Both the position numbers and the translations under genes were made by a program. Of a stretch of 64,000 bases of DNA, positions 1 through 64,000 are shown piece after piece; position 1 is the stretch's first letter, and each line of letters starts with the position of its first letter. The DNA is from Streptomyces sp. PCS3-D2 (GTDB lineage: Bacteria > Actinomycetota > Actinomycetes > Streptomycetales > Streptomycetaceae), in assembly GCF_000612545.2 (NCBI RefSeq), contig NZ_CP097800.1, forward strand, positions 6,626,001 through 6,690,000. The letters are read 5' to 3'. The notes under the pieces were generated by a model. The model was not told where the DNA came from and ran no database searches. It worked only from the letters and a program-made list of their open reading frames with translations.

Positions 1-1110
1 GTACCGCGCAGCGAGGCCGAGGTGCAGCTGGCGATCACGGCGGCGGGCCACGACCACCGGCCGACCCGCCTGGAGCAGGCCGGCCGGGAAGCCCACCGCC
101 GGGGCCTGCTGCCGCTGGCCCTTGAGGCCGGCTCGGCGCTCGCCCTGGAGCGGATCCGGCGGTGCGCCTTCGACGAGGCTCGCGACGGGATCATCGAAGC
201 GGCGGCCGAGGCGTCCGGGCCCGGACTGGGCCGGTCCCTGGCGATGCTCCGGCTCGCCGACGCCGTACGGTACGCCCACCAGGGACGCCGCGCCGAGATG
301 CACGGGGCGCTGGAACGCCTGGAGCCGCTCCTCGACGCCGCGCCCGGCCTGCGCGCCCTGTCGTACGGAACGGCCCGGGCCTTCTGCTCACTGCTGGAGG
401 AGCGGCACGACGCCGCGGAGGCGGAGCTCGCACAGGCGCTCGCCCACGACGCCGAGAACCCGGCCGCCGGAGACTTCGGCCGGCACGGCCTCATCGTGCT
501 GCTCGGCGTCCTGGCTGGACGGATCGGCCGCCGGCACTGCCCCGGGATCGCGGAGGCCGCCACCGGCGGCAGCCGCTGGAACCGCCAGTTCGCGGGCCTC
601 GCCCACGCCGTGCTGCTCGGCCGCGAAGGCCACCGCGAGCGGGCCACGGCCGTCGCGGCCGAGGCACTGGCGGCGGCCGCCCCGTACCCCATGGCCCGCT
701 GCCTGGGCATGCGGCTGGTGGCCCGGTCGGCGTACGAGGACGGCTGGGGCGCGCCGGTCCAGTGGCTGCGCGAGGCCGAGGAGTACTTCCACGGCGCCGG
801 CCTCCATCCGGTGGCCGGCGCCGCCCGGGCCCTGCTGCGCGGGATGGGCGCGTCGGTCCGGCAACGGCGCACGGGCACCGAGCAGGTGCCACCGGACCTG
901 CGCAGGTCCGGCATCACCGTCCGCGAGTTCGAGGTGGCCCGGCTGGTCGCCGAACGGATCAGCAACAAGGACATCGCCGGCCGGCTGCACATCTCCCTGC
1001 GGACGGTCGAGAAGCACGTGGCGAACGTCCTCCACAAGACCGGCCACCCGAACCGGCGGGCCTTCGCCAGCGCCGCCCGCGACCCCGGCGGGGTCCTGTC
1101 GGCAACGTAG
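1..1110 (+). CDS. LuxR-family transcriptional regulator, C-terminal part (partial)
   Basis: The reading frame is open from base 1, so the gene begins upstream of the window; only the last 369 residues are seen. The final ~60 residues are a LuxR/GerE helix-turn-helix, with ITVREFEVARLVAERISNKD, the turn HISLRTVEKHV, and LHKTGHPNRR. The rest is Ala/Arg/Leu-rich helical sequence with the periodicity of TPR-like repeats, as in the large LAL or AfsR-like regulators, but the ATPase region (if any) lies outside the window. It ends 6 bp before the convergent end of the LanKC-like gene. Target unknown. The HTH call is firm; the LAL subclass is inference. Confidence 0.85.
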   Translation, partial: VPRSEAEVQLAITAAGHDHRPTRLEQAGREAHRRGLLPLALEAGSALALERIRRCAFDEARDGIIEAAAEASGPGLGRSLAMLRLADAVRYAHQGRRAEMHGALERLEPLLDAAPGLRALSYGTARAFCSLLEERHDAAEAELAQALAHDAENPAAGDFGRHGLIVLLGVLAGRIGRRHCPGIAEAATGGSRWNRQFAGLAHAVLLGREGHRERATAVAAEALAAAAPYPMARCLGMRLVARSAYEDGWGAPVQWLREAEEYFHGAGLHPVAGAARALLRGMGASVRQRRTGTEQVPPDLRRSGITVREFEVARLVAERISNKDIAGRLHISLRTVEKHVANVLHKTGHPNRRAFASAARDPGGVLSAT

Positions 1111-1116
1111 TGCGCG

Positions 1117-3645
1117 TCACGGCGGGCCGACCTCGTCCAGCAGGAAGTCCGCCGGGCCACCGGAGCCGGCGCGGTGGAGCACCCGCAGCACACCGGCCGA
1201 GCCGGTCAGGTAGTCGGTGGAGCAGCGCTGCAGGCCCTCACCGGGCACCCCCAGCAGCGGACGCCCGTCCGCGTCGCGCAGACCGAAGCGCGCGGCGGGC
1301 TCGAAGAGGAAGACCCGCCGGACGAAGTCGAGCTGCCGCAGCGCGGTGTCGCGGTACGCGGGGTCGCCGGTGAACTCCGCCGCGTCCAGCAGCGTGTCGG
1401 CGATCCCGCACATCCCGGTCGCGTACCCCGGCCGCGCCCAGCACCGCAGGTCCAGGCTCCGCAGGACGTCACGGGCCGCGGCCAGGTCCCCGTAGCGCAG
1501 CAGCACCTTCGCCAGGCCCGCCGAACCCGCCTCGACGGACGGTCCCGTGCCCCCGTCCCCGCCGCCCGCCGCGGTGCGGGCCATCTCCCAGGCGAGCGCC
1601 TCCCGACCCAGTTCCAGGTGGTGCTCCTCGCCCGAGATCTGGTGCATCCGCAGGAGGAACATGGCGACGCCCGCCTGCCCGGACCCGAGCCCCGCCAGCG
1701 GCCCCCGGGCGCAGGCCCCGGTCAGCCAGTAGGCCTGGTCCTCGTCACGCCGCGCGGTGTCGTGCAGCGCACGGGCGCAGCGCTGGGCCGCGGCGAGGTC
1801 GTGCGGGTCGCGGCCGCGCAGGAAGAAGTGCAGGTTCGTCATGCCCACTCCGGCGAGGCCGTGGTGGAACGTGTGGTCGCGCTTCGCCACCGCGCGCCGG
1901 TTGGCCCGGTCGAGCAGCTCCCGGGCCGGTGCCGCGAGCCCGAGGGCGTCGGCCGCCCAGGCGATGCCGGCCAGGCCGTTCATGAGGCCGTCCGGGTATC
2001 GGGCCGGGTCGATCTCCGCGAGCTCGGCACGCAGCCGGTCGCGCCATTCGGGCCGGACGGGCACGCCGGAGGCGTGGAGCGCCCACAGGACGCCGCTCGC
2101 GCCGGACCCGAGACCGAGCGGGTTCGTGACGTGGGCGAAGGGGTCCACGGGGAAGAAGGTGTCCCGGCGGGAGTCTGCGGCGGCCTGGATGAACGCGGCC
2201 ACCGCGGCTTCCGCCCCGCCCGGCTCCGGCCGTTCCCCGGCCGCCGGGCGCGGCGGCGCGGCCGGCCCGACGCGGCCGGGCAGCCCCGCCTCGTCCTCCA
2301 GCACGTCGAGCAGGCCGACCAGGCCGATCCGACCCCGGGCCAGGTCCACCAGCAAACGGTGCACCCGTTCCGGCCAGCCCAGGCCCTCCGTGACGAGGGT
2401 CCGGTACAGGTCCAGGACGTCCTCGCGCAGGTCGGACATGGCCGTGATCGGCAGGATCAGCCCGGCCATGACCCGGGCCAGCGCGTACCGGTCCCCGGCC
2501 TCGGTCGCGGGGCCACTGCCGGGGGTGCCGACGGGATCATGGCCGGGCCCGGTCCCGCCGCCGGGCAGCCGGCAGGTCTCCAGGCCGAGGACGCGCACCT
2601 CGTAGCTGTCCGGGTCGACGAGGACGTCCGAGGCGGTGAAGCCGCCGAGGACCACGCCGCGATCGTGCGCCGCCCGGACCGCGCGCGCAAGCCCGCGCAG
2701 GACGGTCAGGAAGATCCGCAGGTACGCTCGTGACTGCTCGGGGCCGGAGCCCGGCCGCGTGAGCGGGTTGCGTGCGAGCAGCAGCGGGCCGAGGCCGGTG
2801 CCTTCGACGAACTCCATCGCGATGTAGTGGTGTTCGCCGTGCTGGAACGTGGCGACGGGAGCAGGGAAGGAGCCCGCGCCGGCCAGCAGGTTCAGGAACA
2901 TCCACTCGCGGCCGAGGAGGTCGACGGCGTCGTCGCGGGCCTCCTTGAGCAGTACCTTCCGGTCGTCGTCCGCGGTGTCCTCGGCGGTGTGGACGCCGCC
3001 GTCGTGCGAGGACCGGATCGTGTCGGTCAGCCGGAAGCGTCCCCCGAGCAGGCCGTCCCCCGCGTCCTCGTCGGCCGGCTTCCAGTCGTCGAACGGCCAG
3101 GACGCCCGGTCGGGTGCGGGGGGCTGCCGGCGCCCGAGGACATCGACGGTGCGGGGCGCGTGGAAGGGGCCGTAGCGCAGGTACAGCGCCTTGCTGTCCC
3201 GGTAGCGCACGTCCGACGGGACGGACGGGCCCTCCACCCCGTCCAGGAGGCGGGCCAGGCCGGCCAAGCAGCTTCTGAACTCCTCCACGCCGTGCGGGTA
3301 GACGGTGGCGAGCGGGCCTCCGCCCCGCATCGCGAAGACGGTGGGGTCGAGGGCGATCTCGAAGTCGGTGCCGAGGGCCGTCAGATGCCCGATCACCGAT
3401 GCGGCGATCTCGCGCACCTGCCGCCGGCCCGCCGAGATGTGAATCTTCCAGCCCTGGTCGGGCGGGGCCGGGTCGTGCCGGTGGCTCCACCGGTTGCCGC
3501 GCCGGACGAAGCGCGCCCGGGTCGCCGCGTCGAATCCGGACAGGAAGTGGTCGGCGTCCGGCTCGTGGAAGACGTCGAGAGGGTCGAAGAACAGCGTGTC
3601 GCTCCAGGTGAAGAGGGAGCGGTCGACCCATCGTTCGTTGCGCAT
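1117..3645 (-). CDS. LanKC-like (class III lanthionine synthetase family) protein with degenerate active sites
   Basis: 842 residues with the full class III layout: lyase-like region ~1-190, kinase-like ~200-450, LanC-like cyclase ~480-842. Family members phosphorylate Ser/Thr of a precursor peptide, eliminate phosphate and cyclise. Key residues are altered here. In the lyase part QGWKIH keeps K67 and H69, but the Lys of the FKFA-type motif is E96 and the Lys of the SGKF-type motif is P111. In the kinase, K234 remains, but the catalytic-loop Asp is G335 (LGGFTASD, where the intact paralogue at 40941-43613 has RDFTPGN), the loop Asn is D340 and the metal-binding Asp is G354 (VLGLE versus LIDLE). 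The cyclase lacks all three zinc ligands (SVEA and ATG replace WCHG and CHG), the last being normal for class III. The ORF is uninterrupted, so this looks like a maintained pseudo-enzyme. It follows a 22-aa peptide gene. Confidence 0.85.
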   Translation of the reverse strand: MRNERWVDRSLFTWSDTLFFDPLDVFHEPDADHFLSGFDAATRARFVRRGNRWSHRHDPAPPDQGWKIHISAGRRQVREIAASVIGHLTALGTDFEIALDPTVFAMRGGGPLATVYPHGVEEFRSCLAGLARLLDGVEGPSVPSDVRYRDSKALYLRYGPFHAPRTVDVLGRRQPPAPDRASWPFDDWKPADEDAGDGLLGGRFRLTDTIRSSHDGGVHTAEDTADDDRKVLLKEARDDAVDLLGREWMFLNLLAGAGSFPAPVATFQHGEHHYIAMEFVEGTGLGPLLLARNPLTRPGSGPEQSRAYLRIFLTVLRGLARAVRAAHDRGVVLGGFTASDVLVDPDSYEVRVLGLETCRLPGGGTGPGHDPVGTPGSGPATEAGDRYALARVMAGLILPITAMSDLREDVLDLYRTLVTEGLGWPERVHRLLVDLARGRIGLVGLLDVLEDEAGLPGRVGPAAPPRPAAGERPEPGGAEAAVAAFIQAAADSRRDTFFPVDPFAHVTNPLGLGSGASGVLWALHASGVPVRPEWRDRLRAELAEIDPARYPDGLMNGLAGIAWAADALGLAAPARELLDRANRRAVAKRDHTFHHGLAGVGMTNLHFFLRGRDPHDLAAAQRCARALHDTARRDEDQAYWLTGACARGPLAGLGSGQAGVAMFLLRMHQISGEEHHLELGREALAWEMARTAAGGGDGGTGPSVEAGSAGLAKVLLRYGDLAAARDVLRSLDLRCWARPGYATGMCGIADTLLDAAEFTGDPAYRDTALRQLDFVRRVFLFEPAARFGLRDADGRPLLGVPGEGLQRCSTDYLTGSAGVLRVLHRAGSGGPADFLLDEVGPP

Positions 3646-3681
3646 CTCTGCTGTCAGCCTCTGTGATCGTCCGAGGGGCCG

Positions 3682-3701
3682 CCACCGGCAGCAGCCGGTG
3701 G
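3682..3701 (-). terminator. Small perfect hairpin before the LanKC-like gene
   Basis: Inverted repeat CCACCGGC / GCCGGTGG, 8 bp, 4-base loop AGCA, in the short leader between the peptide gene and the LanKC-like start. Together with the larger hairpin next to it, it could slow or terminate transcription. Role inferred. Confidence 0.45.
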
Positions 3702-3709
3702 GAACGACA

Positions 3710-3751
3710 GGATCCGGGCCGGGGTACGGGGGAGCACCCCCGCCCGGATCC
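3710..3751 (-). terminator. Strong hairpin (attenuator-like) between the 22-aa peptide gene and the LanKC-like gene
   Basis: Perfect 10-bp arms GGATCCGGGC / GCCCGGATCC (3710-3719 and 3742-3751) enclose a further 5-bp stem (GGGGT/ACCCC). It starts 7 bases after the stop codon of the peptide gene. Hairpins in this position in lantibiotic operons let the precursor transcript exceed that of the enzyme; that reading is inferred here. Confidence 0.6.
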
Positions 3752-3757
3752 GTCGGG

Positions 3758-3826
3758 TCAGTTCAGGTATCCCGGGCCGCGCTGCGTCCTGCGGGCCTCC
3801 GTGTTCTGGGGCTTGAGTACGCTCAC
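3758..3826 (-). CDS. 22-residue cysteine-free peptide, candidate partner or substrate of the LanKC-like protein
   Basis: A GTG start at 3826 is preceded by AGGAGG with an 8-base spacer, one of the best ribosome sites in the window. The peptide begins MSVLKPQNTE, continues ARRTQR and ends GPGYLN. It has one Ser and two Thr, no Cys, and a basic middle. Class III precursors usually have a longer leader containing an L-x-L-Q-type motif (VLKPQ here is a distant echo) and a core with Cys or several Ser. Without Cys, no lanthionine can form. A double hairpin follows, then the LanKC-like gene 112 bp away. It may be a substrate modified another way, a bound signal or cofactor peptide, or a leader peptide that tunes expression. 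Coding status rests on the ribosome site and position only. Confidence 0.5.
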   Translation of the reverse strand: MSVLKPQNTEARRTQRGPGYLN

Positions 3827-4121
3827 CCGGTTCACCTCCTAGAAAGGTCGAATGCGCGGGACGCGCGGCTGGAGTAGGACTGGCGCCGGCCGATCGGCAC
3901 CCCCGACTCAACGCCATCCGCGCCACCCGCGCATGGGCGCCGGACCCGCATATTCCCCGCCCGCACCACCCAGCGACCGGCCGCTCCGGCATCGCGTGAA
4001 TGGTGGTGGTCCATGCCCTTCCGTCATGACCCATGGCGTGGTAAACGAGGCGCCTTCGGTTTCCCGCCGGGCGTCCGGTGGGACCACTGACTAGAATTCC
4101 TGCTGAGGAAGGGGGCGCCTG
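3827..4121. promoter_or_regulatory. Divergent promoter region between the peptide/LanKC-like genes and the Ser/Thr kinase gene
   Basis: 295 bp without a convincing gene. On the + strand a -10-like TAGAAT lies at 4092-4097 and a purine-rich ribosome site (GAGGAAGGGGG, 4105-4115) precedes the kinase ATG. No clear -35 element was recognised. A minus-strand open frame here is Arg-rich and was not accepted. Confidence 0.35.
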
Positions 4122-5117
4122 ATGGGCGCGGACCTGAGCCAGTACACCGGCCGGCCCTCCGGGCTGGTCGGGCAGCAGATCGCCGGATACAAGATCGAGC
4201 GCATGATCGGCCGGGGTGGCATGGCCGTCGTCTACTGCGCCAGGGACCTGCGGCTGGACCGCACGGTCGCGATCAAGCTGATCGCCCCGGAGCGGGCGCG
4301 GGACGACACCTTCCGGCGCCGCTTCACCCACGAGTCGAGGGTGGCCGCGTCGATCGAGCACCCGCACATCGTGCCGATCTTCGAGGCCGGCGAGACCGAC
4401 GGCGTCCTCTACATCGCCATGCGCTTCGTGCCCGGCCTGGACCTGCGGGGGCTGCTCGACCGGGAGGGTCCGCTGCCCGTCCCGACCGCCCTGCGGATCG
4501 CCGCCCAGGTGGCGTCCGCCCTGGACGCCGCCCACGACCACGAACTGGTGCACCGGGACGTCAAACCCGGCAACATCCTGGTCGCGGCGGGGCCCGACCG
4601 GGACCATCCGGAGCACATCTACCTCACCGACTTCGGCCTGACGAAGAAGTCCCTGTCGCTGAGCGGGTTCACCACGGCGGGGGAGTTCGTCGGCACGCTC
4701 GACTACATGGCGCCCGAGCAGATCGCCGGCCGGCCGGTGGACGGCAGGTGCGACCTCTACAGCCTGGCCTGCGTCGTCTACGAGACCCTGGCCGGCGGGC
4801 CGCCCTTCGTCCGCGAGGAGGACGCGGCCCTGCTGTGGGCGCACCAGTACGACGCCCCGCCGCCCCTGACCGAGCGGCGGCCCGACATCGCACCCGCCGC
4901 AGACGAGGTCTTCGCCAGGGCCCTGGCGAAGATTCCCGAGGACCGGTACGGCTCCTGCCTGGAGTTCGTGGCGGCCCTGCGGGCCGCCACCGAGCACGGC
5001 CCCCGCACCGAGCAGCGGCCCCGGCGCGGCCAGGAGCGGACGGCGCCGCCTCCGGACCCCCCGGAGTGGGCGCTGCCCGTCTTCCGCGTCCCGCCCGGAC
5101 CGCATGGACCGCAGTAG
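4122..5117 (+). CDS. Soluble Hanks-type serine/threonine protein kinase
   Basis: 331 residues. The kinase fold has the glycine loop IGRGGMAVVY (29-38), the ATP-binding Lys in VAIKLI (K52), HRDVKPGN (144-151), DFG (170-172) and APEQ in the P+1 region, so it should be active. No membrane segment or PASTA domain follows; the C-terminal ~45 residues are Pro/Arg-rich, so the protein is cytosolic. It is transcribed divergently from the peptide/LanKC-like pair and converges on a PP2C-type phosphatase gene, so kinase and phosphatase flank one another. Targets are unknown. Possible links to the anti-sigma-like HATPase domain of the neighbour or to the pseudo-LanKC are inference from position. Confidence 0.93.
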   Translation: MGADLSQYTGRPSGLVGQQIAGYKIERMIGRGGMAVVYCARDLRLDRTVAIKLIAPERARDDTFRRRFTHESRVAASIEHPHIVPIFEAGETDGVLYIAMRFVPGLDLRGLLDREGPLPVPTALRIAAQVASALDAAHDHELVHRDVKPGNILVAAGPDRDHPEHIYLTDFGLTKKSLSLSGFTTAGEFVGTLDYMAPEQIAGRPVDGRCDLYSLACVVYETLAGGPPFVREEDAALLWAHQYDAPPPLTERRPDIAPAADEVFARALAKIPEDRYGSCLEFVAALRAATEHGPRTEQRPRRGQERTAPPPDPPEWALPVFRVPPGPHGPQ

Positions 5118-5190
5118 GGCTGTCCGGCGGATCGGGATCGGGTGGGCCCGTCACCCACGGCCCCCAGAAGCCCCGGAAGCCCCAGAAGCT

Positions 5191-7632
5191 TCAGAAACCG
5201 AGGAGCGACTGCTCGGCCCAGATCGTCTTGCCGACGGCCGCGTGCCGGGTGCCCCAGCGCTGGGCGAGCTGCGCCACCAGCAGCAGACCGCGCCCGCCCT
5301 CGTCGAAGGTGCGGGCCCGCCGCATGTGCGGGGCGGTGCTGCTCGCGTCGGAGACCTCGCAGATCAGCGTGTCCTTCTCGTGGATCAGCCGTAGCTGGAT
5401 GGGCGGCTCGCCGTACCGGATGGCATTGGTGACCAGCTCGCTGACCAGGAGCTCGGTGACGAACGAGGCATCCTCCAGCCCCCACGCGGTCAGCTGGTCG
5501 GTGGTCCGCCGACGGGCCCGGGAGACGTCGGAGGGATCGGAGGCCAGGTCCCACACCACGACCTTGTCGGCGTGCAGGGCCCGGGTCCGTGCGACGAGCA
5601 GGGCCACGTCGTCGTCGGGGCGGTGTGTCAGCAGGGCCGTCAGAACCCGGTCGCAGACCGTGTCCAGGGTGGAGGCGGGCTGGGCGAGCGCGGCGAACAT
5701 GGTGTCCAGTGCCTCGTCGAGGTCCCGCTCGCGGGGCTGGAGCAGCCCGTCGGTGTAGAGGGTCAGCACGCTGCCTTCGGGAAGGTCGACGTCCAGTGTC
5801 TCGAAGGGCAGGCCGCCCAGGCCCAGCGGTGGACCGGCCGGGACGTCGAGGAGGTACACGGAACCCTCCGGGGAGACCACCGCCGGCGGCGGGTGCCCGG
5901 CCCGGGCCAGCGTGCAGTGCCGGGTCACCGGGTCGTAGACCACGTACAGGCAGGTCGTGCCGATGCCCCCGGCGCTCTCGTCGACGGCCTCCCGGCCGCC
6001 CTCGTCCGCGGACAGATGGATGATCAGGTCGTCGAGGTGGGTGAGCAACTCGTCCGGCGGCAGATCCACGTCGGCCAGCGTGCGCACCGCGGTGCGCAAC
6101 CGGCCCATCGTCGCGGAGGCACGGATGCCGTGGCCGACGACATCGCCCACGACGAGGGCCACCCGGGCGCCGGACAGCGGGATCACGTCGAACCAGTCGC
6201 CGCCCACGCCCGCCTCGGTACCGGCCGGCAGATAGCGGGAGGCCGTCTCCAGCGCCGGGTGGTCGGGCAGCGCCTGGGGGAGCAGGCTGCGCTGCAGCGT
6301 CATGGTGCTGGTGTGCTCCCGGGCGGACCGGTGGGCGGTGTGGATGCTCGCCGCCGCCCGGCCCGCGAGATCCTCGGCCAGTGACAGGTCCTGTGGCAGG
6401 AAAGGACCCCGGCCGCGGCGGCGGCCGAACACGGCGACGCCGAGGCCGACGCCGCCGGCGTGCATCGGCACCACCATCACCGAGTGGGCCCCGTGCGCGC
6501 CGAGCCAGGCCGCCGCGGGGTCCTGCGCCATCCACTGGGCGACCGCCGGGGCCGTCGTCGCGTAGACGGCCCCGCGGCCCGAGGCCAGGCATTGGGCGGG
6601 CGGCGACAGCGGCGGGTGGACAGCCGTCTCGCCGACCGCCACGCGCCCCTCGGAACTCCCCTCGACGGCCGAGCGCACGGCCGTACGGCACACGGTGACC
6701 GGACCCTGCTGCGGGCCGGAGGTCTGGCCGTCCCCCCGCGGCAGGGGATCGAGCAGGTCGACGACCGCGAAGTCGGCGAGCCGGGGCACGGCCACGTCCG
6801 CGAGCTCCTGCGCGGTGCGGGTGCTGTCCCCGCTGGTCCCGATGCGCGCGCCGGCGGCGTCCGGCAGGAACATCTGCTGCGTCTCGACCTCGGCCCCGGT
6901 CCGGTCGTGCGCGGCGAGGCACACGGCGCGCACCCGGCCGCCCGGATCCCGCAGCGGTGCCACCGAGGTCGCCCAGCCGTGCTCCGCGCTGACGCCCGTG
7001 GTGCGCACGAACGCCTCCATGTGCTGCGGCTCCCCGGTCTCCAGAGCCAGACGCATCCTGCGCTCGGTCTCCTCGCTCACCGGGTCCGGGGCGATCTCCG
7101 GCAGGCGCAGCCCGGCCATCTCGGACTCCGTGAGGGACAGCGTGCGCTCCATGCCCGCGTTCGCCCGCACCAGTCGCAGGTCGGCGTCGAAGACCGCCAG
7201 AAAGCAGGGGGACTGGGAGAACGACCACGCGTGCAGCGGATCACCCCACGAGGAGCCGTCACCGTCCCGCCGGCCCTCCACCGCGGAGACCACGTACCAC
7301 TGGGTGGCGCCGCCGGTGGAGGTCCGGCGGTGCGCGAGCAGCCCCTGTTCCAGGCGGCCGCCGTCCCGGTGCCGCAGGGCCACCGTGCCACTCCACCGCT
7401 CCTGCTCGGCCGGGATCCGGCGGGCCGCGTCGCCGACGGGATCGGCCAGCAGGAACGCGGCGGACCGCCCCACCACCTCGGCGGACGCGTAACCGAGCAG
7501 CCGGGCGGCACCTTCGCCCCACTCGGTGACGACGCCCTGCTCGTCGACGGCGGCCGCCGCCGTGTACGCGGGCCCCCGGGCGGCACCGGTCCGCCGCGGG
7601 CGCTCACCGGGGGAGGTGGGAAGTTGCTCCAT
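5191..7632 (-). CDS. PAS-PAS-GAF-SpoIIE-type PP2C phosphatase with C-terminal HATPase (anti-sigma-like) domain
   Basis: 813 residues. Two PAS-like regions (~25-125 and ~130-255) and a GAF-like region (~275-440) precede a PP2C/SpoIIE phosphatase domain (~455-670) with GGDWFDVIPL, VGDVVGHG and the late acidic motif HRPDDDVALL. An HATPase_c domain of the RsbW type (~685-810) follows, with the N-box ELVTNAIRYG and the glycine segment DEGGRGLLLV. Such Streptomyces proteins sense a signal, dephosphorylate anti-anti-sigma (STAS) proteins and may also bind or phosphorylate partners. No membrane helix is visible. It is convergent with the Ser/Thr kinase gene. The sensed ligand is not evident. The STAS protein at 56999-57370 is a possible partner within the window, but that is speculation. 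Confidence 0.92.
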   Translation of the reverse strand: MEQLPTSPGERPRRTGAARGPAYTAAAAVDEQGVVTEWGEGAARLLGYASAEVVGRSAAFLLADPVGDAARRIPAEQERWSGTVALRHRDGGRLEQGLLAHRRTSTGGATQWYVVSAVEGRRDGDGSSWGDPLHAWSFSQSPCFLAVFDADLRLVRANAGMERTLSLTESEMAGLRLPEIAPDPVSEETERRMRLALETGEPQHMEAFVRTTGVSAEHGWATSVAPLRDPGGRVRAVCLAAHDRTGAEVETQQMFLPDAAGARIGTSGDSTRTAQELADVAVPRLADFAVVDLLDPLPRGDGQTSGPQQGPVTVCRTAVRSAVEGSSEGRVAVGETAVHPPLSPPAQCLASGRGAVYATTAPAVAQWMAQDPAAAWLGAHGAHSVMVVPMHAGGVGLGVAVFGRRRGRGPFLPQDLSLAEDLAGRAAASIHTAHRSAREHTSTMTLQRSLLPQALPDHPALETASRYLPAGTEAGVGGDWFDVIPLSGARVALVVGDVVGHGIRASATMGRLRTAVRTLADVDLPPDELLTHLDDLIIHLSADEGGREAVDESAGGIGTTCLYVVYDPVTRHCTLARAGHPPPAVVSPEGSVYLLDVPAGPPLGLGGLPFETLDVDLPEGSVLTLYTDGLLQPRERDLDEALDTMFAALAQPASTLDTVCDRVLTALLTHRPDDDVALLVARTRALHADKVVVWDLASDPSDVSRARRRTTDQLTAWGLEDASFVTELLVSELVTNAIRYGEPPIQLRLIHEKDTLICEVSDASSTAPHMRRARTFDEGGRGLLLVAQLAQRWGTRHAAVGKTIWAEQSLLGF

Positions 7633-8002
7633 CGCCGCTCATCTCGCCCTCGCTCGATCCGTCGCTGCCGTCCCACGGGACCTGCACGGCCAGGGGCCCC
7701 ACTGACAAGCATCATCCGGCGGGCCAGGGAGCACCAACGCAAGGCTGCCGGGCGGGCCGCCCGGCCCGGCCGGCCCGCGCGAGACGGCCCCGAGGCTGAC
7801 GGTTCCGGCCTTCCGGCAGGTGTCAGAGGCCGGGAGAGGGGCCCCGATCCGGTGCGGCGGGCAGGGTAACGAGACCGGATCCGAGCGTCAAGCCACGTCT
7901 TTGCGTGCCGTGACTGCGATCCGCGCGCCGGGTGTATTGGACGTACGCCTTCACGGGACCACCCGAAGGCCTCTGCATCGGACGGAGAAACGGAGAAACG
8001 TC
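7633..8002. other. Intergenic region, 370 bp
   Basis: No convincing gene on either strand; open frames here are Arg-rich shadows. It must carry the divergent promoters of the phosphatase gene and of the small membrane-protein gene at 8003, but no clear -35/-10 pair or repeat was recognised. Confidence 0.4.
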
Positions 8003-8248
8003 GTGTCCGAGTATTCCTGGATCCGTGGTGTCGTGCTGGCCGCGGTTTCCGTGGCGCTGATCGGAAGCGGAATCGGCCTGCTGGCGACCTCGCTGGCCGA
8101 CCCCGCCGCCGTCCCGCGTCCGGCCGTCCTGTTGCTGCCGCAGGACGGCGCGGGCGCCGTGCACACGGGCTATTCCACCGTGACCGTGAAGAAACCGGGG
8201 CCCGAGGAACGGCTCACGGCGGACCGGGAGGCCCGGCCCGGAAGGTGA
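8003..8248 (+). CDS. Small single-pass membrane or secreted protein, uncharacterised
   Basis: 81 residues from the GTG at 8003, preceded by GGAGAAACGTC. A longer frame opens upstream but lacks a ribosome site and is low-complexity, so the later start is preferred. Residues ~8-30 (RGVVLAAVSVALIGSGIGLL) form one hydrophobic helix, followed by an extracytoplasmic Pro/Ala-rich stretch and a charged tail. No family is recognised. It converges on the oxidoreductase gene downstream. Function unknown. Confidence 0.6.
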   Translation: MSEYSWIRGVVLAAVSVALIGSGIGLLATSLADPAAVPRPAVLLLPQDGAGAVHTGYSTVTVKKPGPEERLTADREARPGR

Positions 8249-8308
8249 GCGCCCCGATCGGCCCGCCACGGGTGTGCGGCGCGCCGCCCCGAGCCCGGGA
8301 CCGGGCAG

Positions 8309-9529
8309 TCACCGGACCGGTTGCGTCGGCCGCGGGGCGCCCGTGCCGGTGGATCGGGCGGGACCGGCCGCGAGGAGCTCCTGGCGGCCGGTCCCGCCCG
8401 AGACGCGGTGGAGGCGGTACGAGCCGGGCTCGCGCGCCTCGCCGGCCAGGTGCTTGACGATGCCCCGGCAGACGAACTCCTTCAGCTTCGCACCGGGGCG
8501 GCCGGCGACGTGGAACGGGACGGCGACATCGTTCCGGCGGGCGAACTGGAAGATTCCCGCGCGGCGCCCAAGGCTGATGCACTGACCCGCGAACACCGCG
8601 TTCAGGGGTGCGGGCCGCTCGCCCGCGATCCGGCTGAGCACCGTGTCGGCCGCCCGCGCGCCCAGCGGTATCGCGGCCTGGCAGCTCATCCGCAGGGGCA
8701 GGTCCGAGGGGGCCGCCGAGTCGCCGGCCGCGACGATGCGGTCGTCGTCCACGCTGGTCAGCGTCTCGTCCGTGAGGAGCCGGCCCACCGCGTCGGTGCT
8801 CAGCCCGCTGCGTACGGCCAGGTCCGGCACACCGAAGCCGGCCGTCCAGACGGTGACGTCGCTGGGCAGTTCGCGGCCGTCGGCCAGACGTATGCGGTCG
8901 CGGGTCACGGCCGTCACCCTGCCGCCGGGCCCTTCGACGACGCCGACGCCGAGCGCGGCCAGCCGCCGGGCGACCGAGCGGCGGCCCCGGGCATACAGGT
9001 ACGGGCCCAGTACGCCGCCGCAGACCAGGGTCACCTTCCGTCCCTGCTCGGCCAGTTCGGCGGCGGTCTCGATTCCGCTCGGCCCCGCCCCGACCACCGT
9101 CACCGCCGCCGTAGCGGGCGCCGCCGTGAGGACCGGCCGCAGCCGCCGCGCCTCCTCCAGGGTGCTGACCGGGTAGGAGAACTCCGCGGCCCCCGGCACC
9201 CCCGGGTCGGCGCTGCCGCTGCCCACGGCGTAGACCAGGTAGTCGTAGGCGGCCGTGCCGCCGGAGGCCAGTGTCAGACGGCGCGCGGCCGCGTCGATGC
9301 CCGTCACGCTGTCGACCAGCAGGCGGACGTCCGGGCCCAGTACGTCCGCGTACTGCACGACCGCGTCGTCGGAGCCGCCGGCCAGCTGGTGCAGGCGGAT
9401 CCGCTCGACGAAGGCCGGACGCGGGTTGACCAGCGTCACGCTCACGCCGGTGCGCTGCGTCAGGCGGTTGGCGGCCATGACGCCCGCGTATCCGCCGCCG
9501 ATCACGACGACTGCGGTGTTCTCGGTCAT
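8309..9529 (-). CDS. FAD-dependent pyridine-nucleotide disulfide oxidoreductase (NDH-2/AIF-like)
   Basis: 406 residues from ATG 9529, which has GGGAG eight bases upstream; the frame extends 36 codons further but without a ribosome site. The N-terminal FAD Rossmann motif is VVVIGGGYAGVMAANRL, a second NAD(P)-binding motif is VVGAGPSGIETAAELAEQG, and the FAD-contacting AAGDSAAP lies near the end. The layout matches type II NADH dehydrogenases and AIF-like oxidoreductases that pass electrons from NAD(P)H to quinones or small acceptors. No redox-active CxxC is present, excluding thioredoxin-reductase chemistry. No membrane segment is obvious. Its acceptor is unknown. Confidence 0.88.
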   Translation of the reverse strand: MTENTAVVVIGGGYAGVMAANRLTQRTGVSVTLVNPRPAFVERIRLHQLAGGSDDAVVQYADVLGPDVRLLVDSVTGIDAAARRLTLASGGTAAYDYLVYAVGSGSADPGVPGAAEFSYPVSTLEEARRLRPVLTAAPATAAVTVVGAGPSGIETAAELAEQGRKVTLVCGGVLGPYLYARGRRSVARRLAALGVGVVEGPGGRVTAVTRDRIRLADGRELPSDVTVWTAGFGVPDLAVRSGLSTDAVGRLLTDETLTSVDDDRIVAAGDSAAPSDLPLRMSCQAAIPLGARAADTVLSRIAGERPAPLNAVFAGQCISLGRRAGIFQFARRNDVAVPFHVAGRPGAKLKEFVCRGIVKHLAGEAREPGSYRLHRVSGGTGRQELLAAGPARSTGTGAPRPTQPVR

Positions 9530-9665
9530 GGTGGGCTCCCCGTTCTCTCGGTTGTCGGCTTCCGGACACAGGACACCGGTGGCCCGTCCGCTGTGACAGG
9601 CAGGGCCGCGTGACCTGCGCCACGCCTTCCGCGCCACCGCCGGCGCCCGCTCGCCCCGCTGCGGC

Positions 9666-10763
9666 TCAGCGCAGCACGGCCGCCAGGAGATCGGCGCCCA
9701 GCGACGTCAGGTCGGGCAGGCTGAGGGTGTAGCGGACGTAGCGACCGCGCCGCCGGGCCGTGAGCAGGCCGGCCCGGCGCAGGACGGCGAGGTGCCGGGA
9801 CACCTCCGGCGGCGAGAGCTCCCAGGCGTGGGCCAGTTCGCGGGTGGTGTGCGGGCCGCGGGCGAGGGTGCGCAGCAGCCGCAGCCGTACCGGATGCGAG
9901 AGCGCCTCCAGCCGGAGGGAGACCGTCTCCAGCGACACCGGCTCCGGGGGTTCCGGCTCCGCCACCGGGTACTGCACCACCGGCTGCCAGCCGGGCGCGT
10001 GCACCACCGCCAGGTGCGGCCCGCCGAAGACGCTGGGTATGAAGGTGACCGCGCGGCCGTGGGCGGAGGTCGCCTTGTCGGGCAGCTTGTCCAGGACGAT
10101 GCAGTCGCCGTCCGGAGCCAGCGAGACCGCGCCGGAGACCGCCGCGAGCGCCGCTTCCACGCCCTGTCGCCTGAGCAGGTCGTTCTTCACCCGCAGGTCG
10201 GTGGCGAGCCGTACCGCGACGTCCGCCCAGGCGGCGTCGAAGAAGACCTCGGCGCACTGTTCGAGGGTGTCGCGCAGGCTCGCCCGTACGGTGGCCGGGT
10301 CCGCGAGCAGCCGTGCCGCGAAGGCCTCCTGCCGTACGCCGCGGGCCTGAGCCAGGTCCAGGGCGCGCTCCCGCGCCGTCCGGTCGTTCAGCGGTGAAGG
10401 CGCCCCGAAGCGGACCCGGTTGTTGCCGCACGTGGTGACGAGGGCCGCTGTCACGTACCTCTCGTCGTCGATCAGGTCCACGTCGTCCAGCTCCTGGGCG
10501 AGGGTCGGCCGGGGGCGGGCAGGGAGCAGGAAGTCGGCTTGTGAGGAACGCCAGAGGAAGTCCGCCTCGCGCAGCCGCTCGGAAAGCTCCGCCGGCATCC
10601 CGGCCCGTACCTCCCCGGCCAGGCCGGCGAGCTGCGGATGGTGCCCCGGCTCGGTCAGCACGTGCAGCATCGCGGTCAGCTCGGCCAGCGGGGAGGCGGC
10701 GAACCGCAGCCGTTCGGACGGCAGGCCGCCGATATCGATCCTCAAGGTCACCGGCCCAAGCAT
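9666..10763 (-). CDS. ArsR/SmtB-like winged-helix regulator with N-terminal DUF5937-type domain
   Basis: About 365 residues. The C-terminal ~90 residues are an ArsR-type winged helix (LSHPVRLRLLRTLARGPHTT, RELAHAWELSPPEVSRHLAVLRRAGLL). The long N-terminal part (LRIDIGGLPSERLRFAASPL) resembles the DUF5937 domain of actinobacterial ArsR-like regulators. Start choice is uncertain: ATG 10763 or GTG 10751; the longer frame reaches back across the operator and is rejected. It is divergent from an MFS gene with a perfect inverted repeat between them, so it most likely represses both genes. Effector unknown; no metal-binding Cys pair is seen. Confidence 0.85.
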   Translation of the reverse strand: MLGPVTLRIDIGGLPSERLRFAASPLAELTAMLHVLTEPGHHPQLAGLAGEVRAGMPAELSERLREADFLWRSSQADFLLPARPRPTLAQELDDVDLIDDERYVTAALVTTCGNNRVRFGAPSPLNDRTARERALDLAQARGVRQEAFAARLLADPATVRASLRDTLEQCAEVFFDAAWADVAVRLATDLRVKNDLLRRQGVEAALAAVSGAVSLAPDGDCIVLDKLPDKATSAHGRAVTFIPSVFGGPHLAVVHAPGWQPVVQYPVAEPEPPEPVSLETVSLRLEALSHPVRLRLLRTLARGPHTTRELAHAWELSPPEVSRHLAVLRRAGLLTARRRGRYVRYTLSLPDLTSLGADLLAAVLR

Positions 10764-10790
10764 CGCCGATCGCACGGGCGGTCGCGCCAC

Positions 10791-10815
10791 CGGGTTGACG
10801 ATGTACGTCAACCCG
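10791..10815. promoter_or_regulatory. Operator: perfect 10-bp inverted repeat between the ArsR-like and MFS genes
   Basis: Arms CGGGTTGACG and CGTCAACCCG around a 5-bp spacer ATGTA. It lies 28 bp upstream of the regulator start and 36 bp upstream of the MFS ATG, and the left arm contains TTGACG, which could serve as a -35 element for the pump. The symmetry and position fit autorepression plus control of the transporter. Confidence 0.7.
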
Positions 10816-10851
10816 CGCGGCCGGGGTGCCGGCCGAACGCAGGGTGAGGCC

Positions 10852-12069
10852 ATGGAACCCATCACCAAGATCCGCCCCCGTGCCCTGGTCCGGGCCTCCG
10901 GAGGCCCCCGTTACGCCGTCGCCCTGGTCGTGGACGCGCTCGGTACCGGCATGCTGCGGCCGTTCCTGTTGCTGTACGGGGTGATGGTGCTGCGGCTGTC
11001 CGGTCCGGCGACCGGTGTCGCCATGACGGCCGGCATCGTCGTCGGCCTGGCGTGCATGCCCGCCGTGGGCCGATGGCTGGACCGGGGCGCCCGCAGTACG
11101 GTCGTGGCGGCGGCGATGCTGGTGCGGGCGCTGGGCGTGGCGCTGCTGCTGGCCACCGCGGCCGGGCAGGTCTGGCTGTTCGCGGTGGCGGCGCTCCTCC
11201 TCGGCGTCGGCAACCAGGCATGGCCGGCCGCCCATGCGGCGCTGGTCGCCACGGTCGCCCGCGGTCGGGAGCGCGACACCGCTCTTGCGGCGGGCCGTGC
11301 CCTGCGCAACGCGGGCCTGGGCGTGGGCGCGCTCCTCGCCGCGGCGTGCCTGACGGGCGGTGCGACGGCCCTCCGGACGATGGCGGCCGCCACCGGGATC
11401 GCCTACCTCACCGCGGCCGCCCTGGCCTGGTCGGTCCGCCTGTCTGCACGTCCGGCCGCCGCACCGGCCGATGGCGCGGCGGAGGGCCAGGCGCCCCGGA
11501 TGGGCGGGCTGGCGGCCGCGAACGTGGTCTACGTCTTCTGCCTCAACGTCCCCGAGATCGCGGTCCCCCTGGTGCTGGTGACCCAACTGCACGCCTCCCC
11601 GGTGTGGTCGGCGGCCGTCTTCGTGGCCAACACGGTGCTCGTGGTCACCCTTCAGGTACCGGTCACCGTGTGGATGTCCCGGTTTCCCCGGCGGACCGTG
11701 CTGGCCCTCGCCGGCGTGGTGCTCGCCGTCTCCTACCTCGGGTTCCTCGCGGCCGCCTCGTTGGGCGGCGGCTGGGGCGCCCCGGCCGTCGCCGCGGTGT
11801 CCGTCGTCTGCACCCTCGGCGAGATCATCTACGCCGGCAGTGCCACCGCGCTGGTCACCGCGCTCGCCCCGGCACACGCCCTCGGGCGCGTCCTCGCCCG
11901 CTTCGAGCTCTCCACGGGCTTCGGCCTCGCCGTCTCCCCGGCGGTCATCACCGCTCTCGCGCCCCGCGGCCCCGCCGCCCTCTGGGGCAGCCTCGCCGGT
12001 GCCACCCTGCTCGCGGCCTCGGCGGTCGCCGCGGGGAAGGACCGCGCCGGACACCTCGGCCGGAGCTGA
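10852..12069 (+). CDS. Major facilitator superfamily transporter
   Basis: 405 residues from ATG 10852, preceded by AGGGTGAGGCC; the frame is open much further upstream across the regulator gene, but that part is a shadow. About 12 hydrophobic segments alternate with short Arg-rich loops, and the segment after helix 2 contains GRWLDRGARS, matching the loop 2-3 signature of MFS exporters. Divergent from an ArsR-like repressor with a shared operator, so expression is probably induced by the substrate. A drug or metabolite efflux role is likely from family and context; the substrate cannot be told. Confidence 0.88.
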   Translation: MEPITKIRPRALVRASGGPRYAVALVVDALGTGMLRPFLLLYGVMVLRLSGPATGVAMTAGIVVGLACMPAVGRWLDRGARSTVVAAAMLVRALGVALLLATAAGQVWLFAVAALLLGVGNQAWPAAHAALVATVARGRERDTALAAGRALRNAGLGVGALLAAACLTGGATALRTMAAATGIAYLTAAALAWSVRLSARPAAAPADGAAEGQAPRMGGLAAANVVYVFCLNVPEIAVPLVLVTQLHASPVWSAAVFVANTVLVVTLQVPVTVWMSRFPRRTVLALAGVVLAVSYLGFLAAASLGGGWGAPAVAAVSVVCTLGEIIYAGSATALVTALAPAHALGRVLARFELSTGFGLAVSPAVITALAPRGPAALWGSLAGATLLAASAVAAGKDRAGHLGRS

Positions 12070-12094
12070 CGGCCCGCCGCGACAGCGCGCGCCC

Positions 12095-12159
12095 GGCCCG
12101 TTCCCCCGGCCCGTTCCCCCGGCCCGTTCCCCCGGCCCGTTCCCCCGGGCCGTTCCCCC
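12095..12159. repeat. Five tandem 13-bp repeats
   Basis: Unit GGCCCGTTCCCCC is repeated at 12095, 12108, 12121 and 12134, with a one-base variant (GGGCCGTTCCCCC) at 12147. It lies between the stop codons of the convergent MFS and VOC genes. Likely slippage-generated; no function assigned. Confidence 0.9.
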
Positions 12160-12283
12160 GGTCCGGGCGGTCGGGACGGACGGGCCGCGCCCCGCGCCGC
12201 CGGTGGAGAACCCGACCGCGCGGGCCGGTCCGGACGGGCCCCGGTCGCCGCCCACCCCCTGCCCGCTCCTCACGGGCGCTTGC

Positions 12284-13021
12284 TCAGCCCGGGGTGAGGA
12301 CGCAGAACTCGTTGCCCTCCGGATCGGCCATCACGGTCCAGGAGATCGCGGACTGGTCGATACCGGGATCGGTGGCGCCCAGGGCGCGCAGCCGGGCCTC
12401 CTCCGTCCGCATGTCGTCACCGCGGTACGGCCGCACGTCGAGGTGGACGCGGTTCCACACGGTCTTGGGGTCACGGTTACGGACGAACTCCAGGTAGGGG
12501 CCGACGCCTTGGGCGGATCGCAGGGTCGCCTGGCCGTCGGTGACCTCGTGCACCGTCCAGTCCATCGCCTCGCCCCAGAAGCGGGCCATCGCCCGCGGAT
12601 CGGCGCAGTCCACCACCACCGCGGCGATCGGCCCGGTGTCCCGGTAGATCGGCCGGGGCTCCAGGACGCAGAACTCGTTGCCCTCCGGATCTGCCATCAC
12701 GGTCCAGGGGACGTCTCCCTGACCCACGTCGGCGGGCTTCGCCCCCAAGTCCTTGAGGCGCGCGACGAGTTCCGCCTGATGGGCGGCCGAGGTGGTGGCC
12801 AGATCGAGGTGCACCCGGTTCTTCACCGTCTTGGGTTCCGGGCGGGCGATGAGGTCGATGCAGACGGCCGAGGGATGGGGATAGGTGAAACCCACGGGTT
12901 CGAGATTGGTCACGCCGGGGCCCTCGCTGTCCATGCCCCAGCCGAGCGCCTCCGCCCAGAACCGCCCCAGCGCGGAGTCGTCGTGGGCCTTCATGTTGAT
13001 CTGCACGAGTCGTGTGGCCAT
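12284..13021 (-). CDS. Two-domain VOC (glyoxalase/bleomycin-resistance-like) protein
   Basis: 245 residues made of two similar ~120-residue halves. Each begins with a beta strand and a GRFWAEALGW or ARFWGEAMDW helix, and each ends with WTVMADPEGNEFCVL, the typical last strand of a VOC module. The pair forms one metal-binding or binding-only VOC unit. No substrate can be inferred; Streptomyces carry many such proteins acting as glyoxalases, dioxygenases or antibiotic-binding proteins. It converges on the MFS gene, with tandem repeats between. Confidence 0.88.
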   Translation of the reverse strand: MATRLVQINMKAHDDSALGRFWAEALGWGMDSEGPGVTNLEPVGFTYPHPSAVCIDLIARPEPKTVKNRVHLDLATTSAAHQAELVARLKDLGAKPADVGQGDVPWTVMADPEGNEFCVLEPRPIYRDTGPIAAVVVDCADPRAMARFWGEAMDWTVHEVTDGQATLRSAQGVGPYLEFVRNRDPKTVWNRVHLDVRPYRGDDMRTEEARLRALGATDPGIDQSAISWTVMADPEGNEFCVLTPG

Positions 13022-13254
13022 GCCCCGATCCTAAAACCCCGTCACCCGGCACCAAGGGTCGGCGACGGCCGGCCCGGGGCGCCGGATGAGGACACGCGCA
13101 CCGCTCGCGGACCATCGGCGCGGGCCGACCGACAGTCGCACGACAAGGACCGGCGCTGGGGCGGCAAGAAGGAGAAGAGAGTCCTGCGCAGCGACGTGGT
13201 CACCAACCTGAGCGCACGCTCATTCCCGCCCTGACCCGACGTGGACGCGGCACC
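13022..13254. other. Intergenic stretch with coding-like debris
   Basis: No intact gene. The + strand segment ending at 13234 reads as a short basic tail (GGKKEKRVLRSDVV) with no start or ribosome site of its own, suggesting remnant sequence. It precedes the decayed gene beginning near 13255. Confidence 0.3.
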
Positions 13255-13660
13255 GTGAAGGTCTTCGCCTACGGGCTCCGTGACAGCGTCACGGATGAGG
13301 CCGCCGAACCGGCCGCCAAGCTCGCCGCCGCACACGACGTGGTCAACGCCCGGGTCGTACGCCCCCTCGGCCCCGAGAGCGCACGCCCGCGCGGCACCCG
13401 CATCCCGCTGAAGGACTTCACCGCCGGGTCATGTTCCGACCCGGCAGTCCGGTCCGCCCCGTCACCGACTGGCCGGCAGTCCTGCAGGAGACCTTCGCTC
13501 CGTTCGCCGAGGCCATGGCGGGCGATGGCCTGGCCTTCCTCCACGCGCAGATGCAGGTCGGCCGGTGCGGCCCGGTCCTCGCCGCCGCCGTCGAGGACCG
13601 CATCATGGGGGCCGGGGCCGAGATGCGGCACCGGCTCCCTTCGCCCGGGGCGGAGTCTTC
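13255..13660 (+). pseudogene. Decayed coding region; 3' part resembles a GNAT acetyltransferase fragment
   Basis: A GTG at 13255 opens a frame starting MKVFAYGLRD that gives plausible protein for ~58 codons and then turns Arg/Ser-rich. At that point a second frame (from 13431) takes over with VTDWPAVLQETFAPFAEAM and QVGRCGPVLAAAVEDRIMG, recalling the N-terminal half of a GNAT acetyltransferase (binding pocket plus the GPVLA strand). It stops well before any acetyl-CoA-binding loop. Two unrelated gene ends fused by deletion, or one frameshifted gene, are both possible. It is unlikely to give a functional product. The GNAT likeness is from memory of family patterns and is weak. Confidence 0.35.
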
Positions 13661-13718
13661 ACCGGCCCCCGGGCGGCGGGCCGGCACCCGGCGGCAGCCG
13701 TGCCGTCGACCGCGCGGG

Positions 13719-14890
<1,172 letters not shown>

Positions 14891-14894
<4 letters not shown>

Positions 14895-15919
14895 ACGACC
14901 TCCCGCAGCCGTCGGGCCGCCGCCTCCGGCGCCACGTCGTTCATGAAGGCCTCCATGCCGGCCTCGGTCCCTGCGGTGTACTTGAGCCTGTCGGCGGTCC
15001 GCCGGACGGTGAACAGCTCCAGGTGCAGGGCGAGTTCCCCACCCCCGATGACCGGCGCCTGGTGCCAGGCCGCGATGTAGGGGGTGGGAGCGGCCAGCCC
15101 GAAGAGCCGGTCGAAGCGGCGCAGCAGGTCCAGGTACAGGACGGGGAACTCGGCGCGCTCCGCCTCGGTGAGCCGGGTCAGATCGGGGACCCTGCGGTGC
15201 GGGTGGAGGTGGACCTCGTAGGGCCAGCGCGCGGCGTACGGGACGAAGGCCGTCCAGTGCTCCCCGGCGAGGACCACGCGATCGGTGGCCGCGCGGGCCT
15301 CCGCGAGGATGTCCTCGAAGAGGTTGCGCCCGGTGCGGGCGCGGTGCGCGGAGGCGGCGGCGAGGTGCTTGGCGGTGCGCGGCGTGGTGGTGGAGAAGGC
15401 GTAGATCTGACCGTGCGGGTGGGCCAGCGTCACGCCGATCTCCGCACCACGGTTCTCGAAGCAGTACACCTGCCGTACGCCGGGGCGGGCGGACAGCTCG
15501 GCGGTGCGGTCGATCCAGGCGTCCAGCACCAGCCGGGCCCGCCGCGGCGTGAGATCGGCGAAGCCGGCGCCGTGCTCGGGGGTGAAGCACACCACCTCGC
15601 ACCGGCCGGCCTCGCCGGCGAGGGATGGGAAGCGGTTCTCGAAGACGGCCACCTCGTAGTCGGCTGCCGGGATCTCGCTCTGCCGGCCGTCCCGGGAGGG
15701 GCAGAGCGGGCAGGCGTCCGCCGGGGGGTGGTAGGTGCGGGACTGCCGGTGGGCGGCGATGGTCACCCAGTCGCCGGTGGCCGGGTCCCGGCGCAGCTCG
15801 GGGGTGCTCTCGACCCGGTCCGGGGGACGCGGGTCCGCGGCGCCGCGGTCCCGGCCGGGCTCGCTGTCGTAGTAGATGAGCTCGCGGCCGTCCGCGAGCT
15901 CGGTGACGGTCCTGTGCAC
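14891..15919 (-). CDS. galT: Galactose-1-phosphate uridylyltransferase
   Basis: 342 residues from GTG 15919, which has GAGG eight bases upstream and gives the N-terminus MHRTVTELADGRELIYYD, matching the usual start of actinobacterial GalT; an upstream GTG (15925) sits too close to the ribosome site. It swaps UMP between UDP-glucose and galactose-1-phosphate. Visible features are the zinc pair in ACPLCPS, the HIT-like active site AHPHGQIYAF with the nucleophilic His, and the C-terminal EVHLHPHRR. First gene of the galTK pair. Confidence 0.95.
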
Positions 15920-15998
15920 GTGCACGTCCTCGCCTGTCTCGTCAGGGGGGTGACGGCCGGGGCCGACGCGCCCCCGATCATACGGCGGCACGGCACGG

Positions 15999-16034
15999 GC
16001 GGGGTGGGCGGGACGTGCGGGGTGGGCGGGACGT
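15999..16034. repeat. Two tandem 18-bp repeats upstream of galT
   Basis: Unit GCGGGGTGGGCGGGACGT occurs twice head to tail between the galT start and the end of the NPP1-like gene. No dyad symmetry. It could be a regulator-binding repeat for galTK or just slippage. Confidence 0.7.
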
Positions 16035-16049
16035 GCGGCGCGGGTCGGC

Positions 16050-16823
16050 TCACGGCTCCTGGTACGGGTCGAAGGGGATCCCCGCAGGCTTGGCCTTCGC
16101 GAGGTGGGACGCGAAGGATCCGTCCTTCAGGCCGAAGTGCGCGCTGCCGAAGTCGGCCTGACTGAGGGTGTCCCGGAGCGTCCCGGGGTAGCCCGACCAG
16201 CCGACGAGCGTGGGGTACTGCCAGGTGCCGCGGTGGTTCTCCGGCGGTTCGTCGTTGGAGTTCGCGGCGCGGAAGCAGTGCGTGCCGATACCGTCCTTGT
16301 GGTAGACGATCTTGGGGTGGGTGCCGGTCCATCGGATCCGGTCGCGCGAGTGGACCACGAAGTCGCCGTGCTCGGAGGTGGCGACGTACTGTGCCTCACC
16401 GCCCTGGATCCACACCGCCACGTGCTCCCAGTCGTGGCGGTGGCCCCCGAGGCTGATGAAGGGGATCGCCTGGTCCTTCTCGAAGTACAGCGCGTAGAGC
16501 ACGGCGCACCAGCCGTTGTTGCACTTCCAGCGCGAGTAGCCGTTGGTGTTGGCGAGGTCCGAGGCGTCCCGGCAGTTGCCGTTGAGGGCCCCGGTGGGCT
16601 TGAGCCCGCCGTTCAGGATCCCGGTCGGGCCTATCGCGGGTGTCGGGTAGCAGCCGTCGGTGTCGTAGTCGTAGGCGGGCTGGAAGGTCGTCTCGATCGC
16701 CTCGGCCTGGCCGGGCAGCGCCGGGGGCGGAGCCGCGAAGGCCGCCTGGGGGACGCCGACGACGAGCGCGAGGGCGGCGCCGACGACGACGAGGGATCTC
16801 CGGATGCGACGGTTGGTCCGCAC
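16050..16823 (-). CDS. Secreted NPP1/NLP-family (necrosis-inducing-like) protein
   Basis: 257 residues from GTG 16823, preceded by AGGAGG with a 6-base spacer; the longer open frame upstream lacks a ribosome site. A Sec signal peptide (RRIRRSLVVVGAALALVVG, cleavage after AFA near residue 30) is followed by an NPP1 domain with the family heptapeptide GHRHDWE at 127-133, whose acidic and His residues bind a divalent metal in cytolytic members. Cys residues probably form disulfides in the secreted protein. In plant pathogens NLPs lyse eudicot membranes by binding sphingolipid head groups; whether this homologue is cytolytic is not known. Monocistronic by context. Confidence 0.88.
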   Translation of the reverse strand: MRTNRRIRRSLVVVGAALALVVGVPQAAFAAPPPALPGQAEAIETTFQPAYDYDTDGCYPTPAIGPTGILNGGLKPTGALNGNCRDASDLANTNGYSRWKCNNGWCAVLYALYFEKDQAIPFISLGGHRHDWEHVAVWIQGGEAQYVATSEHGDFVVHSRDRIRWTGTHPKIVYHKDGIGTHCFRAANSNDEPPENHRGTWQYPTLVGWSGYPGTLRDTLSQADFGSAHFGLKDGSFASHLAKAKPAGIPFDPYQEP

Positions 16824-17141
16824 AACAGGCCTCCTGGCCGGTCGGGTTCGAGGGCGGCGGACCGGTGGGGCCACCGTCCACCGGCACGCCCGGAGCATCA
16901 TTCGCGAACCAGGGCTCCGCGGCAAGGGTGCGCGCAGCCTGCAACGGCTGGGTGGGTTACTCGAACTGGCCGTCACACCAGGAGAGTTGATGACATGTCA
17001 GGAATGCCGCCACCGGGTTCCGGTGCGGGAGGGGGCGCGGGACGCGGCTTCCGCGCACGCGACGGATCCGCCCCGGTGAGCCGGGGCGGTTCGGGGCGGG
17101 GCGGGGGCGGGCTGGGGGGCGGACCGGCCGGCGTCACACGG

Positions 17142-17243
17142 TCACGGGCCGACCGTGTTCATGAGGATGATGGCCGCGAGGTTCAGGAGGATGACGGTGA
17201 CGACGACGCCGACCGCGATCCAGGCCCTGCGTGATGCGTCCAT
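17142..17243 (-). CDS. 33-residue single-pass membrane protein
   Basis: ATG at 17243 with an AGGTG-type ribosome site upstream. After the short basic head MDASRRAW comes one long hydrophobic helix (IAVGVVVTVILLNLAAIILM, with Asn inside) and then NTVGP. Too short for most gene callers. Codon third positions are G/C, and the hydrophobic pattern is unlikely by chance. Function unknown; it stands alone between a secreted protein gene and an SDR gene. Confidence 0.6.
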   Translation of the reverse strand: MDASRRAWIAVGVVVTVILLNLAAIILMNTVGP

Positions 17244-17394
17244 GCCTGCGGTCACCTCTCGACGGGGGCGCGCCGCGGTGCGGCGGTCCGCGAGGCCGGC
17301 TGGCGGACCCGGCCCCTTCCCATGCTGACCCCGCCGCGCGCGGAGCGCCTGTCGGCCGTGCCGTCCCGGTCCCGCCGGGTCCGGCGCGGCACGG

Positions 17395-18279
17395 TCAGCC
17401 CACCCAGGTCCCCGTCATGCCCAGCACGGCCGAACCGTCCCGGTCCACCAGCTTGGTCCCGGTGAAGTCGCGGGCCCACTGCGAGGTCTGGATGCGGAAG
17501 GCGGGGCGGTCGGCGGTCAGCGCCTCCATGACGGCCTCGGCCGCTTCGGCCGGTGTCTGGGCGGCACCCTCCGCGAACTGGCTCACCGTGCGGTCGATGT
17601 AGGTGTGCAGTGCGTCGGCGTACGGGCCGGCCTCGGCGACGGCGGCGGCGAGGTCCAGTCCGATGTTGGCGACGAATTCGGTCGCCACCGCTCCCGGCTC
17701 GATGACGGACACGGTCACGCCGAGGGTGCGCGCGACGGGCGCCAGGCTCTCCATGTACCCCTCCACCGCGAACTTCGCCGCACAGTAGGCCTCGTTGAAG
17801 GGCTGGCCGACGACTCCGCCGACGCTCGTGACGGTGATCAGGCGTCCCCCGGTGGCCCGGAGGTGGGGGAGTGCCGCCTTGGAGACGTTCAGTACGCCGA
17901 AGAAGTTGACCTCCATGACCGCGCGGACGTCGGCCACGGATTCCAGCTCCAGTGTGCCGAGGTGTCCGGCGCCGGCGTTGTTGACCACGGCGTCCAGGCG
18001 GCCGTAGTCGGCGATCACACCGTCCACGGCGGCCGTGACGGACTCCTCGTCGACGACGTCGAGGCGGCGGATGTCGATCTCCACGCCGGCCTCGGCGGCG
18101 GCCTTGCGCAGCGCGCCGGCCCGCCCCGGGTCGCGCAGCGTGGCCACCGTGCGCCAGCCGGCGCGGGCGGCGGCGACGGCCGCGGCCAGCCCGATGCCGG
18201 AGGAGGTGCCGGTGATCAGGACGGTGCGGAGCGAAGCGTCCGCGGCCGTCGCACCGTCGGGGGTGGGGAGGGTGGGCAT
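17395..18279 (-). CDS. Short-chain dehydrogenase/reductase
   Basis: 294 residues from ATG 18279 (AGAGGTG upstream); the frame extends into the operator region without a start. The classical SDR marks are in order: TGTSSGIG (NAD(P)-binding glycine motif), NNAG, catalytic Ser in VTSVGG, and YCAAK (catalytic Tyr and Lys). A C-terminal ~50-residue extension contains the substrate-binding part. The Arg after the first strand region favours NADP. Divergent from a MarR regulator with twin operator boxes between, so it is probably induced by its own substrate or a toxic carbonyl compound; the substrate is unknown. Confidence 0.93.
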   Translation of the reverse strand: MPTLPTPDGATAADASLRTVLITGTSSGIGLAAAVAAARAGWRTVATLRDPGRAGALRKAAAEAGVEIDIRRLDVVDEESVTAAVDGVIADYGRLDAVVNNAGAGHLGTLELESVADVRAVMEVNFFGVLNVSKAALPHLRATGGRLITVTSVGGVVGQPFNEAYCAAKFAVEGYMESLAPVARTLGVTVSVIEPGAVATEFVANIGLDLAAAVAEAGPYADALHTYIDRTVSQFAEGAAQTPAEAAEAVMEALTADRPAFRIQTSQWARDFTGTKLVDRDGSAVLGMTGTWVG

Positions 18280-18303
18280 GGTGCACCTCTGGAGTCTCGG
18301 GTA

Positions 18304-18348
18304 TATGTGCGTGCACACACACTTTAAAGTTATGTGCGTGCGCACGCA
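18304..18348. promoter_or_regulatory. Twin MarR-type operator boxes between the SDR and MarR genes
   Basis: TATGTGCGTGC occurs as a direct repeat at 18304 and 18331. Each copy starts a 14-bp palindrome: TGTGCGTGCACACA (18306-18319, one mismatch) and TGCGTGCGCACGCA (18335-18348, perfect). Between them lies the AT-rich palindrome ACTTTAAAGT (18321-18330), probably part of the overlapping promoters. Spacing of about 29 bp between centres would put two regulator dimers on nearly the same DNA face. Confidence 0.7.
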
Positions 18349-18366
18349 ACCTCTAGACTGTGCGAC

Positions 18367-18837
18367 ATGCCGAAGAAGCTCACAGAAGCCGAGATGCCGG
18401 CGGCCGATTACGCCTTCTACGGGCTGGTCTGGGCCGGGGCGACGATGACGGACCGCGTGGACAAGGCCCTGGTCAAGGCACACGACCTGCCCGTGTCCTG
18501 GTTCGAGGTCATGCTGTGGCTGGCATCCAGCCCCGAGCCGGTGCCCGCCTCCGTCCTGGGGAACAGCACCCTGCTCAGCCGTAGCCAGGTCTCCCGGGTC
18601 GTGGACGCCCTGCAGAGCCGCGGCCTGGTGGCGCGGACGCCGTCCGTCCGCGACGCGCGCTCCGTGGAGGTCTCCCTCACGCCGGCCGGCCGTGCCCTCT
18701 TCGCGGCGGCCGACGCCACCCGGCGCGAGGCCCTGGCGCCGGGTTTCACGGATCTCCTCGACCCGCAGGACCTGGAAGCCCTCGGTACGGTGTGGCGCAA
18801 GCTCAAGGCCGCCGCCAAGGCTGCGCAGGCCGAGTAG
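18367..18837 (+). CDS. MarR-family transcriptional regulator
   Basis: 156 residues. It has the winged helix-turn-helix of the MarR family: PVPASVLGNSTLLSRSQVSRVVDALQSRGLV (helix-turn-helix) and the wing RTPSVRDARSVEVSLTPAG, where the DxR-type motif contacts the minor groove. N- and C-terminal helices form the dimer. The ATG is 19 bp after the second operator palindrome. It probably represses itself and the divergent SDR gene, and is released by a phenolic or other small ligand, as is usual in the family. Confidence 0.92.
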   Translation: MPKKLTEAEMPAADYAFYGLVWAGATMTDRVDKALVKAHDLPVSWFEVMLWLASSPEPVPASVLGNSTLLSRSQVSRVVDALQSRGLVARTPSVRDARSVEVSLTPAGRALFAAADATRREALAPGFTDLLDPQDLEALGTVWRKLKAAAKAAQAE

Positions 18838-18844
18838 CCGCCGC

Positions 18845-20257
18845 TCAGCGGCCCCGGACCGGCCGGCGGCGGGACGTGCGCGGCCTGCGCAGCCTCCGCC
18901 CGGACGGGGCCGACGGGGCGAGCGCGAACGTCACGGTGATGCGGGCGCCGCCCAGCGGGCCGCGGGCGATGCGCATGGAGCCGCCCGTCGCGGTCGCCGC
19001 CCGCTGAGCGATGTCGAGGCCCAGTCCGGTGGACCCGGTGCTGCTCCCGCGGGACAGCGCCCGGTCCGGTTCGGGGATTCCGGGGCCGCCGTCCTCCACG
19101 ACCAGCTCCACGGCCTGGGCGGTGCGCACGACCTGGACACCGAACGGCGTCCCGGGTGCGGTGTGTCGGAAGACGTTCCCGATCAGCGCGTCCACCACAG
19201 CGGCGATGTCGTCGTCGGAGAGGCTCACGGCCGTCGGCTCCGAGGTCAGGTCGAGAGCGCAGGACCGGTTCTGCTGCTCCGCCAGGACCGTCCAGAACGC
19301 GGTGCGGCGGCGTACGACGTCGGACGCCTCGCAGCGCGGACCGGAGGACCCGGCCGCGGACCGGCCCGCGTCCGGGTCCGCGGCCGGGTCCGTGCCGAGC
19401 AGGCCCTGGCCCATGGGGCCCACGGCGAGGGGGGTGCGCGCCGCGGCGATGATGGCCTGGAGCTCCGTTTCCAGCTCGCCGACCGCCGCCTCGACCCTGG
19501 CCGACTCCGGAGTGCCGGCCATCCGCTCCGACGCGAGGTGCAGGGCCGTCAGGGGCGTACGAAGCCGGTGCGACAGGTCGGCGACGAGCTCGCGTTCCAC
19601 GGCGAGCAGCTCGGTCATCCGGTGGGCCATCGCGTTGAAGGCGATGCCCGCGTCGCGCAGTTCCCTGGGCCCCATGGGGTCCACACGGGTGTCCAGGTCG
19701 CCCCGGCCGAGCGCGTGGGACGCCTGCGCCAGCTGCTTCGAGGACTGGACCACCTTCGCGCCGAGACGGTCGGCGACCACGACGGAACCACCGACCAGGC
19801 CCACCGCGAGGAACACCATGACCGCCCACGATTCCTTGACCCCGCGGGTGAGTTCCGCCTCGGGGACGAAGTTCTCGATGACGGCGACCTGCTCGCCGGG
19901 CAGCACCACCGGCTGGAGGCAGATCCAGCCGTCGGGGATCTCCTGGGAGATGGACTCGCGCCCCTGCTGGGCCCGTTTGAGCAGCGCCGGCGGGGCCTTG
20001 GAGGTGCCGAGGGGGCCGGACCGGGGCAGGTGCACCACCAAGTGGTCGGCCGCGTCCAGGCTCGCCGCGGACTCGCGCAGCGCGTCCGGGTCCGTGGTCA
20101 GCGTCAGGACGGGTGCCAGGGCGGCCGCGCGCTGCTCGGCGGCGTTGACACCCTGCTCCTTGACCAACGACATCACCAGCGCGGCCAGCGGTATGAGGAA
20201 GGAGAGGGCGACCATGGAGGTCACGGCGAGGGCCACTCCGGCCAGCGAGCGCCTCAC
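18845..20257 (-). CDS. Membrane sensor histidine kinase
   Basis: 470 residues from GTG 20257, overlapping the response-regulator stop by four bases. Layout: helix ~8-30, extracellular sensor ~32-142, second helix ~145-163, HAMP-like linker, dimerisation/phosphoacceptor helix with H230 in LVADLSHRLRTPLTAL, and a HATPase with GNVFRHTAPGT (N box), VEDGGPGIPEPD (G1) and GSTGLGLDI (G2). The tail is Arg-rich. It is co-transcribed with the upstream OmpR-type regulator. The ligand is unknown; the position after an HPP membrane protein gene may be incidental. Confidence 0.94.
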   Translation of the reverse strand: MRRSLAGVALAVTSMVALSFLIPLAALVMSLVKEQGVNAAEQRAAALAPVLTLTTDPDALRESAASLDAADHLVVHLPRSGPLGTSKAPPALLKRAQQGRESISQEIPDGWICLQPVVLPGEQVAVIENFVPEAELTRGVKESWAVMVFLAVGLVGGSVVVADRLGAKVVQSSKQLAQASHALGRGDLDTRVDPMGPRELRDAGIAFNAMAHRMTELLAVERELVADLSHRLRTPLTALHLASERMAGTPESARVEAAVGELETELQAIIAAARTPLAVGPMGQGLLGTDPAADPDAGRSAAGSSGPRCEASDVVRRRTAFWTVLAEQQNRSCALDLTSEPTAVSLSDDDIAAVVDALIGNVFRHTAPGTPFGVQVVRTAQAVELVVEDGGPGIPEPDRALSRGSSTGSTGLGLDIAQRAATATGGSMRIARGPLGGARITVTFALAPSAPSGRRLRRPRTSRRRPVRGR

Positions 20258-20970
20258 CTCGGGGCCACCAGCTTGATGCCGACGCCGCGGACGGTCAGCA
20301 GGTAGCGCGGGGCCGCTGCCCGCTCGCCGAGCTTGCGGCGCAGGGACGACAGGTGGACGTCGACGGTCTGGTCGTCCACGTACGGCTCCCGCCACACTTC
20401 GGTCAGCAGGCGGCGCTTGGAGACGACCTGCCCCGAGTGGTGGGCGAGGAAGGCCAGGAGGTCGAACTCGCGGCGGGTGAGCCGCAGCTCCCGCCCTGCC
20501 AGGTACGCGGTCCGCGCGGCCGGGTCCACCGCCAGCTCGCCCACGACGGTGGCCCGCAGTGGTTCGGCCGCCGCGGCCGGTGCGCCCGCGCCGCCGACGG
20601 GCGGGGCGTGGCTGGTGCGGCGCAGGACCGCGGACAGGCGCGCGACGAGCTGGCCCCCCGAGAAGGGCTTGACCAGGTAGTCGTCCGCACCCGCGTTGAG
20701 GATCTTGATGATTTCCGACTCGTCGTCACGGGCGGTCGCCACCAAGACTGGTACGGAGGATATGCCCCGGATCATCCGCAGCGCGTCTCCTCCGTCCAGA
20801 TCGGGCAGCCCCAGGTCGAGCACCACGGCGTCGACCGGCGTCTGGGTGACCTCGCGCAGGGCGCCGAACCCGTCCGCGGCGCTGCGCACGGCGTATCCGT
20901 GCTCCGCCAGGACCTCGATCAGTGACTGGCGGATGCTGGGGTCGTCTTCCACGACCAGGACGCTCGGCAT
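20254..20970 (-). CDS. OmpR/PhoB-type response regulator
   Basis: 238 residues. Receiver domain with the acidic pair in VLVVEDDPS, phosphoacceptor D52 in VVLDLGLPDLDGG, the conserved Thr in VATARDD and Lys in LVKPFSGGQL. After a Pro/Ala linker comes a winged-helix DNA-binding domain (LRLTRREFDLLAFLAHHSGQ, VDVHLSSLRRKLGE, TVRGVGIKLV). First gene of a two-gene operon with the sensor kinase, with a GTGA overlap. Target genes are not evident in the window. Confidence 0.95.
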   Translation of the reverse strand: MPSVLVVEDDPSIRQSLIEVLAEHGYAVRSAADGFGALREVTQTPVDAVVLDLGLPDLDGGDALRMIRGISSVPVLVATARDDESEIIKILNAGADDYLVKPFSGGQLVARLSAVLRRTSHAPPVGGAGAPAAAAEPLRATVVGELAVDPAARTAYLAGRELRLTRREFDLLAFLAHHSGQVVSKRRLLTEVWREPYVDDQTVDVHLSSLRRKLGERAAAPRYLLTVRGVGIKLVAPR

Positions 20971-21002
20971 GCGGGACACCTTAGGGGTCGGCGTGCCGGG
21001 GC

Positions 21003-21563
21003 TCACCACCAGTACTGCGGGTAGCGGGGTCCGGTGCGGCGGGCGCGCGAGAGGGCGACGCCCGCGAGGACGACGAGCAGCGCCGCCCCGGCCAGCAGCG
21101 GTACGAAGGTGCGCGGGTCGGGCGTCCCCAGGACGATGACGACGGCGGTCGCGCAGGCTGGCGAGTGCGGGGTCCGGGCCACGGTCATCACGGCGAGGGC
21201 GAGCCCCGCCGCGAGGGCGGCCACCCAGGGCGAGCTGCCGAAGGCGGCGAGTCCCGCGTATCCGACGGCCGCACAGAGCAGGTGGCCGGCGATCACACTG
21301 CGGGGCTGGGCCAGCGGCAGACCGGGCGCGCTGTGCACGATCGCCGCGGACGCGGCCAGCGGAGGGATGAGGACGGGCTCGTGGAGGGCGGCGCCGATGG
21401 CCACCAGGAGCAGCATCACGGCGGTGGCGCCGCTCACGCCGTGCAGGACGCTGCCCGGCGCCGCAGCCGGGGCGCGTCCGGCGAGGTGCGGCAGAATCCG
21501 GCCGCGTGGGTTCGTGGACGGGCGCGGCCGCGCCCGCTCGGGGGCGGTCTGGTCGGTGCTCAA
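21003..21563 (-). CDS. HPP-family integral membrane protein
   Basis: 186 residues. About five hydrophobic segments after a Pro/Arg-rich head. The segments PLAQPRSVIAGHLLCAAVG and RTPHSPACATAVVIVLG fit the HPP family, named after a His-Pro-Pro motif; here the second loop reads TPHSPACA. Plant and cyanobacterial relatives take part in nitrite transport into plastids or cells, but most bacterial members are untested. It ends 33 bp before the response-regulator start on the same strand, so it may be the first gene of that operon. Confidence 0.8.
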   Translation of the reverse strand: MSTDQTAPERARPRPSTNPRGRILPHLAGRAPAAAPGSVLHGVSGATAVMLLLVAIGAALHEPVLIPPLAASAAIVHSAPGLPLAQPRSVIAGHLLCAAVGYAGLAAFGSSPWVAALAAGLALAVMTVARTPHSPACATAVVIVLGTPDPRTFVPLLAGAALLVVLAGVALSRARRTGPRYPQYWW

Positions 21564-21716
21564 GGGCGATGGCGTCTTCGCGGGAGGGCCGGCGGACGCG
21601 CCTCCGTCCGGCGGTGAACGGCAGGGGCGGCGGACGCGGCCGCGAACACCCCAGGATCATACGAAGCCGCCCGAACCGGGCGCCCACCGGGTCCGCTCCC
21701 CGCCGGAGACCCGCCG

Positions 21717-22292
21717 TCAGGGAAGCTCGAACACCGGGCCCTCACCGGTGACGCGCAGCCGCACGGGGCGGTCGGACACCGGGATGGTGCAGCCTTCCCG
21801 CGTGCTGCAGCTCGCGTAGCCGACCAGTACCGTCGCGTCTCCGTGCCCGTCGGCGCGGACGGGCAGCGCCGTGGTGACGGGGCCGTCCGGGTAGACGGGG
21901 ACCCGGGCGTCGACACCGGGCACGCTGATGGACCGTACCCCGGCGGCCGCCGTCAGGCGGCCGTTCGCCTTCAGGGCTCCGGTGACCGCCACCGCGGTCG
22001 GCCGGCCGACCCCCTCGACGCCGGCTTCCGGCAGTTCGGTGCTGTAGAGGTGGAAGCCCTTCTTCTCCGGCGTGAACACTGCGGTGAGGGTGCCCTCTGA
22101 GCCCTTCCAGTCCGACACCGACAGCGTGACGGTGACGCCGTTCTCGGAGAAGCGCGTCGTGGGGGCGGCGACGGTGGGAGGGGCGGCGCCGGTCACGTGC
22201 TGCCCGCCGCAGGCCGAGAGCGCGGCCAGGGAGAGGAGAGCAGCCGCGGCGCGGACCGTGCGGGAGTACCCCGCCTGCATGGAAACGTTCAT
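21717..22292 (-). CDS. Lipoprotein resembling the N-terminal (alpha) domain of DsbD-type thiol reductases
   Basis: 191 residues. A lipoprotein signal (LLSLAALSAC, acylated Cys 28) leads to a beta-rich domain with a C-x5-C pair (C162, C168, in YASCSTREGCTIP) in the place where the DsbD alpha domain has its redox pair, followed by the last strand PVRLRV. In DsbD this domain hands electrons from the membrane part to periplasmic partners. Here it is free-standing and exported, near two thioredoxin-fold proteins (22551-23938). A role in extracytoplasmic thiol reduction, for example cytochrome c or oxidase copper-site maturation, is inferred. Confidence 0.68.
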   Translation of the reverse strand: MNVSMQAGYSRTVRAAAALLSLAALSACGGQHVTGAAPPTVAAPTTRFSENGVTVTLSVSDWKGSEGTLTAVFTPEKKGFHLYSTELPEAGVEGVGRPTAVAVTGALKANGRLTAAAGVRSISVPGVDARVPVYPDGPVTTALPVRADGHGDATVLVGYASCSTREGCTIPVSDRPVRLRVTGEGPVFELP

Positions 22293-22550
22293 CTGTGCCT
22301 CTGTGTCGCGTGTCGTGCACGGGTCCGGTTCGTACGGGTCGGGGCCCCCGGGGCAGTGGTGCTCGCCCGGTCCGCAGGCGCCCGGCGCCCGGCGTCCGAC
22401 GCCGGGCCGGCGCGGCTGGGACGGGCGTGCCCCTGACCCGACACTACGCGGCCGTCGGCAGGGCCCCCGTGGACGAGGACCGCCGTGAACCCCGGGGCAG
22501 ACGGCGGCGCGCCGGTCGCCGTCCGGCGCGGGCGCCCGCCGCGCCCGCCG
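22293..22550. other. Intergenic region in the thiol-redox cluster
   Basis: 258 bp without a gene. It probably contains the promoter of the DsbD-alpha-like lipoprotein gene and the end of the upstream transcript. No clear hairpin or -10 was recognised. Confidence 0.3.
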
Positions 22551-23165
22551 TCACGGCTCCTCGGCCAGGAGGCGGGTGAGCAGGGGCCGCAGCTGCTCGT
22601 CGGTGACGGCGCCCCCGAGGGCGGCGGCGACGCGTCCGCGCCGGTCGATCACCAGGACCGAGGGGATGGCGTGAGGGTCGACCAGGGAGGGCGGGAACCG
22701 AAGCAGGAGGTCGCCGTCGGGGTCGTGGAAGCTGGGGAACGTCAGGCCGTGGGCGCGTACGAAGGACCGGGCCGCCGCCCGGTCCGGGTCCCGGGTGTTG
22801 ATCCCGAGGAACCGGACTCCGTCGGCCCGGGTCTGCCGGCTGAGCCGTTCCAGGTCGTCCGCCTCCGCGCGGCAGGGGGCGCACCGGGAGCCCCAGGCGT
22901 TCAAGACGACGACCTGCCCCCGGAAGTCACCGAGCGCGACCCGCCTGCCGTCCAGGTCCGCACCGGCGAGGGCGGGCGCGTCCGGCCGGATGCCGGGAGC
23001 CATGACCTTCGCCCCGGCCGCGGCGCCGACCGTGCCCGGCTGTCCGGCAGGGAGTCCCGCGGCGGGGCGGTCGTCCGTCCAGAGGCCGGCGGCGGCCAGG
23101 GCGGCCGCCACGGCGAGGCCGGTGACGGCCGGGGCGACGGGTGACGTGCGTCCCGGTCGTCTCAT
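22551..23165 (-). CDS. TlpA/ResA-like membrane-anchored thiol-disulfide oxidoreductase
   Basis: 204 residues. An N-terminal helix (~12-28) anchors or exports the protein. The thioredoxin fold follows: DGRRVALGDFRGQVVVLNAW, then the active site C95-A-P-C98, in which the residue before the first Cys is Arg rather than the usual Trp. The cis-Pro lies in the segment HAIPSVLVIDR. Family members reduce disulfides outside the membrane, often for haem or copper delivery. The ATG overlaps the stop of the upstream thioredoxin-like lipoprotein gene (ATGA), so they act together. Confidence 0.88.
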   Translation of the reverse strand: MRRPGRTSPVAPAVTGLAVAAALAAAGLWTDDRPAAGLPAGQPGTVGAAAGAKVMAPGIRPDAPALAGADLDGRRVALGDFRGQVVVLNAWGSRCAPCRAEADDLERLSRQTRADGVRFLGINTRDPDRAAARSFVRAHGLTFPSFHDPDGDLLLRFPPSLVDPHAIPSVLVIDRRGRVAAALGGAVTDEQLRPLLTRLLAEEP

Positions 23166-23938
23166 GAAGCCCACTTGCGCAGGAAGGCGTTGATGCCCTC
23201 CGAGGTCAGTGACGGGTTGCCCGTGACGTGGGTGTCGGTGCGCACCGTGCCGGACGGCGAGACGACGACCAGGACCGGCAGGGTGTAGGTGCCGCCCGAG
23301 GGGCTGTACGTGCGCAGCAGCGCCGAGTTGGCCGGGCTGTTGCCGCCGATGTCCACCTTGACCAGGTGGTACGAGGAGCCGAGGATCCCGGCGGTCTGCG
23401 ACTGGGCGAACACCTTGTCCGCGGCCTTGCAGTTGCCGCACCAGTTCGCACCGAAGTCGAGCAGGACCATCCGCCCGTCGGCCCTGGCCGCACGCAGGGC
23501 CGCGTCGATCTGCTTCTGCGCGTCGGCGGAGCTGTCGTAGCCGGGGCCGGGCACCTTGGCCGGGGCCGGTGCGGCGGACGTGCGGACCGGCGCGGGGGCA
23601 CCGCCGCGGGCCGACGCGGAACCGGACGGTGTCCGGGAGGGGGCCGCCGAGGCGGAGGGCGACGCGGACGCGGACGGCGAGGCCGACGCCGTCGGGGAAG
23701 CCTCGGAGGAGGCCGTCGCGGACGGCGATTCGGTGGGGAAGGGCTGCGCGGACCGGTCGGCCGTCGCGGCTGCGGCGGTGGAGCCGACGGGCTCGGAGGA
23801 CGGTCCGCAGGCCGAGGCCAGGCCTGCCGCGACGACGGCCGCGACGACCAGCGGCAGCCGTCTTCCCCGGAGTGCGGCGGACCGGGGCGATGTCGTTCGG
23901 CGGTCGGCGCGGACGGGTCGGAGCATGCGAGAACTCAT
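23162..23938 (-). CDS. Thioredoxin-fold lipoprotein with Ser/Pro/Ala-rich linker
   Basis: 258 residues from ATG 23938; a longer frame upstream has no supporting site. Lipobox VAAGLASAC with acylated Cys 44. About 80 residues of low-complexity Ala/Ser/Pro/Thr linker follow, then a thioredoxin domain with C167 and C170 in FGANWCGNCK, similar to DsbD gamma or DUF255-type folds. TLPVLVVVSPSG carries the cis-Pro region. The long linker would let the domain reach across the cell wall. Coupled to the downstream TlpA-like gene, and in a group with the DsbD-alpha-like lipoprotein. Confidence 0.85.
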   Translation of the reverse strand: MSSRMLRPVRADRRTTSPRSAALRGRRLPLVVAAVVAAGLASACGPSSEPVGSTAAAATADRSAQPFPTESPSATASSEASPTASASPSASASPSASAAPSRTPSGSASARGGAPAPVRTSAAPAPAKVPGPGYDSSADAQKQIDAALRAARADGRMVLLDFGANWCGNCKAADKVFAQSQTAGILGSSYHLVKVDIGGNSPANSALLRTYSPSGGTYTLPVLVVVSPSGTVRTDTHVTGNPSLTSEGINAFLRKWAS

Positions 23939-24234
23939 GACGAAGACACCCCAGGGCACGTTCGGACTGCGGGATGGGCGAAGCGCCCACGGGCTCGGCG
24001 GAGCCGGCGGCCCGAGGGTGCGCCGGGGCGCCCTGCCCCGGCACCGAGGGCCGCTCGGCTGACGCGAGCATAGGACCGTTCGGGACCTGCGCAACCGCCT
24101 CGGCGCGATCATGAGCTTGCCCTAAGGAAGAGCTCACCTTCCGCTTCGCCGGAACCACCTCAAGGGCGGACAGAAGGTGTTGACCCGGCGAACGCGGCAC
24201 GGGCGGCCAAGGGGGGAGGAAGGGCGGGCGGAGC

Positions 24235-24792
24235 TCAGAAGGACGATTCGCGGACGCTGGCCTTCGCGCTGGGATCGATCGTCGCCGTGACGACCGACTT
24301 GTGGTCGGAGCTGGTGAAGGTGACCGTGAGGGTGCTGTCCGAGGTCTGTGAGGTGGTGGTCCTGAAGCCGCGGCCGGGGACCGCTGAGATCAGGCACACG
24401 CCCCGGCTGCCGTACCGCACCGTCACCTTGCCGCCCTGTGTGGGGACGGTGTACAGGCCGGCCCCGCCCTCCGCACAGTCGACCTTCCTCGGGGCGGGGG
24501 TCTTGGGCGCACCCGACGTGGCCTTGACGGGCGTGGGGGCGGCCGTCGTGGGGGAGGGGCTCTGCGACGCCGTGGGGGAGGGGCCGGCCGACGCGGTCGG
24601 CGACGGCGTGCTCGGGGACGGGCTCCCCGCCTGCCATGCGGGAGGCGTGTCGATGACCGTCGGGGCGGACCGTGCGACCGGGGGCGTATGCCGGGTCGTA
24701 CCGACCACGAACTGGACCGTCGCGAGCACGGCGGTCACGCTGGCGGCCGTGCAGGACAGCCATATGAGCAGGTAGCGCGAAGTTCGGGGCAC
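24235..24792 (-). CDS. Exported protein with Ser/Pro/Thr-rich linker, unknown family
   Basis: 185 residues. One N-terminal helix (~7-28) acts as signal or anchor. Residues ~50-95 are repetitive Pro/Ser/Thr. The C-terminal ~85 residues (VDCAEGGAGLYTV to the end) form a beta-rich domain with two Cys, likely one disulfide, ending in SVRESSF. No known fold was recognised. The linker is compositionally like those in the two neighbouring exported proteins. Function unknown; wall-associated location inferred. Confidence 0.7.
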   Translation of the reverse strand: MPRTSRYLLIWLSCTAASVTAVLATVQFVVGTTRHTPPVARSAPTVIDTPPAWQAGSPSPSTPSPTASAGPSPTASQSPSPTTAAPTPVKATSGAPKTPAPRKVDCAEGGAGLYTVPTQGGKVTVRYGSRGVCLISAVPGRGFRTTTSQTSDSTLTVTFTSSDHKSVVTATIDPSAKASVRESSF

Positions 24793-24986
24793 GGCCCCAT
24801 AGTGTCCGACGGCCCGGCCGGTCCGTCACCGGCTCCCCCGAAACCGCCCCAGCCCGCGGGCCGGCCCCGGGGCGGGCGCGGACGCCGACGTCCCCCCACC
24901 CGCATACGGGTGGGGGGACGTGGCTGTGGGGGGTGGGTGGGGGCGGTGTGTGGGGGGTGCCCCGCAGGCTTCTCGGGTGGGGCCGA

Positions 24987-25871
24987 CTACCTCGGGGCGC
25001 CGAAGTTCTGGGTCCACCACGGGCCCCCGTCGCCCTTGTGGACACCTATGCCGATCTCCTTGAAGGCGCAGTTGAGGATGTTGGCCCGGTGGCCGGAGCT
25101 GTTCATCCACGCCTTCATGACGGCGTTCGCGTCGGCCTGCCCGCGGGCTATGTTCTCGCCCAGGTTGGACCACCGGTAGCCGGCGGCCTCCACCCGGCTG
25201 GTCATGGTGGACCCGTCCGGACCGGTGTGTGACATGACGCCAGCGCGGGCCATGGTGTCGCTGTACCCCCGGGCGGCGGCGCTCAGCTGGGAGTTGACGG
25301 TCACGGCGCCGCATCCGGCCGCCGCCCGCTCCTTGTTGACCAGGGCGAGCACGGCGGACTCGGCGTCCGTGTTGACGGTGCCGCCGCCCCCGCCGGTGCT
25401 GCCCCCGCCACCGGAGCCGCCCGTGCTGCCGCTCCCGCCGGTGCTGCCGCCCCCGCCGCCCGTGCTGCCGGAGCCGCCACCCGTCGTGGTGGCCGGCTTG
25501 CGTGCGGGCTTGGCGGCGGGGGAGGGCTCGGTCGTGGCCGGGGTGCTGCTCTCCGCCGTAGCCGGCTCCGTGGGCGTCGCGGACGCCGAGGCCGAGGCGT
25601 CGGGCGTCGGCGACGCGTCGGCGCTCGTCGTGGTCGGGGCGTCGGCGGTGGGCGAGGCGGCGTCGGGCGAGGGGGTCGCCGTCCCGGAGGACGAGCCGGC
25701 GGCGTCGGCGCGCCGGTCGGTACGCGCGTCATCGCCGGAGTCGGCCACCGCGACCCCCACCGCCACCACCGCGGCGGCCGTGGTGACGGACAGCACGATG
25801 CGCGTGCGCACCGTCTTCTTCCGCCGGGCCTCGACGCGGGTCGACGTTTGGGGAGTTCGGCTGCGGCTCAT
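24987..25871 (-). CDS. Secreted CAP/SCP-domain protein
   Basis: 294 residues from ATG 25871, with GAGGTG eight bases upstream. An N-terminal helix (~25-45) is followed by a Ser/Thr/Ala/Pro-rich stretch, then a Gly/Ser/Thr-rich linker (residues ~145-175), and a C-terminal ~120-residue SCP domain. The domain shows VLALVNKERAAAGC, SDTMARAGVMSHTGPDGS, NLGENIARG, WMNSSGHRANILN and GIGVHKGDGGPWWTQNFG, including the His/Glu residues of the CAP cavity. Bacterial members are secreted and mostly of unknown function. Monocistronic by context. Confidence 0.92.
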   Translation of the reverse strand: MSRSRTPQTSTRVEARRKKTVRTRIVLSVTTAAAVVAVGVAVADSGDDARTDRRADAAGSSSGTATPSPDAASPTADAPTTTSADASPTPDASASASATPTEPATAESSTPATTEPSPAAKPARKPATTTGGGSGSTGGGGGSTGGSGSTGGSGGGGSTGGGGGTVNTDAESAVLALVNKERAAAGCGAVTVNSQLSAAARGYSDTMARAGVMSHTGPDGSTMTSRVEAAGYRWSNLGENIARGQADANAVMKAWMNSSGHRANILNCAFKEIGIGVHKGDGGPWWTQNFGAPR

Positions 25872-26185
25872 GCCGGTAACACCTCGCAAGAGAAGAGGAG
25901 GAGGGGGGTCCGCCCGAGCCTAGGCCGGTGACCAGCGAAAAGGACCCCCAGAAGGGGTTCTTCACGTTCCCTTAAGGAAGCCCGCAGGATCAGCGCAGGG
26001 ATGAGCCGGGCAATCGTCCCAACTCGGCCCGGCCCGCCGGGGGGTGACGCATCCCGACCCGATGCCGTCGTCCGGGTGCTGCGGAGCCCGCCGGGCCCGC
26101 TTTCGGACCCGCATGCGACACAAGAGAGCGTCCCGGGGCCGCTGTTGCCCCAGGACGCGTACCCGCTTCCCCACCCCGATATGCG
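25872..26185. other. Intergenic region, 314 bp
   Basis: No gene recognised. It separates the SCP-protein gene start from the end of the VOC gene and presumably carries the SCP promoter. A short dyad (CCCC AGAA GGGG near 25946-25957) is too small to call. The rest is ordinary GC-rich noncoding sequence. Confidence 0.35.
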
Positions 26186-26617
26186 CTACCCGCCGAAGTC
26201 GGGCAGGACGAGGGAGCCGTCTTCGGCCAAGGTGAAGCCGGGATGGTGGGCGATCTCCCACGCGTGGCCGTCGGGGTCGGTGAAGACGCCCGAGTAGAAG
26301 CCGATGGCGTTGACCGAGGCCGGTCGCGTGACCGTGCCGCCTGCTGCCACGGCGGCGGCGAGGACGGCGTCCACCTCCGCGTCGGTGCGCACGTTGTGGG
26401 CCAGGGCGATACCGCCGAAGCCGGTCGGCGGGCCGTCCGGGAGACCGCAGTCCGCGGCCAACTTCCGACGGTCCCACAGGACCAGGGCCAGGCCGCCGGC
26501 CTGGTGGAAGACCGTCTCCTCGACCTCGGTGCCGCGCCAGCCGAGCGCCGTGTAGAAGCTCTTGGCGCGGGCGAGGTCCACGACCCCCAGGGTGACCAGG
26601 CTGATGCGCTGTTCCAT
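26186..26617 (-). CDS. Single-domain VOC family protein
   Basis: 143 residues from ATG 26617. It begins ISLVTLGVVDLARAKSFYTALGW and ends with VFTDPDGHAWEIAHHPGF, the standard first and last strands of a VOC module. One residue set suitable for metal binding (His/Glu) is present in the last strand. It should dimerise to make a full active site. Substrate unknown. Not similar enough to the protein at 12284-13021 to be a recent duplicate. Confidence 0.88.
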   Translation of the reverse strand: MEQRISLVTLGVVDLARAKSFYTALGWRGTEVEETVFHQAGGLALVLWDRRKLAADCGLPDGPPTGFGGIALAHNVRTDAEVDAVLAAAVAAGGTVTRPASVNAIGFYSGVFTDPDGHAWEIAHHPGFTLAEDGSLVLPDFGG

Positions 26618-26732
26618 TCCGCCACCGTAGCGCCTGGGCCGGGCCCGCTCAGGCGGCCGCGACCCGTGTCGGGTTGACCTGCCGGTGCGCGACTCGCTTT
26701 GATCCCCTGGGCGGCGCGAGGGCGTCCGGACG

Positions 26733-28004
26733 GTGAGCGGGGGCGGACTGATCATGGCGGACGGGCGGTCGCTGGGCCGGCGGTTCCGGTGGCTGTGGAC
26801 CTCGTACGCCGTCAGCACGCTCGGCACCTGGCTCGCCTTCGACGCGTTCCCCCTGATCGCGATCCTCGTGCTGCACGCCGGGACCACTCGGGTGTCGCTG
26901 CTGGCGGCCGTCGGACCCGCGGTCGGGGCGGTCCTGGCGCTGTCGCTCGGACCGTGGGTGGAGTCGCGCCCCAAGAGACCGGTGATGATCGCCATGGACC
27001 TGGCCCGGTTCGCGGCGCTGACGAGCGTGCCGGTGGCGTTCGCCCTCGACGGGCTCACCTTCGCCCAGCTCCTGCTCGTCTCGGTAGTGGTCGGCGCGGC
27101 CGGAATCGCCTTCACCGCGGCCGGCGGCGCGTGCCTGAAGGAACTCGTCCCGCCGCAGGACCTGCTCGTCGCGAACGGCCGCCTCGAATCCACCACGTGG
27201 ACCGCCACCCTGCTCGGACCGCCGCTCGGCGGGGCCGCGATCGCCGCGTTCGGGCCGGTGGTGACCGTCCTGGCCAACGCGGTCAGTCACCTGCTCTCGG
27301 CTGCCGGGATCCGCGCCATCGGCGGACCGGAGCCGCGTCCCGCGCCGGCCGCACCGCCGCGACGGATGCGGGCCGGCGACCTGTCCGCAGGCTGGCGGCA
27401 CATCCTGACCGACCCCGTGCTGCGCCCGCTGTTCCTCAACACGGCCCTGGTCAGCGGCCTGATCATGGCGACCTCGCCGCTGCTGGCCTTCCTCATGCTC
27501 GGTCCGCTCGGGTTCGCACCCTGGCAGTACGGACTCGCCTTCGCCGTGCCGTGCGTGGGCGGCCTGATCGGCTCGCGGCTGGCGGCGCGGCTCGCCGAGC
27601 GGTTCGGCCGGCACCGGGTCCTGCTGACCGCGGGGGCGCTGCGGGCGTGCTGGCTGCCGTGGCTGGCCTTCGTCGGTCCGGGCCCGTCCGGGCTCGTGCT
27701 CGTCATGGCCGTCGAGTTCGGGCTGATCACCTGCATGGGCGTCTTCAACCCGGTGCTGGCCACCTGCCGGCTGGAGCGGACCCCGGCGGACCTGGCCGCC
27801 CGCACCCTGCTCGCCTGGTCGGTCTCCGGAAAGGCCGCCATCGCCGGGCTGACCGCCCTGTGGGGGCTGCTGGCCTTCGCCACCGGACCGCGCGCGGCGA
27901 TCGCGATCGCCGGTGTCCTCGCCATGGCCACCCCGCTCCTGCTGCCGCGCCGGGTACCGGAGGGCCGTACCGCCGTCGGCGGCGGGCAGCGAGACGGTCG
28001 CTGA
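26733..28004 (+). CDS. Major facilitator superfamily transporter
   Basis: 423 residues if the GTG at 26733 is used, or 416 from ATG 26754; neither has a strong ribosome site. About ten to twelve hydrophobic segments begin at FRWLWTSYAVSTLGTWLAF. The sequence type (LKELVPPQDLLVANGRLEST, and GPPLGGAAIAAFGP) is that of MFS exporters of the MFS_3/enterobactin-exporter-like group, where helices 4-5 carry the PxxxxxAN motif. Convergent with the GntR gene. Substrate unknown. Confidence 0.87.
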   Translation: MSGGGLIMADGRSLGRRFRWLWTSYAVSTLGTWLAFDAFPLIAILVLHAGTTRVSLLAAVGPAVGAVLALSLGPWVESRPKRPVMIAMDLARFAALTSVPVAFALDGLTFAQLLLVSVVVGAAGIAFTAAGGACLKELVPPQDLLVANGRLESTTWTATLLGPPLGGAAIAAFGPVVTVLANAVSHLLSAAGIRAIGGPEPRPAPAAPPRRMRAGDLSAGWRHILTDPVLRPLFLNTALVSGLIMATSPLLAFLMLGPLGFAPWQYGLAFAVPCVGGLIGSRLAARLAERFGRHRVLLTAGALRACWLPWLAFVGPGPSGLVLVMAVEFGLITCMGVFNPVLATCRLERTPADLAARTLLAWSVSGKAAIAGLTALWGLLAFATGPRAAIAIAGVLAMATPLLLPRRVPEGRTAVGGGQRDGR

Positions 28005-28159
28005 GGGCTCCGTGCGCCGGCAGCGGCGAGCACACGGCCGCCGGAGAGCTGTCCGGGAGGACCTGAACCCGGCCGACCCGCCGGCGCCGGCCTCCGGTGC
28101 GACCGCTTCCGCCGTCCCCTCCGGCGCGGACGCCGTCACCCGGTCCGGAGGGGGTGCGC

Positions 28160-28915
28160 TCACGCGTCGTCGAGGGCCGGGCCCGTGCGGCGGGCCAGGG
28201 CGTTGCTGCCGATCGAGTTGTGGACGCTGAAGCCCACCGCGTCGGAGCGGTAGCGGTCGTCGGACCACTCGACCGGCCGGCCGTCACGCGTGGTGGTCAT
28301 GCGGCGCACCCTCAACAACGGGCTGGTGCGCCGCACGTGGAGCAGCTCGGCGTCGCGTGACCCCGCCGCGACCGCGTCGATGAGGTGCTCCCCGTACGCG
28401 AACACCAGCCCCGTGTCGTCCAGGAGGCGCTGGGTCACCGACGGGCAGTCCGGCTCGATGCGCTCGACGGCGGGCGCGATCCAGTCGGCGTACACGGTGC
28501 GCTCCAGCAGGACGGGCTCGCTGTCCAGACCGCGCACGCGCAGGACGTGCAGCACGGGTGCGCCCGGCTCGACCTGGAGCCACATGACGTCCCGGTCGGT
28601 GGCCGGCCGGACCTGTGACGACACCACCCGGCCGGTCGCCGTACGGCCCATGGCCGCCGCCCACTGGGCGAAGCTGCGCAGCTCGGTGAAGCTCTGGCTG
28701 CGGCGGCTGGCCAGCACCACGCGCCGGGCGCCCTGCCGGGATCCGATCAGCCCCTCGGAGGTCAGGGCGAGCACGGCCTGGCGGACGGTGCCGCGGGAGA
28801 CCCCGAAGCGTGCCGCCAGCTCCGTCTCGGCCGGTAGCAGTGCCCCCACCGCGTACTCCTCGCGGTCGATCGCCCGGCGCAGTTCCTCGGCGATCTCCTC
28901 GTGCCGGGCCGTCAT
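28160..28915 (-). CDS. GntR-family regulator with UTRA (HutC-type) ligand domain
   Basis: 251 residues. The N-terminal winged helix reads LLPAETELAARFGVSRGTVRQAVLALTSEGLIGSRQGAR. The C-terminal UTRA domain (~85-245) starts near FAQWAAAMGRTATGRV and ends RYRSDAVGFSVHNSIG. UTRA domains bind small phosphorylated or amino ligands. It is divergent from the ABC importer gene set at 29184-33272 and a large dyad lies between, so it most likely represses the importer and is released by the imported compound or its breakdown product. -10-like TATAAC (reverse strand) lies at 28935-28940. Confidence 0.93.
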   Translation of the reverse strand: MTARHEEIAEELRRAIDREEYAVGALLPAETELAARFGVSRGTVRQAVLALTSEGLIGSRQGARRVVLASRRSQSFTELRSFAQWAAAMGRTATGRVVSSQVRPATDRDVMWLQVEPGAPVLHVLRVRGLDSEPVLLERTVYADWIAPAVERIEPDCPSVTQRLLDDTGLVFAYGEHLIDAVAAGSRDAELLHVRRTSPLLRVRRMTTTRDGRPVEWSDDRYRSDAVGFSVHNSIGSNALARRTGPALDDA

Positions 28916-29082
28916 CGGCTGTGTTCCCGTCCCTCGTTATAACGCTGGCTGTGCGCAATGCACTTGGCGCGTACAGCGTAAGCGCAGGGCCGCGCGGATC
29001 GAAACGAGTGCAGAGTGTCCAGTTTGTTGGCCGGAATCCGTCGCCTTCCGTTCACCCGAAGGTCATGGATGCCGGGCCTACT

Positions 29083-29112
29083 GAGGCCAACTTGTTCAGA
29101 CAAGTTGGCCTC
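29083..29112. promoter_or_regulatory. GntR/UTRA operator: 13-bp perfect inverted repeat upstream of the ABC importer
   Basis: Arms GAGGCCAACTTGT and ACAAGTTGGCCTC flank the 4-base centre TCAG. The core ACTTGT-TCAG-ACAAGT has the GT-N-AC form typical of HutC-type GntR operators. It lies 71 bp before the importer start and 167 bp from the GntR start. It could also form a hairpin in the leader RNA. Confidence 0.72.
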
Positions 29113-29183
29113 GGCGCCTTCGGGTCCGCCGTACCGCTCCCATCCCTGCCCGCGCTCCCTCGCGCAACCTCCCAGGAGAGACC

Positions 29184-30335
29184 GTGTCCCTGCCGAGAAA
29201 CGCCGCCCTCGCCGGCTGCCTCGCCGTCGTAGCCCTCGCCCTCACCGCCTGCGGCGCGGCCCCCGAGAAGGCCGACAACAAGACCGCCACCGGCAAGGAC
29301 GCCGCCACCGCGACCTCCGCGGCGGACTTCGGCGGCATGGACGCCCTCGTCGAGGCCGCCAAGAAGGAAGGCGTCCTGCACGCCATGGCCCTGCCCCGCG
29401 ACTGGGCCAACTACGGCGCCGTCATCGACGGGTTCACCGAGAAGTACGGGATCAAGGTCGAGGTGGAGAACCCCGACGGCAGCAGCCAGGACGAGATCAA
29501 CGCCGTCACCAGCCGCAGGGGCCAGGACCGCGCCCCCGACGTCCTCGACCTCGGCACCTCCTTCGCCGTCAGCGGCGCCCAGCAGGGCCTGTTCGCCCCG
29601 TACAAGGTCGCCGCGTACGGCGACATCCCCTCGGCGCAGCGGGACGACCAGGCGCGCTGGTACAACGACTACGGCGGCTACATCTCCATCGGCTGCGACG
29701 CGAGCCGCGTCAAGAATTGCCCCACCAGCTTCAAGGACCTCCTCAAGCCCGAGTACAAGGGCCAGGTCGCGCTCAACGGCAACCCCACCAAGTCCGGCTC
29801 CGCCTTCGGCGGCGTCTACGCGGCCGCCCTCGCGAACGGCGGCTCCCTCGACGACATTCAGCCCGGCATCGACTTCTTCGGGCAGCTGAAGAAGAACGGC
29901 AACTACACCCCCGTCGAGTCCACCCCGGCCACCGTCGAGAAGGGCGAGACGCCCATCAGCATCGACTGGGACTACCTGAACGCCGGCTACGCCGACCAGT
30001 TCAAGGGCAAGGGCGTCGACTGGAAGGTCGCCGTCCCCGAAGACGGCAAGTACGCGCAGTTCTACGCCCAGGCCATCAACAAGGACGCCCCGCACCCCGC
30101 CGCCGCCCGGCTGTGGCAGGAGTGGCTCTACAGCCCCGAAGGCCAGAACCTGTGGCTGAAGGGCTATGCCCGCCCGGTGCTCATGAGCACCATGGAAGGG
30201 GCCGGAACCCTCGACAAGGCCGCCGCCGCAAGGCTCCCGCAGGTCAGCGGCACCCCGACCTTCCCCACGGAGGCCCAGCAGACCGCGGCCAAGGGCGTCC
30301 TGGCCCAGAGCTGGGGCAAGGCGGTCGCCGGCTGA
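29184..30335 (+). CDS. ABC transporter solute-binding lipoprotein
   Basis: 383 residues from GTG 29184 with AGGAGAGACC upstream. Lipobox ALALTAC places the acylated Cys near residue 23. The mature part has the two-lobe pattern of family 1 iron/polyamine/phosphonate-type binding proteins: VEAAKKEGVLHAMALPRDW, KYGIKVEVENPDGSSQDE, DVLDLGTSFA, and late PAAARLWQEWLYSPEGQNLWL. First gene of an importer operon with two permeases and an ATPase. Binding specificity cannot be read directly; an organophosphate or phosphonate is suggested by the phosphatase/phosphodiesterase gene at the end of the set. Confidence 0.92.
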   Translation: MSLPRNAALAGCLAVVALALTACGAAPEKADNKTATGKDAATATSAADFGGMDALVEAAKKEGVLHAMALPRDWANYGAVIDGFTEKYGIKVEVENPDGSSQDEINAVTSRRGQDRAPDVLDLGTSFAVSGAQQGLFAPYKVAAYGDIPSAQRDDQARWYNDYGGYISIGCDASRVKNCPTSFKDLLKPEYKGQVALNGNPTKSGSAFGGVYAAALANGGSLDDIQPGIDFFGQLKKNGNYTPVESTPATVEKGETPISIDWDYLNAGYADQFKGKGVDWKVAVPEDGKYAQFYAQAINKDAPHPAAARLWQEWLYSPEGQNLWLKGYARPVLMSTMEGAGTLDKAAAARLPQVSGTPTFPTEAQQTAAKGVLAQSWGKAVAG

Positions 30336-30388
30336 CCGCCGGCCGGGCCACGGCAACGACCTCCGATACGAGCACTGACACGACACCC

Positions 30389-31324
30389 ATGACCACCGAC
30401 ATGACATCCCGCACCGCGGCCGCGTCACCCGCGGCCGCCCCGGCGGCCTCCGCCGCCCCCGCCGTCCGGACCGGGCGGCGGCGGGCCCGCCGCTCCGGCG
30501 CACTCGCCGTCGTCCCCCTGCTGCTGTTCACCGCGATCGCCTTCGGCCTGCCCGCCGCCGCCATGCTGGACGGCGCCTTCAGCGTCCGGGACCCGGCCAG
30601 CGGCACCGCCTCGTACGGCCTCGGCAATCTGACCGCCTCCTTGCAGGGCGCCTACCTCACCGCGCTCGTCGGCAGCGTGGAGCTGTCCGCCACTTCCGCG
30701 GTCCTCGCCGCCCTCCTCGGCCTCCTCCTCGCCCAGGCGATCGTCACCTCCCCGCTGCGGGGCCTGCGCGAAGCCGTCCTGACCGCCTCCGGAGTCCTCG
30801 CCAACTTCGGCGGCGTCCCCCTCGCCTTCGCCTTCGTCGCCACCCTCGGCAACTCCGGCGTCCTCACCCGCGAGCTGGGCCTGACCGACACCGGCTGGAA
30901 CCTCTACAGCTTCTGGGGCCTGGTCCTCGTCTACCTGTACTTCCTGGTCCCCCTCATGGTCCTCACCATCACTCCCGCCCTCGACGGGCTGCGCACCCAG
31001 TGGCGGGAGGCCGCCCAGAACAACGGCGCCACCCACCGCCAGTACTGGCAGCACGTCGCCCTGCCCGTGCTCGCCCCCTCCCTCCTCGGCGGCCTCGTCC
31101 TCCTCTTCGGCAGCGCCTTCGCCGCGTACGCCACCGCCGCCGCGATGGTCGGCAGCTCGGTCCCGCTGGTCACGCTCCAGATCGCCGACGCGATCTCCGG
31201 CAACGTGCTCATCGGCCAGGAGAACGTGGCCCTCGCCCTCAGCCTCGACATGGTCCTCGTCGCGGGCCTGGTCATGGCGGTCTACCTGCCCCTGCAACGA
31301 CGGAGCGCCCGATGGCTCGCCTGA
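30389..31324 (+). CDS. ABC transporter permease
   Basis: 311 residues from ATG 30389 (weak ribosome site). After a 40-residue Ala/Arg-rich head come about six membrane helices. The permease loop that contacts the ATPase is recognisable as WREAAQNNGATHRQYWQHVALPVLAPSLLGG (the EAA motif with its conserved Gly). It forms the channel with the next gene, which starts 12 bases before this gene ends. Confidence 0.92.
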   Translation: MTTDMTSRTAAASPAAAPAASAAPAVRTGRRRARRSGALAVVPLLLFTAIAFGLPAAAMLDGAFSVRDPASGTASYGLGNLTASLQGAYLTALVGSVELSATSAVLAALLGLLLAQAIVTSPLRGLREAVLTASGVLANFGGVPLAFAFVATLGNSGVLTRELGLTDTGWNLYSFWGLVLVYLYFLVPLMVLTITPALDGLRTQWREAAQNNGATHRQYWQHVALPVLAPSLLGGLVLLFGSAFAAYATAAAMVGSSVPLVTLQIADAISGNVLIGQENVALALSLDMVLVAGLVMAVYLPLQRRSARWLA

Positions 31325-32157
31325 CCGCCCGCCCGGCCACGGCGTCCCCCTGGCGCGCCCTCGTCCTCGCCGCCGCGGCCCTGTACTTCCTGGTGCCGCT
31401 CGCCGCCTCGGTCGTCTTCACCGTCGACGTGCCGGGCCAGGGCCTGAACCTCGACGCCTACACCCGCATCCTGGACACCGAGGGCTTCCTGCCCAGCCTG
31501 CTCCTCTCCCTCGAACTCGCCGCCGCCACCATCGCGGTGGTGCTGCTGCTCGTGGTTCCCGCCACGGTGGCACTGCGCCTGACCGCCCCGAAGCTGCGGC
31601 CCGTCGTCGAGATCGTGTGCGCGCTGCCGCTGGTCGTCCCGCCCATCGCCTTCGTCGCCGGCATCGGGACCGTCCTGAAGTGGGGACCCGAGCACCTTTC
31701 CCGCACCCCGCTCTTCCAGACGTTCGTCGCCGTCCAGAACCCGGACTTCCCGGTCGTCCTGGTCCTCGCCTACGCCGTGATGGCGCTGCCGTTCGCCCAC
31801 CGCGCCCTGGACGCGGGGCTGCGCGCCGTCGACGTCCGCACCCTCGTCGAGGCGGCCCGCTCCTGCGGCGCGAGCCTGCCGCACGCCCTGCTGCGCGCCG
31901 TGCTGCCGAACCTGCGCGGAGCCCTCCTGAGCGCCTCCTTCCTCACCCTCGCGCTGGTCCTCGGCGAATTCACCATCGCCCAACTCCTCGGCTTCCGGCC
32001 GTTCGCCGTCTGGATCGTCAACATCAGCGGCTCACAGGCCCAGATGTCCGTGGCCGTCTCGGTCATGAGCCTGCTGGTGACCTGGCTCCTGCTCCTGCTC
32101 CTCGCCGGTTTCGGCGGCGGCCGCCGCACCCCCTCCCCGACCACCGACCGGAAATGA
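31312..32157 (+). CDS. ABC transporter permease (second subunit)
   Basis: 281 residues. The start overlaps the previous permease by 13 bp and the stop overlaps the ATPase start by 4 bp (ATGA), so the three are coupled. About six membrane helices; the EAA loop reads TLVEAARSCGASLPHALLRAVLPNLRGA. The start MARLTARPATAS is basic and unstructured. It pairs with the 30389-31324 permease in a binding-protein-dependent importer. Confidence 0.92.
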   Translation: MARLTARPATASPWRALVLAAAALYFLVPLAASVVFTVDVPGQGLNLDAYTRILDTEGFLPSLLLSLELAAATIAVVLLLVVPATVALRLTAPKLRPVVEIVCALPLVVPPIAFVAGIGTVLKWGPEHLSRTPLFQTFVAVQNPDFPVVLVLAYAVMALPFAHRALDAGLRAVDVRTLVEAARSCGASLPHALLRAVLPNLRGALLSASFLTLALVLGEFTIAQLLGFRPFAVWIVNISGSQAQMSVAVSVMSLLVTWLLLLLLAGFGGGRRTPSPTTDRK

Positions 32158-33272
32158 CACCCCTCATGCGCCTCACCGCACCCACGCCGACCGCGAACGC
32201 GACGCCCGCACCGGCCGACGCCGCCACCGTCGAACTGCGCGGCCTGCGTCGGTCCTTCGGCACCACCACCGCCCTGGACGGACTCGACCTCACCGTGCGC
32301 CCCGGTGAACTCCTCGCCCTGCTCGGCCCGTCCGGCTGCGGCAAGACCACCGCGCTGCGCATGCTGGCGGGCTTCGAACACCCCGACTCCGGTGAGATCC
32401 TCGTCGACGGCAAAGACGTCACCGCGGTTCCCGCGCACCGACGCGACGCCGGCATGGTCTTCCAGTCCTACAGCCTCTTCCCGCACCTGAACGCCCTCGA
32501 CAACGTGGCGTTCGGACTGCGGATGCGCCGGGTCCGCACCGCCGAGCGGCGCGCCCGCGCCGCGGAACTCCTCGAACTCGTGGGCCTCGCCGACAAGGGC
32601 GACCGCTTCCCCCACCAGCTCTCCGGCGGCCAGCAGCAGCGCGTCGCACTGGCCCGCGCCCTCGCCCTGCGACCGCGCGTGCTCCTCCTCGACGAGCCGC
32701 TGTCCGCCCTCGACGCCAAGGTGCGCCTGACCCTGCGCGAGGAGATCCGCCGCCTCCAGCAGGAACTGGGCATCACCACCCTCTTCATCACCCACGACCA
32801 GGAGGAGGCGCTGTCCATGGCCGACCGCGTCGCGGTCATGCGCGCCGGCCGCCTGGAGCAGTGCGCGGCCCCGGCCGAGCTGTACGCCCGTCCCGCCACC
32901 GCCTTCGTCGCCGAGTTCGTCGGCACCATGAGCCGCATCCCGGGCAGGCTGCTCGCCTCCGGCGCGACCGTCGCGGTCCTGGGCCGCGAGCTCGGCGTCG
33001 ACGGCACCCCGCCGAGCACCGGGGACGGCACCGACGTCGACGTCCTCGTACGGCCCGAGTCGCTGGGGGTCACCGCCGACGAGGCGGGGGAGGGCCGAGT
33101 CCTCGGCACCTCGTTCCTGGGCGCCACGGTCCGCGTGTCCGTCGCCCTGGCCGACGGCACCCTGGTCAAGGCCGACGTCCCCGCACACGATGCGGGCCAC
33201 CTGGCCGCCGGCGCGCCCGTCCGCCTGGCGCTGCCGGACCGTCCGGTCCTGGTGGCCCCGCGCGCGAGCTGA
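32154..33272 (+). CDS. ABC transporter ATP-binding protein
   Basis: 372 residues. Walker A GPSGCGKTT, Q-loop FQSYSLFPHL, signature LSGGQQQRVALARAL, Walker B VLLLDEPLSALD and switch His in FITHDQEEAL are all present. A C-terminal ~130-residue TOBE-type regulatory domain (VRPESLGVTADE, GTSFLGATVRVSVAL) is of the PotA/FbpC/phosphonate kind. It energises the two permeases encoded just upstream. The gene after it, 95 bp downstream, is the fused phosphatase/phosphodiesterase. Confidence 0.95.
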   Translation: MTPLMRLTAPTPTANATPAPADAATVELRGLRRSFGTTTALDGLDLTVRPGELLALLGPSGCGKTTALRMLAGFEHPDSGEILVDGKDVTAVPAHRRDAGMVFQSYSLFPHLNALDNVAFGLRMRRVRTAERRARAAELLELVGLADKGDRFPHQLSGGQQQRVALARALALRPRVLLLDEPLSALDAKVRLTLREEIRRLQQELGITTLFITHDQEEALSMADRVAVMRAGRLEQCAAPAELYARPATAFVAEFVGTMSRIPGRLLASGATVAVLGRELGVDGTPPSTGDGTDVDVLVRPESLGVTADEAGEGRVLGTSFLGATVRVSVALADGTLVKADVPAHDAGHLAAGAPVRLALPDRPVLVAPRAS

Positions 33273-33367
33273 TCCGCGGACATCCGCGAGGCAGCACCCG
33301 CCCGAGCCCGCCCGTACCGCGGCCCGGCCGCGACCCCACCACCCCGCACCGGAAAGAGACCCCGTTC

Positions 33368-36798
<3,431 letters not shown>

Positions 36799-36819
36799 TC
36801 CGACGCCCACGCCGCGCCG

Positions 36820-37467
36820 TCACCCCGTCACCCCGTCGGCCGGCCCGTCGGCCCAGTGCACCCGCCCGAGGTGGATCAGGCGCAGCTGGGCGAGGGCCGT
36901 GCCGGTGGCGGCCGACCAGTCCTCGCCCCGGAGGGATGCGGTCAGGAACGCCGAGGCCGTCATGAACATGTGGTCCACCAGCAGCCGTGACAGCATGGTC
37001 ACGTCATCGGCCTGCCAGCCCGCGCTCACGGGATCGGAACCGAGCGCGGCGCCCGTCTCGTCGGCGAAGACGTCCAGTTGCGCGGCGATGGCATCGCGCA
37101 CCACCGCCACCCCGCCGTGGCGTTCACGGACCAGGAAGCGGACGTGCGCCGGTCGCTCGCGCACGAGTGCGGCGATGAGCCGCACCGCGGCACCGCCGCG
37201 CTGTTCGGCGTCACCACTCGCGTCGAGGATCTCCCGCACCGTCCCGTGCAGGCTGTCCAGCGCCTCCTCCACCAGCGCGGTTCCCAACTCGTCCATGTCC
37301 CCGAAGTGCCGGTAGAAGGCGGTGGGGGCGACTCCGGCCGCCCGGGTCACCTCCCGGAGTCCGAGGCTGCCGAAGCTGCGCTCCGCCAGCTCCGACAGGG
37401 CCGCGTCCAGGAGGGCGCGCCGGGTGCGGCGGCGCCGGGTCTCGCGAAGGCCGGTCTGAGCGCTCAT
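36820..37467 (-). CDS. TetR-family transcriptional regulator
   Basis: 215 residues. HTH: TRRALLDAALSELAERSFGSL, then LREVTRAAGVAPTAFYRHFGDMDELG. The C-terminal ligand domain contains VRFLVRERHGG and the TetR_C-like helical core, similar to the FabR-type group that senses lipid or acyl ligands. It is divergent from two small membrane-protein genes with a partial dyad between. It ends 22 bp after the convergent gdhA. Ligand unknown. Confidence 0.9.
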   Translation of the reverse strand: MSAQTGLRETRRRRTRRALLDAALSELAERSFGSLGLREVTRAAGVAPTAFYRHFGDMDELGTALVEEALDSLHGTVREILDASGDAEQRGGAAVRLIAALVRERPAHVRFLVRERHGGVAVVRDAIAAQLDVFADETGAALGSDPVSAGWQADDVTMLSRLLVDHMFMTASAFLTASLRGEDWSAATGTALAQLRLIHLGRVHWADGPADGVTG

Positions 37468-37530
37468 GGCGCGAAGTCAACCGCGTCACAGTCGTCCGCC
37501 GCCAGCATGATGCAAACTGAACCGGGTAGT

Positions 37531-37549
37531 CAGTGAACAACTGTTACTG
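37531..37549. promoter_or_regulatory. Candidate TetR operator
   Basis: Interrupted dyad CAGT-G-AACA / TGTTACTG in an AT-rich stretch, 64 bp from the TetR start and just before the small membrane-protein gene at 37552. Imperfect symmetry, so only a suggestion. It would place both divergent promoters under the repressor. Confidence 0.4.
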
Positions 37550-37551
37550 GA

Positions 37552-37758
37552 ATGGAGGACGTTCTCATGCTCTTCCTCGTAGGCGCGCTGCTGGTGCTCG
37601 GCGTCGTCCTCGGCACCGTGGCCCATGTGCCCGCCCCCGTGAGTGCGGTCGCCGGTCTCGCCATCGCCTGCTGGCTCGCCCTCTTCGCCGCACGCGAGCA
37701 CCTCTCCGGACACCGCCGGGCCGGACGGCTCGGCCACGACCCCCGGGGTGTCCGATGA
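37552..37758 (+). CDS. Small two-helix membrane protein
   Basis: 68 residues from ATG 37552 (or 37567). Two hydrophobic helices (MLFLVGALLVLGVVLGTVA and VSAVAGLAIACWLALFAA) joined by a short Pro loop, then a basic, His-containing tail. No family recognised. The stop overlaps the next start (ATGA), so it is coupled to the small DUF4190-like gene, and both are divergent from the TetR gene. Likely TetR-controlled; function unknown. Confidence 0.65.
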   Translation: MEDVLMLFLVGALLVLGVVLGTVAHVPAPVSAVAGLAIACWLALFAAREHLSGHRRAGRLGHDPRGVR

Positions 37759-38036
37759 CCCCGATGACGGATCCCCGTATCCCGGCCCGGGCCCCGGCCG
37801 GTACCCCTGACGCCGACGCGATGGCCGTCACCGGCTTCGTCCTCGGCCTGGTGGGGCTGCTGGTGATGAACCTGATCCTCGGCCCGACCGCCGTCGTCCT
37901 CGGCGCCCTCGCACTCCTGCGGAACACGAGCAGGCCCGGCCGGGCCCGCCTGGCCGTCGGCCTGGGCCTCGCCGACGTGGCACTCCTCGCCTGCCTCGTC
38001 ACCGCCGACGGGACCTGGTCGTGGAGCCTGGCCTGA
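37755..38036 (+). CDS. Small DUF4190-like membrane protein
   Basis: 93 residues. Two membrane helices: AMAVTGFVLGLVGLLVMNLIL and a following pair starting PTAVVLGALALL, with RLAVGLGLADVALLACLV. The pattern AVTGFVLGLVGLL...GALAL is that of DUF4190-type small actinobacterial membrane proteins. It sits in a two-gene unit with the 68-residue protein and is presumably regulated by the divergent TetR protein. No known function. Confidence 0.7.
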   Translation: MTPMTDPRIPARAPAGTPDADAMAVTGFVLGLVGLLVMNLILGPTAVVLGALALLRNTSRPGRARLAVGLGLADVALLACLVTADGTWSWSLA

Positions 38037-38154
38037 GGTCCCCGGACCGCGGGCCGACCGGGACGGTCCGGCGCCACCGATGAGTTCTCCGGCCGCCGCC
38101 GGTCTACCCCTTCGTCAGGATGCGGAGCGCAGTCGCCCCGGAAGGGTGAGGAAC

Positions 38155-38547
38155 ATGAAGTACATGATCCAGATGAACGTACCGGCCGCAGAGTGGGACG
38201 CCCTCATGTCGTCGTACTCCGAGGAGGACATGAGGGCCATGTTCGCGCACATGGACGCCCTCAACAACGAACTCGCCTCCACCGGGGAATGGGTGGACGG
38301 GCAGGGCCTCGGCGGCCCCGCGCTGGTCAAGACGGTGCGGGCCGGGAGCGACGGCCGGCCCCGGGTGACCGACGGGCCTGCTCGGGCGGGCGACATCCTG
38401 GCCGGGTACTGGGTCGTCGACGTCACGGGCGAGGAGCGGGCCCTGGAGATCGCCGCACGGGCGTCCGCCTGCCCCGGACCGGGCGGGAGGCCCGGCAGCG
38501 ACCCGGTCGAGGTGCACCCGATTCCGGCGGACCCGACGGCTGCCTGA
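38155..38547 (+). CDS. YCII/DGPF-family protein
   Basis: 130 residues from ATG 38155 (GAAGGGTGAGGAAC upstream). The fold is recognised from MKYMIQMNVPAAEW at the start, ALNNELASTGEWVDGQGL, VTDGPARAGDILAGYWVVDV and a C-terminal PVEVHPI. The DGPF-type loop reads TDGPA here. Family members often lie next to ECF sigma factor genes, but none is present. Function unknown; an enzyme-like ferredoxin fold. Confidence 0.85.
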   Translation: MKYMIQMNVPAAEWDALMSSYSEEDMRAMFAHMDALNNELASTGEWVDGQGLGGPALVKTVRAGSDGRPRVTDGPARAGDILAGYWVVDVTGEERALEIAARASACPGPGGRPGSDPVEVHPIPADPTAA

Positions 38548-38734
38548 GCCGCGGGCCCGCCGGACTGCAAAGCCGCCTGCCCGGCGACCGGCGACCGGTG
38601 ACCGGCGACCGCCCGGGGCCGGCCAGGTGAACCTGTACGCCGGACGGCGGCGCGGCGGGTGGCAGCGGTGGCAGTCCCCCGGGGCGCCCGCGAGGCTCGG
38701 TACCGAAGGGCGACCGCGAGGAAGGGACAGGGCG

Positions 38735-38956
38735 ATGCCGGAGGCCACACACGTGCGAACGGTTCTGAAACGGACCAATCTGCTGCCTGCGTTCCTGGTG
38801 CTCACGGCCATGACCATTGCCCTGTGGCTGACGGGCATGCCGTTCCTCCAGGCCCTGACGATTTCCACCGGAGTGAAGATCGCGATGGCGCTGCTCGAAC
38901 TCCGGCGACTGCCCGCCCCCGCCGGCGAGACGGCCGCGGAGCAGCCACAGCACTAG
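38735..38956 (+). CDS. Small one- or two-helix membrane protein
   Basis: 73 residues from ATG 38735 (GAAGGGACAGGGCG upstream). A hydrophobic central part (LLPAFLVLTAMTIALWLTG and FLQALTISTGVKIAMALL) forms one or two helices, flanked by a basic head and an acidic tail. No family recognised. The stop overlaps the end of the convergent Lys-rich membrane-protein gene by four bases. Confidence 0.55.
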   Translation: MPEATHVRTVLKRTNLLPAFLVLTAMTIALWLTGMPFLQALTISTGVKIAMALLELRRLPAPAGETAAEQPQH

Positions 38957-39318
38957 GACCTGCGGCGCAGGGCGCGGCGGACCACGACCACGACGATCAG
39001 CAGCAGGACGACCACGACCACGACGATCACGAGCTTCTTCAACCAGCTGCTCTTCTTCTTGCTCTTCTTCTTGCCCTTCTTGACCCCGGTTGCGGCCTGG
39101 GCCTGGGACGACGTCGGTGCCCGGAACGCAGTCGCCGCGCCGGTGCCGGCGAGGGCGCCGCCCTGCGGCAGGGCCGTGGCGGCGGGAGCGTGGCGGGCGG
39201 CCGGAGCTGCCGCCGAGGCGGTCGCCGCGGGACCCCAGACCAGTCCGGCGAGCACGAGGATCCCGGCGATCGCCCACGCGACCGCGGGGCGCCTCTTCGG
39301 GTGGCCGTGACCTGTCAT
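38953..39318 (-). CDS. Membrane protein with Lys-rich segment next to a C-terminal transmembrane helix
   Basis: 121 residues from ATG 39318, with GGGGGAAGAG upstream. A signal-anchor-like helix lies at residues ~12-35 (AVAWAIAGILVLAGLVWGP). An Ala-rich extracytoplasmic stretch follows, then a strongly basic run (KKGKKKSKKKSSWLKKL), then a Val/Leu-only helix (VIVVVVVVLLLIVVVVV) and a tail RRALRRRS. The basic cluster directly before a near-homopolymer helix is unusual. It may face anionic lipid or teichoic acid. No family recognised. Gene supported by its ribosome site and composition. Confidence 0.6.
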   Translation of the reverse strand: MTGHGHPKRRPAVAWAIAGILVLAGLVWGPAATASAAAPAARHAPAATALPQGGALAGTGAATAFRAPTSSQAQAATGVKKGKKKSKKKSSWLKKLVIVVVVVVLLLIVVVVVRRALRRRS

Positions 39319-39480
39319 TTCTCTTCCCCCTGTTCTCCCGTACCGATCCGGGACCGGTGGTTTCCGGAAGGCCGGGGCTCGAAAGCATCGTCGACGAGTT
39401 CGACCGAGCCCGCAAGGACATGGACCGTCCGGGCGTGCGGCCATGCGCCGGTACCGGTCGCGGGCCCGGCCGTGCATCCC

Positions 39481-39861
39481 TCAGACCACGGAGAGCAGGT
39501 CCACCACGAAGACCAGGGTGGAACCCGCAGGGATCAACGGCGAGGGGGAGCGGTCGCCGTAGCCGAGGCGCGGCGGAATGATGATCTCGCGACGACCGCC
39601 GACCCTCATCCCTCTGATCCCCCGGTCCCAGCCCTTGATGACCCTGCCGCCGCCCACGGCGAACTTGAACGGTTGGCCCCGGTCCCAAGAGGCGTCGAAC
39701 TCCGCTCCGGACGCGAAGGTGACCCCGACGTAGTGGACGCGGACGACCCTGCCCGGCTTCGCCTCGGCGCCGTCCCCGACAACGAGGTCCCGGACCGTCA
39801 GTTCCTGCGGAGCCTCTCCCTCGGGACGTTCGATCTCGGGCTTCGTCGGTTCAGTCATCAC
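39481..39861 (-). CDS. FKBP-type peptidyl-prolyl cis-trans isomerase
   Basis: 126 residues (ATG 39861 or 39858). Single FKBP domain without signal peptide: LTVRDLVVGDG, VRVHYVGVTFASGAEFDASW, QPFKFAVGGGRVIKGWDRGIRGM, GGRREIIIPPRLGYGDRSPSPLIPAGSTLVFVVDLLSV. The active-site aromatic and Asp residues are in place. Cytosolic; it speeds prolyl isomerisation in protein folding. It precedes the 1.08-kb gene-free region. Confidence 0.95.
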   Translation of the reverse strand: MMTEPTKPEIERPEGEAPQELTVRDLVVGDGAEAKPGRVVRVHYVGVTFASGAEFDASWDRGQPFKFAVGGGRVIKGWDRGIRGMRVGGRREIIIPPRLGYGDRSPSPLIPAGSTLVFVVDLLSVV

Positions 39862-40940
39862 AGCAATCCCTCGTACGGACCGGCCGGGCGCACGGTCACT
39901 CCGTGCGCTGGACGATCACGCTACCGAGAACGCGGACCGGTCGGAGCGCGTCCCCCGCGGAGCGGTGCGGGAGGAATCCGCTCGGCGGAAGCCGGGCGGG
40001 ACGGCGGCCGGTGAGGTGAGAGGGCCGCTCATTCAGGCCGCCAAGTCCGCCCCGTGCTCCCCACGGACCACGGTTGTGGCGTTCCGGTACCTGCACCGGG
40101 CCGGCGAGCATGCCCGATGACGGACCACGGCAGCCGCAAATTTCAGAACTGCCCCAATGGAAAGCCAAGGTGCTGTGCACCTCTGCCGTATCGCCCGTCT
40201 CGTCGGCAGAGCACCGTTCGATCACCGTTCGATCGATCATGGAGGGGTTGTTTTCGCGGTTTTCGGCCGCATCGTGAGGGCTGAGCGAAATTCAAGGGGC
40301 CGGGAGATTGCGTTTGAGTGCAGCCCAGGACCGTGATCGGGATTCACGGCGGCGCGATCTGTCGCGTTCCGTAGTCGGCCCATAGCGTGGCGAAATCGGG
40401 CCCTTTACTCGGCGCTCCTCGGCGGCGAAGCTTTGGGCCGGGGCATCGCCCGGTGTCGCCCTCGCGACGGATACCGCGACACGGCCGGAGCCTGGCGTTC
40501 TCTTGGGATGGGGCAGGTCGAAACAGAGGGGGCGGGTGGAAGGCCCACATCGGATCCGGAGTTCGGCAGGAAGTGCAGGGCAGGGCGTTCGCGTTCGTTG
40601 CCGACGGTGTGGATTTCTGCGGTGTGTTCAGGAGTTGGCTGCATGGGTGGGCGGTCCGTATTCATGCTCGGCGGAATCCTCTATGAGGAATGGAGAAGGT
40701 CTCGATCCCGGCCGGCCTCTGTTGTTGTTCACGGATGACTCCGGCCGCAAGGTAATCCAGAGGAATGGGGATGGGCGCCTTTGTGCGCCCGCGTGCACTC
40801 CGTTCTCCGCGCCGTTCGAGAGCATCCGGCACCGTCAACGACACAGTGCGCTCGCTGCGCCGGGTGACGCGGGCACGCACGCTCTATATGTTCCGAAGGC
40901 ATAGTCCAATCTGCAGTCCTCGCGGTGGAGAGGGATGGGC
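39862..40940. other. 1.08-kb gene-free region before the lanthipeptide cluster
   Basis: No convincing gene, although it has many short open frames. Base composition is lower in GC than the surroundings (runs such as TTGTTTTCGCGGTTTTCGG near 40247). It contains a tandem pair of ACCGTTCGATC (40213-40223 and 40224-40234) and a 6-bp dyad CCGTGA/TCACGG (40331-40349). An Arg-rich frame from 40766 overlaps the lanL start but is not accepted. It likely carries the lanL promoter and perhaps an untranslated leader or small RNA. Confidence 0.5.
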
Positions 40941-43613
40941 ATGACGAGCCAGGCAAGCGAAGTCGAACTCCGGGACCTGCTGGGCAGGTCACTGGAGGCC
41001 ACGGGGCAGGCCGCGCAGTGGACCGTGGACACGGACACGACGTGGTGCCGCCTCACACCCGCCTCCGCGGCGCAACGCAAGCAGGGCTGGAAGCTGCACG
41101 TGTCGGCCACGTCCGCCTCCGCTCCCGCGGTGCTGGCGCGGTCCCTGGACGTGCTCCTGCTGCGGGACTCCATGTTCAAGTTCGCCCGGTCCCTGGAACA
41201 GGTGAGCGCGCTCAACTCCCGGGCCACACCGAGGGGCAACTCGGGCAAGTTCATCACCGTCTACCCCCGCTCCGACGCCGACGCGGCCGCGATCGCGCTG
41301 GAACTGCACCAGGCCACGGCGGGCCTCGCCGGCCCGCGGATCCTGTCGGACCAGCCCTACGCCGCGAACAGCCTGGTGCACTACCGCTACGGGGCGTTCG
41401 TCGCCCGTCAACGGCTCTCCGATTCGGGCCTGTTGGTGTGGTACATGGAGGACCCGGACGGCAACCCCGTGGAAGACGTCCGTACCGGCCGCTATTCCCC
41501 GCCGTCCTGGGCGGTGAGCCCGTTCCCGGCCTCGGTGCCTGCCGCGCCGACCGAGGAGCGGGCCACGACGGCCCCGGTACTGCTGGGCGGCCGCTTCTCG
41601 GTACGGGAGGCGATCCGCCACACGAACAAGGGCGGTGTCTACCGGGGGACGGACGTCACCTCGAACGCGCCGGTGGTCATCAAGGAGGCGCGGCCGCACG
41701 TGGAAGCCGACGCCTCCGGATCCGACGTACGCGACTGGCTGCGCGTGGAGGCCCGGGTACTGGAGTTCCTCGACGGCACGGGCCTGGCCCCGCGGCTCCT
41801 TGCGGTGTTCGAGCACGGCGGACACCTCTTCCTGGCCGAGGAGGAGATCCCGGGCGTCCCGCTGCGCAACTGGGTCGCCGAGCGCTTCCGCGACATCGGG
41901 GGCGAGCGCTACCGCGCCGAGGCCCTGGCCCAGGCGGGCCGCCTGGTGGATCTCCTCGCCGAGGCCCACGCACGGGGCTGCGTCCTGCGGGACTTCACGC
42001 CCGGCAACATCATGGTCCGGCCCGACGGTGAACTGCGCCTCATCGACCTGGAGCTCGCCGTCCTCAAGGACGACGTCCCGCTCCCGACCACGGTGGGGAC
42101 CCCCGGCTTCAGCGCCCCCGAGCGGCTGGCCGGCGCGCCGGTCTCGCCCACGGCCGACTACTACAGCCTGGGTGCCGCCGTGTGCTTCGTCCTCACCGGA
42201 AAGGTCCCCAGCCTGCTGGCCGAGGAGCCCGCGGCCAGGACCGCGCACGAGCGGCTCGCCGGGTGGCTGGCCGCCTGTGACGACGTGCTGCGGCTGCCCG
42301 AGGGCCTGACCGAGATGATCCTCGGGCTGATGAGTGACGACCCCGCCGAGCGCTGGGACCCCGAACGGGCCGGCGCGGCCCTCCGCCGGGCGGTACGCGG
42401 ACCTGCGGCCCGGGCCGCCGGGGGACCGGCCCATCCGACTCCGCGGTCCGACGCGACGCAGGGCGCGGTGGCGGGGATGGTGGACCACCTCATCGGTTCG
42501 ATGACCCCGCAGGACGAACGCCGCCTGTGGCCGGTGTCCACCATGGCGGGGGAGACCGACCCCTGCACGGTGCAGCAGGGCGCCGCAGGTGTGCTCGCGG
42601 TCCTGACCCGCTACTTCGAGTTGACCGGCGACGGGCGCCTGCCGGAGGTGCTCTCCACGGCGGGACACTGGATGGCGGCGCGGACGGACACCCGCTCCAC
42701 GCGGTCCGGCCTGCACTTCGGCGGCCGGGGGACCGCATGGGCGCTGTACGAAGCCGGCCGGGTCCTCGACGACCGCGTGCTCGTCGAGCACGCGACGGCT
42801 CTGGCCCTGGCCCCCCAGGAACCGGCACCCCATCACGACATCACCCACGGCCGGGCGGGCAGCGGACTGGCCGCCGCCCACCTCTGGTACCGCACGGGGG
42901 ACCAGCGTTTCGCCGAACTCGTCGTCGATGCGGCCGACGCGCTGGCCGCCGCCGCCACGTCCGAGCCGTCCGGTGTCAGCTGGCCCGCGCCCCCCGAAGT
43001 GGTCACCGGGAGCGTCGGCGAACGCTATCTCGGCTTCGCCCACGGGACGGCCGGCATCGGATGCTTCCTGCTCGCCGCTTCAGCCGTCACGGGCCGTCAG
43101 GAAGACCGGGACCTGGCCCGGGCGGCGGGGGACGCACTGGTGGCCGCCTCCCTGACGGTCGGTGGGGCGGCACAGTGGCCCTCCAAGGCCGGCGACGTGC
43201 CGACCGCCCCGTACTGGTGCCACGGTTCCGCGGGGATCGGCTCCTTCCTGCTCCGGCTGTGGCAGGCCACCGGCGACGACCGGTACGGCGATCTCGCCCT
43301 GGCGGCGACGAAGGCCGTGGTGGAGCGGGCCTCGCGCGCCCCCCTCGCCCAATGCCATGGCCTGGCGGGCAACGGCGACTTCCTCCTCGACATGGCCGCC
43401 GCCACGGGGGATCCCGCCCACCACGCGTCGGCCGAGGCCCTGGCCCGCCTCATCACCGCCGAACAGATCCACCGCAACGGCCACGTCGTCTTCCCCAACG
43501 AGTACGGGGACGTCTCGACGGGCTGGAGCGACGGGTCCGCAGGAATCCTGGCGTTCCTCCTGCGGACCCGCCACACAGACTCCCGGCTCTGGATGATCCA
43601 GCAGCCGGGCTGA
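40941..43613 (+). CDS. lanL: Class IV lanthipeptide synthetase LanL
   Basis: 890 residues from ATG 40941 (GGAGAGGG six bases upstream). It phosphorylates Ser/Thr of the precursor encoded just downstream, eliminates phosphate and forms (methyl)lanthionine rings. Lyase domain ~1-200 retains QGWKLH (K51, H53), FKFA (K80) and SGKF (K103). Kinase ~215-480 has GGVYRG, K248, RDFTPGN (D351, N356) and LIDLE (D369). The LanC-like cyclase ~510-890 has the zinc ligands C760 in WCHG and C805-H806 in CHG, which separate class IV from class III. All active-site residues are present, in contrast to the LanKC-like protein at 1117-3645. Order in the cluster: lanL, precursor, ABC ATPase, ABC permease. Confidence 0.93.
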   Translation: MTSQASEVELRDLLGRSLEATGQAAQWTVDTDTTWCRLTPASAAQRKQGWKLHVSATSASAPAVLARSLDVLLLRDSMFKFARSLEQVSALNSRATPRGNSGKFITVYPRSDADAAAIALELHQATAGLAGPRILSDQPYAANSLVHYRYGAFVARQRLSDSGLLVWYMEDPDGNPVEDVRTGRYSPPSWAVSPFPASVPAAPTEERATTAPVLLGGRFSVREAIRHTNKGGVYRGTDVTSNAPVVIKEARPHVEADASGSDVRDWLRVEARVLEFLDGTGLAPRLLAVFEHGGHLFLAEEEIPGVPLRNWVAERFRDIGGERYRAEALAQAGRLVDLLAEAHARGCVLRDFTPGNIMVRPDGELRLIDLELAVLKDDVPLPTTVGTPGFSAPERLAGAPVSPTADYYSLGAAVCFVLTGKVPSLLAEEPAARTAHERLAGWLAACDDVLRLPEGLTEMILGLMSDDPAERWDPERAGAALRRAVRGPAARAAGGPAHPTPRSDATQGAVAGMVDHLIGSMTPQDERRLWPVSTMAGETDPCTVQQGAAGVLAVLTRYFELTGDGRLPEVLSTAGHWMAARTDTRSTRSGLHFGGRGTAWALYEAGRVLDDRVLVEHATALALAPQEPAPHHDITHGRAGSGLAAAHLWYRTGDQRFAELVVDAADALAAAATSEPSGVSWPAPPEVVTGSVGERYLGFAHGTAGIGCFLLAASAVTGRQEDRDLARAAGDALVAASLTVGGAAQWPSKAGDVPTAPYWCHGSAGIGSFLLRLWQATGDDRYGDLALAATKAVVERASRAPLAQCHGLAGNGDFLLDMAAATGDPAHHASAEALARLITAEQIHRNGHVVFPNEYGDVSTGWSDGSAGILAFLLRTRHTDSRLWMIQQPG

Positions 43614-43653
43614 CAGGAAACCCTGTCGACACCACCGAGAGAAGGAGATAGTC

Positions 43654-43809
43654 ATGGAGAACCGCGACCTCGAACTGCTGGCTCACCTGCACGCCCTTCC
43701 GGAGACCGACCCGATCGGCGCCGACGGAGTTGCGTTCGCCGACACGTGTGCGTGCGTCGGCCTGCTCACGCTCCTCAACACCGTCTGCGTCGGCATCAGC
43801 TGCGCCTGA
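43654..43809 (+). CDS. lanA: Class IV lanthipeptide precursor, venezuelin-like
   Basis: 51 residues from ATG 43654 with GAAGGAGATA upstream, 40 bp after lanL. The leader MENRDLELLAHLHALPETDP has the amphipathic LxxLxxLPE-type helix recognised by class IV synthetases. The core reads TCACVGLLTLLN then TVCVGISCA, holding Thr 31, Thr 39, Thr 43, Ser 49 and Cys 32, 34, 45, 50. The pattern matches, from memory, the VenA/SgbA/streptocollin group. Up to four thioether rings are possible. No dedicated protease gene is near, so leader removal would rely on a host peptidase. The core differs from related precursors at a few positions; an exact comparison needs alignment. Confidence 0.9.
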   Translation: MENRDLELLAHLHALPETDPIGADGVAFADTCACVGLLTLLNTVCVGISCA

Positions 43810-44123
43810 CCCAGGCCGTAGCAGCCCGCGCGGATCCGATACCGCCCGGCGGCCTCGTCAACCGCTCCGCTGTTGACGAGGCAATGAACGCCGGTCGCCC
43901 GTAGGCCAGCCACCCCCAGTGCACCCGCGTCGCCAGCCGATCAGGGCAGCACGAGGGATCCCGGCCGACCTCCGGCCGGTGGCCGCCCCCGCGGCAGCCA
44001 CCGGCCGGAGCGTCCGCCCCCGCCTTCACGGGGCACGAAGCATCGGCCCCCGAGCACCACACCGCCCCTTCGACCCAGCGCGCGCCCAAGTCCGTGGACG
44101 ACACCCAGCAGACGAGGACCTGA
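43810..44123. other. Intergenic region between precursor and exporter genes
   Basis: 314 bp without a gene. It contains the terminator-like hairpin at 43852-43882; a purine-rich GAGG ribosome site precedes the ATPase gene. Otherwise GC-rich with no recognised motif. Confidence 0.4.
43852..43882 (+). terminator. Hairpin after the lanthipeptide precursor gene
   Basis: 11-bp perfect arms GCCTCGTCAAC / GTTGACGAGGC with a 9-base loop, 42 bases after the precursor stop codon. No U-run follows, as is common in Streptomyces. It likely terminates or attenuates transcription so that precursor mRNA outnumbers exporter mRNA. Confidence 0.7.
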
Positions 44124-45196
<1,073 letters not shown>

Positions 45197-45200
<4 letters not shown>

Positions 45201-46069
45201 CCGCCCCCGCCGTCACCGCGCCGGGAAACCCCGACGGCCACGCCGACCCGTATCCGGCATCCCCGGCCCGCCTGCGCCGGGAACTGCGCGCGGTCCACGC
45301 CCTGGTCCACCGCGACCTGCTGCGCCTGTCCTTGCAGCGCACCCACACCGCGCTGATGCTGATCCAGCCGGTGCTCTACCTCTTCATTCTCGGAGGCGGT
45401 CTGGCCGCCCTGATTCCCACCGCCGCGCTCGGCGTGGGCTACCAGGTGTACCTCTTCCCCGGCATGCTGATGATGACCGTCCAGAGCCCCGCCATCATGG
45501 TCGGCATCCGCCTCATCACCGACCGGCAGAGCGGATACCTGCGAGAACTCCTGATGGCCCCGGTCAGCCGCGCCACCCTGCTCCTGGGCAACTGCGCGGG
45601 CGGCACCGTGGTCGCCACCGTCCAGGGCGCCGTCCTCCTCGCCCTGGCCGGCACGGTCGGCCTGCCCTACGACCCGCTGCTGCTGGCCCTGCTCCTCGCC
45701 GGCATGATCCTGGCCTCCTTCACCATCACCGCCCTGGCGCTCGCCCTGGCCGTCAGCCTCGGTCGCGCCGAGCTCTTCCACATGCTCCTCGGCCTGGTGA
45801 TGATGCCGCTGCTCTTCCTCTCCGGAGGCTTCTTCCCCCTCGACAACCTGCCCGGCTGGGCACGTGGGCTGGCCTCCCTGAACCCCCTCGCCTACGGCGT
45901 GGACCTGCTGCGCCGCTCCATCAGCCTGCGCGTGCCCGACCAGACGACCGCGGCCGGCATCGAATGGTTCGGCCACCAACCCCCGCTCCTCCTGGAAGCC
46001 GCAGCCCTCCTCGTCGCGGGCGTCCTCGCCCTCCTCTACGCCACCCGGCGCTTCAGCCGCCCGGAATGA
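45197..46069 (+). CDS. ABC-2 type permease (lanthipeptide exporter)
   Basis: 290 residues. About six membrane helices, with the ABC-2 signature region around [19 protein letters not shown] and [17 protein letters not shown], where the Asn-Pro-Tyr-type motif is typical. The N-terminal amphipathic part ([19 protein letters not shown]) precedes helix 1. Translationally coupled to the ATPase gene. Last gene of the lanthipeptide set; DevR-like boxes for the next gene start 80 bp later. Confidence 0.92.
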
Positions 46070-46148
46070 CCCCGACCGCACGGGTCCCGGCCGGCGGACG
46101 GCGACCGGGCGCGGGCGCCGCTTCCCCGGCCCCACCGTGCGGCAGGAA

Positions 46149-46201
46149 CAGGCCGTTCGGCCCTGCCCGGGCGGGGCCGGGGGGACTGTTCGGCCCTGTC
46201 C
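46149..46201. promoter_or_regulatory. Two DevR/OsdR-like boxes upstream of ctaD
   Basis: Two related elements: CAGGCCGTTCGGCCCTG (46149-46165) and GGGACTGTTCGGCCCTGTCC (46182-46201). They share the right half CGGCCCTG, and the second has the GGGAC half seen in DevR-type boxes. They lie 113-165 bp before the oxidase gene. Similar sequences occur at 49437, 49590 and 59256. Confidence 0.5.
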
Positions 46202-46313
46202 GGGCCGCCGACCCCACGCCGATCATGAAGCGGTGCCGGGAGGCGCCGCGGATCCCCCGTCCGCAGCACCTCCCGGTCCGTCATGTGTACGGCCGACAGG
46301 GAGGCACCGTCCG

Positions 46314-47993
46314 GTGGACGTGGCAGGAACGAAGAACACGGCGGGTGTGGCGCAGACCCCGCATCACGCGATACCCGGAGGGACGGGCCGGGCTTCGTGG
46401 GTGGAGTGGTTGACGACCACCGACCACAAGAAGATCGGCACGATGTACCTGGTGAGCGCCTTCGGATTCTTCGTCCTGGGTGGTGCCATGGCGTTGATGA
46501 TGCGCGCGGAGTTGGCCCGTCCGGGTACGCAGATCATGTCGAACGAGCAGTTCAACCAGGCGTTCACCATGCACGGCTCGATCATGCTGCTGATGTTCGC
46601 CATGCCCTTGTTCACCGGCTTCGCGAACTGGATCATGCCGCTGCAGATCGGCGCGCCCGATGTCGCCTTCCCCCGGCTCAACATGCTCGCCTTCTGGCTC
46701 TTCCTGTTCGGTTCGCTCATCGCGGCCTTCGGGTTCCTCACCCCGGGCGGTGCGGCCGACTTCGGCTGGTTCCTGTACGCGCCGCTGTCGGACGCGGTGC
46801 ACTCCCCGGGCCTCGGCGCGGACATGTGGATCATGGGCGTGGCGCTGTCCGGCTTCGGCTCCATCGCCGGCGCGGTCAACTTCATCACCACGATCATCTG
46901 CATGCGCGCTCCGGGCATGACGATGTTCCGGATGCCGATCTTCACCTGGAACGTGCTCCTGACGGCGCTGCTGGTCCTGATCGTCTTCCCGGTGCTGGCC
47001 GCGGCCCTCTTCGCCCTCGAATGCGACCGCACGTTCGGCTCCCACGTCTTCGACGCGGCCAACGGCGGCGCCCTGTTGTGGCAGCATCTGTTCTGGTTCT
47101 TCGGCCACCCCGAGGTCTACATCCTCGCCCTGCCGTTCTTCGGCATCGTCTCGGAGATCATTCCGGTCTTCTCGCGCAAGCCGATGTTCGGTTACATCGG
47201 CCTGATCGCCGCGACGATCGCGATCGCCGGCCTCTCGGTGACCGTGTGGGCGCACCACATGTACGTCACCGGCGGTGTGCTGCTGCCGTTCTTCTCCTTT
47301 ATGACCTTCCTGATCGCGGTACCGACCGGTGTGAAGTTCTTCAACTGGATCGGCACCATGTGGAAGGGCTCACTGTCCTTCGAGACCCCGATGCTCTGGA
47401 CGATCGGCTTCCTGGTCACCTTCGTCTTCGGCGGCCTGACCGGCGTGATCCTGGCCTCACCCCCGATGGACTTCCACCTCTCCGACTCCTACTTCGTGGT
47501 CGCGCACTTCCACTACACCGTCTTCGGCACCGTGGTGTACGCGATGTTCGCCGGCTTCCACTTCTGGTGGCCGAAGTTCACCGGCACGATGCTGGACGAG
47601 CGCCTCGGCAAGATCACCTTCTGGACCCTCACGGCCGGCTTCCACCTCACCTTCCTCGTGCAGCACTGGCTGGGCGCGGAGGGCATGCCGCGCCGCTACG
47701 CCGACTACCTCGCCGCGGATGGCTTCACCGGGCTCAACACCCTCTCCACCATCGGCTCGTTCCTGCTCGGCCTGTCGATCCTGCCGTTCTTCTACAACGT
47801 GTGGAAGACCGCCCGGTACGGCAAGAAGGTCGAGGTCGACGACCCGTGGGGCTACGGCCGTTCCCTTGAGTGGGCGACCTCCTGCCCGCCGCCGCGGCAC
47901 AACTTCCGCGCCCTGCCGCGCATCCGTAGCGAGTCGCCCGCCTTCGACCTCCACCACCCCGAGATCGCCGCCCTCGAACCGGCCGCTCACTGA
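46314..47993 (+). CDS. ctaD: Cytochrome c oxidase subunit I
   Basis: 559 residues from GTG 46314 (AGGGAGG nine bases upstream; 46320 also possible). Twelve membrane helices. Haem and copper ligands are visible: [12 protein letters not shown] (low-spin haem His), [15 protein letters not shown] (Cu-B His cross-linked to Tyr), WAHHMY (Cu-B His pair) and [10 protein letters not shown] (haem ligands). It reduces O2 in the aa3-type terminal oxidase. No ctaC, ctaE or assembly gene is next to it, so this is probably an extra copy outside the main cta locus, here in a hypoxia-type island. It may pair with subunits made elsewhere. Confidence 0.96.
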
Positions 47994-48034
47994 GCCGGCG
48001 CCGGGCTCCGCACGGCTCAGGCAAGGAGACGCCC

Positions 48035-48466
48035 ATGTCCCACGTGCTGACGGCACTCGGTGTCGCGGTCCTCTGTGTGTCCGGCAGTGTCTGGTACGTC
48101 CCCGCGATCACCGACATACGTGCGGGCGCCGACCGCCCGGTGTCCCGCAGGCTGGCCGCCACGGCCTGCCTCACGGGCTGGGGGACCGCCGCATTCGTCA
48201 CGCTGCTGCTCCTGGCGGCAGCGCCCCGGGGGCTCGTCGCTCTCGCGGCGGTGGCCGGAACGGCAGCCTCCTGCGCCCTGGCCGTCCAGGGCCGCGTCCA
48301 GCACGGCGCGGAGCAGCGGGAGGAGGCCGGACGCTGGTCGGCGCTGGGTCACCCGCCTCCCGCGCGTACCGGCGCCCTGCCGCGGCGCGCCGTTACGGCC
48401 TGGGCCGTGGCCGGGTTCACCCTCATACCGGGAACGGCGGTCGCGACGTTCCTCGCCCGCTGGTGA
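48035..48466 (+). CDS. Small multi-helix membrane protein
   Basis: 143 residues from ATG 48035 (GCAAGGAGACGCCC upstream), 41 bp after ctaD, so probably in the same transcript. About four hydrophobic segments: VLTALGVAVLCVSGSVWYV, a middle pair from TAAFVTLLLLAA, and the last AVAGFTLIPGTAVATFLA. No family recognised. It may be an accessory or unknown membrane partner of the oxidase; that is only context. A 27-bp hairpin follows. Confidence 0.7.
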   Translation: MSHVLTALGVAVLCVSGSVWYVPAITDIRAGADRPVSRRLAATACLTGWGTAAFVTLLLLAAAPRGLVALAAVAGTAASCALAVQGRVQHGAEQREEAGRWSALGHPPPARTGALPRRAVTAWAVAGFTLIPGTAVATFLARW

Positions 48467-48562
48467 AGACCCGGCGGGGAGGACGGACCGTGACACGGAC
48501 CACCGCCCTTCCGCGGCGCCGAGTGGCCCCGGTCCGGCACCAGGGCTGTCATGGACACGTGT

Positions 48563-48625
48563 ATGGGCCCGGCTCGTTCCGGTGGCGGCGCTGTCGAGGC
48601 CGCCACCGGAACGAGCCGGGCCCAT
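48563..48625. terminator. Bidirectional terminator with a 27-bp perfect stem
   Basis: Arms run 48563-48589 and 48599-48625, 27 perfect base pairs with a 9-base loop GCTGTCGAG. The outer end is ATGGGCCCGG and the inner end GGTGGCGGC. It lies between the convergent ctaD unit and the response-regulator gene, so it ends both transcripts. Confidence 0.9.
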
Positions 48626-48653
48626 CCCGCAGTCGGGGGAACCGGTTCTGTTC

Positions 48654-49361
48654 CTATTCGGTCGCCTGCACGGGATGCTGACGGGGCGGGGTGAGCGCGT
48701 GGCTGGCGATCACCGCGGCCTGGACTCGGCGTTCGACGCCCAGCTTGGTGAACAGCCGGGAGATGATGTTCTTGACGGTCTTCTCGGCCAGGTAGAGCCG
48801 CTGTCCGATCTCCTTGTTGGTGAGCCCTTCACTGACCAGGACCAGGATCTCCTTCTCCCGGTCGGTGAATCCGGGCAGGCCGGGTGCCGCCTCCTCCGGG
48901 GGGACCTCGCCGCGCATCCTCGCCATCAGCCGGGTGGTGGCCCCGGGGTCGAGCATCGACTGGCCCGCGGCGACCGTGCGTACGGCGTTGACCAGGTCGG
49001 TGCCGGAGATCTGCTTCAGAACGTAGCCGGACGCGCCGGCCATGACGGCGTCCAGCAGTGCTTCCTCGTCGTCGAACGAGGTGAGCATCAAGCACGCGAG
49101 GTCCGGCATCCGCGAGCGCAACTCCCGGCACACGCTGACCCCGTCGCCGTCCTGGAGCCGCACGTCCAGGATCGCGACCTGGGGGCGCAGCGCGGGGATG
49201 CGGACCAACGCCTGCTCGGCCGTGGACGCCTCACCGACCACGGTCACGTCGGGCTCGGCGTCCAACAGGTCGTGCACACCCCGGCGCACCACCTCGTGGT
49301 CGTCGAGGAGGAAGACGCTGATGGGCGTCTGCGCGGGGGAAGGGGTGCCGCTGGGGGGCAT
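48654..49361 (-). CDS. NarL/DevR-type response regulator
   Basis: 235 residues from ATG 49361 (GGAGAGAATCC upstream). Receiver domain with DDHEVVRRGVHDLL, phosphoacceptor D66 in AILDVRLQDGDGV, conserved Thr/Ser in MLTSFDDEEA, and Lys in YVLKQISG. The LuxR-type DNA-binding part has FTDREKEILVLVSEGLTNKEI and LYLAEKTVKNIISRLFTKLG, very close to the DevR/DosR pattern in which Lys and Asn contact DNA. No histidine kinase gene is adjacent, so it is an orphan here. It may bind the dyads found nearby (see 46149, 49437, 49590, 59256) and control this island in hypoxia or dormancy. Confidence 0.93.
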   Translation of the reverse strand: MPPSGTPSPAQTPISVFLLDDHEVVRRGVHDLLDAEPDVTVVGEASTAEQALVRIPALRPQVAILDVRLQDGDGVSVCRELRSRMPDLACLMLTSFDDEEALLDAVMAGASGYVLKQISGTDLVNAVRTVAAGQSMLDPGATTRLMARMRGEVPPEEAAPGLPGFTDREKEILVLVSEGLTNKEIGQRLYLAEKTVKNIISRLFTKLGVERRVQAAVIASHALTPPRQHPVQATE

Positions 49362-49436
49362 GGATTCTCTCCTTGGCATGGTTCCGTCCGGCACACGCGC
49401 GAACGCTGCCCATGGTGCCTTCCACAAGAGGCCGAA

Positions 49437-49460
49437 GGACAGGGCCGATCGGCCCTGTCC
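49437..49460. promoter_or_regulatory. 24-bp perfect palindrome, DevR/OsdR-like box
   Basis: Half-site GGACAGGGCCGA is repeated as its exact complement, with no spacer. It is 76 bp upstream of the response-regulator start and 224 bp before the CBS-BON gene, so autoregulation is plausible. Shares GGCCCTGTCC with the boxes at 46182 and 49590. Confidence 0.65.
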
Positions 49461-49589
49461 CGGCCGCCGGCGCGGTGGAGCACCGCGGAGGTTCCCTCCC
49501 GGACCCGCGCCTCGAGGGTGGTTGGCGGGTGGGCCGCCGCGCCGGAGGGGCCGCGTCCCGGAACGCGGAGGACGGCCGGCACCGCGGCC

Positions 49590-49609
49590 GGGCCGGTCGG
49601 CCCCTGTCC
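49590..49609. promoter_or_regulatory. DevR/OsdR-like box upstream of the CBS-BON gene
   Basis: GGGCCGGTCGGCCCCTGTCC, 75 bp before the ATG at 49684. It shares the GGCC-n-n-CGGCC core and the CTGTCC tail with the other boxes of this island. Confidence 0.5.
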
Positions 49610-49683
49610 GGTGGATCCCGGTGCGGCGCAGGCTGGGGTGGTCGGAAAGGCCGGAAGGGGCGAGCGTGCCGGAGGCGAGGTAC

Positions 49684-50286
49684 ATGATGAAGACACCCCT
49701 GGTGGGTCAGGTGATGACCCGCGACGTCGTCGCGGCCCGCGCCGGGACGTCCGCGAGGCGACTGGAACAGCTGATGGACCGTCACCGGATCGGCGGCGTG
49801 CCCGTGGTGGACGAGGACGACAAGGTGGTGGGTGTGGTCTCCCGCACCGACCTCACCCGCAGGCCGGGTGAGTCCGGCCGGGCCGCGGGCCCTGTGGCGG
49901 CCGCCACACTGATGACGACGCCGGCCGTGACGGTCCATCCGGAGCAGCGAGTGGCCGAGGCCGCCCGTGTCATGGAGCGCAGGCACGTCGACCGGCTGCC
50001 GGTGGTGGACGAAGAGGACCGTCTCATCGGCATCACCACCCGCCGCGACCTGCTGAGGGTCTTCCTGCGGACGGACGAGGAGATCCGCGCCGAGGTCGCG
50101 GCGGAGATCACGTCCCGTCTGCCGCCGTCCGCCGACGACCTCCTGCGGATCCACGTGCGGGAGGGCGTCGTCACCCTCCACGGGCTGCCCTGCTCCACCG
50201 CCGATCCCTTCGCCCTGCTGCGAGCGGCCTGGCGGGTGGACGGGGTGCTGGGCGTCGTGCCGCGGCTGACCACCGCGCCGTCATGA
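49684..50286 (+). CDS. CBS-CBS-BON domain protein
   Basis: 200 residues from ATG 49684, preceded by GGAGGCGAGG. First CBS domain ~8-60 (VMTRDVVAARAGTSARRLEQ, VPVVDEDDKVVGVVSRTDL), second ~75-130 (LMTTPAVTVHPEQRVAEAAR, LPVVDEEDRLIGITTRRDLL), then a BON domain ~140-195. CBS pairs bind adenosyl nucleotides and BON domains may bind phospholipids or protein partners. Such proteins are common in actinobacterial dormancy regulons. Soluble by sequence. It is divergent from the response-regulator gene, with two dyads between. Confidence 0.92.
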   Translation: MMKTPLVGQVMTRDVVAARAGTSARRLEQLMDRHRIGGVPVVDEDDKVVGVVSRTDLTRRPGESGRAAGPVAAATLMTTPAVTVHPEQRVAEAARVMERRHVDRLPVVDEEDRLIGITTRRDLLRVFLRTDEEIRAEVAAEITSRLPPSADDLLRIHVREGVVTLHGLPCSTADPFALLRAAWRVDGVLGVVPRLTTAPS

Positions 50287-50650
50287 CGACCCGGCGCCCC
50301 GCTGCACCGGAGCCGGTCCCCTCGCCAGGGCGGACCACCAGGACGGGGCACCCGGCATGGGCGGTGACCCGCAGTGCGACCGGTCCCGGCGGAAGCCGCG
50401 GGAACCCTCCCGCCCTCCGGTGCCCCACCACGACCACAGCGGCTTCGGGCGAGCGGCGTACGAGCTCCGGGGCGGGCGGGACCGGCCACTCCACCGCGTG
50501 CAGGATCCGCAGGGTGCCATCGTGAGCCGTCGCCTCCGCAGCGGCCGTCCGTACCACCGGCACCAGCTCCCCCCCAGCCCCCCGGCGTCGACGACCCCGA
50601 CCACCACACCCGCTCCCGCGCGGCGGCTGCCCCGGATCCTGCGGTTCCAC
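50287..50650 (-). pseudogene. Remnant of a universal stress protein (Usp)
   Basis: The minus-strand frame reads AAAEATAHDGTLRILHAVEWP, then directly ELVRRSPEAAVVVVGHRRAGG and VALRVTAHAGCPVLVVRPGEG. These are the first third and the last third of a Usp domain; the ~55 residues normally between them are missing. The usual N-terminal VVVGVDGS appears in another frame (AGAGVVVGVVDAGG) just upstream, so a frameshift also occurred. An intact Usp is ~145 residues. The gene is therefore decayed or heavily shortened. Usp genes are typical of DevR/OsdR islands. Confidence 0.6.
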
Positions 50651-50741
50651 ACATAGCGGCGGCCGCCCCCGCGCCTACTCGGCGCCCGAGCGGGGAACAA
50701 TACAAAAAAGAAGTAAAACGTCATCTTTGTGGGTGATTGTC
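50651..50741. promoter_or_regulatory. AT-rich segment upstream of the SPFH gene
   Basis: Bases ~50698-50731 form an A/T-rich island (CAATACAAAAAAGAAG, then TCATCTTTGTG) in otherwise very GC-rich DNA, ending next to the SPFH start. It probably contains the promoter. No exact -35/-10 pair is assigned. Confidence 0.4.
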
Positions 50742-51632
50742 ATGCTGCAAGGGCTGCTGGCCGCTCTGGTCGTGGCGGGCGTCGGCGCGGTGCTCTACGT
50801 GGCGGCCGCGGCGCGGGTGATCAGACAGTACGAGCGGGGGGTCGTGCTGCGCTTCGGCCGTTTGATGGGTTCCGTCCGCGGGCCCGGCTTCACCATGGTC
50901 GTTCCCGTGGTCGACCGGATGCACAAGGTGAACATGCAGATCGTCACGATGCCGGTGCCCGCCCAGGACGGCATCACCCGGGACAACGTGACCGTGCGGG
51001 TCGATGCGGTGATCTACTTCAAGGTCGTCGACCCGGTGGACGCGATCATCCGGGTGGAGGACTACCGGTTCGCCGTGTCGCAGATGGCGCAGACCTCGTT
51101 GCGCTCGATCCTGGGCAAGTCCAACCTCGACGAGCTGCTGTCGAACCGGGAGAAGCTCAACCAGGGCCTGGAGCTGATGATGGACAGTCCGGCCGTCGAG
51201 TGGGGCGTGACCATCGACCGGGTCGAGATCAAGGACGTCTCGCTGCCCGAGGGCATGAAGCGTTCCATGGCACGGCAGGCCGAGGCCGACCGCGAGCGGC
51301 GCTCCCGCCTGATCAACGCGGACGCCGAGCTCCAGGCGCCCAAGAAGCTCGCCCAGGCGGCGGCGGTGATGTCCGAACAGCCGGCCGCGCTCCAGCTGCG
51401 GCTCTTGCAGACCGTCGTGGCCGTGGCCGCCGAGAAGAACTCCACGCTGGTCCTGCCCTTCCCCGTCGAACTCCTGCGCTTCCTCGAACGCGCCGGGGAC
51501 CATCACCAGGACCGGACTCCACAGCCGTCGCACCGGACGGCGCCGCGGACCGAGGGCGGCCCGGTGGACGGCCTGTCCCCGGTCGACACCCGGCCGTCTC
51601 TCGCGGGACTACCCGAGGCGCTGGGGAGCTGA
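50742..51632 (+). CDS. SPFH/stomatin-like (slipin) membrane protein
   Basis: 296 residues from ATG 50742; TTG 50727 and GTG 50733 in the same frame are alternatives. One N-terminal helix (LLAALVVAGVGAVLYVAAAA) precedes the SPFH domain, recognised from YERGVVLRFGRLMGSVRGPGF, VDRMHKVNMQIVTMPVPAQDG, ITRDNVTVRVDAVIYFKVVDP, MAQTSLRSILGKSNLDELLSNRE and WGVTIDRVEIKDVSLPEGM. A coiled-coil helix follows and the C-terminal ~45 residues are disordered. Slipins assemble in the membrane and scaffold other proteins. No NfeD partner is next to it. Common in stress islands; precise role unknown. Confidence 0.93.
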   Translation: MLQGLLAALVVAGVGAVLYVAAAARVIRQYERGVVLRFGRLMGSVRGPGFTMVVPVVDRMHKVNMQIVTMPVPAQDGITRDNVTVRVDAVIYFKVVDPVDAIIRVEDYRFAVSQMAQTSLRSILGKSNLDELLSNREKLNQGLELMMDSPAVEWGVTIDRVEIKDVSLPEGMKRSMARQAEADRERRSRLINADAELQAPKKLAQAAAVMSEQPAALQLRLLQTVVAVAAEKNSTLVLPFPVELLRFLERAGDHHQDRTPQPSHRTAPRTEGGPVDGLSPVDTRPSLAGLPEALGS

Positions 51633-51887
51633 CGAGCAGGCGCCCCGGGCGGGAACCGGGGCGGGCGGCCCTGCCCGGGGTGGGCCGGTGCCCGTGCGGA
51701 CGAACCGGTCGCGAAGGTCTCGCCTGGGTGTCACTGCTGGTCACCGCAGCCCTGTACCTGCGGGGCCGGTACCGCGACCGGAGCTCACCATAGGGCGGTA
51801 CGCAGCCGCCACGGCGCCACCGGGAGGCGGGCGTCGGCCCCGTCCCGGGGTTCCCCCGTCGGTCTGCGAGCGGAGCCGGGACGGACC

Positions 51888-53246
51888 TCAGGGCGCAGCC
51901 GTGGTCCAGTGGCCGTCCAGGGCTTGCCCGACGCTGTCGGCGAGGTCTGTCAGGCGGATCCTGTCGCCCGGGTGGAGTTCCTGCGTGGCGATGGCGGACC
52001 GCAGCCGCGCGAGGTGCTCGGCGACGACGGGCCGCTGCTCGGGTCCGCTGTGCCAGGCCAGTTCCCGCAGCAGCATGGTGACGCGGGACAGGACCGCGGC
52101 ATCCGCCGCACCGTAGTGCAGCGGCTGGTCGACGGCCAGGTGGAGGAGTTCGGCGAGGGTCGCCCGGCGCAGTACGACGCGGACCCGGCCGCGGTCGTCG
52201 CGCAGGCGCCGGGGCGAGAGGTCGCGCTGTGCCATGGCGCACAGCAGCGCGGAGGAGTGCGAGAGGGCGTGGATCGCGGTGGTCGGATCGTTGACCCCGG
52301 GAGACAGCGCCCGGGTGGCCACGTCGGTGAGCTGGCGCAGACCGAAGGAGATGTCCTGATCGGGAGTGCGTTCGGGCGTGGTGCGCAGCGCACGGGCCGT
52401 CCGCTCGATCAGGAGGCGCCGCGTGTCCGGAGGGAACGGGGTGCCGGTACGGGACCAGGCGACCCCGGCGGGGGTACCGGCGATCAGTGAGCTTCCCGGG
52501 CACCGGTCGATCAGGACGACCGCGTCCGCCTCGATCGCCGCCGCCAGGAGTGCCTTCTCGTCCACGGCGGCCAGGAAGCCCGAGGTTCCCGCGGACAGGG
52601 ACAGGGCGGTCCGGGCGTCGCCAGGGGCTTCCGGTGCCCCGGCGGCGCCCCCGGGGATGGCCGGGCGGGCCTCGGGGACGAGCCTGCGAAGGGTGTCGTC
52701 GGCGGCGACGTGCACATCGCGGAGCATGGTCTCCACCCTGATCTTGCGCGCCAGATGGGACAGGAAGGCCACGAGCGCGAACACGCTCGCCAGCGTGAGG
52801 AGGAAGGCGAGCGTGACCGAAAGCTGCGGCACGAACGGCGGTTGCCCGTCGGCCTCGGTGCGCACGGTGCGCAGTACGGTCAGGGCATAGGTGAAGGTGG
52901 CGAGGAACAGCGCGAGCGTGGCCTGCACGTAGCGGTCCTGATTGAAGGTCCGCAGCAGACGGGGGGAGAACTGGCTGCTCGCCAGCTGCAGGGTGACCAC
53001 CGTGAGCGAGAACGTCAGGGCCGTGACACTGATCAGGGAGCCGGCGATCGCTTCCAGCACGGTCCGTGCCGCCGCTGGGCCGCCCCCGAACAGGTACGTC
53101 GTGAGCGACTGCGGCACGTGGTGCCCGATCCGCATGTCCAGCCTGGGCAGGCCCACGCCCGCGGCGACGGCGAGGAGGACGCCCAGGGTCGGCAACGGCC
53201 ACAGCTGGGTCCGCAGCGTGTCGCGGGTCAGCGGACCTGCTCCCAT
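51888..53246 (-). CDS. DUF2254 membrane protein
   Basis: 452 residues from ATG 53246 (GGAAGG nine bases upstream). Four membrane helices in the first ~190 residues: LPTLGVLLAVAAGVGLP, SLISVTALTFSLTVVTLQLA (with ASSQFSPRLLRTF after it), VQATLALFLATFTYALTVL and TLAFLLTLASVFALVAFL. A cytoplasmic part continues with DISFGLRQLTDVATRALSPGVNDPTTA, the most conserved DUF2254 block. Function unknown in the family; the helices and soluble tail resemble a channel or sensor. Convergent with the SPFH gene. Confidence 0.9.
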   Translation of the reverse strand: MGAGPLTRDTLRTQLWPLPTLGVLLAVAAGVGLPRLDMRIGHHVPQSLTTYLFGGGPAAARTVLEAIAGSLISVTALTFSLTVVTLQLASSQFSPRLLRTFNQDRYVQATLALFLATFTYALTVLRTVRTEADGQPPFVPQLSVTLAFLLTLASVFALVAFLSHLARKIRVETMLRDVHVAADDTLRRLVPEARPAIPGGAAGAPEAPGDARTALSLSAGTSGFLAAVDEKALLAAAIEADAVVLIDRCPGSSLIAGTPAGVAWSRTGTPFPPDTRRLLIERTARALRTTPERTPDQDISFGLRQLTDVATRALSPGVNDPTTAIHALSHSSALLCAMAQRDLSPRRLRDDRGRVRVVLRRATLAELLHLAVDQPLHYGAADAAVLSRVTMLLRELAWHSGPEQRPVVAEHLARLRSAIATQELHPGDRIRLTDLADSVGQALDGHWTTAAP

Positions 53247-53662
53247 GGGGCGTCTTCCTTCCGGTATGAGGACAGCAGGTCCCACCTTGGGGGCTGGTGC
53301 CGCCCGGAGGTCGCGCGCACACCGCGGTCCGGGGCCGCCGCATCCGGTAATTCCCCCCAACGGGCCCCTGCCGGCCCACACGGCGCCACGGGCCGGTCGG
53401 ACGTGCCGGACTCCCCGGGTACGGCCCCCGGCCGGGCCCCGATCCGGCCTCGTGCCCGCCCTCCCGTACGCCGGGCCACGCCCCCGGGCCACCTCTCTCG
53501 GCGCGGTGGAGCGACGGCGGCCGAGTCGTAGGGCCACGATCTGCGACCCGCGACGGACACGACCGTCATCCGGGAGCCGTACGCACGCCTGCGCGCAGTA
53601 CGCCGGAGCGGCCGGCGGCCGGCGGCCGGCGGGCTTCGGGCCGTCGAGGCGTGGGCGGCCGG
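53247..53662. other. Intergenic region, 416 bp
   Basis: No gene recognised; frames on both strands are Arg/Pro-rich shadows. It lies between the DUF2254 start and the tautomerase-like gene end. A run with GGCCCGTTGGG-type sequence on the minus strand near 53360 only partly resembles the DevR-like boxes and is not called. Confidence 0.35.
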
Positions 53663-53938
53663 TCAGGGGTGGGCTCCGGCCGCGTCGGCCGCCCGGGTGA
53701 TGGCTTCACCCAGGCGCTCCCCGGTATACGCCTGGCCGCCCATGCCCCAGCCTCCGTCCGGGGCGTTGACGATGTTGATCCGGATGTCGTCGCGATCGTG
53801 GCCGGGCGTCATGAGCCCGTACGCGATGTCGGTGGCCCTCTCGATGAAGGCCGCTCGTGTCTCGACGGAGGCCAGGCCGATGTCGGGCAGCTTCAGTTCG
53901 ATCAGCACGAGGGAACGGTTGGTTCCGCCTGCGTACAC
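53663..53938 (-). CDS. Tautomerase-superfamily protein lacking the N-terminal proline
   Basis: 91 residues from GTG 53938 (ribosome site weak; GTG 53908 is an alternative). The fold is suggested by LVLIELKLPDIG, ETRAAFIERATDIAYGLM, DDIRINIVNAPDGGWGMGGQ and ERLGEAI, as in 4-oxalocrotonate tautomerase-like proteins. Those enzymes use Pro as the first residue after Met removal; here no start gives Pro at that place, so catalysis by the usual mechanism is doubtful. It lies just downstream of the copper P-type ATPase gene, on the same strand. Confidence 0.65.
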   Translation of the reverse strand: MYAGGTNRSLVLIELKLPDIGLASVETRAAFIERATDIAYGLMTPGHDRDDIRINIVNAPDGGWGMGGQAYTGERLGEAITRAADAAGAHP

Positions 53939-54042
53939 CGCCCACTGTCGGGGCGGTCGCGCGCGTCCCTTCCGGCTCCCCTGCCCCGGCCGTCGCGGCC
54001 GAAGCCGTGCCGGACGCCCTCAGCACGCGCGCGAAGACGGGC

Positions 54043-56874
54043 TCACCGGGTCTCGTGTGCGCCGTCGTGTCTGGTGGTGTAGCGGCTCGGGTCGGCGTCG
54101 AAGGCGGCCGCGCAGTGGGCGGAGCAGAAGACGTACTCGCCGGTGCCGGTCCGGCGGCGCGGCGCGGCCGGGTCCCTCGCGTCGATCCGCATGCCGCACA
54201 CGGGGTCCACGGCCCGTCGTGCGGCGGCGGCGCTGTCGGGCTCCGGGTGTTCTTCGCCAGGATGCGGGTGAGGGCCCGTGGTGTCGGGGCGGCGGAGGGC
54301 GGCAGCGCGGTCGGCCGGAGTCTCGACCCGGGGCCGGACGCGGGCCGGTGCGGCGTGCGGCAGGGGAGTGGGGCGCCAGCGGCGCAGGCGGGAGGCGTTG
54401 GTGACGACGGACAGGGAGCTCAGCGCCATGGCTCCGGCGGCGATGATCGGGCTGAGGCGGATGCCCCACAGCGGGTAGAGGGCGCCGGCGGCGAGCGGGA
54501 CGCCGACGGCGTTGTAGACGAGGGCGAAGAAGAGGTTCTGCTTGATGTTGCGCATCGTGGCGCGGGAGAGGCTGACGGCGGTGACGACTCCGCTGAGGGA
54601 ACCGGAGATGAGGGTGACGTCGGCGGCTTCGATGGCGACGTCCGTGCCGGTTCCGATCGCGAGGCCCACGTCGGCGGCGGCCAGCGCGGGGGCGTCGTTG
54701 ATGCCGTCGCCGACCATGCCGACGGTGCTTCCCTCGGCCTGGAGCCGGCGGATCTCGTCGGCCTTGTGCTCCGGCAGCACCTCGGCCAGCACCCGGCCGA
54801 TGCCGACCTGGGTGGCGATCGCGGCGGCGGTACGGGCGTTGTCGCCGGTGAGCATGACCACTTCGATGCCGAGGCGCTGGAGGGCGGCGATGGCATCCGC
54901 GGAGTCGTCCTTGACGGTGTCGGCGACGGCCAGGACCCCTGCCGGCCTGCCGTCGATCCCGGCGAGCACCGGGGTCTTTCCCTCGGCCGACAGGCGCGCC
55001 GCCTCCGCGCTCAGCGAGCCGGTGTCGATGCCGGCGGTCGCCAGGAGGCGGGGGGAGCCCACGAGAACGGTGTGGCCGGCGACGGTCGCCCTGACTCCTT
55101 GGCCGGTGACGGATTCGAAGCCGGAGACGGGGGCCGCCGGCGAGGCTGCGCCGCGATCGCGGGTGCCGGCGACGATGGCCTGGGCAAGGGGGTGCTCGCT
55201 CGGCTCCTCGGCTGCTGCCACCAGCCGCAGCAGCTCGTCCTCGGTGGTGGCGTCGGCGGTGTGGACGTCGGTGAGGACGGGCTTTCCGGCGGTGACGGTG
55301 CCGGTCTTGTCGAGGACGACGGTGTCGATCTTGTGGGCGGTTTCCAGGGCCTCGGCGGAGCGGATGAGGATGCCGGCCTGGGCGCCCTTGCCGGTGCCTA
55401 CCATCACCGACAGCGGGGTGGCCAGCCCGAGCGCGCACGGGCAGGCGATGATCAGCACGGCCACGGCCGAGACCAGGGCCAGGGTGAGGGCCGGCGGCGG
55501 CCCGAGGGTGAACCAGATGGCGAACGTGGCGACGGCGATGGCGATGACGGCGGGAACGAAATACGCCGAGACGGCGTCGGCGAGGCGCTGGATGGGCGCC
55601 TTGGACGCCTGCGCGGCCTGTACGAGGCGGATGATCTGGGCGAGCATCGTGTCCGCGCCGACCTTGGAGGCCCGTACGCGCAGGGACCCGGTGGTGTTGA
55701 CGGTGGCCCCGATGACCTGGTCCCCGGTGCGCTTGGACACCGGCATCGGCTCGCCCGTCACCATCGACTCGTCGATCGCGGAGGAGCCGGTCAGGACCTC
55801 GGCGTCCACGGGGATCTTCTCTCCGGGCCGGATCACGATCTCGTCGCCGACGGTCACGTCCTCGACGGGGATTTCGCTCTCGGTGCCGTCCCGTACGACG
55901 CGTGCGGTGCGGGCCTGGAGTCCCAGGAGGGAACGGATGGCCTCGCCCGTGCCGGCCTTCGCTCGGGCCTCCAGCAGTCTGCCGAGCAGGATGAGGGTGA
56001 GGATGACGCCGACGGCCTCGTAGTACACCTCGCGCACGTCCTGCGGAAGGAGTCCCGGGGCGAGGGTGACGAGGAGGCTGTAGGCGTAGGCGGCGCTCGT
56101 GCCCAGGGTGATCAGCGAGTTCATGTCGGCACCGCGGTGGCGCAGCGCCAGCCAGCCGGTGACGTGGATCGGCCACCCGGTGTAGAACATCACCGGGGTG
56201 ATCAGGGCCAGCTGGAGCCAGCGGTTCAGCAGCCATCCCGGTACCCAGTCGGCACCGAACAGCTCGTGCGCCATGACCGCGAACAGAACCGGAAGGGTGA
56301 GCACCGCACCGGTGGCGACCCGACGGGTCAGGTCCGCGATCTCCGCCTGCCGCTCGGCGACGTCGGCGGCCTCCGCCTCGGCCGCCGACCGCTCCACGGC
56401 GGAAGCCGGGGCCCCGCCGGATGGGCTGCCGGAAGCAGTGGCGGATGCGGTGGCGGCCCGCCCGGCGTCCGGAGGCGGTGCGGCCGATCCGGGGTCGCCG
56501 TCCGGTTCGACGAGCAGGGTGCCGTGGATCATGTTCATGCCGCAGGCGAAGCCGAACGAGCCTGGACGGTCGGGCCGCAGGTGCACCGTGGTGCGCGTGT
56601 GGGCGGGCAGCCCGGCGCTCACATGGAGATCGGGGAACACGACCCGGGAGGTGCACTCCCCTGACTCCTGCCGGTCGAAGACCAGCTCCAGCGGTGTGCC
56701 CTGCCGGACCTTGATCAGGTTCGGGCTGTAGCCGCCCCGTACGACCACGTCCACCCGCTGCACCCCGCCCTCCAGCCGGGCCGTTCCGGCCCGGCGGGGT
56801 CCGAAGAAGTACCAGCCCAACCCGCCGATCACCACGACGGCGGCCACGACGACCACCAGGTCAAGGGCGCCCAT
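54043..56874 (-). CDS. Copper P1B-type ATPase with N-terminal cupredoxin and C-terminal YHS domains
   Basis: 943 residues. Residues 5-25 form a membrane helix; ~40-122 form a cupredoxin-like domain with potential copper ligands (Cys 74, His 84, and [10 protein letters not shown] with Cys 111, Met 113, Met 115, His 117). A disordered linker runs ~125-170. The P-type core follows: TGE (373-375), CPC (478-480) for monovalent copper/silver, DKTG (D522 phosphorylated), SEHPLAQ and [12 protein letters not shown]. The C-terminal ~890-935 is a YHS domain ([22 protein letters not shown]). The core is complete, so the pump should be active. Having both a cupredoxin and a YHS module is unusual; both could bind copper before or after transport. 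Start ATG 56874 is chosen because it includes the helix. Confidence 0.94.
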
Positions 56875-56998
56875 GGGCTCTCGCCTCCCTTCGGCCCGTC
56901 CCTTCCGGCCTCTTTCAGCATGCGCCCCCTCGCGCTGGTGCGCGGCAGGAGGGACCCGGCCGGAATGCGGCAGGGTGACGACGGCGGTGCGGGGCCCG

Positions 56999-57370
56999 CT
57001 ACTCCATCCCGGTGATGTGGCCGCCGCTGTTGCACAGCGGGAGCGCCACCGACGGGGGCACCCTGGGGAAGTACCCGTCCAGCTTCAGCAGGTGCAGGAA
57101 GCGGGCTCCGTGTGCGCCCGAGCAGCCGATCCACAGACGGCGGCCCCTGGCGTGGAGCAGCCGGTCCGCCTCGACCAGGGGGGCCGCACCGGAGCTGTCC
57201 ATGAAGTCGATCTCGCAGAGGTCGGCCACGACGTCACGGTTTCCGGCGTGCCGGAGGGCGTTGCCGAGGGCACGTCGTATGAGGGGAGCGCTCACGATGT
57301 CTGCATCGCCATGGCAGGAGACGACATAGTGGTGGGGATGGGCGAGATTGAGCGTGAAAAGGTGCACCAC
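56999..57370 (-). CDS. STAS-domain anti-sigma factor antagonist
   Basis: 123 residues. STAS fold: [46 protein letters not shown] with the phosphorylatable Ser in DSSG, and [19 protein letters not shown]. Family members bind anti-sigma kinases when unphosphorylated. Anti-sigma kinase domains in the window are the HATPase part of the protein at 5191-7632 and a truncated version at 59459, but no physical link is shown. Monocistronic, downstream of the GAF-ANTAR pair. Confidence 0.9.
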
Positions 57371-57551
57371 AACTCCGGGCGTGGAGTGTCCTCAGTCCGC
57401 CGGGGTCTGGGGCGGCACCTGGTTCATGCCCCCGTCTTTCCGAGGGGGGCCTGAAGCGCATGTTAGTGCCGTGTCACGGCGCCACGCCGATGACGCGAAA
57501 TAAGCATGACGATAGGACTTATGTGGTGCGCCGGTCGTCCGGCCGAGGGCT
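57371..57551. other. Intergenic region, 181 bp
   Basis: Carries the STAS-gene promoter and the end of the GAF-ANTAR transcript. No repeat or hairpin was recognised. Confidence 0.3.
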
Positions 57552-58286
57552 TCACGGCTGGAGATCGGGGACCACGCTGTTGGGGTCCGTGATCACCTCC
57601 ATGGCGATGTCCACCAGCTTGCGGTTGCTCCCGCGTGCCAGTCCACGGAGCGCCGTGAAGGCTTCGTCCAGGCTGGTGTCGAGCCGATGGGCGAGGAATC
57701 CCTTGGCCTGTTCGATCACCACTCGACTGTTGAGGGCGTACTGCAGCTGGTCCGCCAGGATCTCCTGGCGTCTCGTGGCCCGTTCCTGGAGGATGCCTAT
57801 CGTGGCGATGTCCGAGAGGGCCTGGCCGAGCGCGGCACGCCGGTCGTCGAGCGGACCGGGTTCGTGCAGGAACAGGTTGAGCGCGCCGATGACGGTGCCC
57901 TTGTGCCGCATGGGTAGGGCACACACGCCGCGGAAACCTTCCTGTCGTGCCGCTTTGGCGAATCGCGGCCAGGGCAGGCTGGCCACATCCTGAGCCGGGT
58001 CCGGATCCGTGTAGTCGACTCTGCGTCCCTCCGTGTAGCAGGCGACGCAGGGGCCCTGGTGCCCCTGCAACTGAAGGAGTTCCAGCAGGCGCGTCTTCTC
58101 GCTGGACGCGGCGATCAGGTGCAGCTCCCCCTGCGGATTGGTCAGCAGGATGCCGGCGCCGTCCACCTCCAGGAGCGACACGCAGTGCTCGGCGAGTCTG
58201 TTGAGGAAGTCGATGATGTCGAAGTCCTCGACCAGGGTGTCTGCCAGCTCCACGAATGCGGAGGCCAGGGCCTCTTCCCTGTCCAT
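57552..58286 (-). CDS. GAF-ANTAR domain protein
   Basis: 244 residues from ATG 58286 (or GTG 58289). GAF domain ~20-170 (EHCVSLLEVDGAGILLTNPQ, SSEKTRLLELLQLQGHQGPC, GFRGVCALPMRHKGTVIGAL). The ANTAR domain ~180-235 (LADQLQYALNSRVVIEQAKGFLAHRL, DEAFTALRGLARGSNRKL) binds RNA hairpins to prevent termination in related regulators. It overlaps the upstream GAF-ANTAR gene by the ATGA arrangement, so the two are co-produced. Signal unknown; Cys residues in the GAF part (GPCVACY) might bind a redox or metal cofactor. Confidence 0.9.
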   Translation of the reverse strand: MDREEALASAFVELADTLVEDFDIIDFLNRLAEHCVSLLEVDGAGILLTNPQGELHLIAASSEKTRLLELLQLQGHQGPCVACYTEGRRVDYTDPDPAQDVASLPWPRFAKAARQEGFRGVCALPMRHKGTVIGALNLFLHEPGPLDDRRAALGQALSDIATIGILQERATRRQEILADQLQYALNSRVVIEQAKGFLAHRLDTSLDEAFTALRGLARGSNRKLVDIAMEVITDPNSVVPDLQP

Positions 58287-59182
58287 CACTGTGTTCCTCC
58301 CTGACCGTTCACCTCGTCACCGGGCTCTTCGGCCGGCCCGCATCGCGGACTGTTGCCGTCGCTCACCGGTTCGAAGACGAGTTGGCCGGCGGTCATCTGC
58401 CGAGCGGCCTCCGACAGGGACATCCCGGCGCTGAAGGCATGGGCCCGCATCCGGGCGAACGCCTCCTCGATGCCGACCTGCATCTGAGAGGCGGCCATAC
58501 CGGTTGCCTGGTAGACCTGAAGGCTCTCCGCTCCGAGACCGAGGGTTCCGGGCTCCGACGGGGCGCTGTCCTCGGACAGCGAGAGCAACTGGTTGAGCGC
58601 CACGGTGCAGAGCAGCAGGGCGTCACGGACCTGCAAGGGCATCAGATGCCCCGGCTCACGACGGTAGAGCGAGAGCGTTCCCAGGCGGATGGCCCCGACC
58701 TGGAGGGGGAAGGCGAAGGCCCCGCAGACGCCGTCCCCGTGGGCCTGCGGTGTGAAGCCGGGCCATCTCTCCAGGAAGCGGGGCTCCGCCAGGTCGCCCG
58801 CGGTCACGGGTTCCCTGCTGTCCCAGGCGTCGACGCTGGGCCCTTCACCCAGTGTGATCTGCAGGTCCTCCATGGCGCCGGCGACGCCGTCGGTGCTGTG
58901 CAGGGAGCCCCGTTGTTGACCGCGGCCGATGAGGATCGCCGCGGACTCCACCCCGCAGGCCTCGACCGCAAGCTCACAGACGATGGCGAGGTTCGGCAGG
59001 CCGGGAGCGGCGCGTTCGGTGAGCGCACGGTGGAGCTCCTCGGCACGTGCCTTCATGGTGGTGCCGCCCTCGGCGTGCGGATCGTGTGGATCATGGCTGT
59101 CCGAATCGCGACCCCGGTCCCGGTCGGTGGGGATGGACGTGGGGCCGGTGCCCGCCGCCAGGTGACTGATGCGTGGATTCAT
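58286..59182 (-). CDS. GAF-ANTAR domain protein (second of pair)
   Basis: 298 residues from ATG 59182 (GGAGG ten bases upstream); ATG 59056 would remove a His/Asp-rich head of 42 residues. GAF part: LAIVCELAVEACGVESAAILIGRG, LGEGPSVDAWDSREPV, VCGAFAFPLQVGAIRLGTLSLYR. ANTAR part: YQATGMAASQMQVGIEEAFARMRAHAF. It is the first gene of a two-gene operon and lies 74 bp after a DevR-like GGGAC dyad at 59256-59270. Likely an RNA-binding antiterminator that responds to a ligand; targets unknown. Confidence 0.88.
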   Translation of the reverse strand: MNPRISHLAAGTGPTSIPTDRDRGRDSDSHDPHDPHAEGGTTMKARAEELHRALTERAAPGLPNLAIVCELAVEACGVESAAILIGRGQQRGSLHSTDGVAGAMEDLQITLGEGPSVDAWDSREPVTAGDLAEPRFLERWPGFTPQAHGDGVCGAFAFPLQVGAIRLGTLSLYRREPGHLMPLQVRDALLLCTVALNQLLSLSEDSAPSEPGTLGLGAESLQVYQATGMAASQMQVGIEEAFARMRAHAFSAGMSLSEAARQMTAGQLVFEPVSDGNSPRCGPAEEPGDEVNGQGGTQ

Positions 59183-59255
59183 GGATGTGCAACCTCCGCG
59201 ACCACCGTGGTCCCGGGGCGCGGGGAGGAGGGAGGGGCCGGGCGTCCCGAGCGAG

Positions 59256-59270
59256 GGGACCGTTGGTCCC
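59256..59270. promoter_or_regulatory. DevR-like box upstream of the GAF-ANTAR operon
   Basis: GGGAC-CGTTG-GTCCC, a perfect 5-bp dyad with a 5-bp centre, 74 bp upstream of ATG 59182. The form GGGAC-n5-GTCCC is close to the mycobacterial dormancy box, from memory. Confidence 0.6.
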
Positions 59271-59345
59271 GTCCGGCGGGCTCGAACGGCTCGAACGGCC
59301 GGGTGCGGCGCGATCCGGCCGCGCGGTACCGCAGTGGAAACGGGA

Positions 59346-59374
59346 CCGGACGGCTCTCCCGCGGAGCCGTCCGG
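59346..59374. promoter_or_regulatory. 11-bp inverted repeat upstream of the 59459 gene
   Basis: Arms CCGGACGGCTC and GAGCCGTCCGG with a 7-base centre, 85 bp before the ATG at 59459. The left arm is preceded by GGGA and the right followed by CCCTGTC, so it may be an overlapping DevR-like element or a hairpin. Confidence 0.5.
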
Positions 59375-59458
59375 CCCTGTCAGCCCTCCCTCGGTACGAG
59401 GAACGTGGGAGAACCGGACGGACGGCTTGCTCGGCACCCAGGCAAGGGCGGGAGGCGC

Positions 59459-59869
59459 ATGGAATTCTCCTGGAAACTCGAACTGCCTCGCGATCGGCTC
59501 GGCGTCGTGCTGGCCGTCAGGCTCGCCCGTTCCGCCTGCACCTCGATGGGGCTCGCAACCGGCGACACTGAGGCGCTCGTGAGCGTCGTGCACGCGGCAG
59601 CCCGGGACCTGTGGGGAAAAGGCTCCGCTCCCACCTTCTGGATGTCGCTGTCCGTGGACGAGGAGGTGTGCCGCCTCACCGTCCAGGGCACGGATCTGGA
59701 GAAGGCTGATCAGGAGGCGCCGCGGGCCGCACCGGACTCCGGTGGAGCACGGGGGCGACCGGTCGGCCGGTCCCGGGCCCGGAGCGCCGGATCCGCGTGC
59801 CCCGCGGGTCCGGGTGTGACGGGAAGTCCGGTGACCGCGGCCGTGAGGCTGCGCGGCCCCACGCCATGA
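59459..59869 (+). CDS. Small protein resembling a truncated RsbW-type HATPase
   Basis: 136 residues from ATG 59459 with GGGAGGCGC upstream. The start WKLELPRDRLGVVLAVRLAR and VSVVHAAARDLW follow the first two helices and strand of an anti-sigma HATPase (LPxxxxxVxxARxxV, then E-x-x-x-N), but the N-box Glu/Asn are not there and the second half turns into a low-complexity Arg/Gly/Pro-rich tail without G boxes. It probably does not bind ATP. It may be a decayed or specialised partner-binding version. Third-position GC and the ribosome site support it as coding. Confidence 0.5.
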   Translation: MEFSWKLELPRDRLGVVLAVRLARSACTSMGLATGDTEALVSVVHAAARDLWGKGSAPTFWMSLSVDEEVCRLTVQGTDLEKADQEAPRAAPDSGGARGRPVGRSRARSAGSACPAGPGVTGSPVTAAVRLRGPTP

Positions 59870-60308
59870 CGCAGGACTCCGGCTGACCGGAACCGCACAT
59901 GGGAGTCGCAGGTCGAAGAGCTGGTGTGACCGGTCTTCGAGGAGCGCGTACGGGGTGTAGCCGGAGCCCGTGGAGAAGACCACCCGTCTGAGGAGGATGC
60001 GGCGGGGCCGTGGTCGGCCGGGAGGTGGAGTCTCCGGGGGAGGTGGTCGGGGTCGGGGAGGCGCTGTGCGCCGCCGCCGTGTTCCTCCGACTGCGGCCGA
60101 AGGACTGAACCGACCGATGGTCTTCACGGGGAGCGAGTCGGGCTGTGTGCTCGTTGACCTCTGGTGGGGGCGCTGAGCCTCCACGCCTCCGCCTGGCGGT
60201 CTGCCCCGGCTTGCGCTGGGGCAGAGCCGTGTGCTGGGTGTGGCGCGTGATGGACCGGTGCCGTGCGGTGCACGGGCCGGCCAGGTCGCGTGTCGGCCGG
60301 GGTGGCGG
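59870..60308. other. Intergenic region, 439 bp
   Basis: No gene recognised; frames are Pro/Arg-rich. It separates the small RsbW-like gene from the convergent end of the secreted-protein gene. No clear terminator hairpin was spotted. Confidence 0.35.
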
Positions 60309-60950
60309 TCAGTTCTTGGTGCAGAGGGCAGCGGTGGTGGCGTCCGAGCCGTAGGTCTCCGTGTACCAGCCGCTGGCGCTCTGGGTCGGGCCGTTCGCCA
60401 GGACGTGGGCGGTGATGCGGCTGCCGTTGGTGGTGAGGTTGTCGAGGCGGTAGCCGCCGGTGGCCACGGTGCTGTCGGCCGGGCAGTAGGCGACCGACAT
60501 CGGACGGTTGCTGCCCGTCCACTTGGCCGTGGGGCCCACGACGATGGTCTGCTCGCCCGGCTTCGCCTCGGGGACGCAGACGATGTTCGCGGTCACCGTG
60601 GAGTAAGCGGCGGACACCTGCCACCCGACACGGCCGTCCTGGACGATGGGGAAGCTGGCCAGGATGAACTGGTACGACTCGGTCGCTGAGCCCTGGAAGC
60701 CTCCGGTCATGTAGCCGGCGGACTGCACGGACATCCCCTCCGGGCACAGCACCGAGCTGGTGGAGACCTTGAACGTGGAGCTGTCCTGCGCGCCGGTGGG
60801 GCCCCACACGCTGGTGGCGCCGTCGGTCGCCGACGCCGGCTGGACCGCCAGCGTCGAGAACAGGGCCGCGGCGACGGAGACCACGAACGCGGCACGCCCC
60901 AGAGGACGGCGTGCGGTCGGCCGGGCGGCGAGGGATCGCTTGAAGATCAT
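60309..60950 (-). CDS. Secreted protein of unknown family
   Basis: 213 residues from ATG 60950 (upstream frame not supported). Signal peptide with a long basic head and hydrophobic core (AAFVVSVAAALFSTLAV, cleavage after ASA near 45). The mature part is beta-rich, with four Cys (SSVLCPEG, IVCVPEAK, AYCPADST, ALCTKN) likely forming two disulfides. It shows a repeated pattern of CPxGxxxxSGGY-type segments. No domain recognised with confidence. Transcription points away from the decayed gene at 61004-62036. Function unknown. Confidence 0.75.
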   Translation of the reverse strand: MIFKRSLAARPTARRPLGRAAFVVSVAAALFSTLAVQPASATDGATSVWGPTGAQDSSTFKVSTSSVLCPEGMSVQSAGYMTGGFQGSATESYQFILASFPIVQDGRVGWQVSAAYSTVTANIVCVPEAKPGEQTIVVGPTAKWTGSNRPMSVAYCPADSTVATGGYRLDNLTTNGSRITAHVLANGPTQSASGWYTETYGSDATTAALCTKN

Positions 60951-61003
60951 GTTTGCGATCCTGGCAGCCGCCTCCCTCACCGCCCAAACCGATTCACCCC
61001 GAT

Positions 61004-62036
61004 TCACCCGTATGGTCCCCGACCCGCTGTCGTCGCAGGGGAGCCCTCATTCGGCACGGACGCGGGGCGACCGGGACACTGGGCTGCAGCGCTTCTCTTC
61101 GCCGTCACCACGCCGACGAGGGTCGGTGTGGTGACGGGAACCGGGACTTCTTCGGGCTGCGCCGTCCTCCGGACGGTGCAGCCCGAACCGCCGAGAGTCG
61201 ATGGCCCGGACCGCCGATCCGGCTGTGAGCCAGTGGCGGGAGGGTAAACGCTGTCAACGGTGTCCTGGTCGGTGCTGGTCTGCCACTCCATGACCTTGCT
61301 GCCGTCGGTGCGTTCCAGGACGCAGCGGTCTGCGCGGAACCAGATGCTCGGGGCCAGCCTCTCACTGTTGGCGGGGTAGGAGCGCGCCACCGTGACCGTG
61401 GTGCTGCTGGAGTTCGTGGTCTCGGCGGTGACCGAGATGCCGGTGGTGGATTCCACCTCGCGGGCGTTGGTGGCGGACATGCCCACGGTGGTGCTCTGGG
61501 ACTCCGTCTTCGGGATCTGCCCGCTGTGGCAGGATCGTGGTGCCGATCAGGACCTCGGGCGTCGTGTCGGGGTTGGGCCGGGTGTACGCGGTCGGGGCGG
61601 GTACCGGGCCGGCTCCCAGGCCGGTGGGGCCGAACAGGCCGTCGTGCTCGTTGCGGATCGTTCCGCCGCCCTTCTGCTCGACGACGTATTCGCCGTTGTC
61701 CAGGCTCAGCACCTTCCAGGTCTGGGCCAGTCGCCCCCGGCCACTCGCGACCGACGGGTAGATCGTGGCGTAGCTGCTCGCGCTGAAGTCGGCGCTGGCC
61801 AGGTAGCGACCCCAGTGCGCTTGTTCTTCAGCCGGTACGAGTAGCCCACTTCCGGCCACGGCGAGCTCGTCCCGCCAGGCCCGAACTTCCGCCAGCTGCT
61901 TGGTGCGCTGTTCCTCGATCTCGTTCAGTCCCGTGCGCCGCGCGGTGATGCATCTCCGCAATTCGGCATCCAGCGTGCACAGGATCGTAGAAGGCCGTTC
62001 GCACGCAAGGCGCAGAAACCGGCAAGCCGACCGCAC
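61004..62036 (-). pseudogene. Frameshifted gene for an uncharacterised protein
   Basis: One frame from 62036 gives plausible protein: a coiled-coil-like part (EEQRTKQLAEVRAWRDELAV), then AHWGRYLASADFSASS, KVLSLDNGEYVVEQKGG and TTPEVLIGTTILP. Near 61520 this frame becomes His/Arg-rich junk, while another frame continues with KTESQSTTVGMSATN, TGISVTAETTNSSSTTVTVA and WFRADRCVLERTDGSKVMEWQ. A single-base frameshift therefore splits the gene. The second frame runs on to 61004 across a terminator hairpin, so the true C-terminus is probably also lost. Serine/threonine-rich beta segments recall secreted or pore-forming beta proteins, but no family is assigned. Confidence 0.5.
61151..61187 (+). terminator. 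Hairpin with a 17-bp stem and 3-base loop
   Basis: Arms TTCGGGCTGCGCCGTCC and GGACGGTGCAGCCCGAA; the only imperfection is a G-T position that pairs as G-U in + strand RNA. Likely the terminator of the decayed gene on the minus strand or of read-through on the other strand. Confidence 0.65.
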
Positions 62037-62374
62037 CGTCAGACGATCTGCGCACCAGACGTGAACCCAGGACCAGCGGTGGCAGCCCGAGATCCGCTCA
62101 CACCAGCCTTTTCAACTGCGACTTCACGTTGGCCGAGGCTCAGTGCAGGGCTCTGCCGGGACGGCTCGGACGGCGCGCCCTCAGACGGATCCGCCGGAAC
62201 GCGGTCAGTCCCGGGGTCTGGGGGAGTGACGGCGTGGGGTCGGCGGTGGGGGCTCCGGATGGTCGGGCCGGGCCGAGGAGTGTCAGGCCGGCGAAGCGGC
62301 TCCGGAGTGTGCGTACGGGCAGGAGGGCCTGCCGGCCGCATGGTCGAGCACGGTCAGTCGAGCACGCTCAACGG
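62037..62374. other. Intergenic region, 338 bp
   Basis: Lies between the decayed gene and the end of the SsgA-like gene. No gene or clear motif recognised. Confidence 0.35.
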
Positions 62375-62803
62375 TCACCGGGAGAAGCGGGAGATGCTGT
62401 CCAACTCCGTGTCCAGATGCCACCAGTAGCAGGGGTGGTGCTGCTCCCGACCGAACGGCACGAGGGTGTGGGTGCGGTCGAGGAAGGCCTTGAGCGGACG
62501 GTCGACGACGGCGAACAGCGCTTCCTGCCGGTTGGCTCGAAGGCGGATCAACACCCGCTCGCCGTAGGGTTGTTCCATCGGAGAGACCGTCACGTCGCCT
62601 TCTCCGCAGGGGTGTCCGAGGCCGTCCAGGAGGAGCGCTCGGGCGAAGCGCCAGCTGTTCGTGGAGCCGTCGGGCAACGGGATGTCGAGGCGCACCGCGA
62701 GGGGGTCGCAGGTGTCGTACTTCATGCGCACCGGGATCCGGTGCGGGGGACCCTCGGTCGGCACGATGTCCATCGGGACCTCCTCGTCGACGAGCTTGCG
62801 CAC
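62375..62803 (-). CDS. SsgA-like sporulation/cell division regulator
   Basis: 142 residues from GTG 62803 (GGAA-rich site upstream); the long frame before it is Arg/Pro-rich and not coding. SALP-family features are a mixed beta fold with VRMKYDTCDPLAVRLDIPLPD, STNSWRFARALLLDGL, GEGDVTVSPMEQP, RVLIRLRANRQEALFAVVDRPLKAFLDRTH. The family occurs only in morphologically complex actinomycetes and recruits or controls divisome and peptidoglycan enzymes during sporulation. It is one of several SALPs a Streptomyces usually has; which one (SsgA to SsgG) cannot be decided by eye. No partner gene adjacent. Confidence 0.9.
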   Translation of the reverse strand: MRKLVDEEVPMDIVPTEGPPHRIPVRMKYDTCDPLAVRLDIPLPDGSTNSWRFARALLLDGLGHPCGEGDVTVSPMEQPYGERVLIRLRANRQEALFAVVDRPLKAFLDRTHTLVPFGREQHHPCYWWHLDTELDSISRFSR

Positions 62804-63359
62804 AGGTCGTTCCTTCCTCGTTCTTCGCTTCCACGGCGTCCGCGGCCACGTGGCACGGCGGCGGGCGCCGCGCACGGGAGCGCGACGGCTCCCGTCGTCA
62901 CGGGGATCCGGATGCGGCGGGGGAGCCGCTGACCGAAGAGCGGGTGCGGGAACGGACAGGCCGATCTGCTCGGTGGTTGGCGTGATCACGCGAGGTTCAA
63001 CGAAGGGCGGCCGCACCACGTCACCGTGCGGGTTCTGCCGCTCGCGGGGCGGCCCCGGCCGATGCCGGGCGGGCCGGGGGACCTCCTCCGCGTCCCGGCC
63101 GGCCGGACGAACGCGCACAGACCGTTAATGCTGGGCTCAACGAGCTGTGCAGATCTCGTCGTCGGTCGGGCCGGCCCGGGCGCCGAGGCTGGATGCATCG
63201 ACGACGAGAGGAAGCCACCCTGGCGAACCCGGTGCCCGAGGCGTGCAAGAGCCCGAGGGGCCGCACGCACGCGAGCGGAGCGCGCGCCGGACCGGGGCGC
63301 CACCGGGACCGCGGTCACCTCGGCCGGCCGGCCGGATGCTGCGCGAGTGACCCGCCGCC
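62804..63359. other. Intergenic region, 556 bp
   Basis: No intact gene. It should hold the SsgA-like promoter. Open frames are Arg/Pro-rich. Its right end merges into the hydrolase remnant. Confidence 0.35.
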
Positions 63360-63774
63360 GTGCTGCGGGGGCCGGCAGCGGTGGCGGCGCCACTCGCGCT
63401 GGGCGTGCTCAACGCCGTGTTCGCCCTGCGAGGAGGAGGCCCGCGAGCTGTACGACAGCTTCGCCGTCCCCGCCCCCGGCGAACCCCTCTTCCAGGCCGC
63501 CGCGGCCAACCTCGACCCGTGGACCGAAGCGGCCGTGGACACCACGGCCGCCGACCGCGGCCCCCTTCTGATCATCTCCGGCGAGAGGGACCACACCGTC
63601 CCCTGGGCCATCGCCAACGCCTCGTACAAGAAGCAGGCCCGCGACGAGCACGCCGTCACCGAGATCACCGAGATCACCGGCCGCGGGCACTCCCTCGCCA
63701 TCGACCACGGCTGGCGCCGGGTCGCCGACACCGCACTCGCCTTCGTCCGGCGGTTCGCCGAACCCGGCGCGTGA
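63360..63774 (+). pseudogene. C-terminal remnant of an alpha/beta hydrolase
   Basis: From ~63433 the frame reads EEEARELYDSFAVPAPGEPLF, PLLIISGERDHTVP and EITGRGHSLAIDHGW, the last third of an alpha/beta hydrolase with the acid (ERDHT) and catalytic His (GRGHS) segments. The preceding 70 bases carry plausible hydrolase sequence in another frame (AAPLALGVLNAVFAL), so a frameshift is present, and nothing upstream supplies the nucleophile elbow or oxyanion hole. It is therefore a truncated, frameshifted fragment. The C-terminal frame itself is well preserved, suggesting recent decay. Confidence 0.65.
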
Positions 63775-64000
63775 CGGCCCCGTCGAGCCGACCGGCCCGC
63801 CCGCCACCGCGGAGGCCGAGGCCGACCGCCCAAGACGGGCCGCGCACGTACGTCCCGCCCTGCATGCGGCGCCCCGCCGCAGGTCAGGCGGAACGCGCGG
63901 CCGAAGGGGCGCGTGCCGGCCAACCTGCCGGTGGGCGACGGCAGCCCTGCGCACGCCAGCCGGAACGCCGGTGCTGCGGTCGCTTCCGGTCACTCGTCGG
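63775..64000. other. Window end, no gene recognised
   Basis: 226 bp of GC-rich sequence without a supported gene; any feature would continue beyond the window. Confidence 0.3.

Follow-up and report, generated by a model that had tools for sequence, protein, structure and literature searches.

Gene content of the locus

The window, a stretch of 64,000 nucleotides from Streptomyces sp. PCS3-D2, carries near its beginning a minus-strand open reading frame of 842 codons (1117-3645), free of stops. The encoded protein consists of an N-terminal extension, a RamC_N-type lyase-like domain (residues 61-200, 3046-3465), a kinase-like domain (residues 201-470, 2236-3045) and a LanC-like cyclase domain (residues 500-842, 1120-2148), all on the minus strand. 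A short peptide frame and a hairpin precede the gene, and a regulator gene converges on it from the other side.

The NCBIfam model for class III LanKC, NF038151, matches residues 12-824 with a score of 427.6 bits, which falls under its curated equivalog cut-off of 575 bits. Both RamC_N and LANC_like are detected by Pfam; Pkinase is absent from the matches at E<=0.1, and the same search matched it in the LanL of the window at 1.5e-18. Other classes fit less well: the class IV model NF038150 reached 277.7 bits against a cut-off of 650, the LanM model covered residues 570-690 only (48.2 bits vs a cut-off of 304), and no Zn-ligand CHG motif is found at the aligned position. Judged by sequence, the protein is a class III LanKC relative, with family-level similarity over the lyase-kinase-cyclase layout, and the uninterrupted frame described in a first-pass annotation of the same DNA is borne out. 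That annotation had used as intact comparator a LanL placed at 40941-43613; the gene is a class IV LanL (NF038150, 1190.9 bits), but its first Met codon is at 40935, and 40941 corresponds to the second. Of the matches listed for this genome, only the gene under study and the LanL at 40935 extend over the whole class III model, the 29 others being partial and lying in the kinase region.

Orthologues and the three-species clade

In a set of 296 genomes from the genus, a match at E<=1e-50 was obtained in 12, eight of them (window included) with an identity of at least 62% and four with 32-37%. The scan of an 84,980-species collection produced 20 loci, 14 of which are orthologues at 53-82% identity and 6 are distant. 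After removal of duplicates, the comparison set was made of the window and 18 orthologues. L027 (S. amritsarensis) and L028 (S. virginiae) are close to the window gene; the remaining 16 (L029-L040, L004, L006, L007 and L008) are intact. Loci L003, L005, L009 and L014, located on the same contigs as L028, L029 and L030, were dropped before counting, as were L010-L013 and L041-L046 (distant, 23-37% identity, not orthologues) and L002, the LanL of the window.

The window protein and the two close orthologues form one clade, with 100/100 support, nested in the family tree. The losses described below map on the tree as one change on the stem of this clade, and carriers were found in these three species only, over the genus and the 84,980-species scans. 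A chance ORF or a sequencing artefact was ruled out by the presence of the same losses in three separate genomes.

Active-site and leader-contact residues

Residues were mapped by aligning the clade and the 16 intact relatives onto ThurKC. G335 of the window protein aligns with the catalytic Asp364 of the kinase and G354 with the DFG Asp382, E96 with the lyase base Lys94 and P111 with Lys117, so that all four substitutions proposed by the first-pass annotation are confirmed. The alignment also revealed losses beyond that annotation: the kinase Asn is replaced by D340 (ThurKC N369), the equivalents of Lys108 and Arg191 are deleted from the lyase domain, none of the three clade members has the loop or insertion before helix alpha-C, and the leader-contact Phe, Tyr and Trp of the kinase-like domain are changed to S212, H219 and G270. 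In ThurKC numbering, the lyase residues K94, K108, K117 and R191, the kinase residues D364, N369 and D382, and the leader contacts Y148, F236, Y243 and W302 are present in 16/16 intact relatives and in 0/3 clade members.

In the ThurKC study (PMC10604976), K94A is reported to leave the peptide unmodified and K108A to install no dehydro residues; K65 and R163 are also described as essential, the insertion before helix alpha-C as touching the activation segment, and loop 714-722 as guiding the core. By analogy, the results for K94A and K108A support a loss of activity in the window protein.

Several functional positions are preserved. The window protein keeps Lys67, His69, Asp145 and Arg157 in the lyase domain (ThurKC Lys65, His67, Asp152 and Arg163), and Lys234 and Glu247 in the kinase-like domain. 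The equivalents of H67 and R163, the beta-3 Lys and the alpha-C Glu are retained in all the three clade members; those of K65 and D152 survive in two, L028 showing the extra losses Lys65 to Gln and Asp152 to Ala. In the cyclase domain, the loop matching ThurKC 714-722 is shortened in 3/3 (about 4 of its 9 positions are gone and others changed), and a Tyr-Tyr pair is replaced by His-His in 3/3; LanL has a His at the second place. The retained lyase His and Arg, beta-3 Lys and alpha-C Glu, the His-His change and the omega of the cyclase domain (0.147, see below) would all suit a protein with changed chemistry, still catalytic on a different substrate, for example as a cyclase only or in another transferase reaction. 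Such a protein would have to work with the catalytic Asp, the Asn and the DFG Asp all lost, with Lys94 turned into Glu, against the effects of K94A and K108A reported for ThurKC, and with a shortened core-guiding loop; we regard this reading as very improbable.

Restricting the alignment to columns that do not vary among the 16 intact relatives, and that the trio either keeps or changes as a whole, leaves 329; in 51 of these all three members are changed. Measured against a common set of 13 references, 52 of 338 such columns differ in the clade and 3 of 373 in the intact comparator clade L034-L036, which excludes chance column changes. The substituted residues are not unusually fixed, 23/37 being identical in the trio against 590/832 over all columns, a point which speaks against a retained function.

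The peptide frame and its deleted core

Upstream of the LanKC gene, and preceded by AGGAGG, lies the 22-codon frame MSVLKPQNTEARRTQRGPGYLN (3758-3826, minus strand); an alternative start, a GTG at 3835, three codons earlier, extends it to 25 codons. The frame, already noticed in the first-pass annotation, does exist, and its nature was clarified by comparison with the precursors of the intact loci. These, for example MSVLKLQNMEARTTQSAAATVSLTSSSSDCCKSPHQPHDPN, carry a Ser/Thr-rich Cys-Cys core in 15 of 16 loci, the 16th being L036, where the precursor is hidden by masked bases; in one of the 15, L040, leader and core are separated by a frame slip. In all three clade members an in-frame deletion of 57 bp (19 codons) takes out the core, and none of their precursors has a core with Ser/Thr and Cys. 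The leaders of the intact precursors mostly begin with MSVLKLQ-, and the LKLQ motif is changed to LKPQ or LKPH in the clade. A leader motif, LELQL, is reported as critical for ThurKC in PMC10604976.

On this comparison, the supposed 22-residue cysteine-free peptide is a class III precursor after core deletion. A new cysteine-free peptide system, distinct from the lanthipeptides, was rejected, given that the orthologues bear a core and that the clade peptide is a core-deleted precursor with an altered leader motif. The short form was seen in the three-species clade only: intact relatives keep both the residues in question and a Cys-containing peptide, contrary to the pattern of shared substitutions and short Cys-free peptides for which the first-pass annotation had suggested looking. 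Of 393 genomes of the genus scanned for the clade's peptide DNA, two contain it, those of the window and of S. virginiae.

Gene context

An ABC transporter gene is located directly 3' of LanKC in 16/16 intact loci; its product in L029 matches Pfam ABC_tran and ABC_membrane. Export of the product is the usual role of such a transporter. The gene is missing from all three clade loci, the search of which gave no fragment at E<=1e-3, and its site corresponds to positions 1111-1116 of the window. Cluster c7 was discarded as an antisense shadow of the transporter, as settled by tblastn.

The convergent gene, of which the window contains the 3' part (22-1110, plus strand), encodes a LAL/LuxR-type regulator with AAA_16 and GerE domains, whose full ORF in L015 is of 1007 aa. 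It is retained in the three clade loci and is found downstream in 10 of the 16 intact ones. The opposite flank is formed by a Ser/Thr protein kinase gene (4122-5117, plus strand), common to the intact loci L029, L030, L033 and L017, and by a gene for a SpoIIE/PAS/HATPase protein (5191-7632, minus strand), also present at the edge of L029, L030 and L033. Since these two flanking genes match, the clade and these intact loci occupy the same genomic site. Taken together, the comparison assigns to the clade stem the loss of the precursor core, the transporter gene, the LKLQ motif, the leader pocket and the kinase and lyase centres.

Operon leader and hairpin

The 5' leader together with the peptide frame (3754-3913) shows 20/480 pairwise differences within the clade. 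A 160-bp block at 3761-3920 has 22/480, below every one of 751 LanKC windows of the same size, and the next 120 bp upstream of the conserved block differ by 20-43% per 40-bp row. Within the peptide frame (78 nt), 8 of 234 pairwise sites differ (3.4%); all of 774 LanKC windows of that size differ more, with a mean of 14.2%. The four substitutions found in the frame of the clade are all amino-acid-changing, so conservation looks to be at the DNA or RNA level, but they are too few to decide.

A candidate hairpin is located between the peptide frame and LanKC (3711-3750, minus strand), and was evaluated for compensatory changes among relatives on 11 of the 19 sequences. In this set, 90.2% of the cells are paired, versus at most 52% when the structure is slid, and 12 cells are altered on both sides, versus 3.7 in shuffles. 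Two other measures do not stand out: the number of pairs with a double-sided change, 4, was reached in 56 of 500 shuffles, and that of further pair types, 8, in 414 of 500. Hairpins of such placement in lantibiotic operons tune the peptide:enzyme ratio.

A frame more conserved than any of the 774 LanKC windows could indicate that the 22-residue peptide is bound by the pseudo-synthetase acting on it as ligand, carrier or sensor. Class III leaders are reported, in PMC10604976, to bind LanKC and to reorganise its domains. This peptide-partner reading is nonetheless highly unlikely in our judgement, because the leader pocket is gone in the enzyme: Y148, F236, Y243 and W302 are lost in 3/3, the LKLQ motif of the leader has become LKPQ or LKPH, and the few substitutions of the frame, although too scarce to decide, all change the amino acid. 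These losses in the enzyme, and that of the transporter gene in 3/3, speak against the idea, put forward in the first-pass annotation, of a protein that reads, carries or protects a peptide.

Selection on the clade protein

Because the losses are common to all three members, all divergence within the clade postdates them, and can be used in order to evaluate constraint on the pseudo-LanKC. The ratio between the mean divergence at first and second codon positions and that at third positions, (p1+p2)/2 over p3, is 0.503, 0.571 and 0.666 in the three clade pairs, and ranges between 0.29 and 0.53 in seven intact pairs; the separation between the two groups is not sharp, because the lowest clade value, 0.503, is below that of the loosest intact pair, 0.525. 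Codon-blind neutral simulations gave mean ratios of 1.16-1.38, with a minimum of 0.777, and stop-free trios in 1 case out of 600. In these simulations the window gene itself was used as ancestor, branch lengths were set by hand, and the divergence obtained is near, not equal to, that observed.

A codon model, fitted to 8 of the 19 sequences on a topology fixed by the author, gave an omega of 0.155 for the crown of the clade, 0.337 for its stem and 0.115 for the background (2dlnL 5.86). When the three-taxon estimator was applied to 24 neutral simulations, omega was 0.41-0.82, so that the proper null is about 0.4-0.8 rather than 1; the likelihood test against omega = 1 (2dlnL 341) is not evidence by itself, and the simulations serve as null. 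By domain, omega in the trio is 0.053 for the N-terminus, 0.129 for the lyase, 0.187 for the kinase and 0.147 for the cyclase, compared with 0.099, 0.092, 0.094 and 0.110 in the intact L029, L031 and L032; the kinase domain is about twice looser in the trio (0.187 vs 0.094). Neighbouring genes of the same genomes gave 0.046 (Ser/Thr kinase) and 0.060 (SpoIIE-type), both under tighter constraint than the pseudo-LanKC, and 0.147 (LAL), the LAL value being 0.125 in the intact L029, L030 and L032. All gap runs inside the three clade genes are multiples of three; intergenic gaps, by contrast, are of 31, 32 and 1. Nei-Gojobori ratios of 0.39-0.56 for the trio and 0.22-0.37 for eight intact pairs are given as context only, because GC3 is 94-95%.

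Simulation-calibrated codon statistics show that the clade protein has been under purifying selection after the losses, relaxed but real. Pure drift is rejected, both the codon ratios and omega being outside the neutral simulations. The proposal, made in the first-pass annotation, that an intact frame with broken active sites is kept by selection holds, with the specification that the crown is constrained less tightly than the intact relatives.

The main rival to a retained pseudo-synthetase is a slow decay under relaxed constraint, in which the gene is a relic of a cluster whose product had disappeared by the time of the ancestor, its residual constraint deriving from the cost of misfolded protein, from a partial function kept until recently or from the short time since the loss. 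The relaxed omega of the stem and of the kinase domain, the further lineage-specific losses of L028, the small number of carrier species and the transporter already lost are in line with it. On the other hand, the divergence lies outside the neutral simulations in all three pairs, three frames have remained stop-free, as in only 1/600 simulated trios, with in-frame gap runs only, and the 5' leader is strongly conserved. We consider slow decay possible but unlikely.

Predicted structure

The model of the window protein, obtained from a 16-sequence alignment, has a mean pLDDT of 65.2, better in the kinase and cyclase domains and poor in the lyase, and the known structures that it matches best are those of class III LanKCs. 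The model of the intact L029 protein reached 70.4, and confidence does not separate the dead from the intact protein. Because the L029 model is also poor in the same region, a loss of the lyase fold is neither shown nor excluded. Kinase and cyclase folds are predicted in the window protein; this is a prediction for the family, because the alignment included intact relatives.

Proposed role

The protein can be described as a pseudoenzyme under selection: catalytic residues are lost and constraint persists, the fold is predicted, and activity has presumably gone with the residues. Since its sequence is preserved despite the losses, it probably has a job which does not involve peptide modification, and we favour, with some reserve, its retention as a pseudo-synthetase whose role does not depend on catalysis and is probably one of regulation or scaffolding. 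Of the binding or regulatory role suggested in the first-pass annotation, the general form stands, and the evidence is against its peptide-reading version.

In the mechanism that we propose for the retained pseudo-synthetase, the ancestor was an ordinary class III lanthipeptide synthetase, and core, transporter gene, leader motif, leader pocket, and kinase and lyase centres disappeared along the clade stem. A folded LanKC scaffold would still be made from the old operon leader, probably still controlled by the LAL-type regulator, and might act by binding a partner protein, with no peptide modification, in a way comparable to CA_C0082, discussed below. In this view the 22-residue frame would have been kept chiefly as a translated leader, or as a regulatory element, for the operon. 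The complete version of this scheme, a non-enzymatic regulatory module composed of the LAL regulator, a conserved leader with a core-less frame and a binding pseudo-synthetase, where the leader (as RNA, translated switch or peptide) is in control, is speculative, and we would rather doubt it as a whole.

A large trifunctional RiPP enzyme appears to have been caught here after its life as an enzyme, with intact sister loci, deleted core and lost contacts still readable. The locus offers a testable case of how biosynthetic enzymes turn into regulators, supplies natural dead variants for models of the LanKC family, and suggests caution in genome mining, as a full-length LanKC adjoining a short frame need not imply a product.

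Comparison with known systems

The three-domain layout is common to the window protein and to the class III synthetases ThurKC, CurKC, PneKC and CuvL, and the order of peptide frame and LanKC is that of class III loci. The LanKCs of the intact loci (L029-L040, L004, L006-L008) are 53-70% identical to the window protein. Unlike class III LanKCs, the latter is devoid of the lyase base, the kinase Asp/Asn/Asp and the leader contacts and scores below the NCBIfam cut-off, and its locus has a core-less precursor and no transporter gene downstream. Searches of the open PMC literature gave no report of a LanKC pseudoenzyme.

The closest precedent found is CA_C0082 of Clostridium acetobutylicum. According to PMC10301443, this class II LanM-like protein, located downstream of agr genes and present in several clostridia, resembles a lanthipeptide synthetase but lacks the conserved catalytic residues, and no other lanthipeptide genes accompany it; a degenerate remnant had been considered, and an effector role is reported. 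CA_C0082 resembles the window protein in the absence of catalytic residues and of other lanthipeptide genes, and in adjoining a regulatory system. The window protein differs in being of class III and RamC_N type and in belonging to a three-species Streptomyces clade; moreover, its locus still shows the ancestral precursor and the operon leader, and its intact sister loci are known.

Precursors and neighbouring genes of the class III loci

In four of the 19 loci compared (L029, L030, L033 and L017), the gene between the Ser/Thr kinase and precursor genes encodes a protein with WD40 repeats, roughly 780 aa long, and the same interval holds genes for small Gly-rich proteins, which, judged by eye, look secreted. 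Elsewhere among the 19, WD40 gave a weak match in L036 only, and neither WD40 nor small Gly-rich genes were found in the three-species clade (0/3) formed by the window locus, L027 and L028.

Two precursor frames in tandem, with a MSVLKLQ-like leader and a Cys-Cys core, precede LanKC in L007, L034, L035 and L038. At about 9780-9890 of L040 (S. tardus), precursor core and leader fall in different frames when compared with L039, and LanKC is intact; this slip is perhaps a second precursor degeneration in the class III family, independent of that of the clade.

Synthetases

At LanKC residues 594-595, in the cyclase (window 1861-1866), all three clade members carry His-His, versus Tyr-Tyr in the intact relatives (16/16). 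The window LanL has His in the second position of the matching site.

This LanL belongs to class IV (NCBIfam NF038150, 1190.9 bits, cut-off 650). Its locus (window 40935-46069) continues with genes for an ABC ATPase, at 44124-45200, and for an ABC-2 permease, at 45197-46069; no precursor was identified among the ORFs listed at 40000-40940.

Large, mutually related ORFs of 999-1177 aa adjoin the class III loci L034 (2763-5789), L035 (2518-6051) and L036 (2958-5957). The domain search, which covered the L036 ORF only, assigned it DUF4135 and LANC_like, the layout of LanM (class II).
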